A stretch of DNA of 64,000 nucleotides. Source: Bacteroidales bacterium. Lineage in GTDB: Bacteria > Bacteroidota > Bacteroidia > Bacteroidales > UBA932. The position numbers were made by a program, and so were the translations under genes. The stretch covers positions 103,409-167,408 of the forward strand of contig JAGBAO010000017.1 of assembly GCA_017938925.1 (NCBI GenBank), read 5' to 3'. The notes under the pieces are model-generated. The model saw only the letters and a program-made list of their open reading frames with translations. It did not search any database and was not told where the DNA came from. This document shows, in pieces, positions 1-64,000 of this stretch. The first letter of the stretch is position 1, and every line of letters begins with the position of its first letter.

Positions 1-557
1 ACCTGATGTGTGGAGATGAGAAGTGTGGAGTCCTCGCGGGTGTATTTCATGACTGCCTTCCTGAACTGGGCCTTTGAGGGGATGTCAAGGCCGTTGGTCG
101 GCTCGTCCATGAACAGGTACTTGGTGTTGCAGGCAAGGGCGAATGCGATATGGGTCTTCTTCAGTTGTCCGAACGACATCCTGTTCATCTTCTGATTGAT
201 GTCATTCTCGAAAGAATCCATGATTTCGATGAATTTGTTCAGGTCAAATCCCTCCCAGAACTTGCCGTAGTTCTCTGCATACTCGATGGCCTTCATGTTG
301 ATTTCAGCCACTTCGTCGCTAAGATAATAGATTTCAGTCAGAAGGGAAGGTTCCCTCTTCCATGGGTTATGGCCGTCGATGTCGATTTGTCCGGCCTTAG
401 CGTTCTTGAGCCCGCTCAAAAGGGTCAGGAGAGTGGTCTTGCCGACTCCGTTCTCGCCGAGAAGACCGTAGATGCGGCCTTCCTCAAGATTCATTGTGAT
501 GTCTTTCAGCACGACGTTTTCGCCGTAGCTGAAACCAAGATCTTTGATTCTGATCAT
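1..557 (-). CDS. ABC transporter ATP-binding protein (3' part outside the window)
   Basis: This is the N-terminal 185 residues of an ABC ATPase; the gene runs leftward off the window edge. Visible motifs are Walker A (GENGVGKTT, residues 34-42), a variant signature MSFGQ, Walker B with the D-loop (LFMDEPTNGLD) and a switch histidine in STHQ just before the edge. The ATG at 555-557 is preceded by a short AAGG. No membrane segment is seen, so the permease must be a separate protein. The class (single short ATPase, no fused domain) and the palindromic operator at its promoter resemble GntR/YtrA-controlled ABC exporters for peptides or cell-envelope stress. The substrate cannot be read from the sequence. 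Confidence 0.9.
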   Translation of the reverse strand, partial: MIRIKDLGFSYGENVVLKDITMNLEEGRIYGLLGENGVGKTTLLTLLSGLKNAKAGQIDIDGHNPWKREPSLLTEIYYLSDEVAEINMKAIEYAENYGKFWEGFDLNKFIEIMDSFENDINQKMNRMSFGQLKKTHIAFALACNTKYLFMDEPTNGLDIPSKAQFRKAVMKYTREDSTLLISTHQ

Positions 558-589
558 GATGTTATACCTTTAAAGTGTCTATTTGTTAT

Positions 590-613
590 AGTGTATTACT
601 AAACTAATACACT
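590..613. promoter_or_regulatory. Perfect palindromic operator, GntR/YtrA-like
   Basis: AGTGTATTA (590-598) and TAATACACT (605-613) form a perfect 9-bp inverted repeat around CTAAAC. The site begins one base past the predicted -7 element of the ABC gene and so covers its likely transcription start, where a bound repressor would block initiation. The sequence type resembles sites of YtrA-subfamily GntR regulators. That assignment is inference, because no such regulator lies in the window. Confidence 0.65.
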
Positions 614-614
614 G

Positions 615-646
615 CAAAGGTAATAACATTTTTCATACCACCAAAA
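615..646 (-). promoter_or_regulatory. Promoter of the ABC ATPase gene
   Basis: Read on the minus strand, TTTTGG (646-641) is followed after 18 bases by TACCTTTG (622-615), matching the Bacteroidales -33/-7 consensus. The predicted start of transcription near 609 falls inside the palindrome. Confidence 0.7.
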
Positions 647-670
647 CTTTTTATCGTCTTGTGAGTGGAA

Positions 671-1564
671 TTATTTACGGATGTGGGATCTGTTTCGGTA
701 TTCGGCCATGTTTATCCTCAATTCCGAATGCTCTGATTCGGGAAGTGCCCAGTTGAGGAACCGTTCGCGGATATAGTCCACTGCCTGCTGTGACGGATGG
801 CACATGTCCTCTGCATAGAAACGGTAGTCACGCAGTTCGTCCATCATGATTTCGTAGGCAGGGAAGTAGTCTGTTCCCGGAATCGTGCCCTGACTGTCAT
901 CTGTTGCCTGGATTGCGGATTCCACACCCAGAAGCAATGACGCCTTGCTGATCTGGTTTCCGTGGGCCCCGTCCTTGAAATGACGGATCGGACTTACTGT
1001 GATTATGAATTCCTTGGGCCTGATGCCTTTGCTGCTGTTGCATATGGACATGATCTCCTGAAGGATAGCGGACGTCCTGTCCGCAGTAAGGAATTCCCGG
1101 GTATATTCTCTGGCCGGGTGCTTGAGACAGTTCGACACAATCATGTCCCTCCCGATATGTCTGTAGCACCAGCTCGTGCCAAGGGTGATGATGATCCTGT
1201 TGCAGTCTTTGAAGAAATCCGCAGCCTTTTCCAGCGAGAGGTTGGCATCACTGAGGAATTCTTCGCGCGTCGCCCTTGCGTGTGAGGTGTGATGGCTGAA
1301 CGAGCATGTGCGGAGGTCTCCTGCCCCGATCTCCTCGCAGTCCTCTGCCGTGAACCGTTCACGGCTGAGCAGTCTTCTGACGGCAGAAAGTATGGACTCC
1401 GGATTATACAAGGTGCCGAACGGATTAACGCACACGTCAAATCCGAAATCAGCGAGCTGTTTCCCGATGTTGTCCGAAAAGCAGCTTCCCAGCATCAGTA
1501 TCCTGTCCTTGTATGAAATTCCGACCTTGCAGGGTGAGTCGGCCACCGGTGTCTGTAGTTTCAT
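671..1564 (-). CDS. GSCFA domain protein
   Basis: 297 residues. The N-terminus carries the family's name motif as GSCFSDNIG (residues 27-35), followed by NPFGTLYNP, and there is a late histidine in DMCHPSQQA. GSCFA proteins (Pfam GSCFA) belong to the SGNH/GDSL-like hydrolase group and are common single genes in Bacteroidales. The Ser in GSCFS and the His in CHPS fit nucleophile and base positions. The substrate is unknown. No signal peptide is visible, so it is probably cytoplasmic. A -7-like element ends five bases before the ATG, so the mRNA may be nearly leaderless. It is divergent from the barrel protein at 1630. Confidence 0.85.
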   Translation of the reverse strand: MKLQTPVADSPCKVGISYKDRILMLGSCFSDNIGKQLADFGFDVCVNPFGTLYNPESILSAVRRLLSRERFTAEDCEEIGAGDLRTCSFSHHTSHARATREEFLSDANLSLEKAADFFKDCNRIIITLGTSWCYRHIGRDMIVSNCLKHPAREYTREFLTADRTSAILQEIMSICNSSKGIRPKEFIITVSPIRHFKDGAHGNQISKASLLLGVESAIQATDDSQGTIPGTDYFPAYEIMMDELRDYRFYAEDMCHPSQQAVDYIRERFLNWALPESEHSELRINMAEYRNRSHIRK

Positions 1565-1568
1565 CCGG

Positions 1569-1616
1569 CAAAAATACTATAAATATTTCAGATTCTCCCA
1601 ATCAGTGTTATCTTTG
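1569..1616. promoter_or_regulatory. Divergent -7 elements between the GSCFA gene and the barrel gene
   Basis: TATTTTTG on the minus strand (1576-1569) faces the GSCFA gene, and TATCTTTG on the plus strand (1609-1616) faces the gene at 1630. Neither has a good TTTG 19 bases upstream. Both would give very short 5' leaders. Confidence 0.5.
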
Positions 1617-1629
1617 GACTTTCAAACCT

Positions 1630-2808
1630 ATGAATATGAAGAGAAACATCATATTGTCAGTTTTTGTGATTTTGCTGGTGACTTGCGAAGTGTTTGCAAG
1701 TGAGAAGGATACTTCTGGCAAAGGACATGTCCGGTTCGCCTATGACGTGCACTTCGAGATGAACTTCGACAATCGCGAACTGTACAGAAGCGCCTTCTCG
1801 AATTCCATGACCATATTCGGTGCCCGGCTCACTCCTTCGGTAGGCTTGCAGGCCGTTCAGGAGGACGGAACCTCCCACAAGCTGATGCTGGGAATAGATG
1901 TGATGAAGGATTTCGGTGCCTCGCCGGTGTCTGAACTGATAGCGGGGAAGGGGAGCGCGGAAACTCTCCCGAGACAGAACAATCTGGACCTTTTCAGGGA
2001 GATGACCTTATATTACAGGATGGAGAAGGATTTCGGTGACACCGACATGACTCTCTATGCCGGAATCTTTCCACGCAGAACAATGGAGGGAAGTTATTCC
2101 CGGGCCTTCTTCTCGGATTCACTCAAATTCTACGACAACAATCTTGAGGGCCTCCTTCTCAAGTTCACCAGGCCAAAGGCAAAGTTCGAGGTAGGTTGTG
2201 ACTGGATAGGGCAGATAGGTACAGCAAGAAGAGAGCGCTTCATGATCTTCACAAGCGGTGAGGGAAAGGTGGCTCCTGTTCTAAGTCTGGGATATTCCGG
2301 TTATATGTATCATTTCGCGAATTCCCGTCAGGTGAAGGGACTCGTGGACAACGTTCTCATCAATCCATACGCACGTTTCGACTTCGGGGACAGACTGAAT
2401 CTCCAGGCTTTATCCCTCACGTTGGGATGGCTTCAGGCCATGCAGAACAACAGGAAGCATGTCGGAAAATATATCTTCCCTTGTGGCGGCCATTTCGATC
2501 TGGAGGTAAGGAAATGGGATGTGGCCGTAAAGAATACGATGTTTTATGGAACCGACATGATGCCGTATTATAACAGTCACGACGAGGGTGGCATCAAATA
2601 TGGCAACGCCCTATACCTCGGAGATCCGTTCTATCGCGTGTTCGACAATATGACAACCTCCAGAACAGGCCTGTATGACCGTCTGGAGGTGTGCTATGAA
2701 CCTGTGATATGGAACAGGCTGGACCTTCGCGTCGCTGCTGTCTTCCATTTCAATGATTTCCATTATTCCGGATGCCAGCAGATTGTTGGACTTCTCGTGT
2801 CCTTCTGA
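1630..2808 (+). CDS. Predicted outer-membrane beta-barrel protein of unknown function
   Basis: 392 residues from the ATG at 1630. An earlier in-frame start at 1513 would lie upstream of the -7 element and is rejected. The N-terminus (MNMKRNIILSVFVILLVTCEVFAS) is a signal peptide with an AxA-like cut after VFA. The rest is rich in alternating aromatic and polar residues with many Gly/Asp turns (for example YAGIFPRRTMEG, YSGYMYHFANS, LEVRKWDVAVKN) and ends in phenylalanine, as outer-membrane barrels do. I recognise no named family. It ends three bases from the convergent phosphodiesterase gene. Confidence 0.65.
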   Translation: MNMKRNIILSVFVILLVTCEVFASEKDTSGKGHVRFAYDVHFEMNFDNRELYRSAFSNSMTIFGARLTPSVGLQAVQEDGTSHKLMLGIDVMKDFGASPVSELIAGKGSAETLPRQNNLDLFREMTLYYRMEKDFGDTDMTLYAGIFPRRTMEGSYSRAFFSDSLKFYDNNLEGLLLKFTRPKAKFEVGCDWIGQIGTARRERFMIFTSGEGKVAPVLSLGYSGYMYHFANSRQVKGLVDNVLINPYARFDFGDRLNLQALSLTLGWLQAMQNNRKHVGKYIFPCGGHFDLEVRKWDVAVKNTMFYGTDMMPYYNSHDEGGIKYGNALYLGDPFYRVFDNMTTSRTGLYDRLEVCYEPVIWNRLDLRVAAVFHFNDFHYSGCQQIVGLLVSF

Positions 2809-2811
2809 CGC

Positions 2812-3645
2812 TTATTTCAATTCTTCAAGTCCTTCTCTGCTGATGATCTCTCTTGCCTTGAGAGGTTCGTCCGTGGTCATGTACATGACTCCGTGGTCAA
2901 TGACCTGCAGCATGTTCTCCTCCTTGTTGACTGTCCAAGCGTTCGTGCTCATGTTGAGTTTCTTCGCCTTGGCAGCCCACTTCGGACTAAGATTATAGAT
3001 CTTGTAGTTGTAGTCGATGCCGTTTATTCCATCTCTCTTTACCCCGGCCGGACTCTTTTCCCCTCTGAGGTATTGAACGGTGTAGCCTGGGAGCTCTGCA
3101 GCAAGCCTCTTGCACATGTGATAGCTGAATGAGATGAACATCACCCTTTCCGGATCCAGAAGTTCGTGCTCCTTGAGTTTCGCTATGGTCAGGTCAATGA
3201 ACCTGTCCTCTACCTCATCACATGAGTGTGGCTTCAGCTCATAGACCAGCATGGTCTGGGGATATTTCTTTCCCTGCTCAAGGAAGGCATCGAGTGTCGG
3301 GATCTTCTCTCCGTTGGCTATCGTGACATCCTTGAATTCGGAATAAGGGTACTTCTCAATGAGCTTGCCGTCAATCTTGCTGTCATGATATACTATCAGC
3401 TCTCCGTCAGATGTCATATTCACATCAAATTCGCTGCCCCAGAAACCGTTCTCCTGAGCGCATCTGAGTGCCGCAATGGAGTTCTTTGCATAACCTGCCT
3501 GATCGCAGTTCCAGAATCCTCTGTGAGCAACGATTCCCATAGTGGTGTTACGGCTAGGCTTCTTGGGTCTTGCATTTGCGCGTATCGCAATGAATGTGCT
3601 GCATAATATGACAATGGCAGCGATGGATAGGATCTGATATTTCAT
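2812..3645 (-). CDS. Glycerophosphodiester phosphodiesterase (GDPD family), exported
   Basis: 277 residues with an N-terminal signal sequence (hydrophobic residues 4-21, cut near ANA-RPK). The GDPD core is clear: the HRG motif (IVAHRGFW), then the metal-binding pair in SEFDVNMT and the second catalytic His in VYHDSKIDG; later YELKPHS and the C-terminal TNAWTVN are typical. The family hydrolyses glycerophosphodiesters to glycerol-3-phosphate and an alcohol. It lies head-to-head with glpA, about 190 bp apart, which suggests that the glycerol-3-phosphate it releases in the periplasm feeds the GlpT transporter and GlpABC dehydrogenase. Substrate preference is not readable. Confidence 0.9.
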   Translation of the reverse strand: MKYQILSIAAIVILCSTFIAIRANARPKKPSRNTTMGIVAHRGFWNCDQAGYAKNSIAALRCAQENGFWGSEFDVNMTSDGELIVYHDSKIDGKLIEKYPYSEFKDVTIANGEKIPTLDAFLEQGKKYPQTMLVYELKPHSCDEVEDRFIDLTIAKLKEHELLDPERVMFISFSYHMCKRLAAELPGYTVQYLRGEKSPAGVKRDGINGIDYNYKIYNLSPKWAAKAKKLNMSTNAWTVNKEENMLQVIDHGVMYMTTDEPLKAREIISREGLEELK

Positions 3646-3781
3646 GGTTGTTTAAAATTTGGTGCGAATATAGCAAAAATAATAAAACCTGAGACATGCT
3701 CTGGCTTTATTCAAGATTGTCGCTGAGCATACAGGCTTCCCAGAAAACATACCAGATCTCGACAAAAAACGTACCGTCATC

Positions 3782-3812
3782 TTTGTGCAGTCCGTTTATT
3801 TCATTAAATTTG
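3782..3812 (+). promoter_or_regulatory. Promoter of the glpABCT operon
   Basis: TTTG (3782-3785), 19 bases, then TAAATTTG (3805-3812): a full consensus Bacteroidales promoter. The predicted start near 3819 leaves a leader of about 17 nt before the glpA ATG. No operator is evident. Confidence 0.8.
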
Positions 3813-3835
3813 CAAGATTGATAAACCTAAGAATA

Positions 3836-5452
3836 ATGTCCAGGGAATATGATGTAATTATCGTCGGTGGAGGAATCACCGGAGCGGGAACGGCCAGGGA
3901 CTGTGCCATGCGTGGTCTGAAGACCCTTCTGCTCGAACGCCTCGACCTGACAGCCGGTGCGACCGGCAGAAACCACGGACTTCTTCACAGCGGAGCCCGT
4001 TATGCTGTTACCGACCAGGAGTCGGCAGAAGAATGTATCCAGGAGAATATGATCCTCCGCAGGATCGCAAGTCACTGTGTGGAGGAGACTGACGGACTCT
4101 TCATCACTCTTCCGGAGGATGATCTCGGCTTCCAGAGCACATTCATAGACTCGTGTCTCAAAGCAGGAATACGTGCCGAGGCGATAGATCCGAAGGAGGC
4201 ACTCAGACTGGAGCCTTCCGCAAACAAGGACCTCATCGGTGCGGTGCGGGTGCCGGACGGTGCGGTGGATCCTTTCCGCCTGACCGTTGCCAATGTCTAT
4301 GATGCCCAGCTTCATGGGGCGGAAGTCCTGACATATCACCAGGTCACATCCCTGATCAAGGAAGGCGACCGTGTGGTCGGAGTCGAGGCCTACGACACCC
4401 AGGCCCGTCAGAAGAAGACATTCCGCAGCCGCCTTGTCATCAATGCGGGAGGTATCTGGGGACATCATATAGCCTCTCTTGCAGGTGCGACAGTGAACAT
4501 GTTCCCTGCAAAGGGTGCCCTGCTGATCTTCGGCCATAGAGTCAACAATATGGTCATCAACCGCTGCCGTAAGCCGGCGGACGCGGATATTCTTGTTCCG
4601 GGAGACACAATCTGTCTCATAGGAACGACTTCCAGCCGTCTGCCATACGACCAGATCGATGACATGAAGGTGACTCCGGAGGAAGTGGACATTCTTCTCA
4701 GAGAAGGTGCGAAACTGGCTCCACAGCTTATGGAAACGCGTATCCTCAGGGCCTATGCCGGAGTCCGTCCTCTTGTGGCGGCCGACAACGACCCTTCCGG
4801 AAGAAGCATCAGCCGCGGAATCGTTTGTCTGGACCACGAGACTCGCGACGGAATCCCTGGCTTCATCACCATCACCGGCGGAAAGCTCATGACCTATCGT
4901 CTCATGGCCGAGTGGGCTACAGACCTGGCCTGCAGGAAACTCGGTGTGGACAAGAAATGTCAGACAGCTCAGATCTGCCTTCCTGGTTCGGAAACCGAAG
5001 AGGAAAAGCAGAAGAAGGAACTCCAGCAGGGGCGCCGTACTCTCGGACACAAGGCTGCTCACGGCCGTCATGGAACCCGCACTTCAGCCATCGATATGAA
5101 CGACAGCGAGGATGCCTCACTTGTTTGCGAGTGTGAGGGAGTTTCTGTCGCGGAAGTCAATTATGCCATCGAAGAACTCGGAGCAAAGAATATCATAAAC
5201 CTGCGTCGCCGAACCCGTGTAGGCATGGGAACATGTCAGGGTGAGCTCTGTGCATGCCGTGCTGCAGGACTCCTGGGCAAGGCAAACGGCTGTGCGAGGA
5301 AGAGTCTCGACGACCTCGCTTCTTTCATGAACGAGAGATGGAAGGGAATGTTCCCTGTCGGATGGGGTGAAACTCTGGCGGAGGCTCAGTTCACATCATG
5401 GATTTATGAAGGAGTGTGCGGACTGGACGCATTCTCGAAGAAGGAGGAATAG
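3836..5452 (+). CDS. glpA: Anaerobic glycerol-3-phosphate dehydrogenase subunit A
   Basis: 538 residues from the ATG at 3836; the upstream in-frame start at 3785 lies before the -7 element. The N-terminus is a dinucleotide-binding fold for FAD (VIIVGGGITGAGTARDCA). The DAO-type oxidoreductase core follows, and the C-terminal third holds a BFD-like [2Fe-2S] domain with CECEGVS, then CQGELCAC. This C-terminal domain separates GlpA from the aerobic GlpD; the length matches E. coli GlpA (542). The complex oxidises sn-glycerol-3-phosphate to dihydroxyacetone phosphate and passes electrons to the quinone pool at the inner membrane. First gene of an operon with glpB four bases downstream. Confidence 0.95.
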   Translation: MSREYDVIIVGGGITGAGTARDCAMRGLKTLLLERLDLTAGATGRNHGLLHSGARYAVTDQESAEECIQENMILRRIASHCVEETDGLFITLPEDDLGFQSTFIDSCLKAGIRAEAIDPKEALRLEPSANKDLIGAVRVPDGAVDPFRLTVANVYDAQLHGAEVLTYHQVTSLIKEGDRVVGVEAYDTQARQKKTFRSRLVINAGGIWGHHIASLAGATVNMFPAKGALLIFGHRVNNMVINRCRKPADADILVPGDTICLIGTTSSRLPYDQIDDMKVTPEEVDILLREGAKLAPQLMETRILRAYAGVRPLVAADNDPSGRSISRGIVCLDHETRDGIPGFITITGGKLMTYRLMAEWATDLACRKLGVDKKCQTAQICLPGSETEEEKQKKELQQGRRTLGHKAAHGRHGTRTSAIDMNDSEDASLVCECEGVSVAEVNYAIEELGAKNIINLRRRTRVGMGTCQGELCACRAAGLLGKANGCARKSLDDLASFMNERWKGMFPVGWGETLAEAQFTSWIYEGVCGLDAFSKKEE

Positions 5453-5455
5453 GAT

Positions 5456-6685
5456 ATGAAGTTCGATACTATAATCATAGGTGGAGGCCTGAGCGGTCTC
5501 ATCGCGGGAATCGAGCTCTCCCGCAAAGGGCAGAAATGCATGATCGTTTCAGCAGGACAGAGTGCCCTTCATTTCTTTTCCGGATCTCTGGAACTGTGCG
5601 GGCTTGAAGATGAGCCGGCCAAGGCTATGGAGCAGCTGCCTCAGTCGCATCCATACCGCAAGATCGGTCTGGACACGGCGCTGACTCTCGCAGAACGCGT
5701 CAAACCTCTTTTCGCTGAGGTCGGCGTGAATTTCAAGGGCAATGCGGAGCGTAACCATTGGAGGATCACTCCTCTGGGAGTGCTCAAGAGGGCATGGCTG
5801 ACCCTGGACGAATATGCATCTGTGCCATCTGACGGCCTCATGCCATGGAAGAAGGTGGCCCTTCTGAATATAGACGGTTTCCTGGATTTCCATACGAGCT
5901 ACATTGCCGCAGGTCTTGCCGAAAGGGGCGTTGAATGCGTGGTCAAGGGAATATCCATGCCGGAACTCGAAAGGCTCCGTCACAACCCGACCGAGATGCG
6001 CTCGACCAATATAGCCAAGACCTTGACCGGCGAACTCATCGGCAAACTGGCTGCAAGGATAAATGAGTATGCAAAGGATGTGGACGCAGTCCTGATGCCG
6101 GCAGTCGTGGGACTTGCAGGAAATGCAGATGTGGTGCGTCTGAAGGAAAAGGTGGACAGACCTCTCCACTTCCTTGCGACGCTTCCGCCTTCAGTCCCTG
6201 GAATCCGTCTCCAGATGATGCTCAAAAGGCATTTCCAGAAACTGGGAGGAGTCTATATGCTTGGAGACACAGTCAGGGAAGGTGTATTTGAAGGCGACCG
6301 TCTGGCAGGCATAATGACAGTCAATCACGGTGACACATGCTTCAAGGCAGACAATTTCATCCTTGCTTCGGGAAGTTTCTTCAGCAAGGGACTTGTCTCT
6401 GACATAAACGGAGTCCGCGAGCCTGTCTTCGGGCTTGACGTGGACAGCCTCGACGAGCGCCCTCAATGGTACAGGAAGGATATGTTCGAGGCTCAGCCAT
6501 ATATGTCCTTCGGTGTGGCGACGGATGTCGGATTCCATCCGTCCAGGAACGGTCAGCCGGTGGAAAACCTCTATGCGACCGGCTCTGTGCTAAGCAATTG
6601 TCATCCTATGAAGGAGGGATCAGGAGCAGGAGTTGCCATCCTCACAGCCCTTCATGTAGCAGATACCATCCTTAAAAATCAGTAG
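5456..6685 (+). CDS. glpB: Anaerobic glycerol-3-phosphate dehydrogenase subunit B
   Basis: 409 residues, close to E. coli GlpB (419). The FAD-binding fingerprint is at the start (TIIIGGGLSGLIAGIELS). The late ILASGSFFSKG stretch and the C-terminal ATGSVLSNCHPMKEGSGAGVAILTALHVAD block are typical of the subunit. An AAGGAGGA ribosome-binding site lies at the end of glpA, only a few bases before the ATG, which is strong for a Bacteroidales gene. GlpB bridges the GlpA flavoprotein and the iron-sulfur subunit GlpC. glpC starts four bases after its stop. Confidence 0.95.
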   Translation: MKFDTIIIGGGLSGLIAGIELSRKGQKCMIVSAGQSALHFFSGSLELCGLEDEPAKAMEQLPQSHPYRKIGLDTALTLAERVKPLFAEVGVNFKGNAERNHWRITPLGVLKRAWLTLDEYASVPSDGLMPWKKVALLNIDGFLDFHTSYIAAGLAERGVECVVKGISMPELERLRHNPTEMRSTNIAKTLTGELIGKLAARINEYAKDVDAVLMPAVVGLAGNADVVRLKEKVDRPLHFLATLPPSVPGIRLQMMLKRHFQKLGGVYMLGDTVREGVFEGDRLAGIMTVNHGDTCFKADNFILASGSFFSKGLVSDINGVREPVFGLDVDSLDERPQWYRKDMFEAQPYMSFGVATDVGFHPSRNGQPVENLYATGSVLSNCHPMKEGSGAGVAILTALHVADTILKNQ

Positions 6686-6689
6686 AAAA

Positions 6690-7934
6690 ATGAGCAAAGA
6701 TCAGCATACAAATCCAGAATCCACCTTCGAGCAGTGCATGAAGTGCACGGTCTGCACGGTATATTGCCCGGTGGTGGCAGTCAACCCTGATTATCCGGGC
6801 CCGAAGCAGGCCGGTCCTGACGGCGAAAGATACCGTCTGAAGGATCCTCTCTTCTATGACGAGGCACTCGACCTGTGCCTGAACTGCAAGAGATGTGAAG
6901 TGGCGTGTCCGTCGAACGTCAAGATAGGCGACATAATCCAGGCGGCACGTCTTAAATACAGCACGAAGAAGCCTAAGCTCAGAGACTATATCCTTGCAAA
7001 CACCGACATCATGGGTGGTCTGGCTACTACCATGGCTCCAGTGGTGAATTTCACTCTGGGGCTCAGCCCTGTCAAGGCCGTGATGGACGGAGTCCTTGGT
7101 GTCGACCATCACCGTACCTTCCCTAAGTATGCGGGACAGAAGTTCGAGACCTGGTTCAAGCGCCATGCTGCTTCAAAGCAGGCTGAATTTGACAAGAAGG
7201 TGAGCTATTTCCACGGATGCTATGCCAACTACAACTACCCAAAGCTGGCAAAGGACCTGGTGAAGATCCTCAATGCGGCAGGATATGGAGTGAATCTTCT
7301 TGAAAAGGAGAAGTGCTGCGGAGTGGCCCTGATCTCCAACGGATTCAAGGATCAGGCCCAGAGCCAGGCGGAGCTCAACCTCTCAAGCATCCGTAAGGCT
7401 GTCGGCAGGGGAGAGCCTGTGCTCACAACCAGTTCGACCTGCACCTTCACCATGCGTGACGAATATGAGCACATCCTCGGACTTGACAATTCAGATGTGC
7501 GTGACAGCATAATGCTGGCGACAAAGTTCCTCTATACTCTGATTGACGAAGGACGTATATCTTTGGCCTTCAAGGAAGACTATAAGAAAAGGATTGCCTA
7601 CCACACCCCATGTCACATGGAGAAGCTCGGCTGGGCAATATACTCTACCTCCCTGCTGAGGATGATTCCTGGCGTGGATTTCCTCATGCTTGATTCGCAG
7701 TGCTGCGGAATCGCCGGAACCTACGGCTTCAAGAAGGAGCATTATCAGGACTCCCAGAAGATCGGAGAATCACTCTTCCGTCAGATCCAGGACAGCAATG
7801 TGGACCTTGTGGCTACAGACTGCGAGACCTGCAAATGGCAGATCGAGATGAGCGCTGGAGTCACAGTTGAAAACCCTATATCAATAATAGCCGACGCACT
7901 TGATGTCGAGGCGACAATAAAACTTAACCGATGA
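6690..7934 (+). CDS. glpC: Anaerobic glycerol-3-phosphate dehydrogenase subunit C, iron-sulfur
   Basis: 414 residues. Two [4Fe-4S] motifs sit in the first 75 residues (CMKCTVCTVYCP and CLNCKRCEVACP). Two CCG cysteine-rich domains follow, with CCGVALISNG and CCGIAGTYGF. This layout is that of GlpC and of heterodisulfide-reductase-like quinone-linked subunits. It would anchor the GlpAB dimer to the membrane and transfer electrons to menaquinone. Its last four bases overlap the start of glpT (ATGA type), a sign of translational coupling. Confidence 0.95.
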   Translation: MSKDQHTNPESTFEQCMKCTVCTVYCPVVAVNPDYPGPKQAGPDGERYRLKDPLFYDEALDLCLNCKRCEVACPSNVKIGDIIQAARLKYSTKKPKLRDYILANTDIMGGLATTMAPVVNFTLGLSPVKAVMDGVLGVDHHRTFPKYAGQKFETWFKRHAASKQAEFDKKVSYFHGCYANYNYPKLAKDLVKILNAAGYGVNLLEKEKCCGVALISNGFKDQAQSQAELNLSSIRKAVGRGEPVLTTSSTCTFTMRDEYEHILGLDNSDVRDSIMLATKFLYTLIDEGRISLAFKEDYKKRIAYHTPCHMEKLGWAIYSTSLLRMIPGVDFLMLDSQCCGIAGTYGFKKEHYQDSQKIGESLFRQIQDSNVDLVATDCETCKWQIEMSAGVTVENPISIIADALDVEATIKLNR

Positions 7935-9310
7935 GCAGATTCTTTGACCCGCCGCAGGCGAAGCCCCTTCTTCCGAAGGAAAAGATAGACAAGGTGTTCA
8001 AGTCCATGAGATTCAAGGTCTTCATGGGCTCGTTCCTGGGATATGCAGCCTACTATTTAGTCAGGAAAAACCTTTCTCTTGCAGCCCCTGACATGATAGC
8101 TGAGGGACTGATAGACAAGCAGGGAGTGGGAATCGCGGCATCTGCCGTATCCATCGCCTATGCTTTCAGCAAGTTCATCATGGGAACCCTCTCAGACCGT
8201 TCCGATGCCCGTAAGTTCCTGACTGTCGGACTCGTGATCGCCTCTCTGGTAATGATGGCGGTGGGATTCATCCCATATTCCGCTGCAAATATGGCAGTGA
8301 ATGTGGCGGTCCTCTTTGCATTCATGCTTCTGGTCGGAGTGCTCTCCGGAATGGGCTGGCCTCCTTGTGGCAGAATCATGGCCTATTGGTTCTCCAACAA
8401 TGAGAGAAGCTTCAAGATGTCCCTCTGGAACACATCCCACACCATCGGTGCAGGAACCCTCGGACTTCTGGCGATATTCGGAGTGGGACTCTTTGCCGAT
8501 CTGGGCATAGAGCAGACCTGGAGGGCGAATTTCATAATCCCGTCAGCCTTTGCCCTTGTCCTTGCCGGCTTCTGCTGGTGGGCATTGCGCGACACCCCTG
8601 AATCCTGCGGACTTCCGCCTGTGGCTGACTGGAGAAACGACCATTCAGGTGTGAAGACCAAGGAAAAAGTCGGGGAGAAGGTGCCTTTCAAGACCCAGCT
8701 CTTCGATTATGTCCTCAAGAACAAATGGATATGGATGATCGCCCTTGCCAATGCCTTCGTCTATATGGTCAGATACGGAATCGGTGACTGGGCTCCGACC
8801 TATCTTCAGGAGACAGGAATAATGACGGCAGCCGAGAGCAAGATGGCCTTCTCGATCCACAACTATGTGGGTGCAGTGGGAACCATCGTTTGCGGCTGGA
8901 TATCAGCGAAGTTCTTCAAGGGAAAGTGTGCCCCTCCCAACATCATCTTCATGGGGCTGGTGCTTGTGGGCTGCCTCATCTACTGGCGGGTTCCGGCAAT
9001 CGCTCTCGCAACCGGAATCAGCGCAAAGGTCTGGGTGTATGTAGCCCTGATCCTCATAGGATTCTGCATATACGGCCCTGTGGCCCTTGTCAGCATCCAG
9101 GCCCTCAATCTTGTGCCTAAGAACGCTGCTGGAACAGCTGCCGGCTTTGTCGGCCTCTCCGGCTATCTCATCGGTGACTCCCTCCTTTCCAAGATCATAG
9201 TAGGAGGCGTCGCAGACCAGAGCTGGGACATGGCGAACTTCACAATGGTGATCGGTGCCCTTCTCGGCATCCTCCTCTGCGCCCTGACCCTCCCGAGTGA
9301 GAAGAAATGA
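7931..9310 (+). CDS. glpT: Glycerol-3-phosphate transporter, MFS
   Basis: 459 residues (E. coli GlpT is 452). It is an organophosphate:phosphate antiporter of the major facilitator superfamily with about twelve hydrophobic segments. The N-terminal FKVFMGSFLGYAAYYLVRKNLSLA block and the DRSDARKF loop between helices 2 and 3 are family marks, as is GMGWPPCGR. The GlpT/UhpT family exchanges phosphate for the organophosphate; the company of glpABC points to glycerol-3-phosphate. Its start overlaps the glpC stop, and its own stop overlaps the next gene. Confidence 0.93.
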   Translation: MSRFFDPPQAKPLLPKEKIDKVFKSMRFKVFMGSFLGYAAYYLVRKNLSLAAPDMIAEGLIDKQGVGIAASAVSIAYAFSKFIMGTLSDRSDARKFLTVGLVIASLVMMAVGFIPYSAANMAVNVAVLFAFMLLVGVLSGMGWPPCGRIMAYWFSNNERSFKMSLWNTSHTIGAGTLGLLAIFGVGLFADLGIEQTWRANFIIPSAFALVLAGFCWWALRDTPESCGLPPVADWRNDHSGVKTKEKVGEKVPFKTQLFDYVLKNKWIWMIALANAFVYMVRYGIGDWAPTYLQETGIMTAAESKMAFSIHNYVGAVGTIVCGWISAKFFKGKCAPPNIIFMGLVLVGCLIYWRVPAIALATGISAKVWVYVALILIGFCIYGPVALVSIQALNLVPKNAAGTAAGFVGLSGYLIGDSLLSKIIVGGVADQSWDMANFTMVIGALLGILLCALTLPSEKK

Positions 9311-11028
9311 AGAAGTACTTCCTGCCTTTGATTGTGGTTCTTGCGGCGTCCTGCTGCAGACCAAAGGATGGGGAGTATGTGCTTCATCTGCTGACTACCA
9401 ATGATGTTCACGGACGCTATTTCGATTCGACCTATGTCTCCGACAAGACGCTGCCGTCGCTTCAGAACGTGGCCTGGTACGCAGACAGTCTGCGCTCAGC
9501 TGCCGGTAAGGAAAATGTGATCCTTATCGATGCAGGTGATTTCCTGCAAGGTGACAACGCGGCCTATTACTATAATTTTGTCGATCCGGTTTCCGAGCAT
9601 CTCTTCTCAAGGATGGCGGAGTACATTGGCTACGATGCGGTCGTTGCAGGAAACCACGATATCGAGACAGGACATCCTGTATATGACCGTCTGACAGCCT
9701 CCATGGATGTTCCTCTGCTTGCAGCAAATGCAGTAAGGACAGATTCACGCAGGCCGTATTTCCAGGATTATGTGTGCCTGAAGAAAGGAGGGCTCAAAAT
9801 TGCAGTCATAGGCTTCACGAATCCAAATATCAAGGGATGGCTTTCTCCGGAAATATGGGAAGGGATGGATTTTCTTTCTCTGATTCCGTTTGCTCAGCAG
9901 CAGGTCGACATGGTCAGAAGGAAGGAGAATCCTGACGTGGTCATAGTTGCCGCTCATGCAGGAACAGGCAACGGGGACGGTTCGCAGCTTGAAAATCAGG
10001 GGATGGACCTTTTCCGGTCTCTTCGAGGTGTCGATTTCGTGGTCTGTGCACATGACCATCGCCCGGTTGTGCACAAGACAGACAGCATATGCCTGATCAA
10101 TTCCGGAAGCCATTGTGCAAATCTCGGTCATGGGATTGTAAGTCTCTCAGTTCGTGATGGAAAGGTGACAGCAAAGAAACTTGATGCTTCGCTGCTCCCT
10201 GTGAACAAGGATAAGGTGGACAGAAGGATGCAGGCACATTTCCATGATGACTATCTCGCAGTCAAGAAATTCACACTCAAGGAGGTCGGAAGCCTGGATG
10301 TGGATCTGGATACCAGGGATGCCTATGCCGGCATGTCAGACTATCTGAATCTGTTGCACACCCTCTCCCTGAGCTGCAGCCCTGCACAGATCTCGTTTGC
10401 CGCTCCGCTGAAGTTCAATGCATCAGTTCAGAAGGGGACTTTGGTGTATAATGACCTTTTTACGATCTATCCATATGAGAACCAGCTGTTTGTGATTTCC
10501 ATGACAGGAAAGGAGATCAAGGACTATCTTGAGTATTCATATGACCTTTGGATCAACACGGTCAGCAGGCCTGGCGATCATGTCCTTAAGATAGTCAATG
10601 CCCCGGATCCTCGGACTGCGCAGAAGAACTGGTCATTTGTCAACCGTCCGTACAATTTCGATTCTGCAGCCGGAGTCAACTATACTGTCGATGTCACAAA
10701 ACCTTTTGGCAGCCGCATCAGTATCGAATCCCTTGCAGACGGCACTCCATTCGATATGTCAGCCTCATATAATGTTGCAATAACCTCTTATCGTGCAAAT
10801 GGAGGCGGCGGAATCATGAACAAGGGAGCCGGAGTGGCAGAGACAGGGAATCGTGTTGTGGCATACCACAAGGAAATCAGAAGCATCCTGTATGACTATC
10901 TCCTCACTCACGGCACTATAGATCCGGCAGCGATAGGGGATCCAGAGAAGATAGGACAGTGGAAATTCATCCCGGAATCCGTCGTCTCCCCGGCCATGGA
11001 GCGAGATATGAGTCTCCTTTTCCCGTAG
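9307..11028 (+). CDS. UshA-type 5'-nucleotidase / metallophosphatase lipoprotein
   Basis: 573 residues starting with a lipoprotein signal (LAASCC, lipid cysteine near residue 16). The calcineurin-like metallophosphatase domain shows TNDVHGRYF, DAGDFLQGD, GNHDIE and later AHAGTG and CAHDHRP. From about residue 330 to the end is a 5'-nucleotidase C-terminal domain, with YNDLFTIYPYENQL and SYRANGGGGI. The family removes phosphate from nucleotides or splits nucleotide-sugar pyrophosphates in the periplasm. It overlaps glpT by four bases, so it is translated with the glycerol-phosphate genes; a role in scavenging organic phosphate is plausible. Confidence 0.92.
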   Translation: MKKYFLPLIVVLAASCCRPKDGEYVLHLLTTNDVHGRYFDSTYVSDKTLPSLQNVAWYADSLRSAAGKENVILIDAGDFLQGDNAAYYYNFVDPVSEHLFSRMAEYIGYDAVVAGNHDIETGHPVYDRLTASMDVPLLAANAVRTDSRRPYFQDYVCLKKGGLKIAVIGFTNPNIKGWLSPEIWEGMDFLSLIPFAQQQVDMVRRKENPDVVIVAAHAGTGNGDGSQLENQGMDLFRSLRGVDFVVCAHDHRPVVHKTDSICLINSGSHCANLGHGIVSLSVRDGKVTAKKLDASLLPVNKDKVDRRMQAHFHDDYLAVKKFTLKEVGSLDVDLDTRDAYAGMSDYLNLLHTLSLSCSPAQISFAAPLKFNASVQKGTLVYNDLFTIYPYENQLFVISMTGKEIKDYLEYSYDLWINTVSRPGDHVLKIVNAPDPRTAQKNWSFVNRPYNFDSAAGVNYTVDVTKPFGSRISIESLADGTPFDMSASYNVAITSYRANGGGGIMNKGAGVAETGNRVVAYHKEIRSILYDYLLTHGTIDPAAIGDPEKIGQWKFIPESVVSPAMERDMSLLFP

Positions 11029-11077
11029 CACAACAATCCGGTGGCGCACATATAGCTGATATTCATGGGTTTATATA

Positions 11078-11109
11078 AAGTGCGTGCTCCCTTTGGGGAG
11101 CACGCACTT
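11078..11109. terminator. Bidirectional hairpin between convergent operons
   Basis: A perfect 14-bp inverted repeat (11078-11091 with 11096-11109) around a TTTG loop lies between the stop of the nucleotidase gene and the stop of the leftward operon. There is no long T-run on either side, so it is called a terminator from its position and stability. Confidence 0.75.
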
Positions 11110-11149
11110 CGCGTATGCTGCTGATATGCAGCGTGTTGTGTATCACCGT

Positions 11150-14100
11150 TTACTCTGCTGCGCCTACTGAGATGTTGGTCTTGGTCACTGTGTAGGTCGC
11201 GGCGCTTCCCACGAGGACTGCATCTGTCAGTTCCTCAACAAGTGCTCCATTGAGTTTAGATCCGCTGACAACCTTGCAAGGGCTTGTTTCTGTTCCAAAG
11301 ACAAATTCAGCGTTTTTACTTCCCCTTCCGGAGAACATTCCACTGCTGCCTGGCTGAATCGAAGATATCTGTGCGTCAACAACACACCCTGCATATGAGA
11401 CAGGTCCTGCTGTTGTTGTGCTTCCGACCATACCTCCTACATTGACCTGGTCACCTGACTTGAGGGCTGTGATTGTACCCTTGTACGAATTACATGTAAT
11501 CACCTGCTTGGTTGCGGTTTCACCGACAAGTCCTCCGAGGTTCAGATATGACTTGGTGGTTGAGTCGAATGTAATATCTGAATCAACAATACAATTCTTT
11601 ATATTGGCAGCAGTACCCGCAAACGCAGCGATTCCACCACAACGCCATTTTCCTATACAGTTGACATATATGTCACCAGTATTTGAGCAGCTATCAAATG
11701 TCTGTTGCCTGTCTCCCGTTGAAGCGCAAGCGATACCTGACAAATAGAAGAAGGCTGTGCTTGTTGAATTCGCTACTACCTTGAGGGATCCTGAATTACT
11801 GCATGATTTGTATGTACTACCCTTGTCATTGTATCCGATGATACCTCCAAGATACAGCTGTGCAGCGCACTCGTTATCCGCATCAATAGCCAATGCTGCT
11901 GAATTGGTGCAATTCTCGGCATTTGTGACAGCTTCAAACTGTCCCGAAATACCTCCGACGAGCAATCTTCCGGCCACCCTTTCAACAGTTGCCGTTCCAT
12001 TTGCAGTATTAGTGAGAGTCTTCAGCGCTGGCGCCTTTGAGATATTTCCGAACAGTCCTCCCAGATATGTCGTTCCTGTTCCTTTTGCATTGAAGATCAC
12101 AGGACCATCATTCGTGATGCCAGAAAGTTCATCAGGACAGTTCGAATAACCCGCATAGCCGCCGACCCAACAAGTTCCATTCGATTCGTCACTGTTGTAT
12201 ATAACCTTGCCCTTATTCAAACCTGATGTAGTTTTTGAACCGGTTGTTCCATCGCTGTAATATCCTACCACACCTCCATATACGACTCCCTCGGTTGTAG
12301 AAGGATGGTTCAGGGTAAGGTCTGCGTTGTTGGTATTGCCGTTGAATTCCTTGGAACCGAAGCCCATCACACCTCCCATGCTGACCTGGGCAAGTCCAGC
12401 AGCTCCTGTGAATGATGCTGTTATCGCTCCGTTGTTAGTCGAATTGACCACACCGCCGTCTCCACGGCCGACCACTCCTCCTATCCTGTTCATCTTGATG
12501 CATGACTTGAGGTTGATCGCGCCATAGTTAGAGCAGCCTGACACCTGTGCAAATGAGTATCCCACGACTCCTCCGACAGGTGCCTGAGTGCCTGATCCGG
12601 CGTTCATCCACAGATCATATTCCGAAGTACCATAGTTCTTGCAGTTGGCCAAAGAGCATGTTCCTCCAGATATGCCCACAAGTCCGGCTACACCTCCGAA
12701 CGAGGCTCCTGTGAAGGATCCGGTTCCAGCCTGGAGCGAACCTGCATTTGCATAGGAACCCTTGACAGAGAGCGGACCGTAGTTGGTGCTGTTGTCCACG
12801 CCGAAGAGTGAGAATCCCACTACTCCTCCTGCGCAAGGTCTTGATACGGCATTTCCGGTCGTCATCGTAGGAACAGTGATCCTGATGCTTCCCTTTGAGG
12901 TACCCTCCTGTCCGTTCACACAGTCCTTGACATTTCCTTCGATGTATCCCAGCACACCTCCGATGTTGAAGTAGTTTGCTGAACCGGCCGTTCCTTCGCC
13001 GTCAGTGAGCGAACCGCCGTTCTTTAGTGTGTATTCGATATTACCTGTATTTACACAGCCCTCAACAGTTCCCTTGGACGGGCTCTCTGCTGTGATTGCA
13101 CCGGAGGCTGGAGATGATCCTGAAAGCACACCTCCGATATAGACATGGCCTGAAGTTCCGTTTACGGTGTATGATATGTTTCCGTTGTTCGTACAGTTCA
13201 GGGCAATATGGGCGTTACCTCCGTTTGTGATCTGAGTCTGGACATTTGAATAACCGATTATACCACCGATGTTCATACGCGCTGCATTGCCTTCCACGAG
13301 GATGTTTATGTCTCCGTTGTTGGTACAGCCCTTGACTGTGCCATAAGCCACGCCGATCATGTTTCCGTAATATGTAGATTTCTCGGCAGATGCTATGGTA
13401 GCGTTGACGTGGGCGTTGTTGACGCAGTTCTCGACGCATGAATACGTAAGAGTCACCTTTGCAAGGAATCCGAAACGGTCATTTCCGAGAACAGGAGTAA
13501 GCTTGCAGCTCTCGTCGATAACGAGGTTCATGATCTTACCGCCCGCCTGTTTTTCCTTGTCCTCTGCCAGACTGTTGAACAGGGCGACTCCATTCGAAGT
13601 CCAGTTCTTGAGGCTGTATCCGCAGCCGTCGAATGTTCCGATGAAGTCTGCTCCTCCCATCAGGTCATATCCTTCCAGATCGATGTCATTGGCCAGCTTC
13701 ACTGTCTCGTCTGATGTATATTCGCTGCTGAACATCAGGAAGCTCTGAAGGTCTGTCGCGTTCTTTATCTCGTATATCTTCGATGCACTGAATACCTCCA
13801 GCACCTCAATCCTGATGTCATCGACAAGGATGCGGCACTGTCCGGTTGTTGCGTCCACTCTCTGTGAGTATATTGCGATTCTCTCGTTTTCGCTCACAGT
13901 CATCTCGCAGCTGTATTCCTTCCACTGCTGGTCATCGGAAATCTTCACATCCACGCTGCTGCCTGTCTGGTATCCGGTGATGAGTCTTCCGTTGATCTGC
14001 TCGTCCTTCGCGCTGATCGCCATCACGCGTAACATGCTCTTGTCGTTTGCTGTTTCACGGTATGGATGTGCCTTGAATGTCACCTTGATGTTCGCCCTTC

Positions 14101-15637
14101 CCTTGATTGCAGTCAATGCCGGCGATACGATACCTCCTGCCTTGCTTCCTCCTCCCAGCTTCAGATAACCAGGACGTGCGCATACCCTGCTGTTGTTATT
14201 ATCCTCGGATATTGTCTTCCAGTCCGCCAGACGGGTGCTGCCGACAGCGTTTCCGAGCGTGTTGAACAATCCGATCTCCGTAGTAGGGACTACAAGATAG
14301 AAATTATGCTCGAATCCGTTGATGACATGTTTTCCGACAGGGCTTTCTCCCACAGCCGGATTCATCGCAGGGGCATTTCCTCGATTGTTGTCGCAATAAC
14401 CCCAGAATCGTCCTGCCACATCACCTCCCCATACGAGTTCGGAGAAGTCCTCTGACAGGATGATATCGCCGGCTGCAGCCGTCTGTGGCATGCCGACGTT
14501 CTCGGAAGCCAGTGTCTTGACAGATACAGGTGCAGAGGCATATTCAGGAGCCTCAGTGTTCCATGCCTTGACGTAATACTCGGTGCCAGCTTCAAGTCCG
14601 GAGAATACGAATCGGGGAGAGTAAGGACCTTCGACGGCGTATATGTTTCCCTCAGGAGTTGTGAAGAGGGATGACGGAATGTTCCAGCTGACCACGAGAT
14701 CTTCGCAGGCTGCGTCCCTGTAGATGCCGACGCTCCAGTCAGTGAGCACGTCAGCAGCAGGGGAGGCGAACTTGCTTACACTCCAGCTCACGCCCACTGT
14801 GGACGAAGAAGTGGCGAGGACTTCCAGTTCAGGAGTCTCTCCCTTCTTCCACTCCACGTCAGTGTCTATCGCTCCTATGTCCAGTACCTTTCCTGCAGCC
14901 AGCTTGACGAATTTCTCCTTGAAGGTTTCGCCCACACCGCCGGCAGACTTGAATGCTATCTTGAAACCGTTGTATTTGTCTGCAGGAATAGGAATATAGT
15001 ACTTTCCTGTCACGGCTCCGGTGTTTATAAGCAGTTCCTCGGAGGTCTCTTCCGCAACCGGAGCAAGAGAGGCTGTACCGTTGTTGTTGACGGAGGCCTT
15101 GAATGTTCCTGAGAGTTTCCTTCCGCTGGAAGAGATCACGATGCTTGTTATGTCGTCTCTTGTTATTTCAAAGCCGAGGTAAGCTGTCGTATGCAGGAAA
15201 TTCACTTTTCCGTCTGCTACGATTCCTGTACCGATGGTCTGTGAGAACGACTCCGGAACAAGCTTCACTATTTTCGGAAGAGTCACGTTGAATGAACGTC
15301 CGTCCAGTGCATAGCTTTCGTTGTAAGGATGCACAGCGATGTAGTTCTCGCCGGAGAACAGCTGCACGGCTGTTCCTGTGAACTGAGCTGACGCCCCGGC
15401 TGACTTTCCTGTCAGGACGAAATTGTCGGTTCCATACAGGAGCGAGATCTGGTCACCCAGTTCCCACTCATGGCTGAATGACACGGAATCGGCGCCGGCC
15501 AGGGTAGCCGGTGCAAAATCCGCTTCGATTGTCATTTCCACCTCTGTACCCGCCTCACTTTCATCCAGGCCTTTGGTACACGCGAATGCTCCTGCAATCA
15601 ATAGGACAGAAGCAAGCGTTCTAAGATGTCTTTTCAT
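11150..15637 (-). CDS. Giant fimbrillin-like / GLUG-repeat surface lipoprotein
   Basis: 1,495 residues, last gene of the susC operon. It has a lipoprotein signal (GAFACTKG, Cys 20). Residues 30-270 resemble fimbrillin-like domains (SHEWELGDQISLLY, YIAVHPY). A fibronectin-like stretch lies at about 280-380. A module starting GDIILSEDFSELVWGG (about 390-610) also occurs twice in the protein at 26891. From about 620 to the end come repeated segments of the form N-N-G-x-I...IGGIIGYS, the GLUG motif, which predict a long right-handed beta-helix. It is collinear over this region with the protein at 29959. It is probably a cell-surface adhesin or glycan-binding protein; no catalytic site is seen. 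Confidence 0.8.
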   Translation of the reverse strand: MKRHLRTLASVLLIAGAFACTKGLDESEAGTEVEMTIEADFAPATLAGADSVSFSHEWELGDQISLLYGTDNFVLTGKSAGASAQFTGTAVQLFSGENYIAVHPYNESYALDGRSFNVTLPKIVKLVPESFSQTIGTGIVADGKVNFLHTTAYLGFEITRDDITSIVISSSGRKLSGTFKASVNNNGTASLAPVAEETSEELLINTGAVTGKYYIPIPADKYNGFKIAFKSAGGVGETFKEKFVKLAAGKVLDIGAIDTDVEWKKGETPELEVLATSSSTVGVSWSVSKFASPAADVLTDWSVGIYRDAACEDLVVSWNIPSSLFTTPEGNIYAVEGPYSPRFVFSGLEAGTEYYVKAWNTEAPEYASAPVSVKTLASENVGMPQTAAAGDIILSEDFSELVWGGDVAGRFWGYCDNNRGNAPAMNPAVGESPVGKHVINGFEHNFYLVVPTTEIGLFNTLGNAVGSTRLADWKTISEDNNNSRVCARPGYLKLGGGSKAGGIVSPALTAIKGRANIKVTFKAHPYRETANDKSMLRVMAISAKDEQINGRLITGYQTGSSVDVKISDDQQWKEYSCEMTVSENERIAIYSQRVDATTGQCRILVDDIRIEVLEVFSASKIYEIKNATDLQSFLMFSSEYTSDETVKLANDIDLEGYDLMGGADFIGTFDGCGYSLKNWTSNGVALFNSLAEDKEKQAGGKIMNLVIDESCKLTPVLGNDRFGFLAKVTLTYSCVENCVNNAHVNATIASAEKSTYYGNMIGVAYGTVKGCTNNGDINILVEGNAARMNIGGIIGYSNVQTQITNGGNAHIALNCTNNGNISYTVNGTSGHVYIGGVLSGSSPASGAITAESPSKGTVEGCVNTGNIEYTLKNGGSLTDGEGTAGSANYFNIGGVLGYIEGNVKDCVNGQEGTSKGSIRITVPTMTTGNAVSRPCAGGVVGFSLFGVDNSTNYGPLSVKGSYANAGSLQAGTGSFTGASFGGVAGLVGISGGTCSLANCKNYGTSEYDLWMNAGSGTQAPVGGVVGYSFAQVSGCSNYGAINLKSCIKMNRIGGVVGRGDGGVVNSTNNGAITASFTGAAGLAQVSMGGVMGFGSKEFNGNTNNADLTLNHPSTTEGVVYGGVVGYYSDGTTGSKTTSGLNKGKVIYNSDESNGTCWVGGYAGYSNCPDELSGITNDGPVIFNAKGTGTTYLGGLFGNISKAPALKTLTNTANGTATVERVAGRLLVGGISGQFEAVTNAENCTNSAALAIDADNECAAQLYLGGIIGYNDKGSTYKSCSNSGSLKVVANSTSTAFFYLSGIACASTGDRQQTFDSCSNTGDIYVNCIGKWRCGGIAAFAGTAANIKNCIVDSDITFDSTTKSYLNLGGLVGETATKQVITCNSYKGTITALKSGDQVNVGGMVGSTTTAGPVSYAGCVVDAQISSIQPGSSGMFSGRGSKNAEFVFGTETSPCKVVSGSKLNGALVEELTDAVLVGSAATYTVTKTNISVGAAE

Positions 15638-15643
15638 AATATG

Positions 15644-16435
15644 TTATCTGTAATTTATTTTTCGTTTTATGGTCTTCCCTCGGATTCCGGATTCTCCCAG
15701 AAATTCAGTTCTCTCTGTCCAGTTGCCGGCCTCATCCATGACATATTCATATCTGACGATGTCGTATTTCCTTGAGTCTTCATTGGAATATATTTCTCCG
15801 TCAGGACCGATGAAGGCACCACGGCTCAGCATTGGCAGACCGGCTTCATCGTATTCGATCCCGATTCTCAGGTCATCACTCTCTATGCATGAGATCCGTC
15901 CCGCCCCGGCATATCTGTATGTGGTTTCATATAACACCTCCCCGTCAGGCGAGCAGTGGATTTCGGTCTTGTCCTCTCCGTCATATGAGTATGTGCAGCT
16001 GTCCGCAAGAGTTCCTTCCTCATTGTAGCAGCGGTATCCTGTTGTCTTCCCGTCGTTGATCTCGAAATCCCATCGGAACAGCACCTGCATGTCGCATCCT
16101 CTGACAGAATACGATGAAAGGACTCTGCCCCGGTACTCATACTCGTAAAGCGCCTCATACGTTCCGTCTGTGTGCAGGACCTTGATCTCGTCCAGACGCC
16201 CGCGCCGGTCATACACATATATATGTCTGAGTGTGTCGTGGAGATTGCTGATCATGAGAGAATCCAGCATTCCCAACCTTCCGAAGAAGGCGTCTGTGAT
16301 CTCTCCGTCGTCATCCCTCATCTCGACATGCCTTATGTTTCCATGCAGCTGATACCTCTGCAAGTCCTTTACAGAGTCATCGCAGCTGCACAGAATGCAC
16401 AGGAAGGCGAGAAAGAATGTTACTGTTCTAACCAC
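15644..16435 (-). CDS. RHS/YD-repeat-like lipoprotein
   Basis: 263 residues with a GTG start that lies inside the end of the preceding gene (16-base overlap), so the two are probably translationally coupled. The signal sequence ends in CILCSCDDS, a lipobox. The mature part has repeated segments such as YVYDRRGRLDEI, YEYEYRGRVLSSY, YSYDGEDKTEI and YRYAGAGRIS, resembling the YD motif of RHS proteins. These would form a short beta-strand stack. It has no toxin or catalytic domain and is far shorter than a true RHS toxin. It is likely a periplasmic or surface accessory of the same system; its function is unknown. Confidence 0.7.
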   Translation of the reverse strand: MVRTVTFFLAFLCILCSCDDSVKDLQRYQLHGNIRHVEMRDDDGEITDAFFGRLGMLDSLMISNLHDTLRHIYVYDRRGRLDEIKVLHTDGTYEALYEYEYRGRVLSSYSVRGCDMQVLFRWDFEINDGKTTGYRCYNEEGTLADSCTYSYDGEDKTEIHCSPDGEVLYETTYRYAGAGRISCIESDDLRIGIEYDEAGLPMLSRGAFIGPDGEIYSNEDSRKYDIVRYEYVMDEAGNWTERTEFLGESGIRGKTIKRKINYR

Positions 16436-19400
16436 GCTCCCAGCTCCTCATAGATCTTGTCGGCAATGAATGTCATCGCCTTTGCATTAGGGTGACATCC
16501 GCTCGAACCGTTGTAGTCGTGCTTAGGCATATATGTCTGGTCATTGAAACCGTTCACGGCCAGAAGATCCACCGATTTTGCTCCATAGTGGTTCGCAATC
16601 GATATTATGGACCTCTCGATGCCCTCAGAAAGGTAGTCACCGATGATGCAGACTATCTTTGTGTCAGGATACTGCTGCCTGATCAGACAGAGCAACTTGA
16701 CATATGCCGAGCAGAAGTCGTTGTGAGGCAGTGCCTCTATCTCTTCTCTTGTTTGAGCTGCGTCAGCCAGTGCATAGACCGCCTTGAGGATGTCTGCGGA
16801 AGGAGTGGTCTCGTCATGGCAGTCCTTGCTGCCCGGATAAAGAGGGCAGTTGTCTCCGTGAGCCCAGTCGTTTGTTCCGCCGTGGATGAGCACGATGTCA
16901 GGATCTCCTATTCCTCCCAGTCTTATGAATCTTTCCACGAAGCTGTTGTTCACCCAGTGGTCGGTCTTGTTGTCCCTTGCATCGTCGCTGTTCGCCACCG
17001 CCGTTCCGGAATAAGACATGTTGATGTCAAGGCGGGCGTTGCTCATCTTTTCATAGATAAGCTGCCACCAGTAGGTCTGCTCGACACGTGTCACGCTTCC
17101 GTCTGCGCAAGGGTAGTGGTAGTTGTATCCTGCCGGAATGTATCCTGCGAAAGATGAGATGGAGTCTCCTATGACGCTGACTCTCTTTGCTGAGTTGTCA
17201 CGAGGCTGTGGATCGGCTATCTCGCACTCCAGGGCAGGGTAGCCTCCGCTTGTTGCAGTCCAGCCGGACATGACCACCTCAGATGCAAGCTGGAGTGATG
17301 CGGTAGCTGCGTTGAGCCTGTTCAGAAGGGTTCCGTCTGTCATCTGTGCACCGGTCAGTCCTTCAAGATTTGCATCGACCTGTCCCTCTGCGATGCCGCG
17401 GCCTTCATTGTCAGCATTGAAGAAGTTCTTGGCTTCATTCAGGACTATGGTATTGGCGTTTCGTCCCGCAGCAAGCCCCCAGATCTTGTAATCAGCAAAA
17501 CCGGTTACAGGCTTGTAGCTGTGCTGGATTTCTGAGAGCGTGACCGTGGTGTAGCAGTTCGATACGTAGGTGGTCTTGTCGTTGTTATTGAATCCGAACA
17601 GACCTCCCGTACCTCCGATGCTCTCGTTCAAAGCTCCGTGAGCAGCCTGCTGGATGCCTGTCCTGATGAACTTAGGTGCCGCCACGCAGTTCTCGATGAC
17701 TATTTCGCTTGATTTGGTCATCCATCCTGTGATTCCTCCCACAAGAGAGTATTTGCTGCCGTTTGTGCCTGTGGTGCGGAGAATGCCCTCCTTGTAGGTA
17801 CAGTTGGTGATATGACATTTGCCGCCGGTGTCGTTGCAGTCGATGTGACCGACGATACCGCCCACATTATACTGTCCTGTTATGTCTGAATAGACAGTAC
17901 ATCTGTCTATGGAAGCTGTCTCTTCGTTCTTCGGGATAAGGAAACCTGCGATTCCGCCGATGTTGAACTGACGTCCTGAAATCATGGCGCTGCTGCTGAC
18001 CACGCATTTCTCTACCTTTCCGCTCTGGAGATATCCGACGATACCTCCGCAATGGTCGAATGATGCCACCTTTCCTGCGGTCGAGCACTCCGAGATGAGG
18101 GAGTTCTGTGTCATGGCTCCAGCCATGCTTCCTGCACAGTGATATGTGGTGTAGATTTCAGATGCCTTTGTGGCAGAGCACTTTGTTATGCTTGTCTTCC
18201 TTGCGTATCCTGCGATTCCTCCTATGTTCTTGCCAGTTGCGGAAATCTGTCCGTTGAACACGCAGCCGGAGAATGTACAACCCTCTGCCATAGCGGCTAT
18301 ACCGCCCGTGAATCCCATGTTGGCATTGTCAGTCACGCTCTCGAAGCCTTCCATCGGAGCTCTTACGCTCTGATGAAGCTGTCCGTTCCACTCGCAGTTC
18401 TCGAATTTCGTGTTTCTGGCAACAGCTGCGACACCGCCAAGATACTGTGCCTTGCTTGTGACGTTCCATCCGTCCAGCCTGAGGTTTCTTATGACCGCAC
18501 CGTCTGTATATCCGAACATTGCAGTAGGCCTTCCTCCCGCCTCTGTTCTATAGATCACGCCTGATATGCTGTGACCGTCTGCGTCAAACACTCCGGAGAA
18601 CGGCGCCTCAGCATTTCCGACAGGCTGGAATATCCATGAGCCTTTCAGATCTAAGTCTGAATCCAGTCTGTAATGTCTTGAGAGGAACTCAGGTTCAGCT
18701 GCAGACCTTTCGACAAACTCCTGATAATCAGCAATACTTTTGATTATATATGGGCTTTCTGCCGTTCCTTCTCCGCCGCTGAATGCAGCCCATGGAGTGA
18801 GAAGACGTGTCAGTGAAACTGTGTTGGCCATGGCTGTGACATCTTCAGTGCAGCTGAGACTGAACGTGCTGTTGTCCGCGAAGGTGAAGTCCACGGAGAA
18901 GCCGCCCTGATATGTCTGCGCCGGAATGGCTATGTAAAGCGGAGTCTCCACGCCGACAGTCTTTTCAGAGCAGTCGAAGGTAATCTTCTTCTGGTTGTCT
19001 GAAACGAATGTGAAAGTACTGTCCTTTACAGATGCGATACCTGCGACATCTGCCTGTGCTGAAGTGAATTCAACCTTTGTCAGCTCTGTCTCGCTTCCCT
19101 GAGGCAGTCTGTCAGCAGGGAAGTCCAGCCTTACCACCGAGAACAGGCTCTGGAAACAGAACACAGAGTCAGCCTCTGCGTCGGCCACCATGACAAGGTC
19201 CTTGATGTAGTTCGGATACAGCTTCTGCTCGGCAGGAACTGAAATTCTGATGTCGCCTGAGCCGGAATCCTCAAGGCATGCAGATGCTGGAAATATAGCT
19301 TTATATGATGAGGCAGACTCGAAGTCGTCGCGCTCGGTGACGAATACATCCCTTGAAGAATTGTAGACGAAGAGTGCAAGTTCGCTTCCGTTGTCCACCA

Positions 19401-19581
19401 GGACCTCGTCTCCCTTCTCCCAGCTGGTCTTTCCGCTGCCCGGCATGGTGATGGACTTCACCTCCAGGTCGCTCAGGGCTGCCCGGAATTCCTTCAGGAT
19501 GTTCTCGTTCTGTATGTCTTTCTCCTGCTGACAGCTGCACGCGAGCAGAAGAACAGAAATCAATAAGAAAAATCTTTTCAT
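16420..19581 (-). CDS. Fimbrillin-like / GLUG-repeat lipoprotein fused to an SGNH hydrolase
   Basis: 1,053 residues from the ATG at 19581, which begins right at a lipoprotein signal (MKRFFLLISVLLLACSC); a longer reading from 19602 overlaps the upstream gene. Order of parts: fimbrillin-like region (to about 270), then a GLUG-type beta-helix (about 280-750, with repeats such as GGIAGYARKTSITKC and GGIVGHIDCND), then a C-terminal SGNH/GDSL esterase (about 800-1053). The esterase shows GDSIS (block I), GGTNDW (block III, near 900) and SGCHPNAKAM (block V, near 1027). The SGNH part may remove acyl or acetyl groups from a glycan held by the helix. The combination of the three parts in one chain is unusual. 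Confidence 0.8.
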   Translation of the reverse strand: MKRFFLLISVLLLACSCQQEKDIQNENILKEFRAALSDLEVKSITMPGSGKTSWEKGDEVLVDNGSELALFVYNSSRDVFVTERDDFESASSYKAIFPASACLEDSGSGDIRISVPAEQKLYPNYIKDLVMVADAEADSVFCFQSLFSVVRLDFPADRLPQGSETELTKVEFTSAQADVAGIASVKDSTFTFVSDNQKKITFDCSEKTVGVETPLYIAIPAQTYQGGFSVDFTFADNSTFSLSCTEDVTAMANTVSLTRLLTPWAAFSGGEGTAESPYIIKSIADYQEFVERSAAEPEFLSRHYRLDSDLDLKGSWIFQPVGNAEAPFSGVFDADGHSISGVIYRTEAGGRPTAMFGYTDGAVIRNLRLDGWNVTSKAQYLGGVAAVARNTKFENCEWNGQLHQSVRAPMEGFESVTDNANMGFTGGIAAMAEGCTFSGCVFNGQISATGKNIGGIAGYARKTSITKCSATKASEIYTTYHCAGSMAGAMTQNSLISECSTAGKVASFDHCGGIVGYLQSGKVEKCVVSSSAMISGRQFNIGGIAGFLIPKNEETASIDRCTVYSDITGQYNVGGIVGHIDCNDTGGKCHITNCTYKEGILRTTGTNGSKYSLVGGITGWMTKSSEIVIENCVAAPKFIRTGIQQAAHGALNESIGGTGGLFGFNNNDKTTYVSNCYTTVTLSEIQHSYKPVTGFADYKIWGLAAGRNANTIVLNEAKNFFNADNEGRGIAEGQVDANLEGLTGAQMTDGTLLNRLNAATASLQLASEVVMSGWTATSGGYPALECEIADPQPRDNSAKRVSVIGDSISSFAGYIPAGYNYHYPCADGSVTRVEQTYWWQLIYEKMSNARLDINMSYSGTAVANSDDARDNKTDHWVNNSFVERFIRLGGIGDPDIVLIHGGTNDWAHGDNCPLYPGSKDCHDETTPSADILKAVYALADAAQTREEIEALPHNDFCSAYVKLLCLIRQQYPDTKIVCIIGDYLSEGIERSIISIANHYGAKSVDLLAVNGFNDQTYMPKHDYNGSSGCHPNAKAMTFIADKIYEELGAWLEQ

Positions 19582-19591
19582 ATATGTTCTA

Positions 19592-21388
19592 TTAATGTGC
19601 AAAACCTGTGTAGTCCGTCTGCAGCTTGTCGGTGCATGTGTACACGTTCACCTTGTCGCTGCTTGGGAAAGTCTGGGTCGCGGTGATGGTCCATCCCTTC
19701 GATTTATCAGGGTCCAGTCCAGGAATCTTTGCGTACCAGTAAGTCTTGAGAGCCTTTGCCCATGTGAGATTGTTCTTGTTCAGCTCTGTCCTGTAGAATG
19801 CGCTGACGCACATGTCAGACAGATTCGTGGTGACTCTCTTCATCGGGTATGTCTCTCCCTTATATGTGATGCTGACCTTCCAGTGCTCGCTGTCGTCATC
19901 TCCCCAGATTGCTGCGATGAGGCAGTCTCTGAGAATCTCCTGACCAATCAGCGTTGTGCTTTTCTTCGTGTCTGCGCTGTTGAGGTTCATATATCCTCCT
20001 CCTGTCCAGGTGAAGGTGTAGTCCTTTGCGGTCTCTCCCTCTCCTACGATCTTTCCATAGGTGGCGTTTCCGCTATATACCCTCATCTGGGCGTCATTGT
20101 CTGTCATTCCAGTTCCGCGGGCTACCCAGTTGTACATCGAGTTTCCACGGATCTCGAAATATGTGTATCCGTTAGGAGAGCCAGCAGCACTCAGGTTCGA
20201 TGACCACCATGCTCCGCAAGCGGCGCAGAGCACATGCTCATATACCGGATTTCCGCCTGCGCACTTGTATCCGCCGTGGATGTAGTTCTGCGTATAGTGC
20301 GTGTGACCGATGAGGATATGAGCCTCCTTGAACTGTGTCAGGGCTTCGAGGGTCTCCTTGTAGTATCTGTCATAACTTACTGATGCACCGTCTTTTGCAA
20401 CGCCTCCTCTGAACGGGATGTGTCCGGCAAGGATGATCATCTTGTCCTCCTTGTTCTCCACCTGCTTGAGGTCTTCCTGAAGCCATTTCCACTGAAGGTC
20501 AGTGTAGCCTCCGTCATATTTCCAGGTCGTACCCCTGTTCTCCTTCACGATTACGTTGTCCATTACCACGACATGCACCTTTCCTCTGTTGAATGAATAG
20601 TCCACCGGTCCGAATTGTTCCATATAGGTGGTCACCGATTCATATGCGGATGAATATTCTGCATTGTGGTCGTGGTTTCCGATGCACTGAAAGAACGGAA
20701 GATACCTTCCTTCCACTGAGAAATTTGACATTGTCTTCTCCATGTCAGGGAAGAGTTCAGGGGTGTCTGAAACGATGTCTCCCAATGTGAGGGCGTAAGG
20801 ATTCTGATATTCTCCCTTCTTAAGGTGAGCGGTGAGGTCGGAACGGAGGTCAGACAGGGTCTCGTTCACGTATCTGTCCCTATGGGCGATAGACGCGCAC
20901 TGAGGGTCGCCGATGGCGATGAGTGTCCAGTCCTCTTCCACTGCAGGGAGTTTCTTGAGCGCAAAGTCGTTCCTGTTCATCTCCTTGCGGTTGAAGTCAG
21001 TCTTCGAATAGAATAAAGGGGTGTTGTTTTCAGACATAGGTACTTCATACTCCGCCGGAATGGAGATATAGACCATACGGCAGTAGCGGTTCGCCTTCAT
21101 CTGATACACTCCGTTGTCGTCAGTGACGGTGTAGGTGTATCCGTCCGTCACAGGAACTCCCGGGATTCCTTCATTGGTCTCGGCGTCGTACACCAGACCC
21201 ACTGCATTGTTCTCCGAAGATATGGCGGTGCCATTGATCTCTTCATACTTGGTGTAGTCACCGTTGAGTGTGACGTTCTCCTCTTCATCCTCTCCGTTGT
21301 CGAAATAGTGGGACGGAATCTCCGGCTTCGCACAGCAGACCGCCACGAGGCAGCCCAGGGCAAGAATAAATTTATCGGTTATATTCAT
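19592..21388 (-). CDS. Calcineurin-like phosphoesterase with MetallophosN/C domains
   Basis: 598 residues with an N-terminal hydrophobic signal (LGCLVAVCCAKPE; the lipobox is imperfect). A carboxypeptidase-regulatory-like beta domain (about 62-145, AVGLVYDAETNEGIPGVPVTDG) is followed by the metallophosphatase core with GDPQCAS, LGDIVSD, GNHDH, AGHIPF and GHTHYT, which carries the usual metal ligands. A C-terminal beta domain runs from about 430 to 590. This three-part layout is found in Bacteroidota enzymes that hydrolyse phosphomonoesters or phosphodiesters outside the inner membrane. Placed between susD and an esterase fusion, it argues that the imported substrate carries phosphate. Confidence 0.88.
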   Translation of the reverse strand: MNITDKFILALGCLVAVCCAKPEIPSHYFDNGEDEEENVTLNGDYTKYEEINGTAISSENNAVGLVYDAETNEGIPGVPVTDGYTYTVTDDNGVYQMKANRYCRMVYISIPAEYEVPMSENNTPLFYSKTDFNRKEMNRNDFALKKLPAVEEDWTLIAIGDPQCASIAHRDRYVNETLSDLRSDLTAHLKKGEYQNPYALTLGDIVSDTPELFPDMEKTMSNFSVEGRYLPFFQCIGNHDHNAEYSSAYESVTTYMEQFGPVDYSFNRGKVHVVVMDNVIVKENRGTTWKYDGGYTDLQWKWLQEDLKQVENKEDKMIILAGHIPFRGGVAKDGASVSYDRYYKETLEALTQFKEAHILIGHTHYTQNYIHGGYKCAGGNPVYEHVLCAACGAWWSSNLSAAGSPNGYTYFEIRGNSMYNWVARGTGMTDNDAQMRVYSGNATYGKIVGEGETAKDYTFTWTGGGYMNLNSADTKKSTTLIGQEILRDCLIAAIWGDDDSEHWKVSITYKGETYPMKRVTTNLSDMCVSAFYRTELNKNNLTWAKALKTYWYAKIPGLDPDKSKGWTITATQTFPSSDKVNVYTCTDKLQTDYTGFAH

Positions 21389-21399
21389 ATCGTTGTCTT

Positions 21400-23247
21400 T
21401 TATCTGCTCTCCCAGCCGTAATTCTGGCCGAGATTAGGGTTGACATTAAGGGCGCTTTCCGGAATAGGGTCGAGGTACATGCAGTCGTCCCATTCAAGAA
21501 GGTAGTTGTAAACAAGGTATCCGTAAGTGCCTTCAGTCAGGCTGAAAGATGAGTCAGAACCTGTGTTTGCAATCGGATAACTGTTGTCCGCATGAGGGGC
21601 ATTACGATTTATGTAGTAAGTCCTGCCGTTGAATTTGAAACCGTTCATGGCCTCATCCTCAGTGACATAGATTCCTCTCCATCCCTGATATTCGTAGCGT
21701 CTTGCTATCATCCATCCTGCCTTCCATCTCATCAGGTCGTCATGACGCGAGTCGCATTCCATTGCAAGCTCGATCGCCCTTTCGCGGCGGAGCTCCAGAG
21801 CAAAGTCGTCAAGCTGCATCGGGCTCTGTGCATTCGGGTCTGTGTAGTAGTCCGCCAGCCAGTTGTCCCTCATGTAAGCGGAACTTCCCGGGTAGATGCT
21901 TGTGACGCCGGCTCTTCTTCTGAGCGCTCCGACAGTCTCATCCCAGACCCCTTCGCTCATTGCTCCGAGTTCATACATGCTTTCTGCATAGATGAGAAGG
22001 ATCTCTCCATATCTGAGGAGCGGAAGCGCGTTGTAGCACAACGCTCCGGCCCTGAAATTGTCCTCATGCTCCTGGTTCCACTTGATCCATGCATAACCTG
22101 TGAACACATGAGTGAAGTTGGTCGGCTTAGGTTGCTCTCCGTTTGCCAATGAATTGTACTTATGATTAGGACCGTTTACGGTCTGGTGCATTCTCCAGTC
22201 CCTGTTCTCGAACTCCTTGTTGATGTTGACCTTGTCGTCTGTGACGTGTGTTCCGTCAAGGTTAAGGTACATTCTGACAAACTCCTTGACAGGACCGTAC
22301 TGCTGTCCCCATGTCGATGAATTGAATTCACCGGTGAGGTCGTGCGACACCCTGAGGTCTTCGCTGAACGAACGTCCCCAGATCACCTCATCCTTCTGGA
22401 TGGTGTTGCTGATGAACAGGTCGCTGTATGCTGTCTCAGGTGATCCTGCATGAAGGGTATAGACTCCGCTGTCCATAATCTTCCTTGCAGCATCCCTTGC
22501 AACCGCGATGATTTCTTCAGAAGTCTCGTACTCGTTGTTCCAAGGAACGTTGGTGGACGGGTTTCTGTCGTGATATTTACGGTATGTTCCTTCATACAGG
22601 CAGGTTCTTGCCATATATGCAAGTGCCACATACTTGTTGACGTATATACGCGAATCATCCACGAACTCCGGCGTGTCGAGACAGTGCTCGGCAGCGAACT
22701 GAAGGTCCTCGAGAATAAGATGGAACACCTTTTCGCGGTCCTCACGGCCAGCATAAAGCAGGGTGTCGTCCGGCTGGAGATACCTGTCGATCCAAGGGAT
22801 GTCTCCGAAGGTCTTGAGCTTGCGCATATGTGCATCAGCCCTCCAGAATCTTGCGACTCCGAGATAGTGGTTGTAGATCTCCTCTGTCACGTTGCCCTGG
22901 GACTTGTGCATGTTCTCGATCATATAGTTCACCTGGCGCAGGAAACTCCAGCTGCCCGAACTCCAGCCACCCCCTTTGTTGGCATTCCAGATGCCCGGAT
23001 GGTATTTGTCTGTCGAAAGCTTTGTCGCACAGAGGTCCGTGTAGGCGTTGTTTCCGATGGCGACCGAGGTTCCGAGAATGTATGTGTTGGTCAGACCGTT
23101 CGAGTAGATCTTCAGGTCGTTTTCCGTCTGGAGGAACATCTCCGCATCGATCTTGTTCTGCGGAGACCTGTTGAAGAAATCCTCGCAGGAGACCGTTGTG
23201 GCAGCAAGTGCTGCGATACTTATTATATATATAAAGGTTCTTTTCAT
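21400..23247 (-). CDS. SusD/RagB family glycan-binding lipoprotein
   Basis: 615 residues. The signal ends in TTVSCEDFF with the lipid cysteine at residue 21. The SusD fold is supported by the N-terminal DFFNRSPQNKIDAEMF block, several TPR-like helical stretches (RFWRADAHMRKLKTFGDIPWID, YVALAYMARTCLYEG) and the C-terminal RRERAIELAMECDSRHDDLMRWK and LDPIPESALNVNPNLGQNYGW, which close RagB/SusD proteins. It forms the surface lid over the SusC channel. It follows susC by 13 bases. Confidence 0.95.
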   Translation of the reverse strand: MKRTFIYIISIAALAATTVSCEDFFNRSPQNKIDAEMFLQTENDLKIYSNGLTNTYILGTSVAIGNNAYTDLCATKLSTDKYHPGIWNANKGGGWSSGSWSFLRQVNYMIENMHKSQGNVTEEIYNHYLGVARFWRADAHMRKLKTFGDIPWIDRYLQPDDTLLYAGREDREKVFHLILEDLQFAAEHCLDTPEFVDDSRIYVNKYVALAYMARTCLYEGTYRKYHDRNPSTNVPWNNEYETSEEIIAVARDAARKIMDSGVYTLHAGSPETAYSDLFISNTIQKDEVIWGRSFSEDLRVSHDLTGEFNSSTWGQQYGPVKEFVRMYLNLDGTHVTDDKVNINKEFENRDWRMHQTVNGPNHKYNSLANGEQPKPTNFTHVFTGYAWIKWNQEHEDNFRAGALCYNALPLLRYGEILLIYAESMYELGAMSEGVWDETVGALRRRAGVTSIYPGSSAYMRDNWLADYYTDPNAQSPMQLDDFALELRRERAIELAMECDSRHDDLMRWKAGWMIARRYEYQGWRGIYVTEDEAMNGFKFNGRTYYINRNAPHADNSYPIANTGSDSSFSLTEGTYGYLVYNYLLEWDDCMYLDPIPESALNVNPNLGQNYGWESR

Positions 23248-23260
23248 AAATAGCCTCCTG

Positions 23261-26200
23261 TTAGAATGTCAGGTTAACTCCTAATGTGAATGATCTGAGC
23301 ATAGGATAACTGAATCCGTCTCCCTGTCCGTTCAGACCGCGTGATGTCGAGAAGTCGCTGTCTCCGGAGTCGATGACCTCCGGGTCGAACATCTTCGTAT
23401 ATTTCTGGATAGGGGACCATGTCAGGAGGTTCTCCATCGCCAGATATATCTTCACATTCTCGATCTTTGCCTTCTCAATGATGTGCTTAGGCAGAGAATA
23501 GTCGATGGTGAGGTTCTTCAGACGGAAATATGCCGCATTCTGCAGATAGTAGTCGTTCTCCCATGTAAGAGGACCTACGTTACGGTTTGCGGAATATCCC
23601 ACGCGACGTGTCCAGTACGGCTTCTTGTCAGCATTTGTCACCACCCAGTTGTCGGTGCTGTAGTCGATGTGGACATAATTGTCGCCTGTCTGGTCGTTCA
23701 TCAGATATGTATAAGGTCTGTTGTACATTCCCCAGAAGAATCCTGATTCACAGGCTGGATACCAGTCTCTTTGTCCCAGACCCTGGAAGAATAGGCTGAG
23801 TCCGATGTTGTTCCAGCGGAAATCGAGGTTGAGTCCGAACTGATAGCGCGGAGTGACGTTTCCGATGCGTTCCAGGTCTCCATGGTCTTCGAGGGTACCC
23901 TTGCCGACACCGATCTCTCCGTCACCGTTCACGTCGATGAACTTGAGGTCTCCTGCATAGGCCTGGAAGTTATCACCGTTCTTGTGATATGTGTCCTTGG
24001 CCCAGTTGTTGGCCTCTGCATTGGAAAGGAAGTATCCGTCGGTGCGGAAACCCCAGATCTCTCCAAGTTCCTTTCCTTCATAGTAGCCGAGGATGTCTCC
24101 GCTGATGTTGTTATACGCGGCCACCCATGTGCGGCTGTCCCAGAGACTTGCCTTTGCACTGTATGAGAACGGCTTTCCACCCAGGTCGAACTGGTCTCTC
24201 CATGAGGCAGTGAGTTCCCATCCTCTTGTGCGCAGCGCACCGTAGTTACCCTTTGGAGCCGAGGCACCATAGATTGCAGGAAGTTCGGTTCCTGTGATGT
24301 AAAGGTCCTTGGTGTCCCTGACGTAGAAATCACCGGAGAACGACAGTCTGCTGTTGAGCAGGTCGAGGTCCATACCGACGTCCCATGTATATACCTTCTC
24401 CCATGTGAGTCCGTCAGGAACATTGGTAGGGGTGCCTGCAACCGGAACTTTCGAACCGTTGAACAGAACGCCTGACTTTCCGATTCCTATGGTCTCGAGG
24501 TACTGGTATGCGCTGATGTTCGCATTTCCGAGCGCTCCATAGTTTCCTCTGAGCTTGAAGTTGTCCACTACATCCCTTGACCACTTCATCCAAGGCTCCT
24601 CAGAGACTCTCCAACCGAATGAACCGGAAGGGAAGAAGCCCCATTTCTGATTGGTAGGGAACTTCGAACTGCCGTCATATCGTGAAGAGAACTCGAAGAT
24701 ATACCTTCTGAGAAGTGTGTAGTTGATACGTCCGAAAATACCTATGAGTCCGTATGAGGCGTTTCCGTCATTGTCATTGAGGGTGATGGTAGTGAATTCG
24801 GATCCACCGTCGTCCATTAGTTCGAAGTTAGGAAGTCCGTCATAGAGGAGACCTTTGCGGGTAATGTAGTAGTACTCTCTCTTGTAGTCCTCGATATTCC
24901 ATCCTGCCACAACGTTAAGGTCGTGATTGTCACCGAGTTTAGGTGTCCAGGTGAGGATGGCGTTGGCGTTGAGGATGTCGTTGTTTGTCTTCCATACAGA
25001 CTTGTATGTGCTTTCCTGAGGGGTGTCATAAATGACAGAGCCGGGAGCAAGAGAGTACATGTTCTGTCCGCGGTACCTTAGGATTCCGTTCCTGTGCACC
25101 TTGTATGTGAAATCAGCATGCAGCTTGAGTACGTCCTTTATGATCTTGATATCCATGCCAATGGTCTCGGCAAAGGAAAGGTTGTTGTTCTGCTGCAGGG
25201 CCTTGTTCTCGTTGAACAGTGCATATCCGCCTCTCGCGGCACCGGCAGTGTAGGACCCGTCCGGATTGTAAACAGGGAAAATAGGGAATCCGTAATACTG
25301 GATGCTGCTCGGAATGGTGCTGCTGGTCGTCACGAATGGCTGGTTGTAGATGTTCCTGTAGAAATACGTGTTGGAGTCAAATGAAAGCCAGTCGGTGACG
25401 TTCACTCCGATCTTCGCCCTGAAGTTGTATCTGTGGAAATTCTCCTGGCCGACCTTGTAGATTCCGTCCTGGCCGTAGTACCTTCCGGTGATACGGAAAC
25501 TGAATCTCTTTGTGGAACCGCTGATGGACAGGGAGTGCGAGTGGGTAAGGTTGGCCTTCTTGTACATCTTTTCAAGCCAGTTGGTGCTGGCATAGTAGCG
25601 GTAGTTGCCGTCAGGCCCGATCACGACCTCTTCCTTGCTTCCGCTTTCGCGATGCTGTCTGAACGATTCGAGATAGTCTGAAGGAATGGAGAACTGGTTC
25701 ATGGCAGTCGGGGTCTTTCCCGTAGACGCGGGCGTGCGCGCGGTATTAGTATAGAATTCATAGAATCCTTCCGCCCACTGGAGACCGTCGGTGACAATGT
25801 TGTCCTCCCACATCACCGTACGCTGGTTCACGGCGACAGAACCCTGATAGCTGACGGAGACCTTTTCTCCCTTAGGGGTCTTGGTGGTAACAAGGATGAC
25901 GCCGAATGCTCCTCGTGCTCCATACACAGCGGCGGATGATGCGTCCTTGAGGACTGAGATGGATTCTATGTCATCAGGATTGACGGATGTGAGCGAGCCT
26001 TCGACTCCGTCGATGAGGATGAGGGCCGATCCGCCCTGGCCGATGGAGTGGCTTCCCTCACCGGCACCGCCCATCGATGCACGTGTCTTGAACGAGGTCT
26101 TTCCTCCGCGGACATAGATCGATCCGGAGTGGTTAGGCTTACCGTCGGACTGAATGATGTTCAGACCGGCTACTTGTCCCTGGAGCGAGCGGGCCACAGT

Positions 26201-26617
26201 GGTGTTTGTCCTGTTTTCGAGTTCCTCGCCATTGATGTTCTCGACTGCACCGACGAGCTGTGTCTTCTTCAGGGTACCGTAACCCACTACGACGGTTGCA
26301 TCGAGCATCACTGCATCTTCTTCGAGCGCGATGTCGATGACTGCACGTCCGTTGACCGGCATCTCGACTGTCTTGAAACCGAATGACTGGAAGATGAGGA
26401 CATCTTTCGGCTGAGCCTGGATGGTGTATTTTCCATCAATGTCCGTGACTACTCCGACGGTTGTACCCTTTACCATGACGGCAGCTCCCAGTGAGGGGAG
26501 TCCCGAAGACGCTTCGGTCACGGTACCTGACACAGAAATGCTCTGCGCCGCAACCGTCGCAGACCATAGGACTGATGTCAGAAGTATCAGTATTTTGCTG
26601 AGTTTAGTTAAATTCAT
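23261..26617 (-). CDS. SusC/RagA family TonB-dependent outer-membrane transporter
   Basis: 1,118 residues from the ATG at 26617, where a normal signal peptide starts (cut near VAA-QSIS); a longer reading begins inside the leader and operator and is rejected. It has a CarboxypepD_reg-like domain (about 27-105), then the plug domain with VVVGYGTLKKTQLVGAV and NPDDIESISVLKDASSAAVYGARGAFGVILVTTK, a hallmark of SusC proteins. A long barrel ends in GVNLTF with a terminal phenylalanine. First gene of a six-gene leftward operon with its SusD partner. The substrate is not readable; its neighbours suggest a phosphorylated glycan. Confidence 0.96.
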   Translation of the reverse strand: MNLTKLSKILILLTSVLWSATVAAQSISVSGTVTEASSGLPSLGAAVMVKGTTVGVVTDIDGKYTIQAQPKDVLIFQSFGFKTVEMPVNGRAVIDIALEEDAVMLDATVVVGYGTLKKTQLVGAVENINGEELENRTNTTVARSLQGQVAGLNIIQSDGKPNHSGSIYVRGGKTSFKTRASMGGAGEGSHSIGQGGSALILIDGVEGSLTSVNPDDIESISVLKDASSAAVYGARGAFGVILVTTKTPKGEKVSVSYQGSVAVNQRTVMWEDNIVTDGLQWAEGFYEFYTNTARTPASTGKTPTAMNQFSIPSDYLESFRQHRESGSKEEVVIGPDGNYRYYASTNWLEKMYKKANLTHSHSLSISGSTKRFSFRITGRYYGQDGIYKVGQENFHRYNFRAKIGVNVTDWLSFDSNTYFYRNIYNQPFVTTSSTIPSSIQYYGFPIFPVYNPDGSYTAGAARGGYALFNENKALQQNNNLSFAETIGMDIKIIKDVLKLHADFTYKVHRNGILRYRGQNMYSLAPGSVIYDTPQESTYKSVWKTNNDILNANAILTWTPKLGDNHDLNVVAGWNIEDYKREYYYITRKGLLYDGLPNFELMDDGGSEFTTITLNDNDGNASYGLIGIFGRINYTLLRRYIFEFSSRYDGSSKFPTNQKWGFFPSGSFGWRVSEEPWMKWSRDVVDNFKLRGNYGALGNANISAYQYLETIGIGKSGVLFNGSKVPVAGTPTNVPDGLTWEKVYTWDVGMDLDLLNSRLSFSGDFYVRDTKDLYITGTELPAIYGASAPKGNYGALRTRGWELTASWRDQFDLGGKPFSYSAKASLWDSRTWVAAYNNISGDILGYYEGKELGEIWGFRTDGYFLSNAEANNWAKDTYHKNGDNFQAYAGDLKFIDVNGDGEIGVGKGTLEDHGDLERIGNVTPRYQFGLNLDFRWNNIGLSLFFQGLGQRDWYPACESGFFWGMYNRPYTYLMNDQTGDNYVHIDYSTDNWVVTNADKKPYWTRRVGYSANRNVGPLTWENDYYLQNAAYFRLKNLTIDYSLPKHIIEKAKIENVKIYLAMENLLTWSPIQKYTKMFDPEVIDSGDSDFSTSRGLNGQGDGFSYPMLRSFTLGVNLTF

Positions 26618-26669
26618 AAAGCATAGGTTTGATTTCTCTGTTGCAAGCCGAAAATCTGCTATGCTTATG
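26615..26669 (-). promoter_or_regulatory. Leader hairpin covering the susC start codon
   Basis: CATAAAGCATAG (26615-26626) and CTATGCTTATG (26659-26669) pair over 11 positions with one bulged base. The ATG of susC lies within the stem. The fold could hold back ribosome binding until melted or bound. This is inferred from sequence pairing only. Confidence 0.45.
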
Positions 26670-26672
26670 ACA

Positions 26673-26688
26673 ACGGGCACGCGCCCGT
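26673..26688. promoter_or_regulatory. LacI-type operator upstream of susC
   Basis: ACGGGCACGCGCCCGT: 6-bp arms (ACGGGC/GCCCGT) around ACGC, with a central CpG as in LacI-family operators. It starts about four bases after the predicted susC transcription start. The first 14 bases are identical to the site at 37526. Confidence 0.7.
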
Positions 26689-26697
26689 AACTCAGTG

Positions 26698-26727
26698 CAA
26701 AGGTATGTTAATTTGTGTGAAAAACAA
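26698..26727 (-). promoter_or_regulatory. Promoter of the susC operon
   Basis: On the minus strand, TTG (26727-26725), 19 bases, then TACCTTTG (26705-26698). The predicted start near 26691 gives a leader of about 74 nt that carries the operator and the start-codon hairpin. Confidence 0.7.
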
Positions 26728-26764
26728 TGGTTTTGCAGAAAAAATGCAAAAAAATGTAAAAAAT

Positions 26765-26795
26765 TTTGTGGGGGGGGGAATTTTACATATATTTG
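26765..26795 (+). promoter_or_regulatory. Promoter with a poly-G spacer for the divergent lipoprotein operon
   Basis: TTTG (26765-26768), a 19-base spacer, then TATATTTG (26788-26795): full consensus. Nine of the spacer bases are a G run, so gain or loss of one G changes the spacer to 20 or 18. A-tracts at 26736-26763 precede it. The predicted start is near 26802. Confidence 0.75.
26770..26778 (+). repeat. G9 homopolymer within a promoter spacer
   Basis: Nine consecutive G's between the -33 and -7 elements. Tracts of this kind in promoter spacers switch expression by slipped-strand mispairing in other bacteria. Confidence 0.9.
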
Positions 26796-26825
26796 CCCCG
26801 CAAGACCGAGAACTGCTTTCTTAAG

Positions 26826-26856
26826 ACAATACGCCCCGTAACGTATTGTTTTTTTT
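26826..26856 (+). terminator. Terminator-like attenuator in the leader of the lipoprotein operon
   Basis: ACAATACG (26826-26833) pairs with CGTATTGT (26842-26849), and eight T's (26849-26856) follow directly. It lies about 25 bases after the predicted start and 35 before the ATG at 26891, so it would stop transcription before the gene unless read through. A short GTCC-GAAA-GGAC hairpin with a GNRA loop follows at about 26860-26871. Confidence 0.6.
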
Positions 26857-26890
26857 ATTGTCCGAAAGGACGCTTGATTTAAGGAAAGCT

Positions 26891-29764
26891 ATGAAATCTA
26901 CATTCAGATTATGCGTTCACGTCGTAGCAGCGGTTCTCTTGCTTGCCTGTGCCGAGGAGCTCAGACCAGGCATCGACCCTTCTGCAGTTCCGCCGAAAGA
27001 TGTGACGTATGACCAGACCAACTCGACTTCGACGACCCTCGGTTTCTTCTGGGAGGTCGACGACGCCGTAGAGGCTGGAGCCGTGTCTTTTACGGCCCAG
27101 ATCATCCAGGATGAAGAAATCGGAGGTGACGGCTACACGGGAAAGACCTCCCAGACCTTCCAGGCTTCATCCAGACCGAATGACGGAGCTGTCTTCAACG
27201 GTCTTACAGAAAATGCCAAATATTATGCGCGTGTCCGTGCAAACTATCCGAATTCCATATATTCAGAGTGGATATATGTGACCGGTCAGGATGGCAAGCC
27301 TGCTGTCATCAAGCTGGGTGCCGGTATTGTTTACGAAGGTATCGAGACCATAGTCGGTGCCTCTGCGAGGGTTGCGGAGGTGTCACCTTCGACAGCCGTG
27401 ATCCAGTGGTCGCTCACAGACTTTGCCAATATTGACGTGGATACGGCATATCCTGCATACATTGAACTTTATAAGGACGAGTCATGTTCCGATGTCCAGG
27501 TGTCATGGGATATAACTGACGTCTCCATGTACAAGGCCCAGCCGGCATTCATATTCTCCGGACTTGAACCTGCCACGGATTATTGGTTCGTTGTTGAAAT
27601 ACCTGTACCTTCGGAAATTGAGGGTGAGGAACCGACCGTATATCGCTCAGAACCGCTTAAGGTGACGACTCAGGAGAAGAGGGCCGTGAGAATGCCGGTT
27701 TCGGCTTCGGAGGGAGATATCATCCTCTATCAGGACTTCGGTGAACTCATCTGGGGTGGAGATGCCGTGAATATGGCTCTTGGATATTCTGCAGAGAAAC
27801 GAGGCAGCGCCACTTCTCTCGTGCAGGCAAGAGGCTGGAATCCGATAGGCGGAGATCTGGGATTCTATCTTTGCTCGCATACCACCGAGATGGGACTTTA
27901 CAACACCATCCGCAAGGCACTCATAGGCTCTGATGCCTCTCTTGCAGACTGGGCTGAACTTCGTGAGGACCTGAGCCGCGACGGAGTGCTTGCATGTCGT
28001 CCGGGTATGCTGAAGATGGGTGCATACAGCAAGCTCGGCCTCATCGTGACCCCTGAACTGTCAGCCTTGACAGAGACAGCCACCATCCAGGTGAGCTTCA
28101 AGGCTGCCCCGTTTGCAGACAACACCGATAACTACGACCCTCAGGGTTCATGCATCCGTGTGATCGAGAGGGCTGCGATCAAGAATAATATTATACAGTC
28201 TGCAGAAGTGAACAACGTGGTGTGCACGTTCGACCTTGCCAATGACACGTCGCTGAAGGAATACAGTTTCGAGATCCCTAATGTGACCAATGTATCACGA
28301 ATCGCCATCGGAGCGAAGCGTGCAATGAATGAGACAGGACAGCACCGAATGATGATCGATGACATCTGCATCAAGGTCGTCAGGTATGGCAAGACTGAAA
28401 TGACTGTGGAGACACCTGTGATATCTCTTGCTGTCGATGAAGGACTCATGATGGCAAGCTGGCAGGAGTGCAGCAACGGATTCTCGTATGATGTGGAATA
28501 CAGGCGCGTCGGAGATCAGGAGTGGATTTACGCAGGAAATACCACATATAATACCATGACCGTGGACGGACTCATGCCTGAGACTGCGTACGAACTCAGA
28601 GTCAGAGCCAAGTATTCTGAGGAATATGTTTCGCAGTGGTCTGAGGCCAAGAGCGTGACTACGCCGAAGCTTACATCCACCCTCACAGCAGAAACTCTGG
28701 TGATAACCGAATCACAGCTCGGATTCAAGTGGTACACATCCGATGATCTCGGCTCAGATATCAACAACCCTTATACCCTTTGCCTGTATGAGGGCGAGAC
28801 CGATGACGAGAACAATCTGGTGGTACAGCTGATTCTTGATGCCAAGGGTGTGCCTTCCGAGAAGATGCAGGTGGCTTCCAGCGTGAAGGATGCGATCTGG
28901 ACATCGACGACAGGTCCATGCTTCCTCTTCTCTGGACTTAAGCCATCTACATCCTATACATTGAAGATTACCAACAGGACTATCCAGCTCACAAAGAAGA
29001 TTACAGCAGTAACTGACCCGTCGAATCTTGTAGAAATTCCGGTATCTGCAAAGTCAGGTGACATCATCCTATATGAGGACTTCAGCGAGATCCTGTGGGG
29101 TGGTCTGCCGCGACTTGAGGAGTTCGGATACGGAATGCCGGGCTGGAGCTCGGAGACCAGAGGTAGCCAGAACAGGTTCCATGGCATCTATGGAACCCAG
29201 CCGCTGTCGGATTCGTCTCAGAAGCTCTATCTCGCACCTCCTACGACTCAGTATGGCCTTTTCAGCACGATGAAGAAGGCTGTGCCGAACACCCGTCTCA
29301 AGGATTGGGGCGCTATTTCTGAAAGCTATGAAGGAGATGCCGCAGGATCTCTTTGCGGTATGCCGGGTATGTTGAAACTTGGAGCTGCGAGCAGCTGGGT
29401 GCAGATCATGACACCGGAACTGGACTGCTTTGACGGACCTTCAACCATTCAGGTGTCTTTCGACATGTGCCCTTATACGGATGACGGCAAGAAGAATTCC
29501 GACCCTCTTGAGGCAGTGGTGAGGATTTTTAACGATGTGGTGCTGGGGCAGGAAGGAGGTATGGTTCAGGCTTTCAAGTCCGGAACCAAAGTCCATGAGA
29601 AGGTTGTCCCGATGAGTTCGGAACTCAAGATGACCAGGTATGACATCACATTCGAAAATGTCGCCCCGGGTTCACGCGTAGCCATCGGATCATATCGTAA
29701 GAATGAGTCCGAGACAGGGCAGCGAAGAGTCTTCCTGGACAATGTAAAGATAACTCTGAAATAA
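26891..29764 (+). CDS. Surface lipoprotein with fibronectin-like domains and two GDIIL/WGG modules
   Basis: 957 residues from the ATG at 26891, preceded by AAGGAAAG; an earlier reading from 26846 starts in the terminator hairpin. It has a lipoprotein signal (LLLACAEE, Cys 18). FN3-like beta domains lie at about 34-130 and 507-595 (VEYRRVGDQEWIYAGN, MPETAYELRVRAKY). Two copies of a module of roughly 210-230 residues begin GDIILYQDFGELIWGG (near 275) and GDIILYEDFSEILWGG (near 723); a third copy is in the protein at 11150. Each copy later has a PGMLKMG/PGMLKLG strand and a TPEL...IQVSF strand, suggesting a jelly-roll carbohydrate-binding fold. No catalytic motif is seen. First gene of the divergent operon. 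Confidence 0.75.
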   Translation: MKSTFRLCVHVVAAVLLLACAEELRPGIDPSAVPPKDVTYDQTNSTSTTLGFFWEVDDAVEAGAVSFTAQIIQDEEIGGDGYTGKTSQTFQASSRPNDGAVFNGLTENAKYYARVRANYPNSIYSEWIYVTGQDGKPAVIKLGAGIVYEGIETIVGASARVAEVSPSTAVIQWSLTDFANIDVDTAYPAYIELYKDESCSDVQVSWDITDVSMYKAQPAFIFSGLEPATDYWFVVEIPVPSEIEGEEPTVYRSEPLKVTTQEKRAVRMPVSASEGDIILYQDFGELIWGGDAVNMALGYSAEKRGSATSLVQARGWNPIGGDLGFYLCSHTTEMGLYNTIRKALIGSDASLADWAELREDLSRDGVLACRPGMLKMGAYSKLGLIVTPELSALTETATIQVSFKAAPFADNTDNYDPQGSCIRVIERAAIKNNIIQSAEVNNVVCTFDLANDTSLKEYSFEIPNVTNVSRIAIGAKRAMNETGQHRMMIDDICIKVVRYGKTEMTVETPVISLAVDEGLMMASWQECSNGFSYDVEYRRVGDQEWIYAGNTTYNTMTVDGLMPETAYELRVRAKYSEEYVSQWSEAKSVTTPKLTSTLTAETLVITESQLGFKWYTSDDLGSDINNPYTLCLYEGETDDENNLVVQLILDAKGVPSEKMQVASSVKDAIWTSTTGPCFLFSGLKPSTSYTLKITNRTIQLTKKITAVTDPSNLVEIPVSAKSGDIILYEDFSEILWGGLPRLEEFGYGMPGWSSETRGSQNRFHGIYGTQPLSDSSQKLYLAPPTTQYGLFSTMKKAVPNTRLKDWGAISESYEGDAAGSLCGMPGMLKLGAASSWVQIMTPELDCFDGPSTIQVSFDMCPYTDDGKKNSDPLEAVVRIFNDVVLGQEGGMVQAFKSGTKVHEKVVPMSSELKMTRYDITFENVAPGSRVAIGSYRKNESETGQRRVFLDNVKITLK

Positions 29765-29788
29765 TCAACACTATTTACTGTAATAACT

Positions 29789-29944
29789 ATGTTAAATTCA
29801 ACTGACTCAAAGAATTATCACACTCCGATGTGTGATGTTCTGACAATGGCCCCTGTGGAGGTTCTCTGCACTTCCCAGGCTTCAGCACTGGGTACAACTG
29901 AGGATATGGGCACCCTCGAAGACATTTTTGGTATAAACAATTAA
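29789..29944 (+). CDS. Small 51-residue protein of unknown function
   Basis: ATG at 29789, stop TAA at 29942-29944, with 24 bases before it and 14 after it to the next gene, so it fills the gap in the operon. The protein starts MLNSTDSKNYHTPMCDVL, has a central EVLCTSQASALG and an acidic end (TTEDMGTLEDIFGINN). There is no signal peptide or membrane segment. It resembles, from memory, a loose group of Bacteroidales short proteins with a YxTP...V start, a central (L/V)CxS and an acidic tail that sit next to fimbrillin-like genes and have no known role. Two cysteines are present. Confidence 0.65.
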   Translation: MLNSTDSKNYHTPMCDVLTMAPVEVLCTSQASALGTTEDMGTLEDIFGINN

Positions 29945-29958
29945 AAGGTAGAAAGATC

Positions 29959-32900
29959 ATGAAAAAGACATTCAAATTCATTCTTGCTGCCTTCGCAATC
30001 GTGACGGCAGCCTCATGTGCTCAGGAAATCGAAGATCCTGACGCACTTCCACAGGAAGAGGTGGAACTCGTGCCTATGACCATCACGGTCGGAGGCGAAG
30101 CGACCAAGACTACAGTTGGGGAAAACAATGCCATCAACTGGTGTGAAGATGACGAGATCGCCGTGTTCGACAAGACAGGTACAGCCCGCAAGTTCACCAT
30201 CGTTGAGGGAACTCTTGAAGGAAATACAGCAAGATTCGAGGGTGAGGTTGCGGCCGGATCTACGGATTTTACGGCAGTATATCCATTCTCTGCGGCAGTT
30301 TCAGTTGCTGACGGTGCTGTGACTGTAAATACTCCTGATGTACAGGTTCTCGATGGTGCAACCATCGCAGATGGTGCGACTGTATCTGTAGCTCAGTTTA
30401 CCAAGGACAATGCAGAGTTCACTTTCAAGACAGCCATCGGATATCTCAGGGTTGATGTAAAGGAAGCTGACGTCACTTCAATCATCGTCAAGGGAACAAA
30501 TATAGCTGGTCAGGCATCATTCAATGCCGCTGGTGAACTTCAGAGTGTCGCTGAAGGAAAGAACCAGGTGACTCTGACCCCAGCCGGTGAAGTGTTCACA
30601 AGCGGAACTTCATACTATGTGACTGTCCTTCCTGGAAAATATGCCGCCGAGGATTTCAGCATCACTCTCGTGCGCGAGACTGAACTTGCTGCTGAACTCG
30701 CAGCAACCAAGGAGGTGACCATACTCCGTAACCAGGGATTCTTCCTCGATTCAGGCAAACTTTCATACAAGTTCGTAATCAAGGATGCCCAGACCCTTCA
30801 GAAATTCCTTGACAACGCAGCCGACTACACAGCAAAGGACAAGGCCGAAATCGTGAACGACATTGACCTTACCGGCGTGACCCTTACTTCTGCAGAGTCG
30901 TTCAAGGGAACTCTTGACGGTGGTGGGCATAGCCTGAAGAACTGGACTTCTAATGCGACGGCGCTTTTTACTATATATTCAGGTATAGTTAAGAATATCA
31001 TTCTTGACTCTTCATGCAAACTCACTCCTCTGACTGGTAAAGAACAATTTGGATTCATTGCCAAGACTATTTCAAAATTTGGAGTAATGGAAAACTGTGT
31101 CAATAATGCAGATATCGTATATGAGGCTTCTACTATGGGTAAGACATTTTGGGGATCTCTGGTAGGTATATCATATGGTACGATAATAAACTGTGTGAAT
31201 AACGGAGATATCACTATTTCTATATCTGGGAATGTTACAGATAACTGTGCTATTGGCGGTCTTGTAGGTTATATAAATGTAAAGGATCAGTTTGCAGACA
31301 AAGGCGATGAGTACAAAATAGCATTCGACAACTGTAAGAATTATGGTAATATAACCTATACAGTTGACGGAACTGTTAAATACCTTATCATGGGTGGTGT
31401 TGCAGGTGGAACTTCATATAACACAATTGCAACAGCTGTATTCAAGGGTATTGCCAAGGATTGTCTTAACGAAGGAAATATTTCTTATACATTCAAGAAT
31501 GGAGGATTACTCGTTGATGACGAAGGAAATGCAGGCTCTAGTAACTATACAAATGTCGGTGGTGTGTTTGGATATTGGGAAGGCAGTATAGAGAGCTGTG
31601 TGAATGGTGCATCGGATGACAACATAATTGATGTAACTAAAGGAAATGTTAGTATGGTATTTCCGACAAATGAATCTAATGCTTGTGCATCACGTCCTGC
31701 TGTCGCTGGTATTAGTGCGTTTGTTCTTCAGAATATGGAAGGGTGTACAAACTATGGAAAGGTATATATCAAGGGAACCTCTTCGGGTGGCAATACTGCA
31801 AATGCGGGTAATGGTGTTACCGCGGAGGTGTGTGCAGGAGGTGTTGTAGCTCAGATAGGACCTAGCGGTGATGGCTCTCAATTCTCATTGTCAAACTGTC
31901 ATAATTATGGAGAACTCGATTTTAATACTTGGATGGCATCCGGTAATGGAACAGGCTATAATCACGGTGGCGTGGCTGGATATTGTAAGGTTTCGATGTC
32001 AGACTGCTCTAACCATGGCAAGATGACAGTAGTCAGCAAGGGGTCTTATAATTATACTGGCGGTGTAGTGGGACAAGCTGTATATGCTGGTAACTCTCTT
32101 AAAAACCATGGGGACCTGAACTTTACATTTAAGAAGACAACTTCAGGAAGCAACCAGATCAAGAACAATCTACACGTGGGTGGAGTTATCGGAAGGTGTT
32201 CAGGAGTGAATAAGGTAATAAACCTCAGTAACGAAGCTGGGACTATGACTGTAACTGCTGTGTCTGTTGACGGTATTGCTGCGCTTCCGCATGTAGCAGG
32301 TGTTGTAGGGTACTATGAAGGAAGCGCTACTATGGAAGATTGTACAAATATGGCGTCGATTGAATTTACTTCACCGCGTCAGACAGGTCAGATGTATTTA
32401 GGTGGTATATTGGGACGAAGCACTGATACCAAGCGAACTTATCTGAGACTTAAGAACTATGGTTCAATTAATGCTACGGTTCTGACTTCTTCCAATGGCT
32501 CGTTCAATTATATTGGCGGTGTCGCAGGAACAGATAGGCAAAATCAGACGTACTCGTATTGTGAAAACTATGGAAATATCGGTTTTGAAGGGGTTATGAA
32601 GATGAGAATTGGTGGTATTTCCGCGTATATGAATCAAACTGCCAATAATAGCATTGTTAAGGCAGATATTACAGCGAAGTGTACGAATAATAACTATTCT
32701 GAAATTGGCGGTGTAGTTGCATATACAGCTGCAACAAGTCTTAATGATTGGACATATGAGGGCTCAATTGATACATCAGAGTCGACTGCTAAGGTGTATA
32801 CAGGAGGTTTACTCGGAAAATCTAACGGAAAATCGAATTTCAACGGGTGTTCGTTCAAGGGCGAAATTAAAACTGCCGAAGGTAATAATGCACCGGGACT

Positions 32901-33093
32901 TTATGTCGGAGGCCTTCAGGCAGATAAACTTGCCATGACTTTCGGTAATTCTGCTCAATGTACTGTAGCATCAGGTTCTAAATTGAATAATTCAGAAGTG
33001 ACACAACTCAACCTTAATAACCTTGTATCACAGTCGAGCGATAGCGGTACTTATACCTCAACAGCAACATTGACAAATATAATAATTAAGTAG
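29959..33093 (+). CDS. Giant fimbrillin-like / GLUG-repeat surface lipoprotein, paralogue of the gene at 11150
   Basis: 1,044 residues with a lipoprotein signal (VTAASCAQE). Residues 35-265 are fimbrillin-like (MTITVGGEATKTTVGENNAINWCEDDEIAVFD, YYVTVLPGKY). From about 275 to the end are GLUG-type repeats (IGGLVGYIN, VGGVFGYWEG, TGGVVGQAVY, IGGVAGTD), predicting a beta-helix. Segments such as SLKNWTSN.ALF, SSCKLTP and NCVNNADI match the protein at 11150 in the same order. Base use changes within the gene: the 60 bases from 30001 have 34 G+C, those from 32641 have 20. It is probably surface-exposed and may bind glycan. Confidence 0.8.
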   Translation: MKKTFKFILAAFAIVTAASCAQEIEDPDALPQEEVELVPMTITVGGEATKTTVGENNAINWCEDDEIAVFDKTGTARKFTIVEGTLEGNTARFEGEVAAGSTDFTAVYPFSAAVSVADGAVTVNTPDVQVLDGATIADGATVSVAQFTKDNAEFTFKTAIGYLRVDVKEADVTSIIVKGTNIAGQASFNAAGELQSVAEGKNQVTLTPAGEVFTSGTSYYVTVLPGKYAAEDFSITLVRETELAAELAATKEVTILRNQGFFLDSGKLSYKFVIKDAQTLQKFLDNAADYTAKDKAEIVNDIDLTGVTLTSAESFKGTLDGGGHSLKNWTSNATALFTIYSGIVKNIILDSSCKLTPLTGKEQFGFIAKTISKFGVMENCVNNADIVYEASTMGKTFWGSLVGISYGTIINCVNNGDITISISGNVTDNCAIGGLVGYINVKDQFADKGDEYKIAFDNCKNYGNITYTVDGTVKYLIMGGVAGGTSYNTIATAVFKGIAKDCLNEGNISYTFKNGGLLVDDEGNAGSSNYTNVGGVFGYWEGSIESCVNGASDDNIIDVTKGNVSMVFPTNESNACASRPAVAGISAFVLQNMEGCTNYGKVYIKGTSSGGNTANAGNGVTAEVCAGGVVAQIGPSGDGSQFSLSNCHNYGELDFNTWMASGNGTGYNHGGVAGYCKVSMSDCSNHGKMTVVSKGSYNYTGGVVGQAVYAGNSLKNHGDLNFTFKKTTSGSNQIKNNLHVGGVIGRCSGVNKVINLSNEAGTMTVTAVSVDGIAALPHVAGVVGYYEGSATMEDCTNMASIEFTSPRQTGQMYLGGILGRSTDTKRTYLRLKNYGSINATVLTSSNGSFNYIGGVAGTDRQNQTYSYCENYGNIGFEGVMKMRIGGISAYMNQTANNSIVKADITAKCTNNNYSEIGGVVAYTAATSLNDWTYEGSIDTSESTAKVYTGGLLGKSNGKSNFNGCSFKGEIKTAEGNNAPGLYVGGLQADKLAMTFGNSAQCTVASGSKLNNSEVTQLNLNNLVSQSSDSGTYTSTATLTNIIIK

Positions 33094-33110
33094 TTTTCAG
33101 TAATTATATT

Positions 33111-33149
33111 CCAGAGGCTCCCGAGCAAAATCGGTTCGGGAGTCTCCGG
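33111..33149 (+). terminator. Hairpin terminator after the second GLUG gene
   Basis: A 14-position stem (33111-33124 with 33136-33149) with one G-T pair and one mismatch surrounds an 11-base loop. It follows the stop codon by about 18 bases and precedes the next gene by 45. The tract after it is only moderately T-rich. Confidence 0.65.
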
Positions 33150-33193
33150 AATTCTCATTCTTGATAATCCGGACCAATATAATTTAATACATT

Positions 33194-35002
33194 ATGAGAA
33201 GACTTATTCTGATGATGTTGACGGCACTTCTTGGTCTATCCTGCACCAATGTTGAGCCCAGGAACGCCCGTCTGATCTGGAAGAACAGCGACGGCACAAG
33301 GGACACGATGACAGTTCAGCTGACTCCATGCAAGGATCACCTCAGCCTGCATGTCTCCAAGGAGGAGCTAGCAAAGGTCGATACCCTCTGCATTCTACCC
33401 GAGTTTGCGAATGCAACAGCAGGGGAGGAGGGCAGCTGGATCTATCCGTGCGGATTCGTGACTAAGTTCAAGGAGGGGCGCGAAGGAAGATATTCCCGCC
33501 ACAAGAGGCATCCTCTCCCGATTCTTGGTTACGACACCCCACGTGGGTTCTACATGGGATACGTCCGCACCTATCGCTACGATGTTTCCCATATCTCCCT
33601 CGCCGAAAAGGACCATTACACTTTCACCACGGAGCTTCGCATCGCTGATGTGGAGCCTTATGAGGATTTCCATATGGACTTCTATCCTCTTGAGGGAAGC
33701 GAAGCGACCTACAGCGGAATGGGACGCCTTTATCGCCAGATGCAGATAGAGGCGGGAAACATAGTGCCTCTGCGTGAAAGGGTCAAGACCCGCCCGGAAC
33801 TGAAATATGTTGTGGAGAATCCTGAGGTGCGCATCCGTCAGTGCTGGAAGCCGGTTCCTACTCCGGTTCTGGACCAGACTCCCGAGAACGAGCCTATGCT
33901 CAGGGTGAAGGTAACTTTTGAAAGAGTCAAGGACATCGTTGATGAGATGAAGAAACAGGGAGTAAAGGCAGAACTTTGTCTTGTGGGATGGAACCTCAAG
34001 GGCCATGACGGACGTTTCCCGACTCATTTCCCTCCTGAACCGGAACTTGGCGGTGAGAAGGCACTCAGGGACTTGATCAGTTATGCCCAGGAAAACGGTT
34101 TTCAGATCGTTCCCCATATCTGCACCGGTGATGCATATAAGGTATCGGAGGACTGGAATGAAGCGGATATCGCCAAGAACCCTGACGGTTCTTTGAGCAC
34201 ACATGCTGTGTATGGTTCCGGCAGGATGTATGACATGTGCTATAAGGTTGCTTTTGAAAAGCATGCCCAGAAGATTCATGACCGTCTTGCGGACATGGGA
34301 TTCCGTGGTCTCCTTTACAACGACGTATATTCGATAGTCCCTCCGACCGTATGCCATGACCCTGATCATCCGGTCAACTCAAAGGAAGCCCAGATGTGGG
34401 GTTATAAGACCTTCGAGGATGGAGCGAAGAAACTTGGCGGCATCGCATCAGAGGGCGGCTACGACCATCTGGCTCCCATCCTGGACTATTGTCTTTATAC
34501 TATCATGTCCCCTGACTATGGCAACATCGATGTCAGGCCGATGCGTGACGGCTATGTCCCTCTCTGGCACATTGTCTATAACGGCACGATCCTCAGCTGC
34601 CCGATTTCAAGCTGTGTGAACTACACCGTAAAGGAACCTTCCGTTGCGATGAAGCAGCTGGAGTACGGCGGACACCCGACATATTACTTCTATTCGGCCC
34701 ATCGCGACGATGCGGCCAACTGGATGGGCGGACGCACCAAGACAGGTGTTTCCAAGGACCTGCTCTGCGGCACTCAGCAGGAACTGGAAGAAGCTGTGGC
34801 GGCTATCAGAAAGGGCTGCGACCATCTTGCAGAGTACGGACATCTCCAGTATGAATTCATGGAAGACCATTGTGAGCTGGCTCCTCAGGTGTTCAGGACT
34901 CTCTGGTCAGATGGCACCGAACTGATATGCAACTATACGGAAGAGCCTTACACATACAAAGGAGTGGAAGTCTCTCCGTCAGACTATAAATATTTCAGAT
35001 AA
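33194..35002 (+). CDS. Putative TIM-barrel glycoside-hydrolase-like lipoprotein (DUF5696-like)
   Basis: 602 residues with a lipoprotein signal (LLGLSCTN, Cys 17). A beta-sandwich N-terminal part (about 20-210) precedes a barrel-like region with VKAELCLVGWNLKGHDGRFP, LGGEKALRDLISYAQENGFQIVPHI and FRGLLYNDVYSIVPP. The pattern resembles the barrel of DUF5696 and of GH101/GH129-type proteins, where an Asp at a strand end (here in YNDVYS) is the nucleophile. I am not sure of the family. It starts a two-gene unit with the propeller protein at 35008 and lies in the same locus as GH27 and GH3 enzymes, so an exo-acting glycosidase is the best guess. Confidence 0.6.
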   Translation: MRRLILMMLTALLGLSCTNVEPRNARLIWKNSDGTRDTMTVQLTPCKDHLSLHVSKEELAKVDTLCILPEFANATAGEEGSWIYPCGFVTKFKEGREGRYSRHKRHPLPILGYDTPRGFYMGYVRTYRYDVSHISLAEKDHYTFTTELRIADVEPYEDFHMDFYPLEGSEATYSGMGRLYRQMQIEAGNIVPLRERVKTRPELKYVVENPEVRIRQCWKPVPTPVLDQTPENEPMLRVKVTFERVKDIVDEMKKQGVKAELCLVGWNLKGHDGRFPTHFPPEPELGGEKALRDLISYAQENGFQIVPHICTGDAYKVSEDWNEADIAKNPDGSLSTHAVYGSGRMYDMCYKVAFEKHAQKIHDRLADMGFRGLLYNDVYSIVPPTVCHDPDHPVNSKEAQMWGYKTFEDGAKKLGGIASEGGYDHLAPILDYCLYTIMSPDYGNIDVRPMRDGYVPLWHIVYNGTILSCPISSCVNYTVKEPSVAMKQLEYGGHPTYYFYSAHRDDAANWMGGRTKTGVSKDLLCGTQQELEEAVAAIRKGCDHLAEYGHLQYEFMEDHCELAPQVFRTLWSDGTELICNYTEEPYTYKGVEVSPSDYKYFR

Positions 35003-35007
35003 GATTC

Positions 35008-36411
35008 ATGAAGAAATACCTGTTTTACGTTATATGGCTTTCTGCCATCATTCTGGGACTCTGGGGTGCGGTGTCGGCACTGACCCGCCCGGTTCTGGAG
35101 GATGTTCAGATCAGTGTGATCGACAGTCTCTGGACTGTGGAGCCGGAATATGATGCCCTGGGCAACAGCATGCATGCGTTTGTGACCCTGGGAAAGGATG
35201 AGCGCTGCGTCATGTCCGCGACCCTCAAGGGACGTCCTGCAAAAGGGGAGATGATCGGCTACACCTTCCGCAAGGATGATGACAACCGCTTCCTTTTCGG
35301 AAAGCAGAACATCGACGGACAGTCCTATATGGTGATATACCGTGTCTTCCAGGGCGTGGAAATTCTTCAGGAGAAGACCTTGCTGTCACGCAGGCAGGCG
35401 CGCGGCCCTATATATCTGCGTATGACTGCAAAGAACGGCCGTGTCCGTTTCTACTATGCCTTCGAACCTTTCGACAGGTGGGAGACAGACGGATGGACCA
35501 GGCTCGGCATAATGGAAGGCTGGACAGTCCAGGTGAAGCAGGACGGGAAGAAGGGATATCAGATCGGTCTTTACAATGGCGCCGGTCTCGTTCAGGAGCT
35601 GGGACCTCATAAGGCGGAGCCGATGCAGCCGATGGACACCGTTCTTGTCTGCACGATCCCTCCGACTGTCAGAAACGGAAAGTATTATTCCTGCCAGGGC
35701 CTCGGTATCTATGGAAATCGTGCCGTGATCATCCGCGACAAGGGCTGGTGCGAGATCTATGATCTTGAGAAGAAGCAGACTGAGAGCTTCTATAAGCTGG
35801 AGAACAACGACTCCCATTGCAACAATGCCGTCTTCGGACCATCAAAGCTTTCCGAGGATTCCCTGTTCCCTCTGATGTACATTTCGGAGGACAACGGAGG
35901 CCATGCCTGCTTCGTGACGGAGCTTGGCTGGGACAGTTCCCGTATAGTTCAGAAGATCTATTATGACGGTGACAAGGAGTCCTATCCTGGTCCTATCGAC
36001 TGGATTGTGGACAGGGAGAACGGGCATATCTACACCTATGGCGGTGTACGTTGGGGAATGAGGTGGCTCAAGGGCTTCCGTCTGCCTTCGCTTGACGATT
36101 CGGATGAGAACGGTGAGGTCCATCTCACCCCTGAAGATGTCATCTTCGAGATGACCTACAATGAGGTGGGGATCGGACAGGGCGGATTCATCAAGGATGG
36201 AAAGGTATATTTCTCAGCCGGTTATCCTCCGTTCCACTGCAAGCTTCATGTCTTTGATATGGAGGCGAAGGAAGAGATCCTGTGCCAGGAACTTCTACCG
36301 CTTCAGTATGAGCCGGAGGGAATCGAGATAGTGGGGGATAAGCTCTACACCGTCTTCTGGTGCAGGGGTGGAGTGACAAAGATATATGAGTTCTCCCTTC
36401 CTACCCTTTGA
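35008..36411 (+). CDS. Membrane-anchored beta-propeller-like protein
   Basis: 467 residues. A single N-terminal membrane segment (YLFYVIWLSAIILGLWGAV) anchors it. Residues 45-200 form a domain with FRKDDDNRFLFGKQNIDGQ and RLGIMEGWTVQVKQ, perhaps lectin-like. The C-terminal 250 residues have blade-like repeats (YSCQGLGIYGNRAVIIRDKG, IDWIVDRENGHIYTYGG, IGQGGFIKDGKVYFSAG) and match the 296-residue protein at 38983. No enzyme motif is seen. It follows the barrel enzyme by five bases and overlaps the convergent regulator gene by 11 bases. Confidence 0.6.
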   Translation: MKKYLFYVIWLSAIILGLWGAVSALTRPVLEDVQISVIDSLWTVEPEYDALGNSMHAFVTLGKDERCVMSATLKGRPAKGEMIGYTFRKDDDNRFLFGKQNIDGQSYMVIYRVFQGVEILQEKTLLSRRQARGPIYLRMTAKNGRVRFYYAFEPFDRWETDGWTRLGIMEGWTVQVKQDGKKGYQIGLYNGAGLVQELGPHKAEPMQPMDTVLVCTIPPTVRNGKYYSCQGLGIYGNRAVIIRDKGWCEIYDLEKKQTESFYKLENNDSHCNNAVFGPSKLSEDSLFPLMYISEDNGGHACFVTELGWDSSRIVQKIYYDGDKESYPGPIDWIVDRENGHIYTYGGVRWGMRWLKGFRLPSLDDSDENGEVHLTPEDVIFEMTYNEVGIGQGGFIKDGKVYFSAGYPPFHCKLHVFDMEAKEEILCQELLPLQYEPEGIEIVGDKLYTVFWCRGGVTKIYEFSLPTL

Positions 36412-37474
36412 ACGCGTAGTGCTTGGAATTGAGTCTGTGCAGGATATCCATATGCATCAGATTGTCCTTCTTTTTCGGAGCTCTGCCGCTGATCACGGCA
36501 TTGACCAGATGTGAGATGGTGTAATATGACTGCATGGGGATGTGACGAGTCACAAGATATTCGACGAGGCCTTCATTGAGGGCCTCGATGTTTTTTTCAA
36601 GGTCATCGAAACCGACCACATGACGCTCCGGGTCAGGATTGCGGCGAAGGTAGTCAGCGATCAGATGGATTCGTGAGTTGGCCATGGTGATGTGCTTCAC
36701 TTCCGGATGCTCGCTGAAGAATGTCTGAAGAGTCTTGTAGGTCTGAGGCGGGTTGTGAGGCGGAATGAAGAGAGTGTGGATCCTGCACCCGGGATAGTTT
36801 TCCTTTATATAGTCGATGAATCCGTTACGCCTCACCCTGTTAGGGTCAGCCATCTGGTTGGCGTCTCGGATGATTCGGATCATGGCGATGTCATTGACCT
36901 CCATGCGGTGGGTCAGAAGGAAGGCTCCGAGCACTCCGGCTTCGCTCGGGTCAGCTCCGAAATATACGGTATAGTTCAGGTCGCTTATCTTCTGGTCCAC
37001 GAAGGCGTATGGGATCCCGGCTTCGTCTAGTTCCGCTGCAAACTCTCTCACTGCATCGGCAAACACGACATTTGTGATCACCCCGGCGGGTTTAGAGTCA
37101 ATGATTTCCCTGCCTTTTGCGCGGAAGGATTCTATATCATCCGGATCGAAGAGATGAATGTCTGTCCTGACGTCGTATGTCTTGATGGACCTGGCTCCGT
37201 CCACGAATCCCTTGTATGCGACAGACCAGTATTCTCCTTCTTCAAACTGCGGAATAAGACATGCTATGGTCAGATTCTTTTTCGACGCCAGACGCGATGC
37301 GTTGGGATTTGCAGTATATCCGAGTCTCTCGATCACCTCGTTGACTCTTCTGATTGTCGATTCCGCAACTCCGCCGCGCTTGTAAATCACGCGGTCAACT
37401 GTCGCCCTGGCGACTCCTGCCTCTCTTGCTACGTCGTATATGGTAGGAATATGGTCGGTTTTATCTGCAGTCAT
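36401..37474 (-). CDS. LacI-family transcriptional regulator
   Basis: 357 residues. The N-terminal helix-turn-helix is clear (TIYDVAREAGVARATVDRVIYKRGG, about 12-36), followed by the hinge pattern NPNASRLASKK. The rest is a periplasmic-binding-protein-like sensor domain (ACLIPQFEEGEYWSVAYKGFVDGA ... VVGFDDLEKNIEALNEGLVEYLV). It is divergent from the glycerol-1-phosphate dehydrogenase gene across an 87-bp gap that holds one copy of the palindrome; the other copy is at the susC promoter. It is the likely repressor of both operons, with an effector that is a sugar or sugar phosphate made by the pathway. Confidence 0.93.
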   Translation of the reverse strand: MTADKTDHIPTIYDVAREAGVARATVDRVIYKRGGVAESTIRRVNEVIERLGYTANPNASRLASKKNLTIACLIPQFEEGEYWSVAYKGFVDGARSIKTYDVRTDIHLFDPDDIESFRAKGREIIDSKPAGVITNVVFADAVREFAAELDEAGIPYAFVDQKISDLNYTVYFGADPSEAGVLGAFLLTHRMEVNDIAMIRIIRDANQMADPNRVRRNGFIDYIKENYPGCRIHTLFIPPHNPPQTYKTLQTFFSEHPEVKHITMANSRIHLIADYLRRNPDPERHVVGFDDLEKNIEALNEGLVEYLVTRHIPMQSYYTISHLVNAVISGRAPKKKDNLMHMDILHRLNSKHYAFKG

Positions 37475-37485
37475 GCCTTTTTTGG

Positions 37486-37516
37486 TTGGAAATGCAAAAG
37501 TAAATCTTTATTTTTG
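37486..37516 (+). promoter_or_regulatory. Promoter of the glycerol-1-phosphate dehydrogenase operon
   Basis: TTGG (37486-37489, a weak -33), 19 bases, then TATTTTTG (37509-37516). The predicted start near 37523 lies three bases before the operator. Confidence 0.6.
37495..37502 (-). promoter_or_regulatory. -7 element of the LacI-family regulator gene
   Basis: TACTTTTG on the minus strand (37502-37495). The -33 position, 19 bases away, is a T-run (37526-37521) that touches the operator, so the regulator could also repress its own gene. Confidence 0.5.
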
Positions 37517-37525
37517 TAAATAAAA

Positions 37526-37541
37526 ACGGGCACGCGCCCTT
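37526..37541. promoter_or_regulatory. LacI-type operator in the regulator/dehydrogenase gap
   Basis: ACGGGCACGCGCCCTT. It is identical over the first 14 bases to the susC site and lies at about +4 of the rightward promoter, the same offset as at susC. Confidence 0.7.
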
Positions 37542-37561
37542 ACGTGCGAAAAACTCATAAA

Positions 37562-38986
37562 ATGGACTCAAAGGAAAGAATTGCTAAAGCCCTTTCGATA
37601 TCGACTGATACAAAGGTGTTCGAAATGGGACAAGGTGTTGCCGAAGGCACTCCGGATGTTTTCAAGAAGTGTTTTCCAGGCAGGAAGGCTGTGGTTCTGG
37701 CCGATGTGCACACCTGGCCGGTACTTGGTGAAAGGATATACGGGCTTTTTCAGCAGGCGGACATTCCTGTTGAAAAGTACGTGATAGATAAGGAAGTCTT
37801 CCATGCGGATTGGAAGTATGTCGAGATGACTGACTGTGTCGTCAGGGGAGATTATGCACAGGCAAAGGTTATCGAGGACAGTGCGGAACATGTCGAGACC
37901 GAACCTGAAAAATGCTTTAGACAGCCGTCGGAGGACTATAATATTCTGATTTCGGTAGGTTCCGGAGTCATTAACGATCTATGCAAGCTGTCGTCATATC
38001 ATCACGGACAGTCATATATATCCGTGGCCACGGCAGCCTCAGTCGATGGATACTCTTCTTTCGGAGCATCCATAACATATGGCGGTGCCAAGCAGACATT
38101 CACATGTCCGGCTCCGGTTGCCATTGTCGCAGACATCGATGTGATTGCTGCCGCACCGAAGCATATGACTGCTGCGGGATATGCCGACCTTGCTGCAAAG
38201 ATCCCTGCAGGAGCAGAGTGGATGATATCTGACTTTGTCGGAACCGAACCGCTCCATGACGATGCATGGCACATCCTTCAGGATTATCTTGATGACTTTC
38301 TTGCCGATCCGGATGGCGTGGCTGCAGGAGATCCGAAGGCGGTGGCAGACCTTTTCGAGGGCCTTGCCCTCAGCGGATTCGCAATGCAGGCTGCGCGTTC
38401 GTCACGTCCGGCATCATGCTGCGACCACCTTTTCAGCCACATCCTGGATATGACCGGCCATAGATACAAGGGAGAGCTCCAGTCACATGGATATCAGGTG
38501 GCTGTCGGTACTCTGACCATGTGTGCAGTGTTTGACGAACTCTTCAAGCTCGATCTGGAAAATATAGACGTGGATGCCTGTGTGGCAGCCTGGCCGACTC
38601 TTGAGCAGGAGCAGCAGAGAGCACTTGAGCAGTTCAGGGATTTTCCTGCACCAAGACTCGGATATGATGAGATTACGAAGAAATATGCTGATGCTCAGAC
38701 AGTTCGTGCAGAACTGACAAAACTCAAGGCTCAGTGGCCGGAATTCAAGGCAAGACTTCAGGGACAGATGTACAGCTTTGCCACGATGCAGGATCTTTTC
38801 CGCAGGGCGGGAGCGCCGTATGATCCAAGCCACATAGGAGTCACCCGTCAGCAGCTCAAGGACATGTTCCCGATTGTTCAGCTGATGCGTTTCAGATATA
38901 ATGTCCTTGACCTTGCCAAGAGGGGAGGCTTTTATGATGCGATCGTGGAACCGGTGTTCGCTGAAGGAGGAGCGTGGGAGATATGA
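37562..38986 (+). CDS. egsA: sn-Glycerol-1-phosphate dehydrogenase (AraM/EgsA family)
   Basis: 474 residues from the ATG at 37562; a GTG at 37544 is also in frame but lies next to the operator. It belongs to the iron-containing/dehydroquinate-synthase-like dehydrogenases: ISVGSGVINDLCKLSSYHHGQSYISVATAASVDGYSSFGAS (nucleotide-binding and metal-binding part) and SCCDHLFSHILDM with LQSHGYQVAVGT (metal histidines). AraM of Bacillus subtilis and archaeal EgsA interconvert dihydroxyacetone phosphate and sn-glycerol-1-phosphate. In a catabolic operon it would more likely oxidise glycerol-1-phosphate. Its end overlaps the start of the next gene (ATGA). Confidence 0.88.
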   Translation: MDSKERIAKALSISTDTKVFEMGQGVAEGTPDVFKKCFPGRKAVVLADVHTWPVLGERIYGLFQQADIPVEKYVIDKEVFHADWKYVEMTDCVVRGDYAQAKVIEDSAEHVETEPEKCFRQPSEDYNILISVGSGVINDLCKLSSYHHGQSYISVATAASVDGYSSFGASITYGGAKQTFTCPAPVAIVADIDVIAAAPKHMTAAGYADLAAKIPAGAEWMISDFVGTEPLHDDAWHILQDYLDDFLADPDGVAAGDPKAVADLFEGLALSGFAMQAARSSRPASCCDHLFSHILDMTGHRYKGELQSHGYQVAVGTLTMCAVFDELFKLDLENIDVDACVAAWPTLEQEQQRALEQFRDFPAPRLGYDEITKKYADAQTVRAELTKLKAQWPEFKARLQGQMYSFATMQDLFRRAGAPYDPSHIGVTRQQLKDMFPIVQLMRFRYNVLDLAKRGGFYDAIVEPVFAEGGAWEI

Positions 38987-39873
38987 TAAGATCAAGAGGA
39001 ATACTGGCTGCCGTCCTGCTTGCTGCGGTCTGCATGTCGGCATCGGCACAAAGCGGAGAGCATCTCGGTGAAATGCGTGGCCGCAATCATAAGCAGAAGG
39101 GACATGCATATCAGGGAATGGATGTCTGGGGAAACTATGTGTTCAGTTGTCAGAATCAAGGTATTGCCACTATTTATCAGCTGAATGACAATGGATTCGA
39201 CACCGTCTCTCAGTTCAGCCTCGGCAGCTTCAACAGGAGCAATCATGCCAACGTGGCTTCCTTCGGAACGGAGAAGGTCGCAAAGTCGGATCCTTTTCCA
39301 GTGGTATATGTCAGCCACTGTCACAAGAGGACCATCGACGACAGGAAGGATCTTTGCTTTGTGGAACGTGTCGCTCCAGACATGCAGTCTTCAGAACTGG
39401 TCCAGACCATCTTCTATGACGATGTGAATAATGATTTCGGATATGCCCTCCAGTGGGTTGTCGACAGGAAGAAAGGATATCTTTACGGATATGGAAACAC
39501 CGTGAACAACTCCGATCCGTCCAACCGTCACCGCATAATCAAGTTCCGTCTTCCGAAGCTCTCCGACGGGAAATTTGTGGTCCTGAAACCGGAGGATGCG
39601 CTTGAGAACTACACCATTGAGGAAGTGTCAGACTTCAGGTTCAACCCCGTAGGTCAGGGCCTGGACATCCGCAAGGGCAAGCTCTATATGCCTACGGGAC
39701 TGGGCACTCCTGACAAACCGTCAATCCTGTATGTCTGGGATCTGCGCCGCAAGACGATGCAGGTCGTGGACCTTACCAAGGCAACCACTGGAGAACTGGA
39801 GGATATCGCAGTCCTCGGCAAGGGGCTCCTGCTTCTGCAGAGCCAGGACGGACTCTTCCGTGTAAAACTTTAA
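38983..39873 (+). CDS. Secreted beta-propeller-like protein
   Basis: 296 residues from the ATG at 38983, preceded by AAGGAGGA and overlapping the dehydrogenase stop. The signal peptide is cut near ASA-QSG. Repeats such as YQGMDVWGNYVFSCQNQG, LQWVVDRKKGYLYGYGN and VGQGLDIRKGKLYMPTG suggest a five- to six-bladed propeller. It matches the C-terminal half of the protein at 35008. No catalytic residues are recognised; it could be a lyase-like or binding protein in the periplasm. It is followed by the GH27 gene after 15 bases. Confidence 0.65.
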   Translation: MIRSRGILAAVLLAAVCMSASAQSGEHLGEMRGRNHKQKGHAYQGMDVWGNYVFSCQNQGIATIYQLNDNGFDTVSQFSLGSFNRSNHANVASFGTEKVAKSDPFPVVYVSHCHKRTIDDRKDLCFVERVAPDMQSSELVQTIFYDDVNNDFGYALQWVVDRKKGYLYGYGNTVNNSDPSNRHRIIKFRLPKLSDGKFVVLKPEDALENYTIEEVSDFRFNPVGQGLDIRKGKLYMPTGLGTPDKPSILYVWDLRRKTMQVVDLTKATTGELEDIAVLGKGLLLLQSQDGLFRVKL

Positions 39874-39888
39874 AATACTTATCTTCTG

Positions 39889-41508
39889 ATGAAAAGACTT
39901 TTTCTTTATTTATCGTTGGCCGTTGCGCTTTCGGCATGTGCTGACAGGCAGGAATATGTGCGTCCTCCTCTGATGGGATGGAACTCATGGAATGCTTATA
40001 TGGTGGATATCTCCGATTCCATTATAATGAATGCTGCGGATATGATGATTGCCAAAGGCCTCAAGGATGCAGGCTATGACCATGTGAACATCGACGACGG
40101 CTACTTCGGATATCGTGATTCTTTGGGTTATATGGTTCCGCATCCGGTGCGTTTCCCAAAGGGAATGAAGCATGTTCCGGAGTACATCCACAGCCTCGGC
40201 ATGAAGGCAGGATTATATTCCGATGCCGGTCACAACACCTGCGGATCCAACTACAACAAGGACCCTCATGGTCTAGGAGCCGGACTCTGGCAGCATGAGG
40301 TTCAGGATGCAGAGCGCTACTTCAATGACTGGGACTTCGATTTCATAAAGATCGACTGGTGCGGAGGAAGCAAGCTCGGCCTCGATGTGGAGCAGAGATA
40401 TATGCGTATCCGTGAAATCATCGACAGTGTTGCCAACAAGCATATAGACATCAATGTGTGTCGCTGGCGTTATCCCGGCACATGGGTGAGCAAGGTGGGG
40501 TCTTCGTGGAGAGTGAGCGGCGACATCCGTCCGAACTGGCCGTCTATCTGTGCGATGATCGAGAAGAATCTCTATCTTTCTGCATATGCCGGAGGCGGAA
40601 GCTATAACGACATGGATATGATGGTGGTAGGATACAACGGAGGCAAGGATTCAGCCTTCTGGGAAGACAGCTATGGCAGCAATTTCGGTCTTACGTATGC
40701 TGAGGAGGAGGCGCATTTCACCATGTGGTGTGCCCTGAGTTCTCCGCTTCTGATAGGCTGTGACCTCACGTATATCCCTAAGGAAACGATAGATATAATC
40801 ACAAATCCGGAGCTTGTGGCTGTCAACCAGGACGGTCTGGGACTTCAGTCACACATCATCCAGCATGACGGTGCAGGTTATGTCTTTGTGAAGGATGTAG
40901 AAAAAAGATTCACCGGCCCGAGGGCTTTGACCCTGTATAATCCTTCCGATTCGGTTGTGACATTCTCAGTTCCGGCCGAACTTATGGGATTTGCCGGCGA
41001 GGTGGCTGTGCGTGACCTGAACCAGCGCAAGGACCTTGGCACCTGCGAGGTCCTGGAAATGACCATGCCTGCTCACAGTGCTAAACTCTTCAAGGTCGAG
41101 GGCACAAGGCAGGACGTCAGTGTATATGAAGGTGAATGGGCTTATGTCGAGGACTTTACACGAGTGCGACAGAAGGAGATTACAAAGTATGAAGAATATC
41201 CTGGCGCATCTTGCGGTGTCGCAGCGACATCTGTGGGTGGAAGACCTTCCGGCAATCTCCAGTGGCGTGATGTGTATATGAAGAAGGGAGGCAGATATGC
41301 TGTCTCAGTTATATGTGCAGCAGAACCAGGTACGGAAATCGTGCTTTCGGTAAACGGTCAGGAGCACAGAACTGCCGTTGTGTCTGAAGAGCTTGATGCC
41401 GTGAACTTCATGGCTGAGTTCAAGAAAGGGAACAATGTGGTGACAGTCGGCAATCCGTCTGTGATGATACAGGCTGTGGATGCCATCCTGCTTACTCCGG
41501 CGGAATAA
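39889..41508 (+). CDS. GH27 alpha-galactosidase, lipoprotein
   Basis: 539 residues. It has a lipoprotein signal (VALSACADR, Cys 17). The GH27 core begins PPLMGWNSWNAY; the nucleophile is Asp156 in FIKIDWCGG and the acid/base is Asp212 in WRVSGDIRPNW. NIDDGYFGYRD, NDMDMMVVG and LSSPLLIGCDL are further family marks. An antiparallel C-terminal domain ends near residue 410, and the last 125 residues resemble a carbohydrate-binding module. GH27 enzymes remove terminal alpha-galactose (some alpha-GalNAc or beta-arabinopyranose). Co-transcribed with the glycerol-1-phosphate dehydrogenase. Confidence 0.92.
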   Translation: MKRLFLYLSLAVALSACADRQEYVRPPLMGWNSWNAYMVDISDSIIMNAADMMIAKGLKDAGYDHVNIDDGYFGYRDSLGYMVPHPVRFPKGMKHVPEYIHSLGMKAGLYSDAGHNTCGSNYNKDPHGLGAGLWQHEVQDAERYFNDWDFDFIKIDWCGGSKLGLDVEQRYMRIREIIDSVANKHIDINVCRWRYPGTWVSKVGSSWRVSGDIRPNWPSICAMIEKNLYLSAYAGGGSYNDMDMMVVGYNGGKDSAFWEDSYGSNFGLTYAEEEAHFTMWCALSSPLLIGCDLTYIPKETIDIITNPELVAVNQDGLGLQSHIIQHDGAGYVFVKDVEKRFTGPRALTLYNPSDSVVTFSVPAELMGFAGEVAVRDLNQRKDLGTCEVLEMTMPAHSAKLFKVEGTRQDVSVYEGEWAYVEDFTRVRQKEITKYEEYPGASCGVAATSVGGRPSGNLQWRDVYMKKGGRYAVSVICAAEPGTEIVLSVNGQEHRTAVVSEELDAVNFMAEFKKGNNVVTVGNPSVMIQAVDAILLTPAE

Positions 41509-41534
41509 GCTTTCGTTACATATATCAGAATTAA

Positions 41535-41568
41535 AGGGGCCGGTAGCTATTCAGCTATACCGGCCTCT
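41535..41568. terminator. Bidirectional hairpin at the convergent GH27 / PqqD-like ends
   Basis: An 11-position stem (41535-41545 with 41558-41568, one G-T pair) encloses an inner GCT/AGC pairing. It overlaps the last codons of the PqqD-like gene. Confidence 0.6.
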
Positions 41569-41813
41569 ATCCATGACTGGCACAATGCCTTCGAATCCTT
41601 GAGAGCGAGTTCCATGTCGATTCCATACTCGTCAACAAGAAGCTGTGCCATGCTCTCTGCTGTGAATTCCTTTCCTACAACTGCATTCCAGAGGAAAGCT
41701 GCAGTGGAGTTAAGTGATATCAGTTTATTGAAGTTGATGTGCTCGAGGCCTTCGCCTGAGATTATGTACTCTCCGCACATTTCGCGGAGAATGAATCCGT
41801 CTTTAGTCTTCAT
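41547..41813 (-). CDS. Orphan PqqD-like protein
   Basis: 88 residues, about the length of PqqD. The pattern FILREMCGEYIISGEGLEHINFNKLISLNSTAAFLWNAVVGKEFTAESMAQLLVDEYGID fits a PqqD winged-helix fold: two strands, then N-x-T/S-A-x-x-L/I-W, then helix pairs. PqqD domains bind leader peptides of ribosomal peptide precursors (RiPP recognition elements). No radical SAM enzyme or precursor peptide lies next to it, and it runs opposite to the glycosidase genes around it. PqqD-like singletons are known in gut Bacteroidales without a defined role. Confidence 0.8.
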   Translation of the reverse strand: MKTKDGFILREMCGEYIISGEGLEHINFNKLISLNSTAAFLWNAVVGKEFTAESMAQLLVDEYGIDMELALKDSKALCQSWIEAGIAE

Positions 41814-41839
41814 GTCTATGTATTTGTTATTTAGCCGGC

Positions 41840-41876
41840 CAAAGGTAGTTAAATTTTATTTAATTACCTATATTTG
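41840..41876. promoter_or_regulatory. Divergent -7 elements between the PqqD-like and GH3 genes
   Basis: TACCTTTG on the minus strand (41847-41840) faces the PqqD-like gene, and TATATTTG on the plus strand (41869-41876) faces GH3. Good -33 elements are not seen for either. GH3 therefore appears to have its own promoter. Confidence 0.5.
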
Positions 41877-41922
41877 CATGATTGCTCTATTGCAAGGAAA
41901 TTAATAATTCAAATCACATAAC

Positions 41923-44241
41923 ATGAAGAAACTGTTTAACCACCTGATTTTAGCCCTGGCGGCTGTTTCGATGACCTCGTGCTGCCAGTCTGTCATGAAA
42001 CCTTCCATCCCCGTTGACAGGGAACTTGAAAGGAAGGTGGAGAATACATTGAAGGGCATGACCCTCGAAGAGAAGGTCGGTCAGATGACCCAGATCACTG
42101 TGACAGCCATCGCGGATGGCCTGAATCTGACTCAGGTGGCTGATTCCATGATCCGCGTCCATAAGATAGGATCGGTTCTTAACACTCCGGATGGTGAGGC
42201 TCAGACTCCTCAGGATTATGATGTCCTTGTCAAGGAGCTCAACAGGATGTCCATGGAGTACATCGGAATACCTTGCCTTTACGGTCTGGATCATATCCAT
42301 GGCGTAAGCTATGTGTCAGGAGGAACTCTTTTCCCTCAGGAAATCAATATTGCAGCTACTTTCAACCGCGATCATGCATACAATATGGGTAAGGTGACGG
42401 CATATGAGAGCCGTGCGGCAGACGTTCCGTGGACTTTCTCGCCTACGATGGACCTGGGACGCAATCCTGAGTGGCCGCGCATGTGGGAGAGCTTCGGCGA
42501 GGATGCTTATGTGAATGCCCAGATGGCTGTGGCAGAGACTCGCGGTCTGCAGGGTGACGATCCTAATCACGTGGGACCATACAATATCGCCGCCTGCGCA
42601 AAGCATTTCATGGGATATGGTGTGCCGGTGACAGGTCAGGACCGTACTCCGGCATCTATCGCGGCTTCAGAACTTCGTGAGAAACATTTCGAACCTTTCA
42701 AGGAGGCTCTCAGGGCTGGCTGCCTTTCTCTGATGGTCAACTCTGCCAGCAACAACGGTGTTCCGTTCCACTGCAATGCTGAACTCCTGACCGGATGGGT
42801 GAAGGAGGATCTCAACTGGGACGGTATGATCGTGACCGACTGGGCCGACATCGACAATCTTTACAACCGCGAGCGTGTCGCTTCTTCAAGAAAGGAGGCC
42901 GTGAAGCTTGCCATAAATGCTGGAATCGACATGGCGATGGTGCCTTATGACTGCCAGTTCTGCCTTGACCTCATCGAACTTGTCAACGAAGGAGAGGTGC
43001 CTATGTCACGTGTGGATGATGCCGTGCGTCGTGTCCTTCGTCTGAAGTACCGTCTCGGACTCTTCGACACTCCTGACACATCAGCGGAAGATTATCCTGA
43101 GTTTGGAGGAAAAGCTCATGCACAGCTCGCTTATGAGGCTGCGCTGGAGTCTCAGGTGCTCCTCAAGAACAACGGCATCCTGCCTCTGAAGAAGGACCTC
43201 CGTATTCTCCTTACAGGCCCTAATGCCGACAATATGAGGACCCTCAACGGAGGCTGGTCATACACATGGCAGGGCCATGGCGCGGCAAGACCGGAATATA
43301 CGGAGCAGTACAACACCATCTATGAGGCTCTTTCTCAGAAGTTCGAGAACATCACCTATGTCCCTGGAGTTACCTATAATCTTGAGAGCGGCAGCAAATG
43401 GAAATTCGACGAGGCCAATATCAAGCCGGCTGTTGCAGCTGCCCGCAGGTCTGACGTCATCATCGCCTGCATAGGTGAAAATTCATATTGCGAGACTCCT
43501 GGTAACGACAATGACCTTGACCTCTCTGACAACCAGAAGGCTCTGGTGAAGGCCCTCGCTGCCACCGGACGTCCTATCATCCTCATCCTGAACGAGGGAC
43601 GCCCTCGTATCATCAATGACATAGAGAATCTGGCCTCCGCAGTCGTGGATATCATGCTTCCTGGAAACTATGGCGCAGATGCTCTTGCAGCACTTCTTGC
43701 CGGCGATGAGAACTTCAGCGGAAGGCTGCCGTTCACCTATCCTAAGTACACCAACAAGTTCGCTGTCTATGACTACAAGCCGTCAGAGAACCAGGGAACC
43801 ATGGCTGGTGTTTATAACTACAATGCTGTCATGGATGTCCAGTGGCCGTTCGGACATGGTCTGAGCTACACCACATTCGAGTACTCTGACATGACGGTTT
43901 CAGCGGAGAACTTCGCTTCCGGCGATGTGCTTAAGGTGACCGTTGACGTGACCAACACAGGCGAAGTGGCAGGAAAGGAAAGCGTCCTGCTGTTCTCGTC
44001 TGACCTTTATGCAAGTTCGACTCCTGACGTACGCCGTCTGCGTGCCTTTGACAAGGTTCTCCTTCAGCCTGGCGAGACAAAGACTGTGACTTTCCAGCTC
44101 CCTGCTACGGATCTTGCATTCGTCAACTACTACGGACAGTGGACTCTCGAGAAGGGTGACTTCATCCTCTCATGCGGTTCGGAGAGCGTCAAGGTGACCT
44201 GCACTGAGACCCTCCTCTGCAGCACCCCTAACATTGACTGA
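41923..44241 (+). CDS. GH3 beta-glucosidase-type lipoprotein
   Basis: 772 residues with a lipoprotein signal (VSMTSCCQS). The N-terminal barrel has YGLDHIHGVSYVSGGTLFPQ, CAKHFMGYG and the nucleophile Asp306 in GMIVTDWADI. The second alpha/beta domain supplies the acid/base from the GENSYCET stretch (519-526). The C-terminal FN3-like domain includes GHGLSYTTFEYSD and VTNTGEVAGKE. This is the usual three-domain length for Bacteroidales GH3 enzymes that remove terminal beta-glucose or beta-xylose. It is at the right end of the accessory locus; dut follows 26 bases later. Confidence 0.92.
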   Translation: MKKLFNHLILALAAVSMTSCCQSVMKPSIPVDRELERKVENTLKGMTLEEKVGQMTQITVTAIADGLNLTQVADSMIRVHKIGSVLNTPDGEAQTPQDYDVLVKELNRMSMEYIGIPCLYGLDHIHGVSYVSGGTLFPQEINIAATFNRDHAYNMGKVTAYESRAADVPWTFSPTMDLGRNPEWPRMWESFGEDAYVNAQMAVAETRGLQGDDPNHVGPYNIAACAKHFMGYGVPVTGQDRTPASIAASELREKHFEPFKEALRAGCLSLMVNSASNNGVPFHCNAELLTGWVKEDLNWDGMIVTDWADIDNLYNRERVASSRKEAVKLAINAGIDMAMVPYDCQFCLDLIELVNEGEVPMSRVDDAVRRVLRLKYRLGLFDTPDTSAEDYPEFGGKAHAQLAYEAALESQVLLKNNGILPLKKDLRILLTGPNADNMRTLNGGWSYTWQGHGAARPEYTEQYNTIYEALSQKFENITYVPGVTYNLESGSKWKFDEANIKPAVAAARRSDVIIACIGENSYCETPGNDNDLDLSDNQKALVKALAATGRPIILILNEGRPRIINDIENLASAVVDIMLPGNYGADALAALLAGDENFSGRLPFTYPKYTNKFAVYDYKPSENQGTMAGVYNYNAVMDVQWPFGHGLSYTTFEYSDMTVSAENFASGDVLKVTVDVTNTGEVAGKESVLLFSSDLYASSTPDVRRLRAFDKVLLQPGETKTVTFQLPATDLAFVNYYGQWTLEKGDFILSCGSESVKVTCTETLLCSTPNID

Positions 44242-44267
44242 TGCCCCCGCCTAAAATTAAATGAATC

Positions 44268-44699
44268 ATGAAAGTAAAGATAGTAAACAGATCAGCCTAT
44301 CCCACCCCGGCATACGCAACAGAAAAGTCCGCCGGAGTGGACCTGAAGGCAAACATAACGGAACCGGTCACTCTCGGTCCTCTTGAGCGTGCGATGATCC
44401 CCACAGGACTTTTCATAGCGCTTCCGGATGGCACTGAAGCCCAGGTACGTCCCCGCAGCGGTCTTGCGGCGAAGTATGGAATCTCAGTCCTGAACTCTCC
44501 CGGCACCATCGATGCGGACTACCGTGGCGAGGTGAAGGTCATCCTGGTCAACCTCTCCAACGAGCCCTTCGTGGTCAATCCTGGCGAAAGGATAGCTCAG
44601 ATGGTAGTGGCCCGATACGAGAAGGTTGAGTGGGATGAGGTTGAGGTCCTGGATGAAACAGAGCGAGGCCAGGGCGGTTTCGGCAGCACCGGCCGCTAG
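44268..44699 (+). CDS. dut: dUTP diphosphatase
   Basis: 143 residues with all five dUTPase motifs in order: AGVDLKAN (I), [11 protein letters not shown] (II), [17 protein letters not shown] (III), GERIAQMVV (IV) and the C-terminal [11 protein letters not shown] (V). It is a cytoplasmic homotrimer that splits dUTP to dUMP and pyrophosphate, keeping uracil out of DNA and feeding thymidylate synthesis. A strong terminator follows 10 bases after its stop. Confidence 0.97.
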
Positions 44700-44709
44700 C
44701 ATATTCAGG

Positions 44710-44742
44710 CAGACCTGCTCCATCTGACGCAGGTCTGTTTTT
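44710..44742 (+). terminator. Intrinsic terminator after dut
   Basis: CAGACCTGC (44710-44718) pairs perfectly with GCAGGTCTG (44729-44737) and is followed by TTTTT. The T-run ends in a G, making the TTTG used by the next promoter. Confidence 0.85.
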
Positions 44743-44770
44743 GTAACTTGCTGCCTCTCAACGTAGTTTG
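44740..44770 (+). promoter_or_regulatory. Candidate promoter of murF
   Basis: TTTG (44740-44743) from the terminator T-run, 19 bases, then GTAGTTTG (44763-44770), which keeps TTTG of the -7 but not its first TA. The predicted start near 44777 leaves a very short leader. Confidence 0.45.
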
Positions 44771-44790
44771 TGATTAAAAATATGCATAAG

Positions 44791-46176
44791 ATGTCAATAC
44801 AGCAGATATATACGATATTCAAATCGTGCGGAGGAGTCGTGACGACAGACAGCCGTGCAATCAAGGGCGGAGAACTCTTTTTTGCCCTTAAAGGCGAGAA
44901 TTTTGACGGAAACGAATATGCCCTCAAGGCTCTTGAGGCAGGTGCGGCATACGCGGTGGTGAACCGGGACTCCTCAGTGGCAGCCCTGGCAGGGGAGAAC
45001 CCTCGTCTTATTCCGGTCGAGGACACTCTTAAGACTCTTCAGGAACTGGCCCGCTGGCACAGATCCATGACCTTCGTGGACGGCAAGCCACTGACGGTCA
45101 TTGCTCTGACCGGAACCAACGGCAAGACCACCACCAAGGAACTCATCCGTGAAGTCCTCTCTGTGAAATATCGTGTGACTGCGACGGAAGGCAACCTGAA
45201 CAACAGCATAGGTGTTCCGCTGACTCTCCTGAAGATCAATTCCGAGACACAGATTGCGGTTGTGGAGATGGGAGCCAGTCATCCGGGTGACATCAAGGAA
45301 CTTGTGGATATCGCACTGCCTAACTTCGGTCTCATCACCAATGTCGGCAAGGCGCATCTCCTTGGTTTCGGAAGTTTCGAGGGTGTGAAGAGGACAAAGG
45401 GAGAGCTCTATGACTATCTCCGCAGGACTTCAGACAAGGTCTTCCTGAATGTGGACAACCCGCATCTGTGTGCCATGGCCTCTGAACGCAACCTTCAGAA
45501 CGATCCGGAGCGTCCTTATTCTCTCGTCCTCCCGTATGGACTGGAATATTCCGGCGCCTCAGTTCTCCCGTCCGATCCTGAACATCCATATCTCCGCATC
45601 CGATTCTCTCAGGATACGACTTTGACCACCAGCCTGATAGGCTCCTACAATGCCGACAACGTGATGGCGGCCATAGCTGTCGGCACCCATTTCGGAATCT
45701 CGTTCGAAGACGCCTGTGCGGCAATAGCGGCATACATCCCTTCAAACAACCGCTCCCAGATGACCTCCACGCAGCGCAATACCCTGATTGTGGATGCCTA
45801 CAACGCCAATCCGACCAGTGTTGATGCGGCTCTGGCCAACTTTGCAAATGTCAAGGCACCTCAGAAGATCGTCCTTCTTGGCGACATGCTTGAGCTCGGT
45901 GAGGATTCTCTTCAGGAGCATATGTCTGTCGTGACAAAGGTTCAGGAATCCGGCCTCGATCTGGCCTGCCTGGTAGGAGAGGAATTCGGAAAGGCACTCA
46001 AGGAGCTCGGCCTTTCTGCCTCCGGCTGTCCGGACACAGCCAAGCTGAGTCTGAAATGGTTCCCGGATTCCCAGGCTCTGGCTGACTGGCTGGATGACCG
46101 GAAAATAACAGGTGCCACGGTCCTCATAAAAGGATCCCGCGGCACCCGTATGGAAAAGACGATCCCGTCCCTTTAG
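44791..46176 (+). CDS. murF: UDP-N-acetylmuramoyl-tripeptide--D-alanyl-D-alanine ligase
   Basis: 461 residues from the ATG at 44791 (MSIQQIYTIF), which fits the usual N-terminus; an ATG at 44782 and a GTG at 44770 are also in frame. The N-terminal uridine-binding domain has TTDSRAIKGGELFFALKGENFDG. The ATP loop is LTGTNGKTTTKELI, followed by the EMGASHPGDI and NVGKAHLLGFGS blocks, and then the C-terminal ligase domain with VDAYNANPTSVDAAL and LLGDMLELG. It adds D-Ala-D-Ala to the peptidoglycan precursor in the cytoplasm. It is alone here rather than in a dcw cluster. Confidence 0.95.
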   Translation: MSIQQIYTIFKSCGGVVTTDSRAIKGGELFFALKGENFDGNEYALKALEAGAAYAVVNRDSSVAALAGENPRLIPVEDTLKTLQELARWHRSMTFVDGKPLTVIALTGTNGKTTTKELIREVLSVKYRVTATEGNLNNSIGVPLTLLKINSETQIAVVEMGASHPGDIKELVDIALPNFGLITNVGKAHLLGFGSFEGVKRTKGELYDYLRRTSDKVFLNVDNPHLCAMASERNLQNDPERPYSLVLPYGLEYSGASVLPSDPEHPYLRIRFSQDTTLTTSLIGSYNADNVMAAIAVGTHFGISFEDACAAIAAYIPSNNRSQMTSTQRNTLIVDAYNANPTSVDAALANFANVKAPQKIVLLGDMLELGEDSLQEHMSVVTKVQESGLDLACLVGEEFGKALKELGLSASGCPDTAKLSLKWFPDSQALADWLDDRKITGATVLIKGSRGTRMEKTIPSL

Positions 46177-46658
46177 TTTCCAAGGAGGACGGTTTCAATT
46201 TCGGTCTTGAATTTACCCTTGTCCCTTGCTCCGACCGTCATGACAGGCTCTCCATTGAGAGGAATGTACATGATGGCCGGGATTGAACTGATATTGAATG
46301 CAGCGGCAAGATCGCGGTTCTTGTCGATGTCCACCTTATATATCACTATCTTGCCGTCATACTCCTTTGCAAGTTCCTCAAGAATAGGACTTATCCTCTG
46401 GCACGGCCCGCACCATGTGGCGGTGAAATCCACTATGGCAGGTTTGTCTCCAAGATATTTAAGTCCCTCCGCAGTCATGTCATAGACCTTGGCATTGAAA
46501 CTGGCAGCGTTCAGCTCCTGAACTCCTGCTGTCTTTGTCTGAGCGCTCTTGACCGGGCTGTCTGTGTTCTTCTCTGTTCTGGCTCCGGCATTCCCGCAGG
46601 ATGCGAGCACAATCACGATTCCGGCGACCATGGCCACCAATTTATACAAGCTTTTCAT
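46173..46658 (-). CDS. Thioredoxin-like lipoprotein
   Basis: 161 residues with a lipoprotein signal (VIVLASCGN, Cys 21), a spacer of about 30 residues, and a thioredoxin domain with the active site ATWCGPCQRISP and the cis-proline loop ISSIPAIMY. The WCGPC site is that of a reductant thioredoxin, not DsbA. Placed in the periplasm, it would reduce or isomerise disulfides there, drawing electrons from a membrane carrier that is not in the window. Overlaps the murF stop by four bases, tail to tail. Confidence 0.9.
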   Translation of the reverse strand: MKSLYKLVAMVAGIVIVLASCGNAGARTEKNTDSPVKSAQTKTAGVQELNAASFNAKVYDMTAEGLKYLGDKPAIVDFTATWCGPCQRISPILEELAKEYDGKIVIYKVDIDKNRDLAAAFNISSIPAIMYIPLNGEPVMTVGARDKGKFKTEIETVLLGN

Positions 46659-46707
46659 ATCCTCAGTATTTTAGTTCTCCAAATATACACAAAATAGACC
46701 GAATTTG

Positions 46708-46715
46708 TATCTTTG
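46708..46715 (+). promoter_or_regulatory. -7 element of the binding-protein gene
   Basis: TATCTTTG lies 11 bases before the ATG at 46726, so the transcript would be nearly leaderless. No -33 match is seen. Confidence 0.5.
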
Positions 46716-46725
46716 TCTTGATATT

Positions 46726-47871
46726 ATGCAAAGACCTCTACATATCCTGCTGCTTATTCTTGTCATGACCGTCATGGCTGGGAGCTGCATTGATGTCCAG
46801 ACTGAACCGAAGACCAGCTGCGCATATGCAGGATACTTCGATATCTGTCGGGTGGGGAAGGACAGCCTGAGTGCAGTCGTGGCCATTTCCCCATATACCG
46901 GCCAGAGAGATACACTTGTCCTGGATCGCCCGCTGAGCAATATAGTCTGCATGTCTTCTTCGCAGGTGGCAGGTCTGGCTGCGATAGGAGCAGATTCCGT
47001 AATTTCCGCCGTTTCGGGAATAAAGTATATTTCCAATCCCGCAATCCGTGCCAGGGCAGAAGTCGATGGTCACATGGCTGGCGGCCAGAGCAGAGTCTAT
47101 GATATAGGATATGAATCATCTCTGGACTATGAGCGCATCTTGAAACTGAATCCGGATATTGTGCTGACATATACAGTGTCCGGGGCAGAGCTGCAATACA
47201 TCACACGTCTGCGTTCGTTAGGCGTCAGAGTGCTTGTCCTGCACGATCATCTTGAAGATCATCCACTTGCAAGAGCGGAATATATAAGACTGTATGGCGC
47301 TCTGACCGGCCGGCAGGCGCTCGCTGACTCTCTTTTCGAGGAAATATCCTCCCGGTATGAGTCTCTGGCTGCGAGACCGGATGATAAATCCGACAGAGTG
47401 AATGTGCTCCTGAATGTTCCGTATGGCGATGCCTGGTATATCCCGGGAGAGGAAAGCTATATGGCAAGGCTGATCCGGGATGCTGGTGGTGAAGTGCTTG
47501 GGGCACGACCAGGAACTTCCATCTCAGGCACGGTTACTTTGGAACAGGCCTATGAGTTGTCACAGGAAGCGGATATATGGCTCAACCCAGGACCATTCCG
47601 CACCAGAAAGGAACTTGGAAATGCCCATCACGCCTTCCCGATGTTCGGTCCGCTGAAAAATGGAAAGCCTATATATAACAACACCCTCAGGACAACGCCC
47701 GAGGGTGGTAATGATTTCTGGGAAAGCGGATCTGTCCGTCCGGACCTTATTCTGGAAGACCTTATCCGGATCTTCTCCGATCACTCTCTTGGTATATACG
47801 GAAGTGATTCCCTGGATGTCATTTCGCCGGAATCAGAACCCGCTCTAGAATATCACTTTCAGGTCAAATAG
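46726..47871 (+). CDS. BtuF/FepB-type periplasmic substrate-binding lipoprotein
   Basis: 381 residues from the ATG at 46726; the reading from 46705 starts within the promoter. It has a lipoprotein signal (VMAGSCIDV). The type III binding-protein fold shows PLSNIVCMSSSQVAGLAAIGADSVISAVSG, YERILKLNPDIVLTY and LGVRVLVLHDH, then RVNVLLNVPYGDAWYIPG in the second lobe. Family members bind cobalamin or ferric siderophores for an ABC importer; the permease and ATPase are not in the window. There is no cobalamin riboswitch in the 67-bp upstream gap. Its 3' end overlaps the opposite gene by 27 bases. Confidence 0.88.
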   Translation: MQRPLHILLLILVMTVMAGSCIDVQTEPKTSCAYAGYFDICRVGKDSLSAVVAISPYTGQRDTLVLDRPLSNIVCMSSSQVAGLAAIGADSVISAVSGIKYISNPAIRARAEVDGHMAGGQSRVYDIGYESSLDYERILKLNPDIVLTYTVSGAELQYITRLRSLGVRVLVLHDHLEDHPLARAEYIRLYGALTGRQALADSLFEEISSRYESLAARPDDKSDRVNVLLNVPYGDAWYIPGEESYMARLIRDAGGEVLGARPGTSISGTVTLEQAYELSQEADIWLNPGPFRTRKELGNAHHAFPMFGPLKNGKPIYNNTLRTTPEGGNDFWESGSVRPDLILEDLIRIFSDHSLGIYGSDSLDVISPESEPALEYHFQVK

Positions 47872-48384
47872 CGGATTTCCGCAGAACTCAGCCTTGAACC
47901 CGGTCTCTCCAGCAGATCTTTCCGCCAGAACCTTCTGAACGTCCAGTTCCACTGCAACCAGGTCTCCGATTCTCAGTGAAACCCTCAGGGATGCCTTGCA
48001 GATGGCATCTTCAAGAGCTTCCTTGATTCCTTCAAGATTTCCTTTTAGTTCTCCGAGAGTGTACTCATTCTCTTTATTGTCAAGAACAACAGGATTATAC
48101 AGCGGCATGGGAAGAAGCGACGTGTGATCCAGACATGAAGAAAATGCCAGGTCTTCATCTGAGCAGTAAAGCAGCGCTCCCATTCCGAATCCGTCATAAT
48201 ACCTGGACACGAACTTCGCTCCGACGCATTTTCCGGCCTTGCTTATCCTGGCGAACACGACAGGAGTCCAATAAACCTTCTCCACGCCGTCAGGCACATA
48301 GAAATCCCTGCCTTCCTTCTCCCACGTCGTGTCAGGACGGCAATAGCAGAGTTCGCTGTCGTATGGCTTTACTGTGATATTCAT
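47845..48384 (-). CDS. Conserved hypothetical protein
   Basis: 179 residues, no signal peptide and no membrane segment. It has VYWTPVVFARISKAGKCVGAKFVSRYYDGFGMGALLYCSDEDLAFSSCLDHTSLLP and a C-terminal helical part (NLEGIKEALEDAICKASLRVSLRIGDLVAVEL). The C-terminal VSLRIGDLVAVELD pattern recalls fumarylacetoacetase-like folds, but no metal-binding set is evident, and I do not assign a function. Its start codon shares one base with the stop of the exonuclease gene, so it is in the dnaN-exonuclease transcription unit. Confidence 0.7.
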   Translation of the reverse strand: MNITVKPYDSELCYCRPDTTWEKEGRDFYVPDGVEKVYWTPVVFARISKAGKCVGAKFVSRYYDGFGMGALLYCSDEDLAFSSCLDHTSLLPMPLYNPVVLDNKENEYTLGELKGNLEGIKEALEDAICKASLRVSLRIGDLVAVELDVQKVLAERSAGETGFKAEFCGNPLFDLKVIF

Positions 48385-49295
48385 TATTTTTCCTGAGAGA
48401 ACAGGTCACCCAGTCCTTCGAACGGAGTGTATCCCTTGGTTCTTGGAATCGGTGCGGTGCGGGCAGGCATTGCAGCTTTCTTCTCAGCCTCGAACTGGGC
48501 CTTGAGCATGCTGAACTGCCTCTTGGTGTCCAGTGTGAAGTCTCCGTTGTCGATCCATGCGAAATATGATGGCTCGCTGAAATAGACCTCGCGTGCAGTC
48601 TTGCCCTTGTGCTTTCCAAAACTTATTGTCGGCTCATCCTTGTCGTTGAGGATCAGACGTCCTGCATAGTCCACTGTCCTCTGCTTTGTCGAGAATTTTG
48701 CAAGTTTGTCGACATTGTTCTCAATACGCGGGTCTCCGGCATATCTGTCCAGCTGGCCTTTCAGCACCTCGTATGTGGCGAGTGTGTCTGCCTCGGCGGC
48801 ATGTGCGTTCTCTAGCTCGCGTCCGCAATAGAACATATAGGCGGCCTTCAGTGTACGTGGCTCCATTGCATGGAAGATGTTCTGCACATCCACCATCTGC
48901 ATTGCGTGAAGATCGATTTCAGGATGCTTGTCGGTGTATCTGCGCACCCTTTCGATCTCTTCGGCCAGCATCGGCAGGTCGAACTTCGCAGAGTTGAATC
49001 CGGCGAGGTCGCTGCCTGTGAGCCACTCTGTCACTTCCTCTGCGATCTGATAGAAGGTAGGGCAGTCCGCAAGGTCTTCCGCCGAGATCCCATGAACGGC
49101 CTGCGCAGAAGGGTTGATCTCCCTCTGGCACTGACGCTCATAGTCCCATGGCTTCACCCTCCATGTCTTCACCCTCTGCTCTCCACCGGGCATGATCTTC
49201 ACAAAGCAGAGCTCAATGATCGAGTCTGACGCGATATTGAGCCCCGTGCTTTCTATGTCAAAAAACAATAATGGTCTTTCGAGATTCAGTTCCAT
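48384..49295 (-). CDS. DnaQ-family 3'-5' exonuclease
   Basis: 303 residues. The DEDDh exonuclease domain (1-180) shows FFDIESTGLN (Asp13, Glu15), GFNSAKFDLPML and HAAEADTLATYEVL. The C-terminal part (about 200-303) includes GKHKGKTAREVYFSEPSYFAWIDNGDFTLDTK, a domain seen in other Bacteroidota exonucleases of this type, thought to bind DNA. It would remove 3' nucleotides in the cytoplasm, as a proofreading subunit or repair nuclease. It lies 32 bases downstream of dnaN, so a replication role is likely. Confidence 0.88.
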   Translation of the reverse strand: MELNLERPLLFFDIESTGLNIASDSIIELCFVKIMPGGEQRVKTWRVKPWDYERQCQREINPSAQAVHGISAEDLADCPTFYQIAEEVTEWLTGSDLAGFNSAKFDLPMLAEEIERVRRYTDKHPEIDLHAMQMVDVQNIFHAMEPRTLKAAYMFYCGRELENAHAAEADTLATYEVLKGQLDRYAGDPRIENNVDKLAKFSTKQRTVDYAGRLILNDKDEPTISFGKHKGKTAREVYFSEPSYFAWIDNGDFTLDTKRQFSMLKAQFEAEKKAAMPARTAPIPRTKGYTPFEGLGDLFSQEK

Positions 49296-49327
49296 ATAGA
49301 TTATTCAGTAAGTCCCCTCCACGCGCT

Positions 49328-50449
49328 TTAGCTTATCATGATCGGCATGATGATTCCGCAGATCTTCTCGCTCTCTTCCTCGTCCTCGGCAGGAACCACG
49401 AGGGCAGCCCTCTTGCTGTCCAGGAACTTCATCACGATCTCTCCGCAGCTCATGTTGGAAAGGATCTCGATGATGAAAGGAGACTTGAATCCGATGGTGA
49501 GTTCCTCACCGTCATACTGGCACTGCATTGTCTCGTGCGCAGCGATGGAGAATCCGAGGTCCTGAGCTGAGATCATGAGGCTTCCGCTCTTGAGGTCGAA
49601 CTTGATGTGGTTAGAAGCCTTGTTCGAGCAGACAGACACGCGGCGCACTGTGTTGAGAAGCTGTGCGCGGTTGATTCTCAGGATGTTGGAGTTGTTCTGA
49701 GGGATCACGTCACGGTATTTTGGATACTTGCCCACGACCAGGCGGCAGATCACCATTGTCTGACCGAATGTGAACACTGCGTTCTTGGCGTCGAAAGCCA
49801 CCTCTACAGTCTCGACATCCTTTCCGATGATGGCCTTGAGGATTGCAGCCGGCTTCTTGTGAAGGATGAATGATGCCTTCTCTGATGCCTTCACGTCAGT
49901 TGTGGTGTAGCAGATGAGCTTGTGCGAGTCAGACGCCACGAGAGTAGTCGATGCAAGGTCGATGTCGAAGAGGATACCGTTCATCGCCGGACGGATCTCG
50001 TCGTCAGCAGTTGCATAGATAGTGCTTGAAATTCCGTCCACCAGACTCTGTGCAGGGAACTGGAGGGTCACTGCAGTCTCGTCTGTGCCAGTGATTTCAG
50101 GATAATCCTCTGCAGGGAAATACGGAAGCGTGGATTCTCCGCTTGCCCAGCTGCATGTGAATGCACTGTCGCTTGTGGTCTCGATTGTGAGTGGCTGGTC
50201 AGGAAGCTCCTTGAGCAGATCCATCATGTGCTTTGCCGGAACTGCAATGCGTCCTTCTTCAGCTGTGCTTTCCACTTCGATGCGTGTCCTGAGTGTCAGT
50301 TCCGAATCTGAAGCTGTGATCTCCAGCGTGTTTCCCTTGAGGTCGAAAAGGAAGTTCTCAAGGATTGGAAGCGGTGATTTTGCAGGGATTGCCTTGGCAA
50401 CAGCCATGACTCCTCTGAGCAGTTCTGAACTTGAAATGATAAGTTTCAT
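49328..50449 (-). CDS. dnaN: DNA polymerase III beta subunit (sliding clamp)
   Basis: 373 residues, the normal clamp length, with three repeated clamp domains. Marks include the N-terminal MKLIISSSELLRGVMAVAKAIPAKSPLPILENFLFD, YPEITGTDETAV, GKYPKYRDVIP and the C-terminal IIMPIMIS. The ring of two subunits keeps the replicative polymerase on DNA. In this lineage dnaN is separate from dnaA, and no oriC is seen in the window. Confidence 0.97.
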   Translation of the reverse strand: MKLIISSSELLRGVMAVAKAIPAKSPLPILENFLFDLKGNTLEITASDSELTLRTRIEVESTAEEGRIAVPAKHMMDLLKELPDQPLTIETTSDSAFTCSWASGESTLPYFPAEDYPEITGTDETAVTLQFPAQSLVDGISSTIYATADDEIRPAMNGILFDIDLASTTLVASDSHKLICYTTTDVKASEKASFILHKKPAAILKAIIGKDVETVEVAFDAKNAVFTFGQTMVICRLVVGKYPKYRDVIPQNNSNILRINRAQLLNTVRRVSVCSNKASNHIKFDLKSGSLMISAQDLGFSIAAHETMQCQYDGEELTIGFKSPFIIEILSNMSCGEIVMKFLDSKRAALVVPAEDEEESEKICGIIMPIMIS

Positions 50450-50519
50450 ATCTTATAGCGTTTAAATTATTTCAAACCGTTCCGGTGGCGCCAGCCGCCA
50501 CTACGGCATAATAAGCCAA

Positions 50520-50527
50520 CAAATGTA
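50520..50527 (-). promoter_or_regulatory. -7 element upstream of dnaN
   Basis: TACATTTG on the minus strand (50527-50520), about 70 bases before the dnaN ATG. A TTTG at 50556-50553 is 25 bases away, longer than usual. Confidence 0.4.
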
Positions 50528-50594
50528 GTAATTAAAACTTGAATTACCGCCCCAAAACTTCGAAATATTGGCATTATTTTTGATTTTTGTGCTC

Positions 50595-50631
50595 CGGTTT
50601 GCCGGCAGCATACGGCTGCCTGCAAAAACCG
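50595..50631. repeat. Inverted repeat in the dnaN/htrA gap
   Basis: The core TTTGCCGGCAG (50598-50608) pairs with CTGCCTGCAAA (50616-50626), one mismatch in 11. CGG and CCG flank the arms and could extend the stem with one bulge. It could be a hairpin in the htrA leader or a protein site. Confidence 0.5.
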
Positions 50632-50666
50632 TGACAGAAAAATAACAGTAAAACGATATTATATTT

Positions 50667-52106
50667 ATGAAAAGAGGTATCTTGATTACATTGCTTTCCG
50701 CGCTTGCAGGAGGGCTCACTGCTTATGCAGTGGTGAAAATGGTGCTCCCGGAGCAGGGGACCGAAATAGTCCAGACTACTATGGATGGAGCCAGATTCCG
50801 CACTGTCAGTCTGACACAGGACAACTGGCCGGACTTCACATATGCTGCCGAATCGGCAGTCGATGCTGTCGTGTATGTCAAGGTGTCAGCCACCCAGACC
50901 ATGCAGCAGGCTCCGAGTTCGATCTTCGATTTCTTCTTCGGCTTCCCTCAGCAGGGAGCGCCGCAGCAGCGTGAGAAGGTCGGCAGCGGCTCTGGAGTCA
51001 TAATCCGTGAGGACGGATATATAGTCACAAACAATCATGTCATCGAAGGTGCAACCAAGATCGAAGTGACTCTCAACAACAATCAGACATATCAGGCGAC
51101 TCTTGTGGGAACAGACCCTGCAACTGACGTCGCTCTCCTCAAGATAGAGGCAAACGGACTTCCTGTAGTGCCTTTCGGAGACTCGGACAAGCTCCGTCTC
51201 GGAGAATGGGTGATTGCCATAGGTTCACCATATGACCTGCGCTCGACCATCACTGCCGGTATCGTCAGTGCAAAGGGACGCTCCATGCCGAACTATTCCG
51301 GTGAGTTCAAGATCGAGTCTTTCATCCAGACTGATGCTGCTGTGAATCCTGGCAACAGCGGCGGAGCACTCGTTGACAAGGCCGGAAATCTCGTGGGTAT
51401 AAACACTGCAATCATTTCTCAGACAGGATCTTATGCCGGATATTCATTCGCTGTCCCTGTAAATATTGTCAAGAAGATTGTATATGACCTTATGGACTAC
51501 GGCAGCGTGCAGAGAGCAGTGCTCGGAATCACGATGCAGGAAATCGACGATAAAATCGCAAATGAGTTGAAACTTTCTTCAAGAAACGGCGTATATATTG
51601 TTGAGGTTTCGAAAAGCGGGGCTGCGGACAAGGCCGGAATAAAGGCCGGAGACGTCCTTATAGCCATTGATTCCACCATGCTTACGAACTCCGCTTCCGT
51701 GCAGGAGGCTGTCAGCAGATTCTCCCCTGGAGATGATGCTGTCGTGACCGTGATCCGCGACGGAAAGGAGAAGAAGCTGGACGTGAAGTTCAAGGGTACG
51801 GCAAAGGAGAACGGAACGAAGTCTGATGACGGTTCTGTGGCTTTCTACGGCTCTTCAATCAAGGCGGCATCCGAGGAGACTCTTGCCAAGCTTGGAATAA
51901 AGAACGGAGTGGAGATCGTGGAACTCGGACCGGGCAAGCTTATGGAGGCAGGAGCGACAGAAGGATTCGTGATCCAGTATGTGAACGACCACCCTGTGAA
52001 GACTCCGGAAGACATAATCGAAATTGTCAAGAAGTCAAAGAGGACGGTGTTCATTGAAGGTACGACCCCTTCCGGCAGAACCGGCTACTTCGGCTTCGGA
52101 GTATAG
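50667..52106 (+). CDS. HtrA/DegP-family periplasmic serine protease
   Basis: 479 residues. An N-terminal hydrophobic segment (ILITLLSALAGGLTAYAVV) exports or anchors it. The trypsin-like domain has catalytic His124 (NNHVIEG), Asp154 (ATDVALL) and Ser231 (PGNSGGAL). Two PDZ domains follow (about 270-370, LGITMQEIDD; and about 390-475). The family degrades and refolds damaged envelope proteins. The F-rich loop FDFFFGFPQQG after the signal is typical of DegP LA loops. The rpoD gene starts 77 bases later. Confidence 0.95.
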   Translation: MKRGILITLLSALAGGLTAYAVVKMVLPEQGTEIVQTTMDGARFRTVSLTQDNWPDFTYAAESAVDAVVYVKVSATQTMQQAPSSIFDFFFGFPQQGAPQQREKVGSGSGVIIREDGYIVTNNHVIEGATKIEVTLNNNQTYQATLVGTDPATDVALLKIEANGLPVVPFGDSDKLRLGEWVIAIGSPYDLRSTITAGIVSAKGRSMPNYSGEFKIESFIQTDAAVNPGNSGGALVDKAGNLVGINTAIISQTGSYAGYSFAVPVNIVKKIVYDLMDYGSVQRAVLGITMQEIDDKIANELKLSSRNGVYIVEVSKSGAADKAGIKAGDVLIAIDSTMLTNSASVQEAVSRFSPGDDAVVTVIRDGKEKKLDVKFKGTAKENGTKSDDGSVAFYGSSIKAASEETLAKLGIKNGVEIVELGPGKLMEAGATEGFVIQYVNDHPVKTPEDIIEIVKKSKRTVFIEGTTPSGRTGYFGFGV

Positions 52107-52125
52107 GAATCAGGTTCCTTTACTC

Positions 52126-52153
52126 TGTCATCCCGAGCGAGGTCGAGGGATCT
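52126..52153 (+). repeat. REP-like intergenic palindrome
   Basis: The stretch TGTCATCCCGAGCGAGG plus TCGAGGGATCT has imperfect TCCC-GA / TC-GAGGGA symmetry. Similar 'TGTCATCC-GAGC-GAGGGATCT' elements are dispersed between genes in many Bacteroidota and other genomes. Only one copy lies in this window. Confidence 0.5.
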
Positions 52154-52182
52154 ATAAAAAGGAATTGATAATATTACGATAA

Positions 52183-53043
52183 ATGAGACAGTTAAAGATT
52201 ACAAAGTCGATTACAAACCGTGAGAGTGCATCACTTGACAAGTATCTCCAGGAGATCGGACGTGAGGAACTCATCACAGTGGAGGAAGAGGTGGAACTTG
52301 CCCAGAGGATCCGCAAGGGAGACCAGCAGGCACTAGAGAAACTCACCAGAGCGAACCTCAGGTTCGTGGTCTCTGTTGCGAAACAGTACCAGAACCAGGG
52401 TCTCAGCCTTCCTGACCTTATCAACGAGGGCAACCTCGGACTCATTAAGGCAGCTGAGAAGTTCGATGAGACAAGAGGATTCAAGTTCATTTCCTATGCT
52501 GTGTGGTGGATCCGCCAGTCCATCCTTCAGGCTCTTGCCGAGCAGTCGAGAATCGTCAGACTGCCTCTGAACCAGGTGGGATCCCTGAACAAGATCAACA
52601 AGGCTCTCCAGAAGTTCGAGCAGGAGAATGAGCGTATGCCTTCGAGCGAGGAACTTGCAGAGATGATCGACGTTCCGAAGGAGAAGATTGCCGACACCCT
52701 TCGCGTATCAGGCCGCCACGTGTCAGTGGATGCACCTTTCGTTGAAGGTGAGGACAACAGCCTGCTCGACGTGCTCGTGAACAACGACTCTCCGAGTGCA
52801 GACCGCGGTCTTGTGAACGAGTCTCTCAACAAGGAGATCGAGAGGGCGCTTTCGACCCTTGCGACCCGTGAGCGCGAGATCATCAAGTCGTTCTTCGGAA
52901 TCGGCTGCCAGGAGATGACTCTCGAGGAGATCGGTGAGAGGTTCGGACTTACCCGTGAGCGTGTGCGCCAGATCAAGGAGAAGGCGATCCGCAAGCTCAA
53001 GAACAATTCAAGAAGCAAACTTTTGAAAAGCTATTTAGGATAA
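52183..53043 (+). CDS. rpoD: Primary RNA polymerase sigma factor
   Basis: 286 residues, the short Bacteroidota form without region 1.1. Region 1.2-2 includes [28 protein letters not shown] and [31 protein letters not shown] (core binding and -10 melting). Region 3 follows, and region 4 ends in [26 protein letters not shown], the -35 helix-turn-helix. This sigma recognises the TTTG/TAnnTTTG promoters noted elsewhere in the window. Immediately after the stop codon is a structured repeat. Confidence 0.97.
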
Positions 53044-53151
53044 TATATACCAAGGTGACTCTTTTGAAAGATCCTCCCCGCAAGCGGGTCCCCTCCCTTT
53101 TCGGGAGCCAATGTCTTTCAAAAGAGTCACCTTGGTGTCAATAATATATAC
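53040..53151. repeat. 23-bp inverted repeat with inner hairpins, flanked by 11-bp direct repeats
   Basis: Arms 53049-53071 and 53114-53136 are perfectly complementary over 23 bp. The 42-base loop holds two more hairpins: CCCGC-AA-GCGGG (about 53077-53088) and CTCCC-TTTTC-GGGAG (about 53093-53107). ATAATATATAC occurs directly at 53040-53050 and 53141-53151. It fills the whole gap between rpoD and argS. It may act as a terminator or processing signal for rpoD; the direct repeats suggest a small inserted element (MITE-like). Confidence 0.8.
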
Positions 53152-53152
53152 T

Positions 53153-54943
53153 ATGACCCCAGAACAATTTATCATAGATAAGGCAGTCGTTGCGATCAAA
53201 GAGATTTATGCAGCTGAGGTAAACGCAGCGCAGCTGCAGGTGCAGGTGACTCGCAAGGAATTCGAGGGAGACTACACTCTTGTGGTGTTCCCGCTCCTCA
53301 AGGTGTCGAAGACGACTCCTGAGAACACCGGAAACGCGATAGGAGAGTGGCTCAAGACTAATGTGCCTGAGATCGCGGCCTACAACACCGTCAAGGGCTT
53401 CCTCAACCTCTCGTTCTCGGAGGTGTATTGGAACAACGTCTTTGCGGAGATCGCAGCGGCACAGGACTTCGGCCAGCTCGCTCCGACAGGCAGGACCATC
53501 ATGGTGGAGTATTCTTCGCCAAACACCAACAAGCCTCTCCACCTGGGACACATCCGCAACAACCTCCTCGGTTGGTCAGTAGCCAAGCTCCTCGAGGTCT
53601 GCGGAAACAATGTCATGAAGGTTAACCTCGTGAACGACCGCGGAATCCACATCTGCAAGTCCATGTATGCATGGAAGGTTCTCGGAAACGGCGAGACCCC
53701 TCAGTCGAGCGGCAAGAAGGGTGACCACCTCGTGGGAGACTACTATGTGGCTTTCAACAACCTCTACAAGAAGGAAGTGGACGAGCTCGTGGCCGGCGGA
53801 ATGCCCAAGGAGGAGGCTGAAAAGAACGCTCCTTCGCTCAAGGCAGCCCAGGAGATGCTCTTCAAGTGGGAGAACGGCGACGCAGAGGTCGTGGAGCTCT
53901 GGAAGACCATGAACGGCTGGGTCTATGAAGGCTTCGACAAGACATATTCCGACCTGGGAATCAACTTTGACAGAACATATTACGAGTCTCAGACCTATCT
54001 CTTCGGAAAGGCTCTCGTGCAGAAAGGCCTTGAGGCAGGAATCTTCGAGAAGCAGGAGGACGGCTCCGTATGGTGCGACCTCACTGCAGACGGCCTCGAC
54101 CGCAAGCTCCTCCTACGTGGCGACGGAACTTCCGTATATATGACCCAGGACCTCGGAACTGCAGAGCAGCGTTTCGCCGAATATAGCCTCGACGAGCATA
54201 TATATGTGGTAGGAAACGAGCAGAACTACCATTTCCAGGTGCTCAAGCTCATCCTCGGAAAGCTCGGTTTCGATTGGGCGGACAGCATCTACCACCTCTC
54301 ATACGGAATGGTGGAACTTCCGGAAGGAAAGATGAAGTCGCGCGAAGGAACTGTCGTGGATGCGGACGACCTGATCGCCGACATGTACAATACGGCCAAG
54401 GAGACTTCCCTCGAGCTCGGAAAGATAGACAACCTCAGCGAGCAGGAGCAGGATGCCCTCTTCAAGATGATCAGTCTTGGAGCCCTGAAGTACTTCATCC
54501 TCAAGGTCGATCCGAGAAAGACCATGCTCTTCGACCCTAAGGAGTCCATCGACTTCAACGGAAACACAGGTCCTTTCATCCAGTACACCCACGCGCGAAT
54601 CAAGTCGATCCTGCGCAAGGCTGACGAAAGGGGAGTGGCACACACGGTGGAGGCTGTGAAGGCAGACTCTGCACTGTCTGCAAAGGAGATACGTATCATC
54701 AAGATACTCAACACCTTCCCTTCAAAGGTGGCAGAGGCAGGTGCGGCTCACTCACCGGCCGTGATAGCAAACTACGCATACGAGCTCGCCAAGGAGTTCA
54801 ACCAGTACTATCACGACACTCCGATCCTCCGCGAAGAAGACCAGGCCCTCCTCCAGTACCGTCTGGTTCTGGTGGAAACCATAGCAAGAGTCCTCAGCAA
54901 GGCAATGTCGATCCTCGGCATCTCGCTCCCTGAAAGGATGTAG
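53153..54943 (+). CDS. argS: Arginyl-tRNA synthetase
   Basis: 596 residues from the ATG at 53153; a reading from 53111 would start inside the repeat. The N-terminal Add1 domain (about 1-110) leads to the class I site SSPNTNKPLHLGHIRNN (HIGH as HLGH), then VVGNEQNYHFQVLKLIL and the KMSKS equivalent GKMKSREGTVV. The C-terminal DALR anticodon domain ends RVLSKAMSILGISLPERM. It charges tRNA-Arg in the cytoplasm. Confidence 0.97.
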   Translation: MTPEQFIIDKAVVAIKEIYAAEVNAAQLQVQVTRKEFEGDYTLVVFPLLKVSKTTPENTGNAIGEWLKTNVPEIAAYNTVKGFLNLSFSEVYWNNVFAEIAAAQDFGQLAPTGRTIMVEYSSPNTNKPLHLGHIRNNLLGWSVAKLLEVCGNNVMKVNLVNDRGIHICKSMYAWKVLGNGETPQSSGKKGDHLVGDYYVAFNNLYKKEVDELVAGGMPKEEAEKNAPSLKAAQEMLFKWENGDAEVVELWKTMNGWVYEGFDKTYSDLGINFDRTYYESQTYLFGKALVQKGLEAGIFEKQEDGSVWCDLTADGLDRKLLLRGDGTSVYMTQDLGTAEQRFAEYSLDEHIYVVGNEQNYHFQVLKLILGKLGFDWADSIYHLSYGMVELPEGKMKSREGTVVDADDLIADMYNTAKETSLELGKIDNLSEQEQDALFKMISLGALKYFILKVDPRKTMLFDPKESIDFNGNTGPFIQYTHARIKSILRKADERGVAHTVEAVKADSALSAKEIRIIKILNTFPSKVAEAGAAHSPAVIANYAYELAKEFNQYYHDTPILREEDQALLQYRLVLVETIARVLSKAMSILGISLPERM

Positions 54944-54945
54944 GA

Positions 54946-55266
54946 ATGCCGTCCGGGAACTGCGGTCTGAAAGATCAGCTTGCCTTGTTCTCCAGCGAGA
55001 TGGGAGGATGGAACTCTGTTTTTGCTCCGGCAATGCCCTTTCAAGGAGGAAGATATGGCGTGGGATTGTCTGCAAAGCCTGGCTTGGAACTGCTAAGGAT
55101 GGATAAAGTCCGCCTTCTGGAAAGCAATCCAATCTCTCTCGTGAAACAGACGTGGCAGCAGTTATCTCCGTCTCAGCCGACGGATCTCGCCTATACTGAT
55201 CTCTCAACAGCATCCGACCATCTTCCTGTGGTGGTGAATGTCACAATCAAACGTTTGCACCCATGA
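54946..55266 (+). pseudogene. Remnant of an endonuclease/exonuclease/phosphatase family gene
   Basis: An open frame of 106 codons that starts two bases after argS and ends overlapping the next ATG. DQLALFSSEMGGWNSVFAPAMPFQGGRYGVG recalls the middle of EEP-family proteins, and TASDHLPVVVNVTIK is their C-terminal SDHxPV motif. The N-terminal metal-binding part (with QExD) and the region between are missing. This is best read as a decayed or internally deleted gene. Expression as a short protein cannot be excluded because the frame is intact and coupled to the next gene. Confidence 0.6.
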
Positions 55267-56993
55267 CAGAAAACGCAGCATACATGTTCCCTACCTCGAT
55301 AAAGGAGGTCAAGGCCCTTGGCTGGGATTATATAGACGTTATCCTTTTCACGGGTGACGCATTCATAGACCATCCTTCGTTCGGTACTGCGGTCATCGCA
55401 AGATGGCTTCAGAAATATGGTTATCGTGTAGCAGTCGTCCCTCAGCCGAACTGGAGGGATGACCTGCGCGATTTCCGCAAACTCGGTGCTCCGAGACTTT
55501 ATTTCGGAGTGAATGCAGGAGCCATGGACTCCATGGTGAACCACTACACTGCGGCAAAACGTCTTAGAAGCGACGACGCCTACACTCCGGAAGGAAAGGC
55601 CGGTCAGCGTCCCGATTATGCAGTGACGGTCTATACGAAGATCCTCAAGGAGATATATCCTGACGTCCCTGTCATCATCGGAGGGATCGAGGCCTCCCTC
55701 AGGAGGTTCACCCACTATGACTATTGGCAGGACAGCCTGAAGCCGTCCGTGCTGGTGGAAAGCGGTGCCGACTGGCTCTGCTACGGAATGGGGGAGAGGA
55801 CAATGCTTGAGTTCACCAGAGCCATCGAAGCTGGAAGGAACGTCAACGACATAAGGAAGATCCCTCAGCTGGCCTTCTATATGGACGGTCGCTGCAGGAC
55901 CAAGGATGCTGTGATTCTCAATTCCTATGAGCGCTGCTGCAAGGACAAGGTCGCCTTTGCCGAGAACTTCCATGTGATCGAGACCTATGCCAACATGCTG
56001 CAGCCCCCTGTAATAGTAGAGCCAGTGGGCTCGGGATATGTCCAGATCAACCCCACATGGGCTCCTGCCACCCAGCAGGAGATGGATTCGTTCTGGGACC
56101 TTCCGTTCACGAAGCTCCCGCATCCGCGCTACAAGGGCAAGCATATTCCGGCGTTCGAGATGATCAAGTTCTCCGTCAACACCCACCGTGGCTGTTTCGG
56201 AGGCTGTAACTTCTGCACGATAGCCGCCCACCAGGGCAAGTTCATCCAGTCACGCAGCGAGGAATCCATTCTCAAGGAAATCAAGGCGTTGAACAACCTC
56301 CCAGGTTTTGCCGGCAACATATCCGACGTAGGAGCACCGACTGCAAACATGTACGGAATGCGGGGAAAGAACCAGGAACTCTGTGCTAAATGCCGCCGAA
56401 AGTCATGCCTCTTTCCGGTTCCATGCAAGAACATGGACCGCTCGCACGAGCGTCTGCTGAAACTTTACGAAAGCATTTCCAAGGTCAAGGGAATCAGGCA
56501 TGCCTACATCGGCAGCGGAATCCGCTACGACCTCTTCCTTGACGAAAAGGGCTTCGTGGACGAGACCTCCTATCCATATCTGAAGGAACTCATTCTTGAA
56601 CATACTTCAGGACGCCTCAAGGTAGCTCCGGAGCACACCGAGGATTCGGTTCTGAAACTTATGGCAAAGCCTTCGTTCAAGCTCTTCGAACGTCTGAGGC
56701 TTGAATTTGACAATATCGTCAGGAGCAGCGGAAAGAAATGCGAACTGGTTCCTTACTTCATCTCCGGCCACCCGGGCTGCGGAATGCGTGAGATGCAGAA
56801 ACTTGCAAGAAAACCGGCACTTCAGGGCTTATATATGGACCAGGTGCAGGATTTTACACCGACTCCGATGACCACTTCTTCCGTGATGTTCTACACTGGT
56901 CTGGATCCTAAAAATCTTGAAAAGGTGTTCGTGGAACGCGATATCGAACGCAAAAAGGAGCAGAAATCATTCTTTTTCAAAAGAGGCAGATAA
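55263..56993 (+). CDS. ygiQ: YgiQ-family radical SAM protein
   Basis: 576 residues, somewhat shorter than E. coli YgiQ. It has the N-terminal cobalamin-like region (DVILFTGDAFIDHPSFGTAVIARWLQKYGYRVAVVPQP), GGIEASLRRFTHYDYW and the radical SAM cluster site CFGGCNFC. The family's further cysteines follow in CAKCRRKSC. The C-terminal TPTPMTTSSVMFYTG is conserved. The function of the family is not settled. The start ATG overlaps the stop of the EEP remnant. Confidence 0.93.
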   Translation: MTENAAYMFPTSIKEVKALGWDYIDVILFTGDAFIDHPSFGTAVIARWLQKYGYRVAVVPQPNWRDDLRDFRKLGAPRLYFGVNAGAMDSMVNHYTAAKRLRSDDAYTPEGKAGQRPDYAVTVYTKILKEIYPDVPVIIGGIEASLRRFTHYDYWQDSLKPSVLVESGADWLCYGMGERTMLEFTRAIEAGRNVNDIRKIPQLAFYMDGRCRTKDAVILNSYERCCKDKVAFAENFHVIETYANMLQPPVIVEPVGSGYVQINPTWAPATQQEMDSFWDLPFTKLPHPRYKGKHIPAFEMIKFSVNTHRGCFGGCNFCTIAAHQGKFIQSRSEESILKEIKALNNLPGFAGNISDVGAPTANMYGMRGKNQELCAKCRRKSCLFPVPCKNMDRSHERLLKLYESISKVKGIRHAYIGSGIRYDLFLDEKGFVDETSYPYLKELILEHTSGRLKVAPEHTEDSVLKLMAKPSFKLFERLRLEFDNIVRSSGKKCELVPYFISGHPGCGMREMQKLARKPALQGLYMDQVQDFTPTPMTTSSVMFYTGLDPKNLEKVFVERDIERKKEQKSFFFKRGR

Positions 56994-57009
56994 AAAAAGC
57001 CTCCAGATG

Positions 57010-57040
57010 TTGCTCAATTCAAAAAAATGTCCTACACTTG
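57010..57040 (+). promoter_or_regulatory. Candidate promoter of the acidic small protein
   Basis: TTG (57010-57012), 20 bases, then TACACTTG (57033-57040), one base off the -7 consensus. The predicted leader is about 34 nt. Confidence 0.5.
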
Positions 57041-57080
57041 CACCGAATTTCAAACAAACCAGAACTAAGAGAAAACAGAT

Positions 57081-57428
57081 ATGGCACCAACAGCTAAGAG
57101 AAGAGCGGTATGCAGCTTTGAGAACATGTCAGATGAACTGGCAGCGGCTTTTGCGGAAAAGTATCCAAAGGGATATAGCGATTATTTCCCAGATCTAGTG
57201 AAGTATCCGAAACCGGATGGATCAAGTTTTTATGCAGTGACGGTGGAGACGGAGGAAGCGATCTACCTTGTTAAGATAAAGGTCAAGACAGATGACGCTG
57301 AGGATCTTGAGCGCTGGCTTGACGGCGAAGATTCCGAGGAATCCGAAAGCGGGGATGGAGAGAGTCTGCCGGATGACAACATCTCGCAGTATTCAAGCGG
57401 GGATGATGACTCTTCCGATGCAGAGTAA
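57081..57428 (+). CDS. Acidic conserved hypothetical protein
   Basis: 115 residues. The first two thirds look folded (MSDELAAAFAEKYPKGYSDYFPDLVKYPKPDGSSFYAVTVETEEAIYLVKIKVK), with a helix followed by strands. The last 40 residues are almost all Asp, Glu, Ser and Gly and are probably disordered. There is no signal peptide. I do not recognise a function; the fold outline and size suggest a cytoplasmic regulator or a nucleic-acid mimic. It has its own promoter and a strong terminator. Confidence 0.75.
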   Translation: MAPTAKRRAVCSFENMSDELAAAFAEKYPKGYSDYFPDLVKYPKPDGSSFYAVTVETEEAIYLVKIKVKTDDAEDLERWLDGEDSEESESGDGESLPDDNISQYSSGDDDSSDAE

Positions 57429-57451
57429 TATAAATGGAATATCAAGTATTG

Positions 57452-57481
57452 CCGACCGGAATTTCCGGTCGGTTATTTTTT
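57452..57481 (+). terminator. Intrinsic terminator after the acidic protein gene
   Basis: CCGACCGGA (57452-57460), a three-base ATT loop, TCCGGTCGG (57464-57472), then TTATTTTTTG. Perfect 9-bp stem with a T-rich tail. Confidence 0.9.
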
Positions 57482-57509
57482 GCTTCATATCCTCTTTTTG
57501 TTAAATTTG
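57479..57509 (+). promoter_or_regulatory. Promoter of the ClC gene overlapping the terminator
   Basis: TTTG (57479-57482) formed by the end of the terminator T-run, 19 bases, then TAAATTTG (57502-57509). Full consensus. The predicted start near 57516 gives a leader of about 13 nt. Confidence 0.8.
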
Positions 57510-57528
57510 CACGATTGACTTGACCTGT

Positions 57529-59316
57529 ATGAAATCACGATTCTTCATAAAGGATATATTGGCTCCACTCAGACACGGCCTGATGAAGCTGCAGGAAAGG
57601 GATGTGATGATGATTCTCTCCCTCTTTGTCGGTGTATCCTGTGGCCTGGCGGCTGTCTTTCTGAAGACAGCCATCGATTTCATACACCACCATCTCATTT
57701 CCTGGTTCGATTCGGAGGCCTACAATGCGCTCTACCTCATCTATCCTGGTATAGGTATGCTCATAGCGATGCTTTTCGTGCGCTATGTGGTGAAGGATAA
57801 CATCGGCCACGGCGTCACGAAAGTCCTTGTGGCGGTCTCAAAGAACGAGTCAAAGATCAAGTCGCACAACATGTGGACATCAATCGCCGCTTCTTCCGTG
57901 ACTATCGGATTCGGAGGATCGGTCGGAGCCGAGGCCCCTATCGTCTATACCGGAGCTGCAATTGGATCGAATGTGGCAAGATATATGGGGCTGTCCTACA
58001 AGAACATGACAATTCTTCTGGGCTGCGGTGCAGCAGGTGCGGTGGCCGGAATCTTCAAGGCACCTCTTGCCGGAGTGCTTTTCACCCTTGAGATCCTTCT
58101 GTTCAACATCTCGATGACATCAATCCTTCCGTTGCTCCTCTCGACGATCTCAGCAACGGTGATTTCATATATCTTCCTCGGAGACAAGCCACCTTTCGAG
58201 TGCACGCTGTCTCCTTTTGCAATGGGAAATATCCCGTTCTACCTTATCCTGGGCCTGTTCTGCGCACTCTGTTCGGTCTATTTCACAAGGACGACGCTCT
58301 GGCTGGAGGATAAGATAAAGAGTATAGAGAAACCTTTCGTACGCTGGGCGATATCGGCAGGATGCCTCGGTGTGCTGATCTTCCTCTTTCCGCCTCTTTT
58401 CGGTGAGGGATACGAGTATCTCCACGAGCTCCTGAACGGAGGAACCATAGACCTTGAAGGGCGCACAGTGCTGGACTTCTTTCTCAGGAAATCCTGGCTG
58501 GTTCCGGTCTTCTTCATGCTGATTCTTCTTCTGAAGGTCTTCTCCATGTCGTTCACCAATGCCGGCGGCGGAGTGGGAGGAACCTTCGGTCCTACGCTGT
58601 TCATTGGTGCGATCGCCGGATTCGTAGTTTCCAGAACCATCAACCTCATAGGTGCCGGAGCCATTGTGCCTGAGCAGAATTTCGTGCTTGTGGGCATGGC
58701 AGGTCTGATGGCGGGAGTCATGCAGGCTCCGATGACTGCCATCTTCCTTATCGCGGACATGACCGGAGGATATGAACTCCTTATCCCACTGATCATCACG
58801 GCTACGGTTTCATATGGAGTGGCAAGGACCATCGAGCCATATTCCATCTACACAAAGCGAATTGCAAAGAGGGGAGAGCTCCTCACCCATGACAGCGACC
58901 AGGCTGTTCTCACGCTTCTGAAGACAGACGAACTGATCGAGTCAGACTTCAACACGGTAAAGATCGATGCCACCCTTGGCGAACTTGTCGATGTGGTTGC
59001 TGATTCCAGGAGAAATATATTCCCAGTGCTGGATTCACGCAAGCATTTCCAGGGTTATGTGTCGCTCGAGGACATCAGACGGGAGATGTTCAAGACAGAG
59101 CAGTATGCCACCCTGCATGTGTATAACTTCATGAAGTCTGCTCCGGCATATGTCTATGTGGATGAGAAGATGGACAGCGTGATGATGAAATTCGAGAAGA
59201 CGGGGGCTTGGAACCTGCCTGTGGTGGAGCACGACCGCACCTATGTAGGCTTCGTCTCCAAGTCGAAGATATTCTCGGCTTATCGCGAGCAGTTGAAACA
59301 GGTTTCGCACGACTAG
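57529..59316 (+). CDS. ClC-type chloride channel/antiporter with CBS domains
   Basis: 595 residues from the ATG at 57529; a TTG at 57520 is also in frame. About ten to eleven hydrophobic helices carry the ClC signature stretches: GFGGSVGAEAPIVYTGAAIGS (a variant of GSGIP with the GxEGP-like glutamate), GAAGAVAGIFKAPLAGVLFTLE and GGGVGGTFGPTLFIGA. The tail (about 450-585) holds two CBS repeats, which in other ClC proteins bind adenine nucleotides. The glutamate in VGAEAP suggests a proton-coupled exchanger rather than a channel. Confidence 0.93.
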   Translation: MKSRFFIKDILAPLRHGLMKLQERDVMMILSLFVGVSCGLAAVFLKTAIDFIHHHLISWFDSEAYNALYLIYPGIGMLIAMLFVRYVVKDNIGHGVTKVLVAVSKNESKIKSHNMWTSIAASSVTIGFGGSVGAEAPIVYTGAAIGSNVARYMGLSYKNMTILLGCGAAGAVAGIFKAPLAGVLFTLEILLFNISMTSILPLLLSTISATVISYIFLGDKPPFECTLSPFAMGNIPFYLILGLFCALCSVYFTRTTLWLEDKIKSIEKPFVRWAISAGCLGVLIFLFPPLFGEGYEYLHELLNGGTIDLEGRTVLDFFLRKSWLVPVFFMLILLLKVFSMSFTNAGGGVGGTFGPTLFIGAIAGFVVSRTINLIGAGAIVPEQNFVLVGMAGLMAGVMQAPMTAIFLIADMTGGYELLIPLIITATVSYGVARTIEPYSIYTKRIAKRGELLTHDSDQAVLTLLKTDELIESDFNTVKIDATLGELVDVVADSRRNIFPVLDSRKHFQGYVSLEDIRREMFKTEQYATLHVYNFMKSAPAYVYVDEKMDSVMMKFEKTGAWNLPVVEHDRTYVGFVSKSKIFSAYREQLKQVSHD

Positions 59317-59330
59317 CAAAGGGAAGGAAT

Positions 59331-61466
59331 ATGAAAACTATATATATAAAGAGTATAGCTGCGCGCCTTCAGGTGAAGGAGTGGCAGGTTGAAAATTGCG
59401 CGGCCCTTTTTGAGGATGGCGCGACTATTCCGTTTATAAGCAGATACAGAAAGGAACGCACCGGCGGTCTGGACGACGTGGCTGTGGCTGAGATACGCCA
59501 TTGGACTGATGTCTTTGCAGAGATGGAGAAGCGTAAGGAGACAGTCCTGGAGACTATAAGCCAGGCTGGTGCCCTGACTGACGAACTCCGCTCAAAGATT
59601 GAGAACTGCGTTGAATCCAGAGAGTTGGAGGATCTGTATCTTCCATATAAGCCCAAGAGGCGCACCAGAGCTACCGCTGCCAAGGAACTCGGACTGGAAC
59701 CTCTGGCGGATAAGATGTATTCGGTTTCCGTAAATGATCCGTTCAAGGAGGCCAGGGCCTTTGTCGGTGACAAGGTCAAGACCGTGGAGGACGCCCTTGC
59801 AGGTGCCCGTGACATCATTGCAGAGCGTCTGAGCGAGACTGCCTCAGTGCGCGAAACCCTCCGTCAGATATTCAAGACCCGCCGTATCGTGACCAAGGCC
59901 ACAAAAAAGGCCACCGGTCCGGAGGCTCAGAAGTACAAGATATATTTCGATTATTCCGAATCTCTTGAGCGCATCGCCCCTCATCGTCTTCTTGCCATCC
60001 TTCGTGCGGAAGAAGAGGGCTTCATAAATGTGAAGATTGACGCCGATCCTGAAAGATGCGGCAAGAAGATATATTACGACTTCTGTCAGGAACGCCGTTA
60101 TCCGGGTCCTGCCCTTGCCGAACAGATCCACGAGGCCTTCGACGACTCCTTCAAGCGTCTTCTCGAACCGTCCATCTCGAACGAGGTCATAAAGGAGGCT
60201 AAGGAAAAGGCCGACCTTGAGTCCATCCGCATATTCGGAGAAAACCTCCGCCAGCTCCTTCTCGCACCTCCTGTCGGTCAGAAGCGCGTACTGGCGATAG
60301 ACCCGGGCTTCAGGACAGGCTGCAAGGTGGTATGCCTTGACGAACAGGGCAACCTCCTTCACAACGAAGCCATATTCCCGCACCCGCCAGCAAGCGAAAA
60401 GATAAAGGCCATCCAGGCAGTGTCCGGAATGGTTCAGAAATATGGGATAGAGGTCATCGCGATAGGAAACGGAACTGCAAGCCGTGAGACCGAGGAATTC
60501 ATCAAGCGCGTTCCACTGCCTAAGGGCCTCCGCGTTTTCACTGTAAGCGAGGACGGAGCCTCCATATATTCCGCATCAGAGGTCGCTCGTGAAGAGTTTC
60601 CGGACTATGACGTGACCGTACGTGGAGCGGTATCCATCGGTCGTCGTCTCATGGACCCTCTTGCAGAACTTGTGAAGATAGATCCGAAGTCGCTCGGAGT
60701 GGGCCAGTACCAGCATGACGTCGATCAGACTCTTCTCAAGGAGAAACTGGACAACACGGTGGAGAGCTGTGTGAACAGCGTGGGAGTGAACCTTAACACA
60801 GCCAGCAGCTATCTCCTGAGCTATGTTGCGGGCATCGGACCGGCTCTTGCTGATAACATTGTGGACTATCGATCCAAGAACGGAGCCTATACCTCCCGTG
60901 CCCAGCTTCTCAAGGTGAAGCGACTGGGGGAAAAGGCCTTCGAGCAGTGTGCAGGCTTCCTCAGGATCGCCGACGCTGAGAATCCTCTCGACAATTCGGC
61001 AGTCCATCCCGAAGCATATCATATCGTGGATAGGATGGCACGTGATCTCAAGGTGACAACTCGTGAGCTGGTAGGAAATGCAGAACTTTGTGACAAGATA
61101 GACCCTTCGCGATATGTGGAAGGGGAGTTCGGACTTCCGACCGTGAACGACATCATCAGCGAGCTGCGCAAGCCGGGACGTGACCCTCGCGAGTCAGCCC
61201 AGGAATTCGAATTCGCGCATGACATCAAGACGATAGAGGACCTGAAGACCGGCATGGAGCTTCCTGGCATCGTGACCAACATCACTGCCTTCGGTGCATT
61301 CGTTGATATAGGAATCAAGCAGAACGGTCTGATTCACGCCACCCAGATGGGTGTCAAGGGCATGGCAGATCCGTCAAAGATAGTCAAGCTCCACCAGCAG
61401 GTGAAGGTGACAGTAATCTCCATCGATCTGGACCGCGGCCGCATCGGCCTGAGGCTTCTCAGATAA
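59331..61466 (+). CDS. tex: Tex-family RNA-binding transcription accessory protein
   Basis: 711 residues from the ATG at 59331, preceded by GGAAGG; a reading that starts inside the ClC gene is rejected. The order is the Tex N-terminal helical domain (IPFISRYRKERTGGLDDVAV), the YqgF-like RNase H fold (RVLAIDPGFRTGCKVVCLDEQG), helix-hairpin-helix motifs (NTASSYLLSYVAGIGPALADNIV) and a C-terminal S1 domain (GIVTNITAFGAFVDIGIKQNGLIH). Tex binds nucleic acid and is linked to transcription and stress tolerance. Overlaps the convergent dihydroorotase gene by eight bases. Confidence 0.96.
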   Translation: MKTIYIKSIAARLQVKEWQVENCAALFEDGATIPFISRYRKERTGGLDDVAVAEIRHWTDVFAEMEKRKETVLETISQAGALTDELRSKIENCVESRELEDLYLPYKPKRRTRATAAKELGLEPLADKMYSVSVNDPFKEARAFVGDKVKTVEDALAGARDIIAERLSETASVRETLRQIFKTRRIVTKATKKATGPEAQKYKIYFDYSESLERIAPHRLLAILRAEEEGFINVKIDADPERCGKKIYYDFCQERRYPGPALAEQIHEAFDDSFKRLLEPSISNEVIKEAKEKADLESIRIFGENLRQLLLAPPVGQKRVLAIDPGFRTGCKVVCLDEQGNLLHNEAIFPHPPASEKIKAIQAVSGMVQKYGIEVIAIGNGTASRETEEFIKRVPLPKGLRVFTVSEDGASIYSASEVAREEFPDYDVTVRGAVSIGRRLMDPLAELVKIDPKSLGVGQYQHDVDQTLLKEKLDNTVESCVNSVGVNLNTASSYLLSYVAGIGPALADNIVDYRSKNGAYTSRAQLLKVKRLGEKAFEQCAGFLRIADAENPLDNSAVHPEAYHIVDRMARDLKVTTRELVGNAELCDKIDPSRYVEGEFGLPTVNDIISELRKPGRDPRESAQEFEFAHDIKTIEDLKTGMELPGIVTNITAFGAFVDIGIKQNGLIHATQMGVKGMADPSKIVKLHQQVKVTVISIDLDRGRIGLRLLR

Positions 61467-62802
61467 CTCTTTCTCCGTCAACCAGAACCATTTCGATGAC
61501 TCCGTTGAGGATTTCTCCCTCGTACGGGGTCCATCCGCATCTGCCTTTCTGGTCTTCTGCCCTGACAGTGAACTCCTTGTTGAGGTCGAACACCACCAGG
61601 TCAGCTGCATATCCCTTTGCAATCTTTCCCGTCTTGAGCCCGTACAGTTCTGAGGCCTTCTCGGAGAACACGCTGGCAATTCGTGTCAGAGGAATCTCCT
61701 CCTGTCTTGCGATGGTAAGAAGAACCGGCAGACTCTGCTGGATTGTAGGAAGTCCGGACGGTGCCTTCCCGTATTTGTTTTCTTTTTCGGATAGGAGATG
61801 CGGAGCATGATCAGAACCTATGGTGTCTATCAGTCCGTCTGCCAATCCTCGTCTTAATGCCTCGCGGTCCCGGGGTGTCTTTACGGAAGGGTTGCACTTG
61901 ACTCTGCTGCCGAGTCTGTCGTAATCCTCGTTGCAGAACCACAGATAGTTGCACGAGGTCTCGGCGATGATGGATGGATTGCTCAGTTTGGCAGCGCGCA
62001 CCATCTCCATCTCCTCCTTCGTGGAAATGTGGCAGAGCACCAGTCTGGTGCCGTGCTTGATCGCCATTTCAAGCGCCCTAATGCTTGATTTTATGCAGGC
62101 CGAACGGCTTCTTATATTCTCATGTTCCCTGAACGGAATGTCCTCTCCGTATTTCTCGACCGCCTTTTCAAGATTCTCCTTGATTGTCTGCTCGTCCTCG
62201 CAATGTACAAGAACCGGCTTCCCGCTGATAGCGAACAGCCTTGCAAGCGTCGAGTTGTCGTCCACAAGCATGTTGCCTGTCGACGATCCCATGAACACCT
62301 TCACTCCTGCAATGTCGTACGGACAGATTCCTGCTGAGGCATCTCCCTCCTGAATCAGTCTCACGATATCTTCCGCATTGGAATTGGTCGCTCCTATATG
62401 GAATGCAATCTTTCCGGTTGTCCTGCCTTTCGCCAGCTCAAGCTTTTCTTTGAGCGCCTGTGCGGTAGTGGTGGCAGGATTGGTATTAGGCATGTCCATC
62501 ACATATGTGACTCCTCCAGCAGCAGCCGCAAGGGATTCTGTCGCCATATCAGCCTTGTGAGTAAGACCAGGCTCCCTGAAATGCACATGAGCATCGATTC
62601 CGCCTGCCATCAGCCATTTGCCTTCAAGATCGATGACCTCCAGCCCATCATGCAGCTTGATTATCCGCTCTACACGGAATCCGTAGTCCTCACGATCAGA
62701 AAAGATGACCTCCTCAATTGTGTCGCCTATTACGAGCACACTTCCGACAGCCTCCTTCTCGGAGGTGACCACCGTTGCATTATGAAGAAGTATCGTTTTC
62801 AT
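61459..62802 (-). CDS. pyrC: Dihydroorotase, class I type
   Basis: 447 residues. Metal site DAHVHFREPGLTHKAD (HxH), the carbamylated lysine region in GVKVFMGSSTG, then VHCEDE, VLCHISTKEE and the catalytic DHAPHLLSEKE. PSGLPTIQQSLPVLL is typical. It closes carbamoyl-aspartate to dihydroorotate in pyrimidine synthesis. The length and the DAHVHFREPG motif place it with the class I enzymes (PyrC of Gram-positives) rather than the E. coli type. Its ATG overlaps the stop of the glycosyltransferase gene by one base. Confidence 0.93.
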   Translation of the reverse strand: MKTILLHNATVVTSEKEAVGSVLVIGDTIEEVIFSDREDYGFRVERIIKLHDGLEVIDLEGKWLMAGGIDAHVHFREPGLTHKADMATESLAAAAGGVTYVMDMPNTNPATTTAQALKEKLELAKGRTTGKIAFHIGATNSNAEDIVRLIQEGDASAGICPYDIAGVKVFMGSSTGNMLVDDNSTLARLFAISGKPVLVHCEDEQTIKENLEKAVEKYGEDIPFREHENIRSRSACIKSSIRALEMAIKHGTRLVLCHISTKEEMEMVRAAKLSNPSIIAETSCNYLWFCNEDYDRLGSRVKCNPSVKTPRDREALRRGLADGLIDTIGSDHAPHLLSEKENKYGKAPSGLPTIQQSLPVLLTIARQEEIPLTRIASVFSEKASELYGLKTGKIAKGYAADLVVFDLNKEFTVRAEDQKGRCGWTPYEGEILNGVIEMVLVDGERVI

Positions 62803-63524
62803 TACTTTCTCGGTCTGATTTTTCTCATCTTAAGCTTCATCACGCCCCAGAACGCCTCTCCGAAGATTCCGCTGCTCATCTTTGACGTGCCCTCGGTCCT
62901 GTCCACAAAGATGATCGGCACCTCCTGAATCTTGAATCCGAGCTTATATGTAGAGTACTTCATCTCGATCTGGAATCCGTATCCCTTCATCTTCACCTTG
63001 TCAAGGTCGATGGTCTCGAGAACCTGCCTCCTGTAGCATTTGAATCCTGCAGTGGTGTCATACACCTTCATTCCCAGCACGGTGCGTACATAAACCGATG
63101 CATAATATGACATGATGACCCTTCCGATAGGCCAGTTTATCACGCTGATACCCTTGCAGTAGCGTGAACCGATTGCAAGGTCAGCTCCGTCACGGCAGGC
63201 CTGATAGAGTTTCGGCAGGTCGTTAGGATTATGAGAAAAATCCGCATCCATCTCGAATATATAGTCATATCCGTGCTCCACAGACCATTTGAATCCGGTG
63301 ATATATGCAGTGCCGAGTCCAAGCTTTCCCTTTCTCTCGATCATATGCAGACGCTCCGCAAACTCTTCCTGCAGCTTCTTGACTATAGCAGCGGTTCCGT
63401 CCGGCGACCCGTCCTCTATCACAAGAATATGGTAATCCCCCTCAAGGGCAAAGACAGCCCTTATGATCTTCTCGATGTTCTCCTTCTCTTTGTAAGTCGG
63501 AATTATGACTACTTTTTTGTCCAT
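62802..63524 (-). CDS. Polyprenol-phosphate mannosyltransferase-like GT2
   Basis: 240 residues. GT2 fold: VIIPTYKEKENIEKII, LVIEDGSPDGTAAIV, the DxD-type FEMDADFSHNPNDLP, then IGSRYCKGISVINWPIGRVIMSYYASVYVRTVLGMKVYDTTAGFKCYRR. This is the pattern of dolichol-phosphate mannose synthases without the C-terminal membrane anchor. It would make a polyprenyl-phosphate sugar (mannose is the usual one) on the cytoplasmic face for protein or envelope glycosylation. First gene of the pair with dihydroorotase. Confidence 0.93.
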   Translation of the reverse strand: MDKKVVIIPTYKEKENIEKIIRAVFALEGDYHILVIEDGSPDGTAAIVKKLQEEFAERLHMIERKGKLGLGTAYITGFKWSVEHGYDYIFEMDADFSHNPNDLPKLYQACRDGADLAIGSRYCKGISVINWPIGRVIMSYYASVYVRTVLGMKVYDTTAGFKCYRRQVLETIDLDKVKMKGYGFQIEMKYSTYKLGFKIQEVPIIFVDRTEGTSKMSSGIFGEAFWGVMKLKMRKIRPRK

Positions 63525-63752
63525 ATATTATATATAGTATAAAATTCAAGTTACGACCCTCGGCTTCCCAAGCCGATGTTCAAAAGTTCGTAATCATGCA
63601 AATATACTCAAAACCCTCCAAGATTCCAATATCTGTGATTGTGGAGTGTTTTAACAAAATTGTAACAAATGCATAATTTGCTGGGTGATAGGATGTTGTA
63701 TTGAGTAGAGTGGAATTTTCAAGGGAAAACTTTAAAAATATTTTAAAATAAA
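63525..63752. other. Intergenic region upstream of the rRNA operon
   Basis: No gene is seen. It contains a short hairpin, TCGGCTT-CCC-AAGCCGA (63560-63576), without a T-run, and an AT-rich stretch at 63725-63752 (A-tracts) that could serve as an UP-like element for the rRNA promoter. The GT2 gene must start transcription from here too, but I see no good match for its promoter. Confidence 0.6.
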
Positions 63753-63783
63753 TTTGGAGGTAAAGAAAAAATGCCTACCTTTG
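63753..63783 (+). promoter_or_regulatory. rRNA operon promoter
   Basis: TTTG (63753-63756), 19 bases, then TACCTTTG (63776-63783): full consensus behind an A/T-rich upstream region. The predicted start is near 63790. Confidence 0.8.
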
Positions 63784-63960
63784 CAATCCCAAACGAAAAA
63801 CGGGGTACACAAACACTCCGAGTTTGGCAAAGCAAGTTCATTGAAAAGACTGTTTACTGTACAAGAAGCAAGTACCGAGAAAAACAATTTATCGAGAAGC
63901 GTTAATTCTTTTGAAAGGATTATAAGTGTCAGGGACAAGCTAAGAGTTATATAAAATTAT
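63784..63960 (+). other. rRNA leader
   Basis: About 170 bases between the promoter and the 16S 5' end. No coding frame of substance. It includes TTCTTTTGAAAGG (about 63907-63919), which resembles leader sequences in other Bacteroidales rRNA operons. Processing stems cannot be judged without the 3' side. Confidence 0.6.
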
Positions 63961-64000
63961 ACAATGAAGAGTTTGATCCTGGCTCGGGATGAACGCTAGC
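63961..64000 (+). rRNA. rrs: 16S ribosomal RNA, 5' end (partial)
   Basis: The first 40 bases of 16S rRNA: AGAGTTTGATCCTGGCTC (63968-63985) followed by GGGATGAACGCTAGC, the start typical of Bacteroidales. Aligning with E. coli numbering (AGAG at positions 8-11) puts the 5' end at about 63961. Base 63986 is G where most bacteria have A (E. coli position 26). The gene continues past the window. Confidence 0.95.

Follow-up and report, generated by a model that had tools for sequence, protein, structure and literature searches.

Can a run of nine guanines, placed within the spacer of a promoter, act as a phase-variable switch for the surface genes behind it? The question is raised by the rightward promoter at 26765-26795 of the window, i.e. 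the whole stretch of 64,000 nucleotides analysed here, for which an initial annotation had suggested that slippage in the tract alters the expression of a surface operon. On the comparisons described below, slipped-strand phase variation through the promoter spacer is probably the best explanation of the G9 tract, and we assign it a probability of about 0.7.

The promoter and its neighbourhood

The promoter elements and the neighbouring genes are compiled in Table 1. In excerpts of PMC7366714, the Bacteroidetes promoter is described as TTTG around -33 combined with TAnnTTTG at -7, and the predicted promoter at 26765-26795 has the features expected for the primary sigma factor: TTTG at ~-33, TAnnTTTG at ~-7 and a spacer of ~19. 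The full consensus with a 19-base spacer containing G9, as first annotated, is borne out as an exact match. The spacer (26769-26787) consists of T, then G9, then AATTTTACA; the tract is located entirely between both core promoter elements, as in the spacer homopolymers of the porA/opc/fetA type, and outside the annotated open frames of the window. Transcription is predicted to begin immediately after 26795. Searching both window strands for TTTG-N16..23-TAnnTTTG returned five full-consensus sites, at 3782, 26765, 57479 and 63753 on the plus strand and at 645 on the minus strand, with a spacer of 19 in 5/5. The recurrence of the 19-base spacer claimed for 3782, 57479 and 63753 is confirmed by this motif search, and the site at 645 comes in addition.

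Table 1. Promoter elements, tract and neighbouring genes, with positions in the window
Feature	Position	Strand	Basis
Divergent SusC-type TonB-dependent receptor	23261..26617	-	profile search
-7 element TACCTTTG of the divergent susC-type promoter	26698..26705	-	promoter motif scan
-33 element TTTG of the rightward promoter	26765..26768	+	exact match; consensus from excerpts of PMC7366714
Promoter spacer, 19 bases	26769..26787	+	motif search
G9 homopolymer, proposed slippage tract	26770..26778	+	sole G/C run of at least 6 in the window
-7 element TATATTTG	26788..26795	+	motif search
Terminator-like hairpin with T8 in the 5' leader, possible attenuator	26823..26856	+	hairpin search
957-aa lipoprotein with fn3 domain, first downstream gene	26891..29764	+	profile search, lipoprotein-type signal
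1044-aa protein, lipoprotein-like start, weak GLUG match below cut-off	29959..33093	+	profile search
602-aa DUF5696/DUF6259 protein, glycosidase-like	33194..35002	+	profile search
467-aa protein, weak GH43_C2 match below the Pfam cut-off	35008..36411	+	profile search

To the left of the promoter, a SusC/SusD pair is found in the opposite orientation. Since the minus-strand -7 element of the divergent susC-type promoter runs from 26705 to 26698, the G9 tract is not within the spacer of that promoter. On the right side, a surface or exported product is indicated by the predicted lipoprotein-type signal of the window gene, and the third and fourth downstream genes (33194..35002, 35008..36411) are only weakly glycosidase-like. 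The "fimbrillin-like" label given to the putative operon at first is without profile support: no fimbrillin profile matched the downstream genes, including the second (29959..33093), which gives a weak GLUG match at most. No tRNA gene was detected in the 64,000-nt window, and no Rfam family matched between 20000 and 37000 up to an E value of 0.5.

The terminator-like hairpin is situated downstream of the promoter and upstream of the first start codon. A comparable hairpin with a T-run is present in the orthologs L063-L067, where a G-C pair takes the place of an A-U pair of the window. The hairpin is possibly an attenuator of transcription, which would constitute a second layer of control. A GCAAnnCCGA-like element occurs in two copies of the same direction (about 26642-26690 and 26799-26845) flanking the divergent promoters; these copies were recognized by eye, are visible in six aligned loci, and are absent from the repeat-finder output.

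The region around the tract also contains a pair of arms (26746-26761 and 26781-26796; 16 nt each, 88% complementary) that flank the -33 element and the tract, from which one might suppose that DNA inversion via this inverted repeat turns the promoter on and off, as is usual in Bacteroidales. We regard this explanation as hardly credible, because the repeat is imperfect and AT-rich, none of the four other tract promoters tested has a flanking inverted repeat, and inversion would leave the variable length of the G-run unexplained. As a candidate for the Bacteroidales class of invertible promoters the locus was rejected. The right arm of the imperfect 16-nt pair overlaps the -7 element. Two longer-range inverted-repeat pairs are 75% complementary over 24 nt and 93% over 15 nt. 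A G-quadruplex was rejected by reasoning, since four two-G runs with their loops cannot be formed from nine Gs.

Long G and C runs and their promoters across the genus

In the window, the counts of G or C runs with a length of exactly 3, 4 and 5 are 889, 131 and 9, followed by none of 6-8 and a single one of 9. The source genome (2.67 Mb, 34 contigs) has long G/C runs at 28 places, distributed as 1/21/6 for lengths of 7/8/9 and none of at least 10, so that 27 of them have at least 8 bases. Extrapolating the decay to a 2.67-Mb genome gives ~0.1-1.2 expected runs of 8 and 0.01-0.2 of 9, i.e. at most about 1.4 runs of at least 8 versus the 27 observed (all of 8-9), and a random homopolymer was rejected on this basis. 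The G9 feature is real and non-random, and the two-peaked distribution of run lengths is taken as a sign of maintained tracts. The slippage reading gains support from the excess of G8-G9, given that G7 is nearly absent from the genome and G6-G8 are wholly absent from the window.

We searched for TTTG-N0..8-G7-N1..13-TAnnTTTG, a pattern that allows spacers of 8-28. The 400 genomes of the genus, including the source, contain 44 G-tract promoters in 33 genomes, with tracts of G7-G12, whereas the reversed pattern gave 2 matches in the same genomes, both in one genome. The spacer is 17-23 in 36/44, and the -7 element is TATATTTG in 34/44, as opposed to 6/47 ordinary promoters with spacer 19-20, a set that includes a few loci from other genera. 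The C-tract version of the search returned 17 matches in 13 of these 400 genomes versus 1 reversed. No excess was observed in the order outside the genus (293 genomes), with 11 G-pattern matches versus 11 reversed. Other genera of the family (138 genomes) gave 7 matches versus 2 reversed; because only 2/7 of the spacers fall within 17-23, a tract-promoter system is not claimed for the family outside the genus. The totals for the reversed controls (G, C, order, family and G8CAG searches) are manual sums from tables. Given the excess in the genus and none in the order outside it, the tract-promoter architecture is, as judged from these counts, concentrated in this genus, which we presume may be the Cryptobacteroides of GTDB. 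That the full-consensus case was found in just 33/400 genus genomes weighs against the slippage reading. In one genome of another family (G477), two tract promoters with spacer 18 stand upstream of proteins with signal-like starts (L122 and L127); this is possibly an independent case outside the genus.

The runs were also scored for their fit to a promoter spacer. Among 83 runs of at least 8 in six genomes, 13 showed 9 or 10 of the 10 consensus bases, compared with 0 in the reversed control and 0 on the C strand; four of the six genomes (G361, G265, G327 and G186) had been picked for already known tract promoters, while G005 had not. With a score of at least 9, the fit was found for 3/26 runs of the source genome (26 of its 27 runs, two copies with identical near flanks being merged) and for 0/11 in G005. 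The multi-genome run comparison covers rows from 8 of 13 genomes, among the matches listed. Most long G runs of the source genome and G005 thus lie outside promoter spacers, which is a further point against slippage in promoters, and so is the placement of 20/28 source-genome runs inside open frames (see below).

The products of the genes behind tract promoters seem to be predominantly exported. A signal- or lipoprotein-like N-terminus was assigned by a home-made rule to 31/36 ORFs after tract promoters versus 18/42 ORFs of the window (p 1e-4), the latter being a surface-rich comparison set. This count covers tract promoters with spacers of 17-23, leaving out 8/44 outside the range; G298 and G392 have identical promoter strings, for which a single locus was read, two near-identical promoters are common to G186 and G265, and one G130 copy was scored "no" from a wrong short frame. 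Ten of the downstream proteins were subjected to a Pfam scan, in which six matched (two SusC-type receptors, two BACON, one DUF3575 and one MORN/TonB_C) and four were without a match.

Tract and spacer lengths among relatives

The G-numbered genomes are drafts and the named ortholog genomes are MAGs. Alignment of G186 with G265 over 2217 bases revealed 10 substitutions and 2 indels, both located in poly-G promoter spacers: G8/G9 at one promoter and G10/G9 at the other, i.e. changes in opposite directions. Four promoters of G130, whose gene starts are alike, have tracts of G7, G8, G8 and G10. Between C72 and C147, the tract length changes by one G, alongside 15 substitutions and one other indel in 239 bases. 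The G130 lipoprotein start occurs in four copies near contig ends (L035, L055, L056 and L057, with G10, G7, G8 and G8), which look like a multi-copy surface gene family. Conversely, G298 and G392 differ by 333 substitutions and 28 indels over 2727 bases, yet both have kept G9, and this constancy weighs against the slippage reading.

One could ascribe the tracts to errors of assembly or base calling, as homopolymers are error-prone and the genomes are drafts. We consider such an artefact very improbable: base calling would not yield the placement in promoters, the concentration in the genus or the contrast with the reversed control; long open frames pass through many G8 tracts of the source genome; and the G186/G265 indels are the only two in the aligned bases, with opposite directions.

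The MORN/TonB_C gene of G265 and its four homologues (59-66% identity) are preceded by a G-tract promoter in 5/5, with tracts of G8, G10, G9, G9 and G9 and a spacer steady at 21-22. Among 23 distant homologues (at most 45% identity), a full-consensus G-tract promoter was found in 0/23; one of the distant homologues, in G391, has C8 shortly upstream of a -7-like element. When related tract promoters were grouped, a comparison confined to tract promoters, more than one spacer length was present in 7/7 groups with several members, and in 2/7 the tracts are equal and the difference originates from other spacer bases. Both the latter differences and the steadiness of the MORN/TonB_C group count against slippage.

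At the window locus itself, the GTDB species assemblies provided five clear orthologs of the first downstream lipoprotein and one weak match, from sources that include one titled water-buffalo reticulum and, for the weak match, horse faeces. The ortholog UBA3764, on the same contig as that of G361, has G10 with a spacer of 21 followed by the orthologous lipoprotein gene. The other four of the five clear orthologs (RUG12515, RUG14270, UBA2861 and RGIG7893) are without a G-tract, which weighs against the slippage reading; the tract is accordingly no conserved feature of the promoter at this gene. With G10 in one ortholog and no tract in four, the tract at this locus has evidently been gained or lost at least once. 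The promoter region was matched in 11 of 200 genus genomes searched, the source included; in G009 and G081 the match extends into the orthologous gene, and both are without the tract. No genome with identical flanks at the window locus was found among the GTDB species assemblies and genus genomes.

Spacer lengths were compared between loci of the window and fetched loci, which are mostly of the genus (that of L068 is uncertain) and do not constitute a random sample; a tract is defined here as a G or C run of at least 6. The ordinary promoters with spacers of 17-23 (n=54) are found 35 times at 19, 11 times at 20 and 0 times at 17 or 18. The tract promoters, on the other hand, are distributed as 3/5/8/7/14/8/1 for spacers of 17/18/19/20/21/22/23 (n=46). 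A spacer of 19-20 is present in 46/54 ordinary versus 15/46 tract promoters (Fisher p 1e-7), and in 40/47 versus 10/33 groups after merging relatives (p 1e-6). The proposed 19-base optimum holds for ordinary promoters and is weakened as an argument by the tract promoters, which peak at 21. Because of this peak, G9 at spacer 19 may not be the strongest state. The scatter can be read, as one reading, as a snapshot of ON and OFF states. The peak at 21, together with the MORN/TonB_C group at 21-22, suggests that a poly-G spacer may instead have a longer optimum of its own. In excerpts of the Bacteroides thetaiotaomicron promoter map (PMC7366714), the spacer is described as variable in length, which also has to be weighed against the slippage reading.

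Two further explanations depend on these data. In the first, the tract is hypermutable and without a regulatory role; promoter spacers tolerate length changes and G runs survive by neglect. The scatter of the tract-promoter spacers and the four orthologs that do without a tract would be compatible with this. Neglect seems nevertheless unlikely, as it does not account for the lack of an excess of the pattern elsewhere in the order, the confinement of 36/44 matches to spacers of 17-23, the dominance of products with export signals, the retention of the tract by one gene family across species at ~60% protein identity, or the lack of any ordinary promoter at spacer 17 or 18. In the second, the G-run is a fixed structural element, in which an altered helix with a need for ~21 bases makes a strong constitutive or regulator-dependent promoter. 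This idea fits the peak at spacer 21 (14/46), the common -7 element of the 34/44 promoters and the constancy of the MORN/TonB_C group, but it is difficult to reconcile with lengths from G7 to G12, single-base differences between near-identical loci, the existence of C-tracts and the spacer of 19 in the window promoter itself. We judge it distinctly improbable.

The putative switch and its parallels

The interpretation of the initial annotation is supported in part. Its core, a slippage tract within the spacer of a promoter that precedes surface genes, as something new for Bacteroidales, is well supported by the comparison, the basis being the recurrence in the genus, the tract-only indels of other species, the G10 ortholog, the spacer scatter and the predicted export. 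In the slippage reading, the G9 homopolymer would be hypermutable, and the promoter whose spacer contains it would be of the standard Bacteroidales primary-sigma type. During replication, slipped strands would presumably mispair and add or remove Gs, and the distance from TTTG to TATATTTG would shift by single bases. The altered spacing would change the contacts with the sigma factor, and transcription of the downstream surface lipoprotein genes might be raised, lowered or stopped. Cells of one population could then differ in their surface layer in a heritable and reversible manner, presumably to their benefit. We expect that contraction and expansion both alter the activity. We predict that a promoter contracted to spacer 18 is close to OFF, because 0/54 ordinary promoters have this spacer, and that one expanded to spacer 20 remains active.

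The initial annotation cited Neisseria for promoter-spacer homopolymers; excerpts of PMC2791445 describe, for porA, opc and fetA of Neisseria meningitidis, an unstable homopolymer between -10 and -35 that is thought to alter sigma-factor binding, and titles cited there refer to variable expression with the size of the tract or spacing. These spacer homopolymers are, by analogy, the closest described case, sharing a homopolymer within the core promoter spacer. The Neisseria promoters, however, are of the -35/-10 type of Proteobacteria, whereas TTTG/TAnnTTTG is that of the Bacteroidetes primary sigma factor; expression that varies with length is named in the titles cited for them and is a prediction for the window tract; and here the architecture is found at many loci across one genus, including those of SusC-type receptors and lipoproteins. 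In Helicobacter pylori sabA, an intergenic T-tract near the core promoter undergoes slipped-strand changes with graded output, as described in excerpts of PMC4081817. The intergenic placement near the core promoter is alike, but the sabA tract adjoins the -35 element outside the spacer and, according to these excerpts, acts through local DNA structure, not mere spacing. The tract is also similar in length to the coding G-tracts of Campylobacter, Helicobacter and Neisseria, of which a coding G9 tract of H. pylori is given as an example in excerpts of PMC12003011, and the source genome likewise has many G8 tracts inside open frames. Coding tracts work by frameshift, in contrast to the window G9 outside annotated open frames.

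Phase variation of surface products in Bacteroidales is described as promoter DNA inversion in excerpts of PMC12632263 and PMC11868660. The switch proposed here would have in common with it a random control of surface products at the promoter level, in the same order. Invertible promoters differ in being recombinase-mediated and in lacking a homopolymer; the window promoter has an imperfect inverted repeat, and none was found around the four other tract promoters tested. Among the papers listed by searches of open-access full text, none was found to report homopolymer or slippage phase variation in Bacteroidetes or Bacteroidales. The terms "homopolymer", "slippage" and "slipped" are absent from the excerpts of PMC12632263, and those of PMC11868660 contain no homopolymer case for the order. 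The locus is best read as a probable case of a mechanism already known elsewhere, in a lineage and a type of promoter that would both be new for it. If this is true, surveys restricted to inversion would miss surface variation in a genus of more than 400 species. From the natural length series, one could measure which spacing the primary sigma factor of Bacteroidetes requires, and the system is testable since existing metagenome reads give access to the tract lengths.

A wider reading, to which we give an even chance, is that the G7-G12 and C7-C10 tracts of the genus form a slippage phasome, i.e. contingency switches that diversify the cell surface. Taken jointly, and with the same balanced confidence, some of these tracts would act in promoter spacers and others in the frames of SusC-type receptors, lipoproteins and regulators. 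Such a phasome, if true, would represent a second, homopolymer-based strategy of phase variation besides the DNA inversion for which the order is known. Slippage within coding frames, as a variant of this strategy, is possible because 20/28 long runs of the source genome are inside open frames of at least 180 aa on either strand, several of them early in SusC-type genes, close to the 5' end.

The source genome contains 15 instances of G8 followed by CAG, mostly within open frames (e.g. L069, L071, L073, L085 and L115), versus 0 for the reversed string; the numbers for 118 other genus genomes are 38 versus 20. Two ORFs named by eye as sigma-factor-like (C5:276470 and C13:15973) have the same start and an early in-frame G8CAG each. 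At ~1501-1509 of L004, a regulator named by eye as DeoR-like changes frame across a G9 tract, in the manner of a frame-switched gene.
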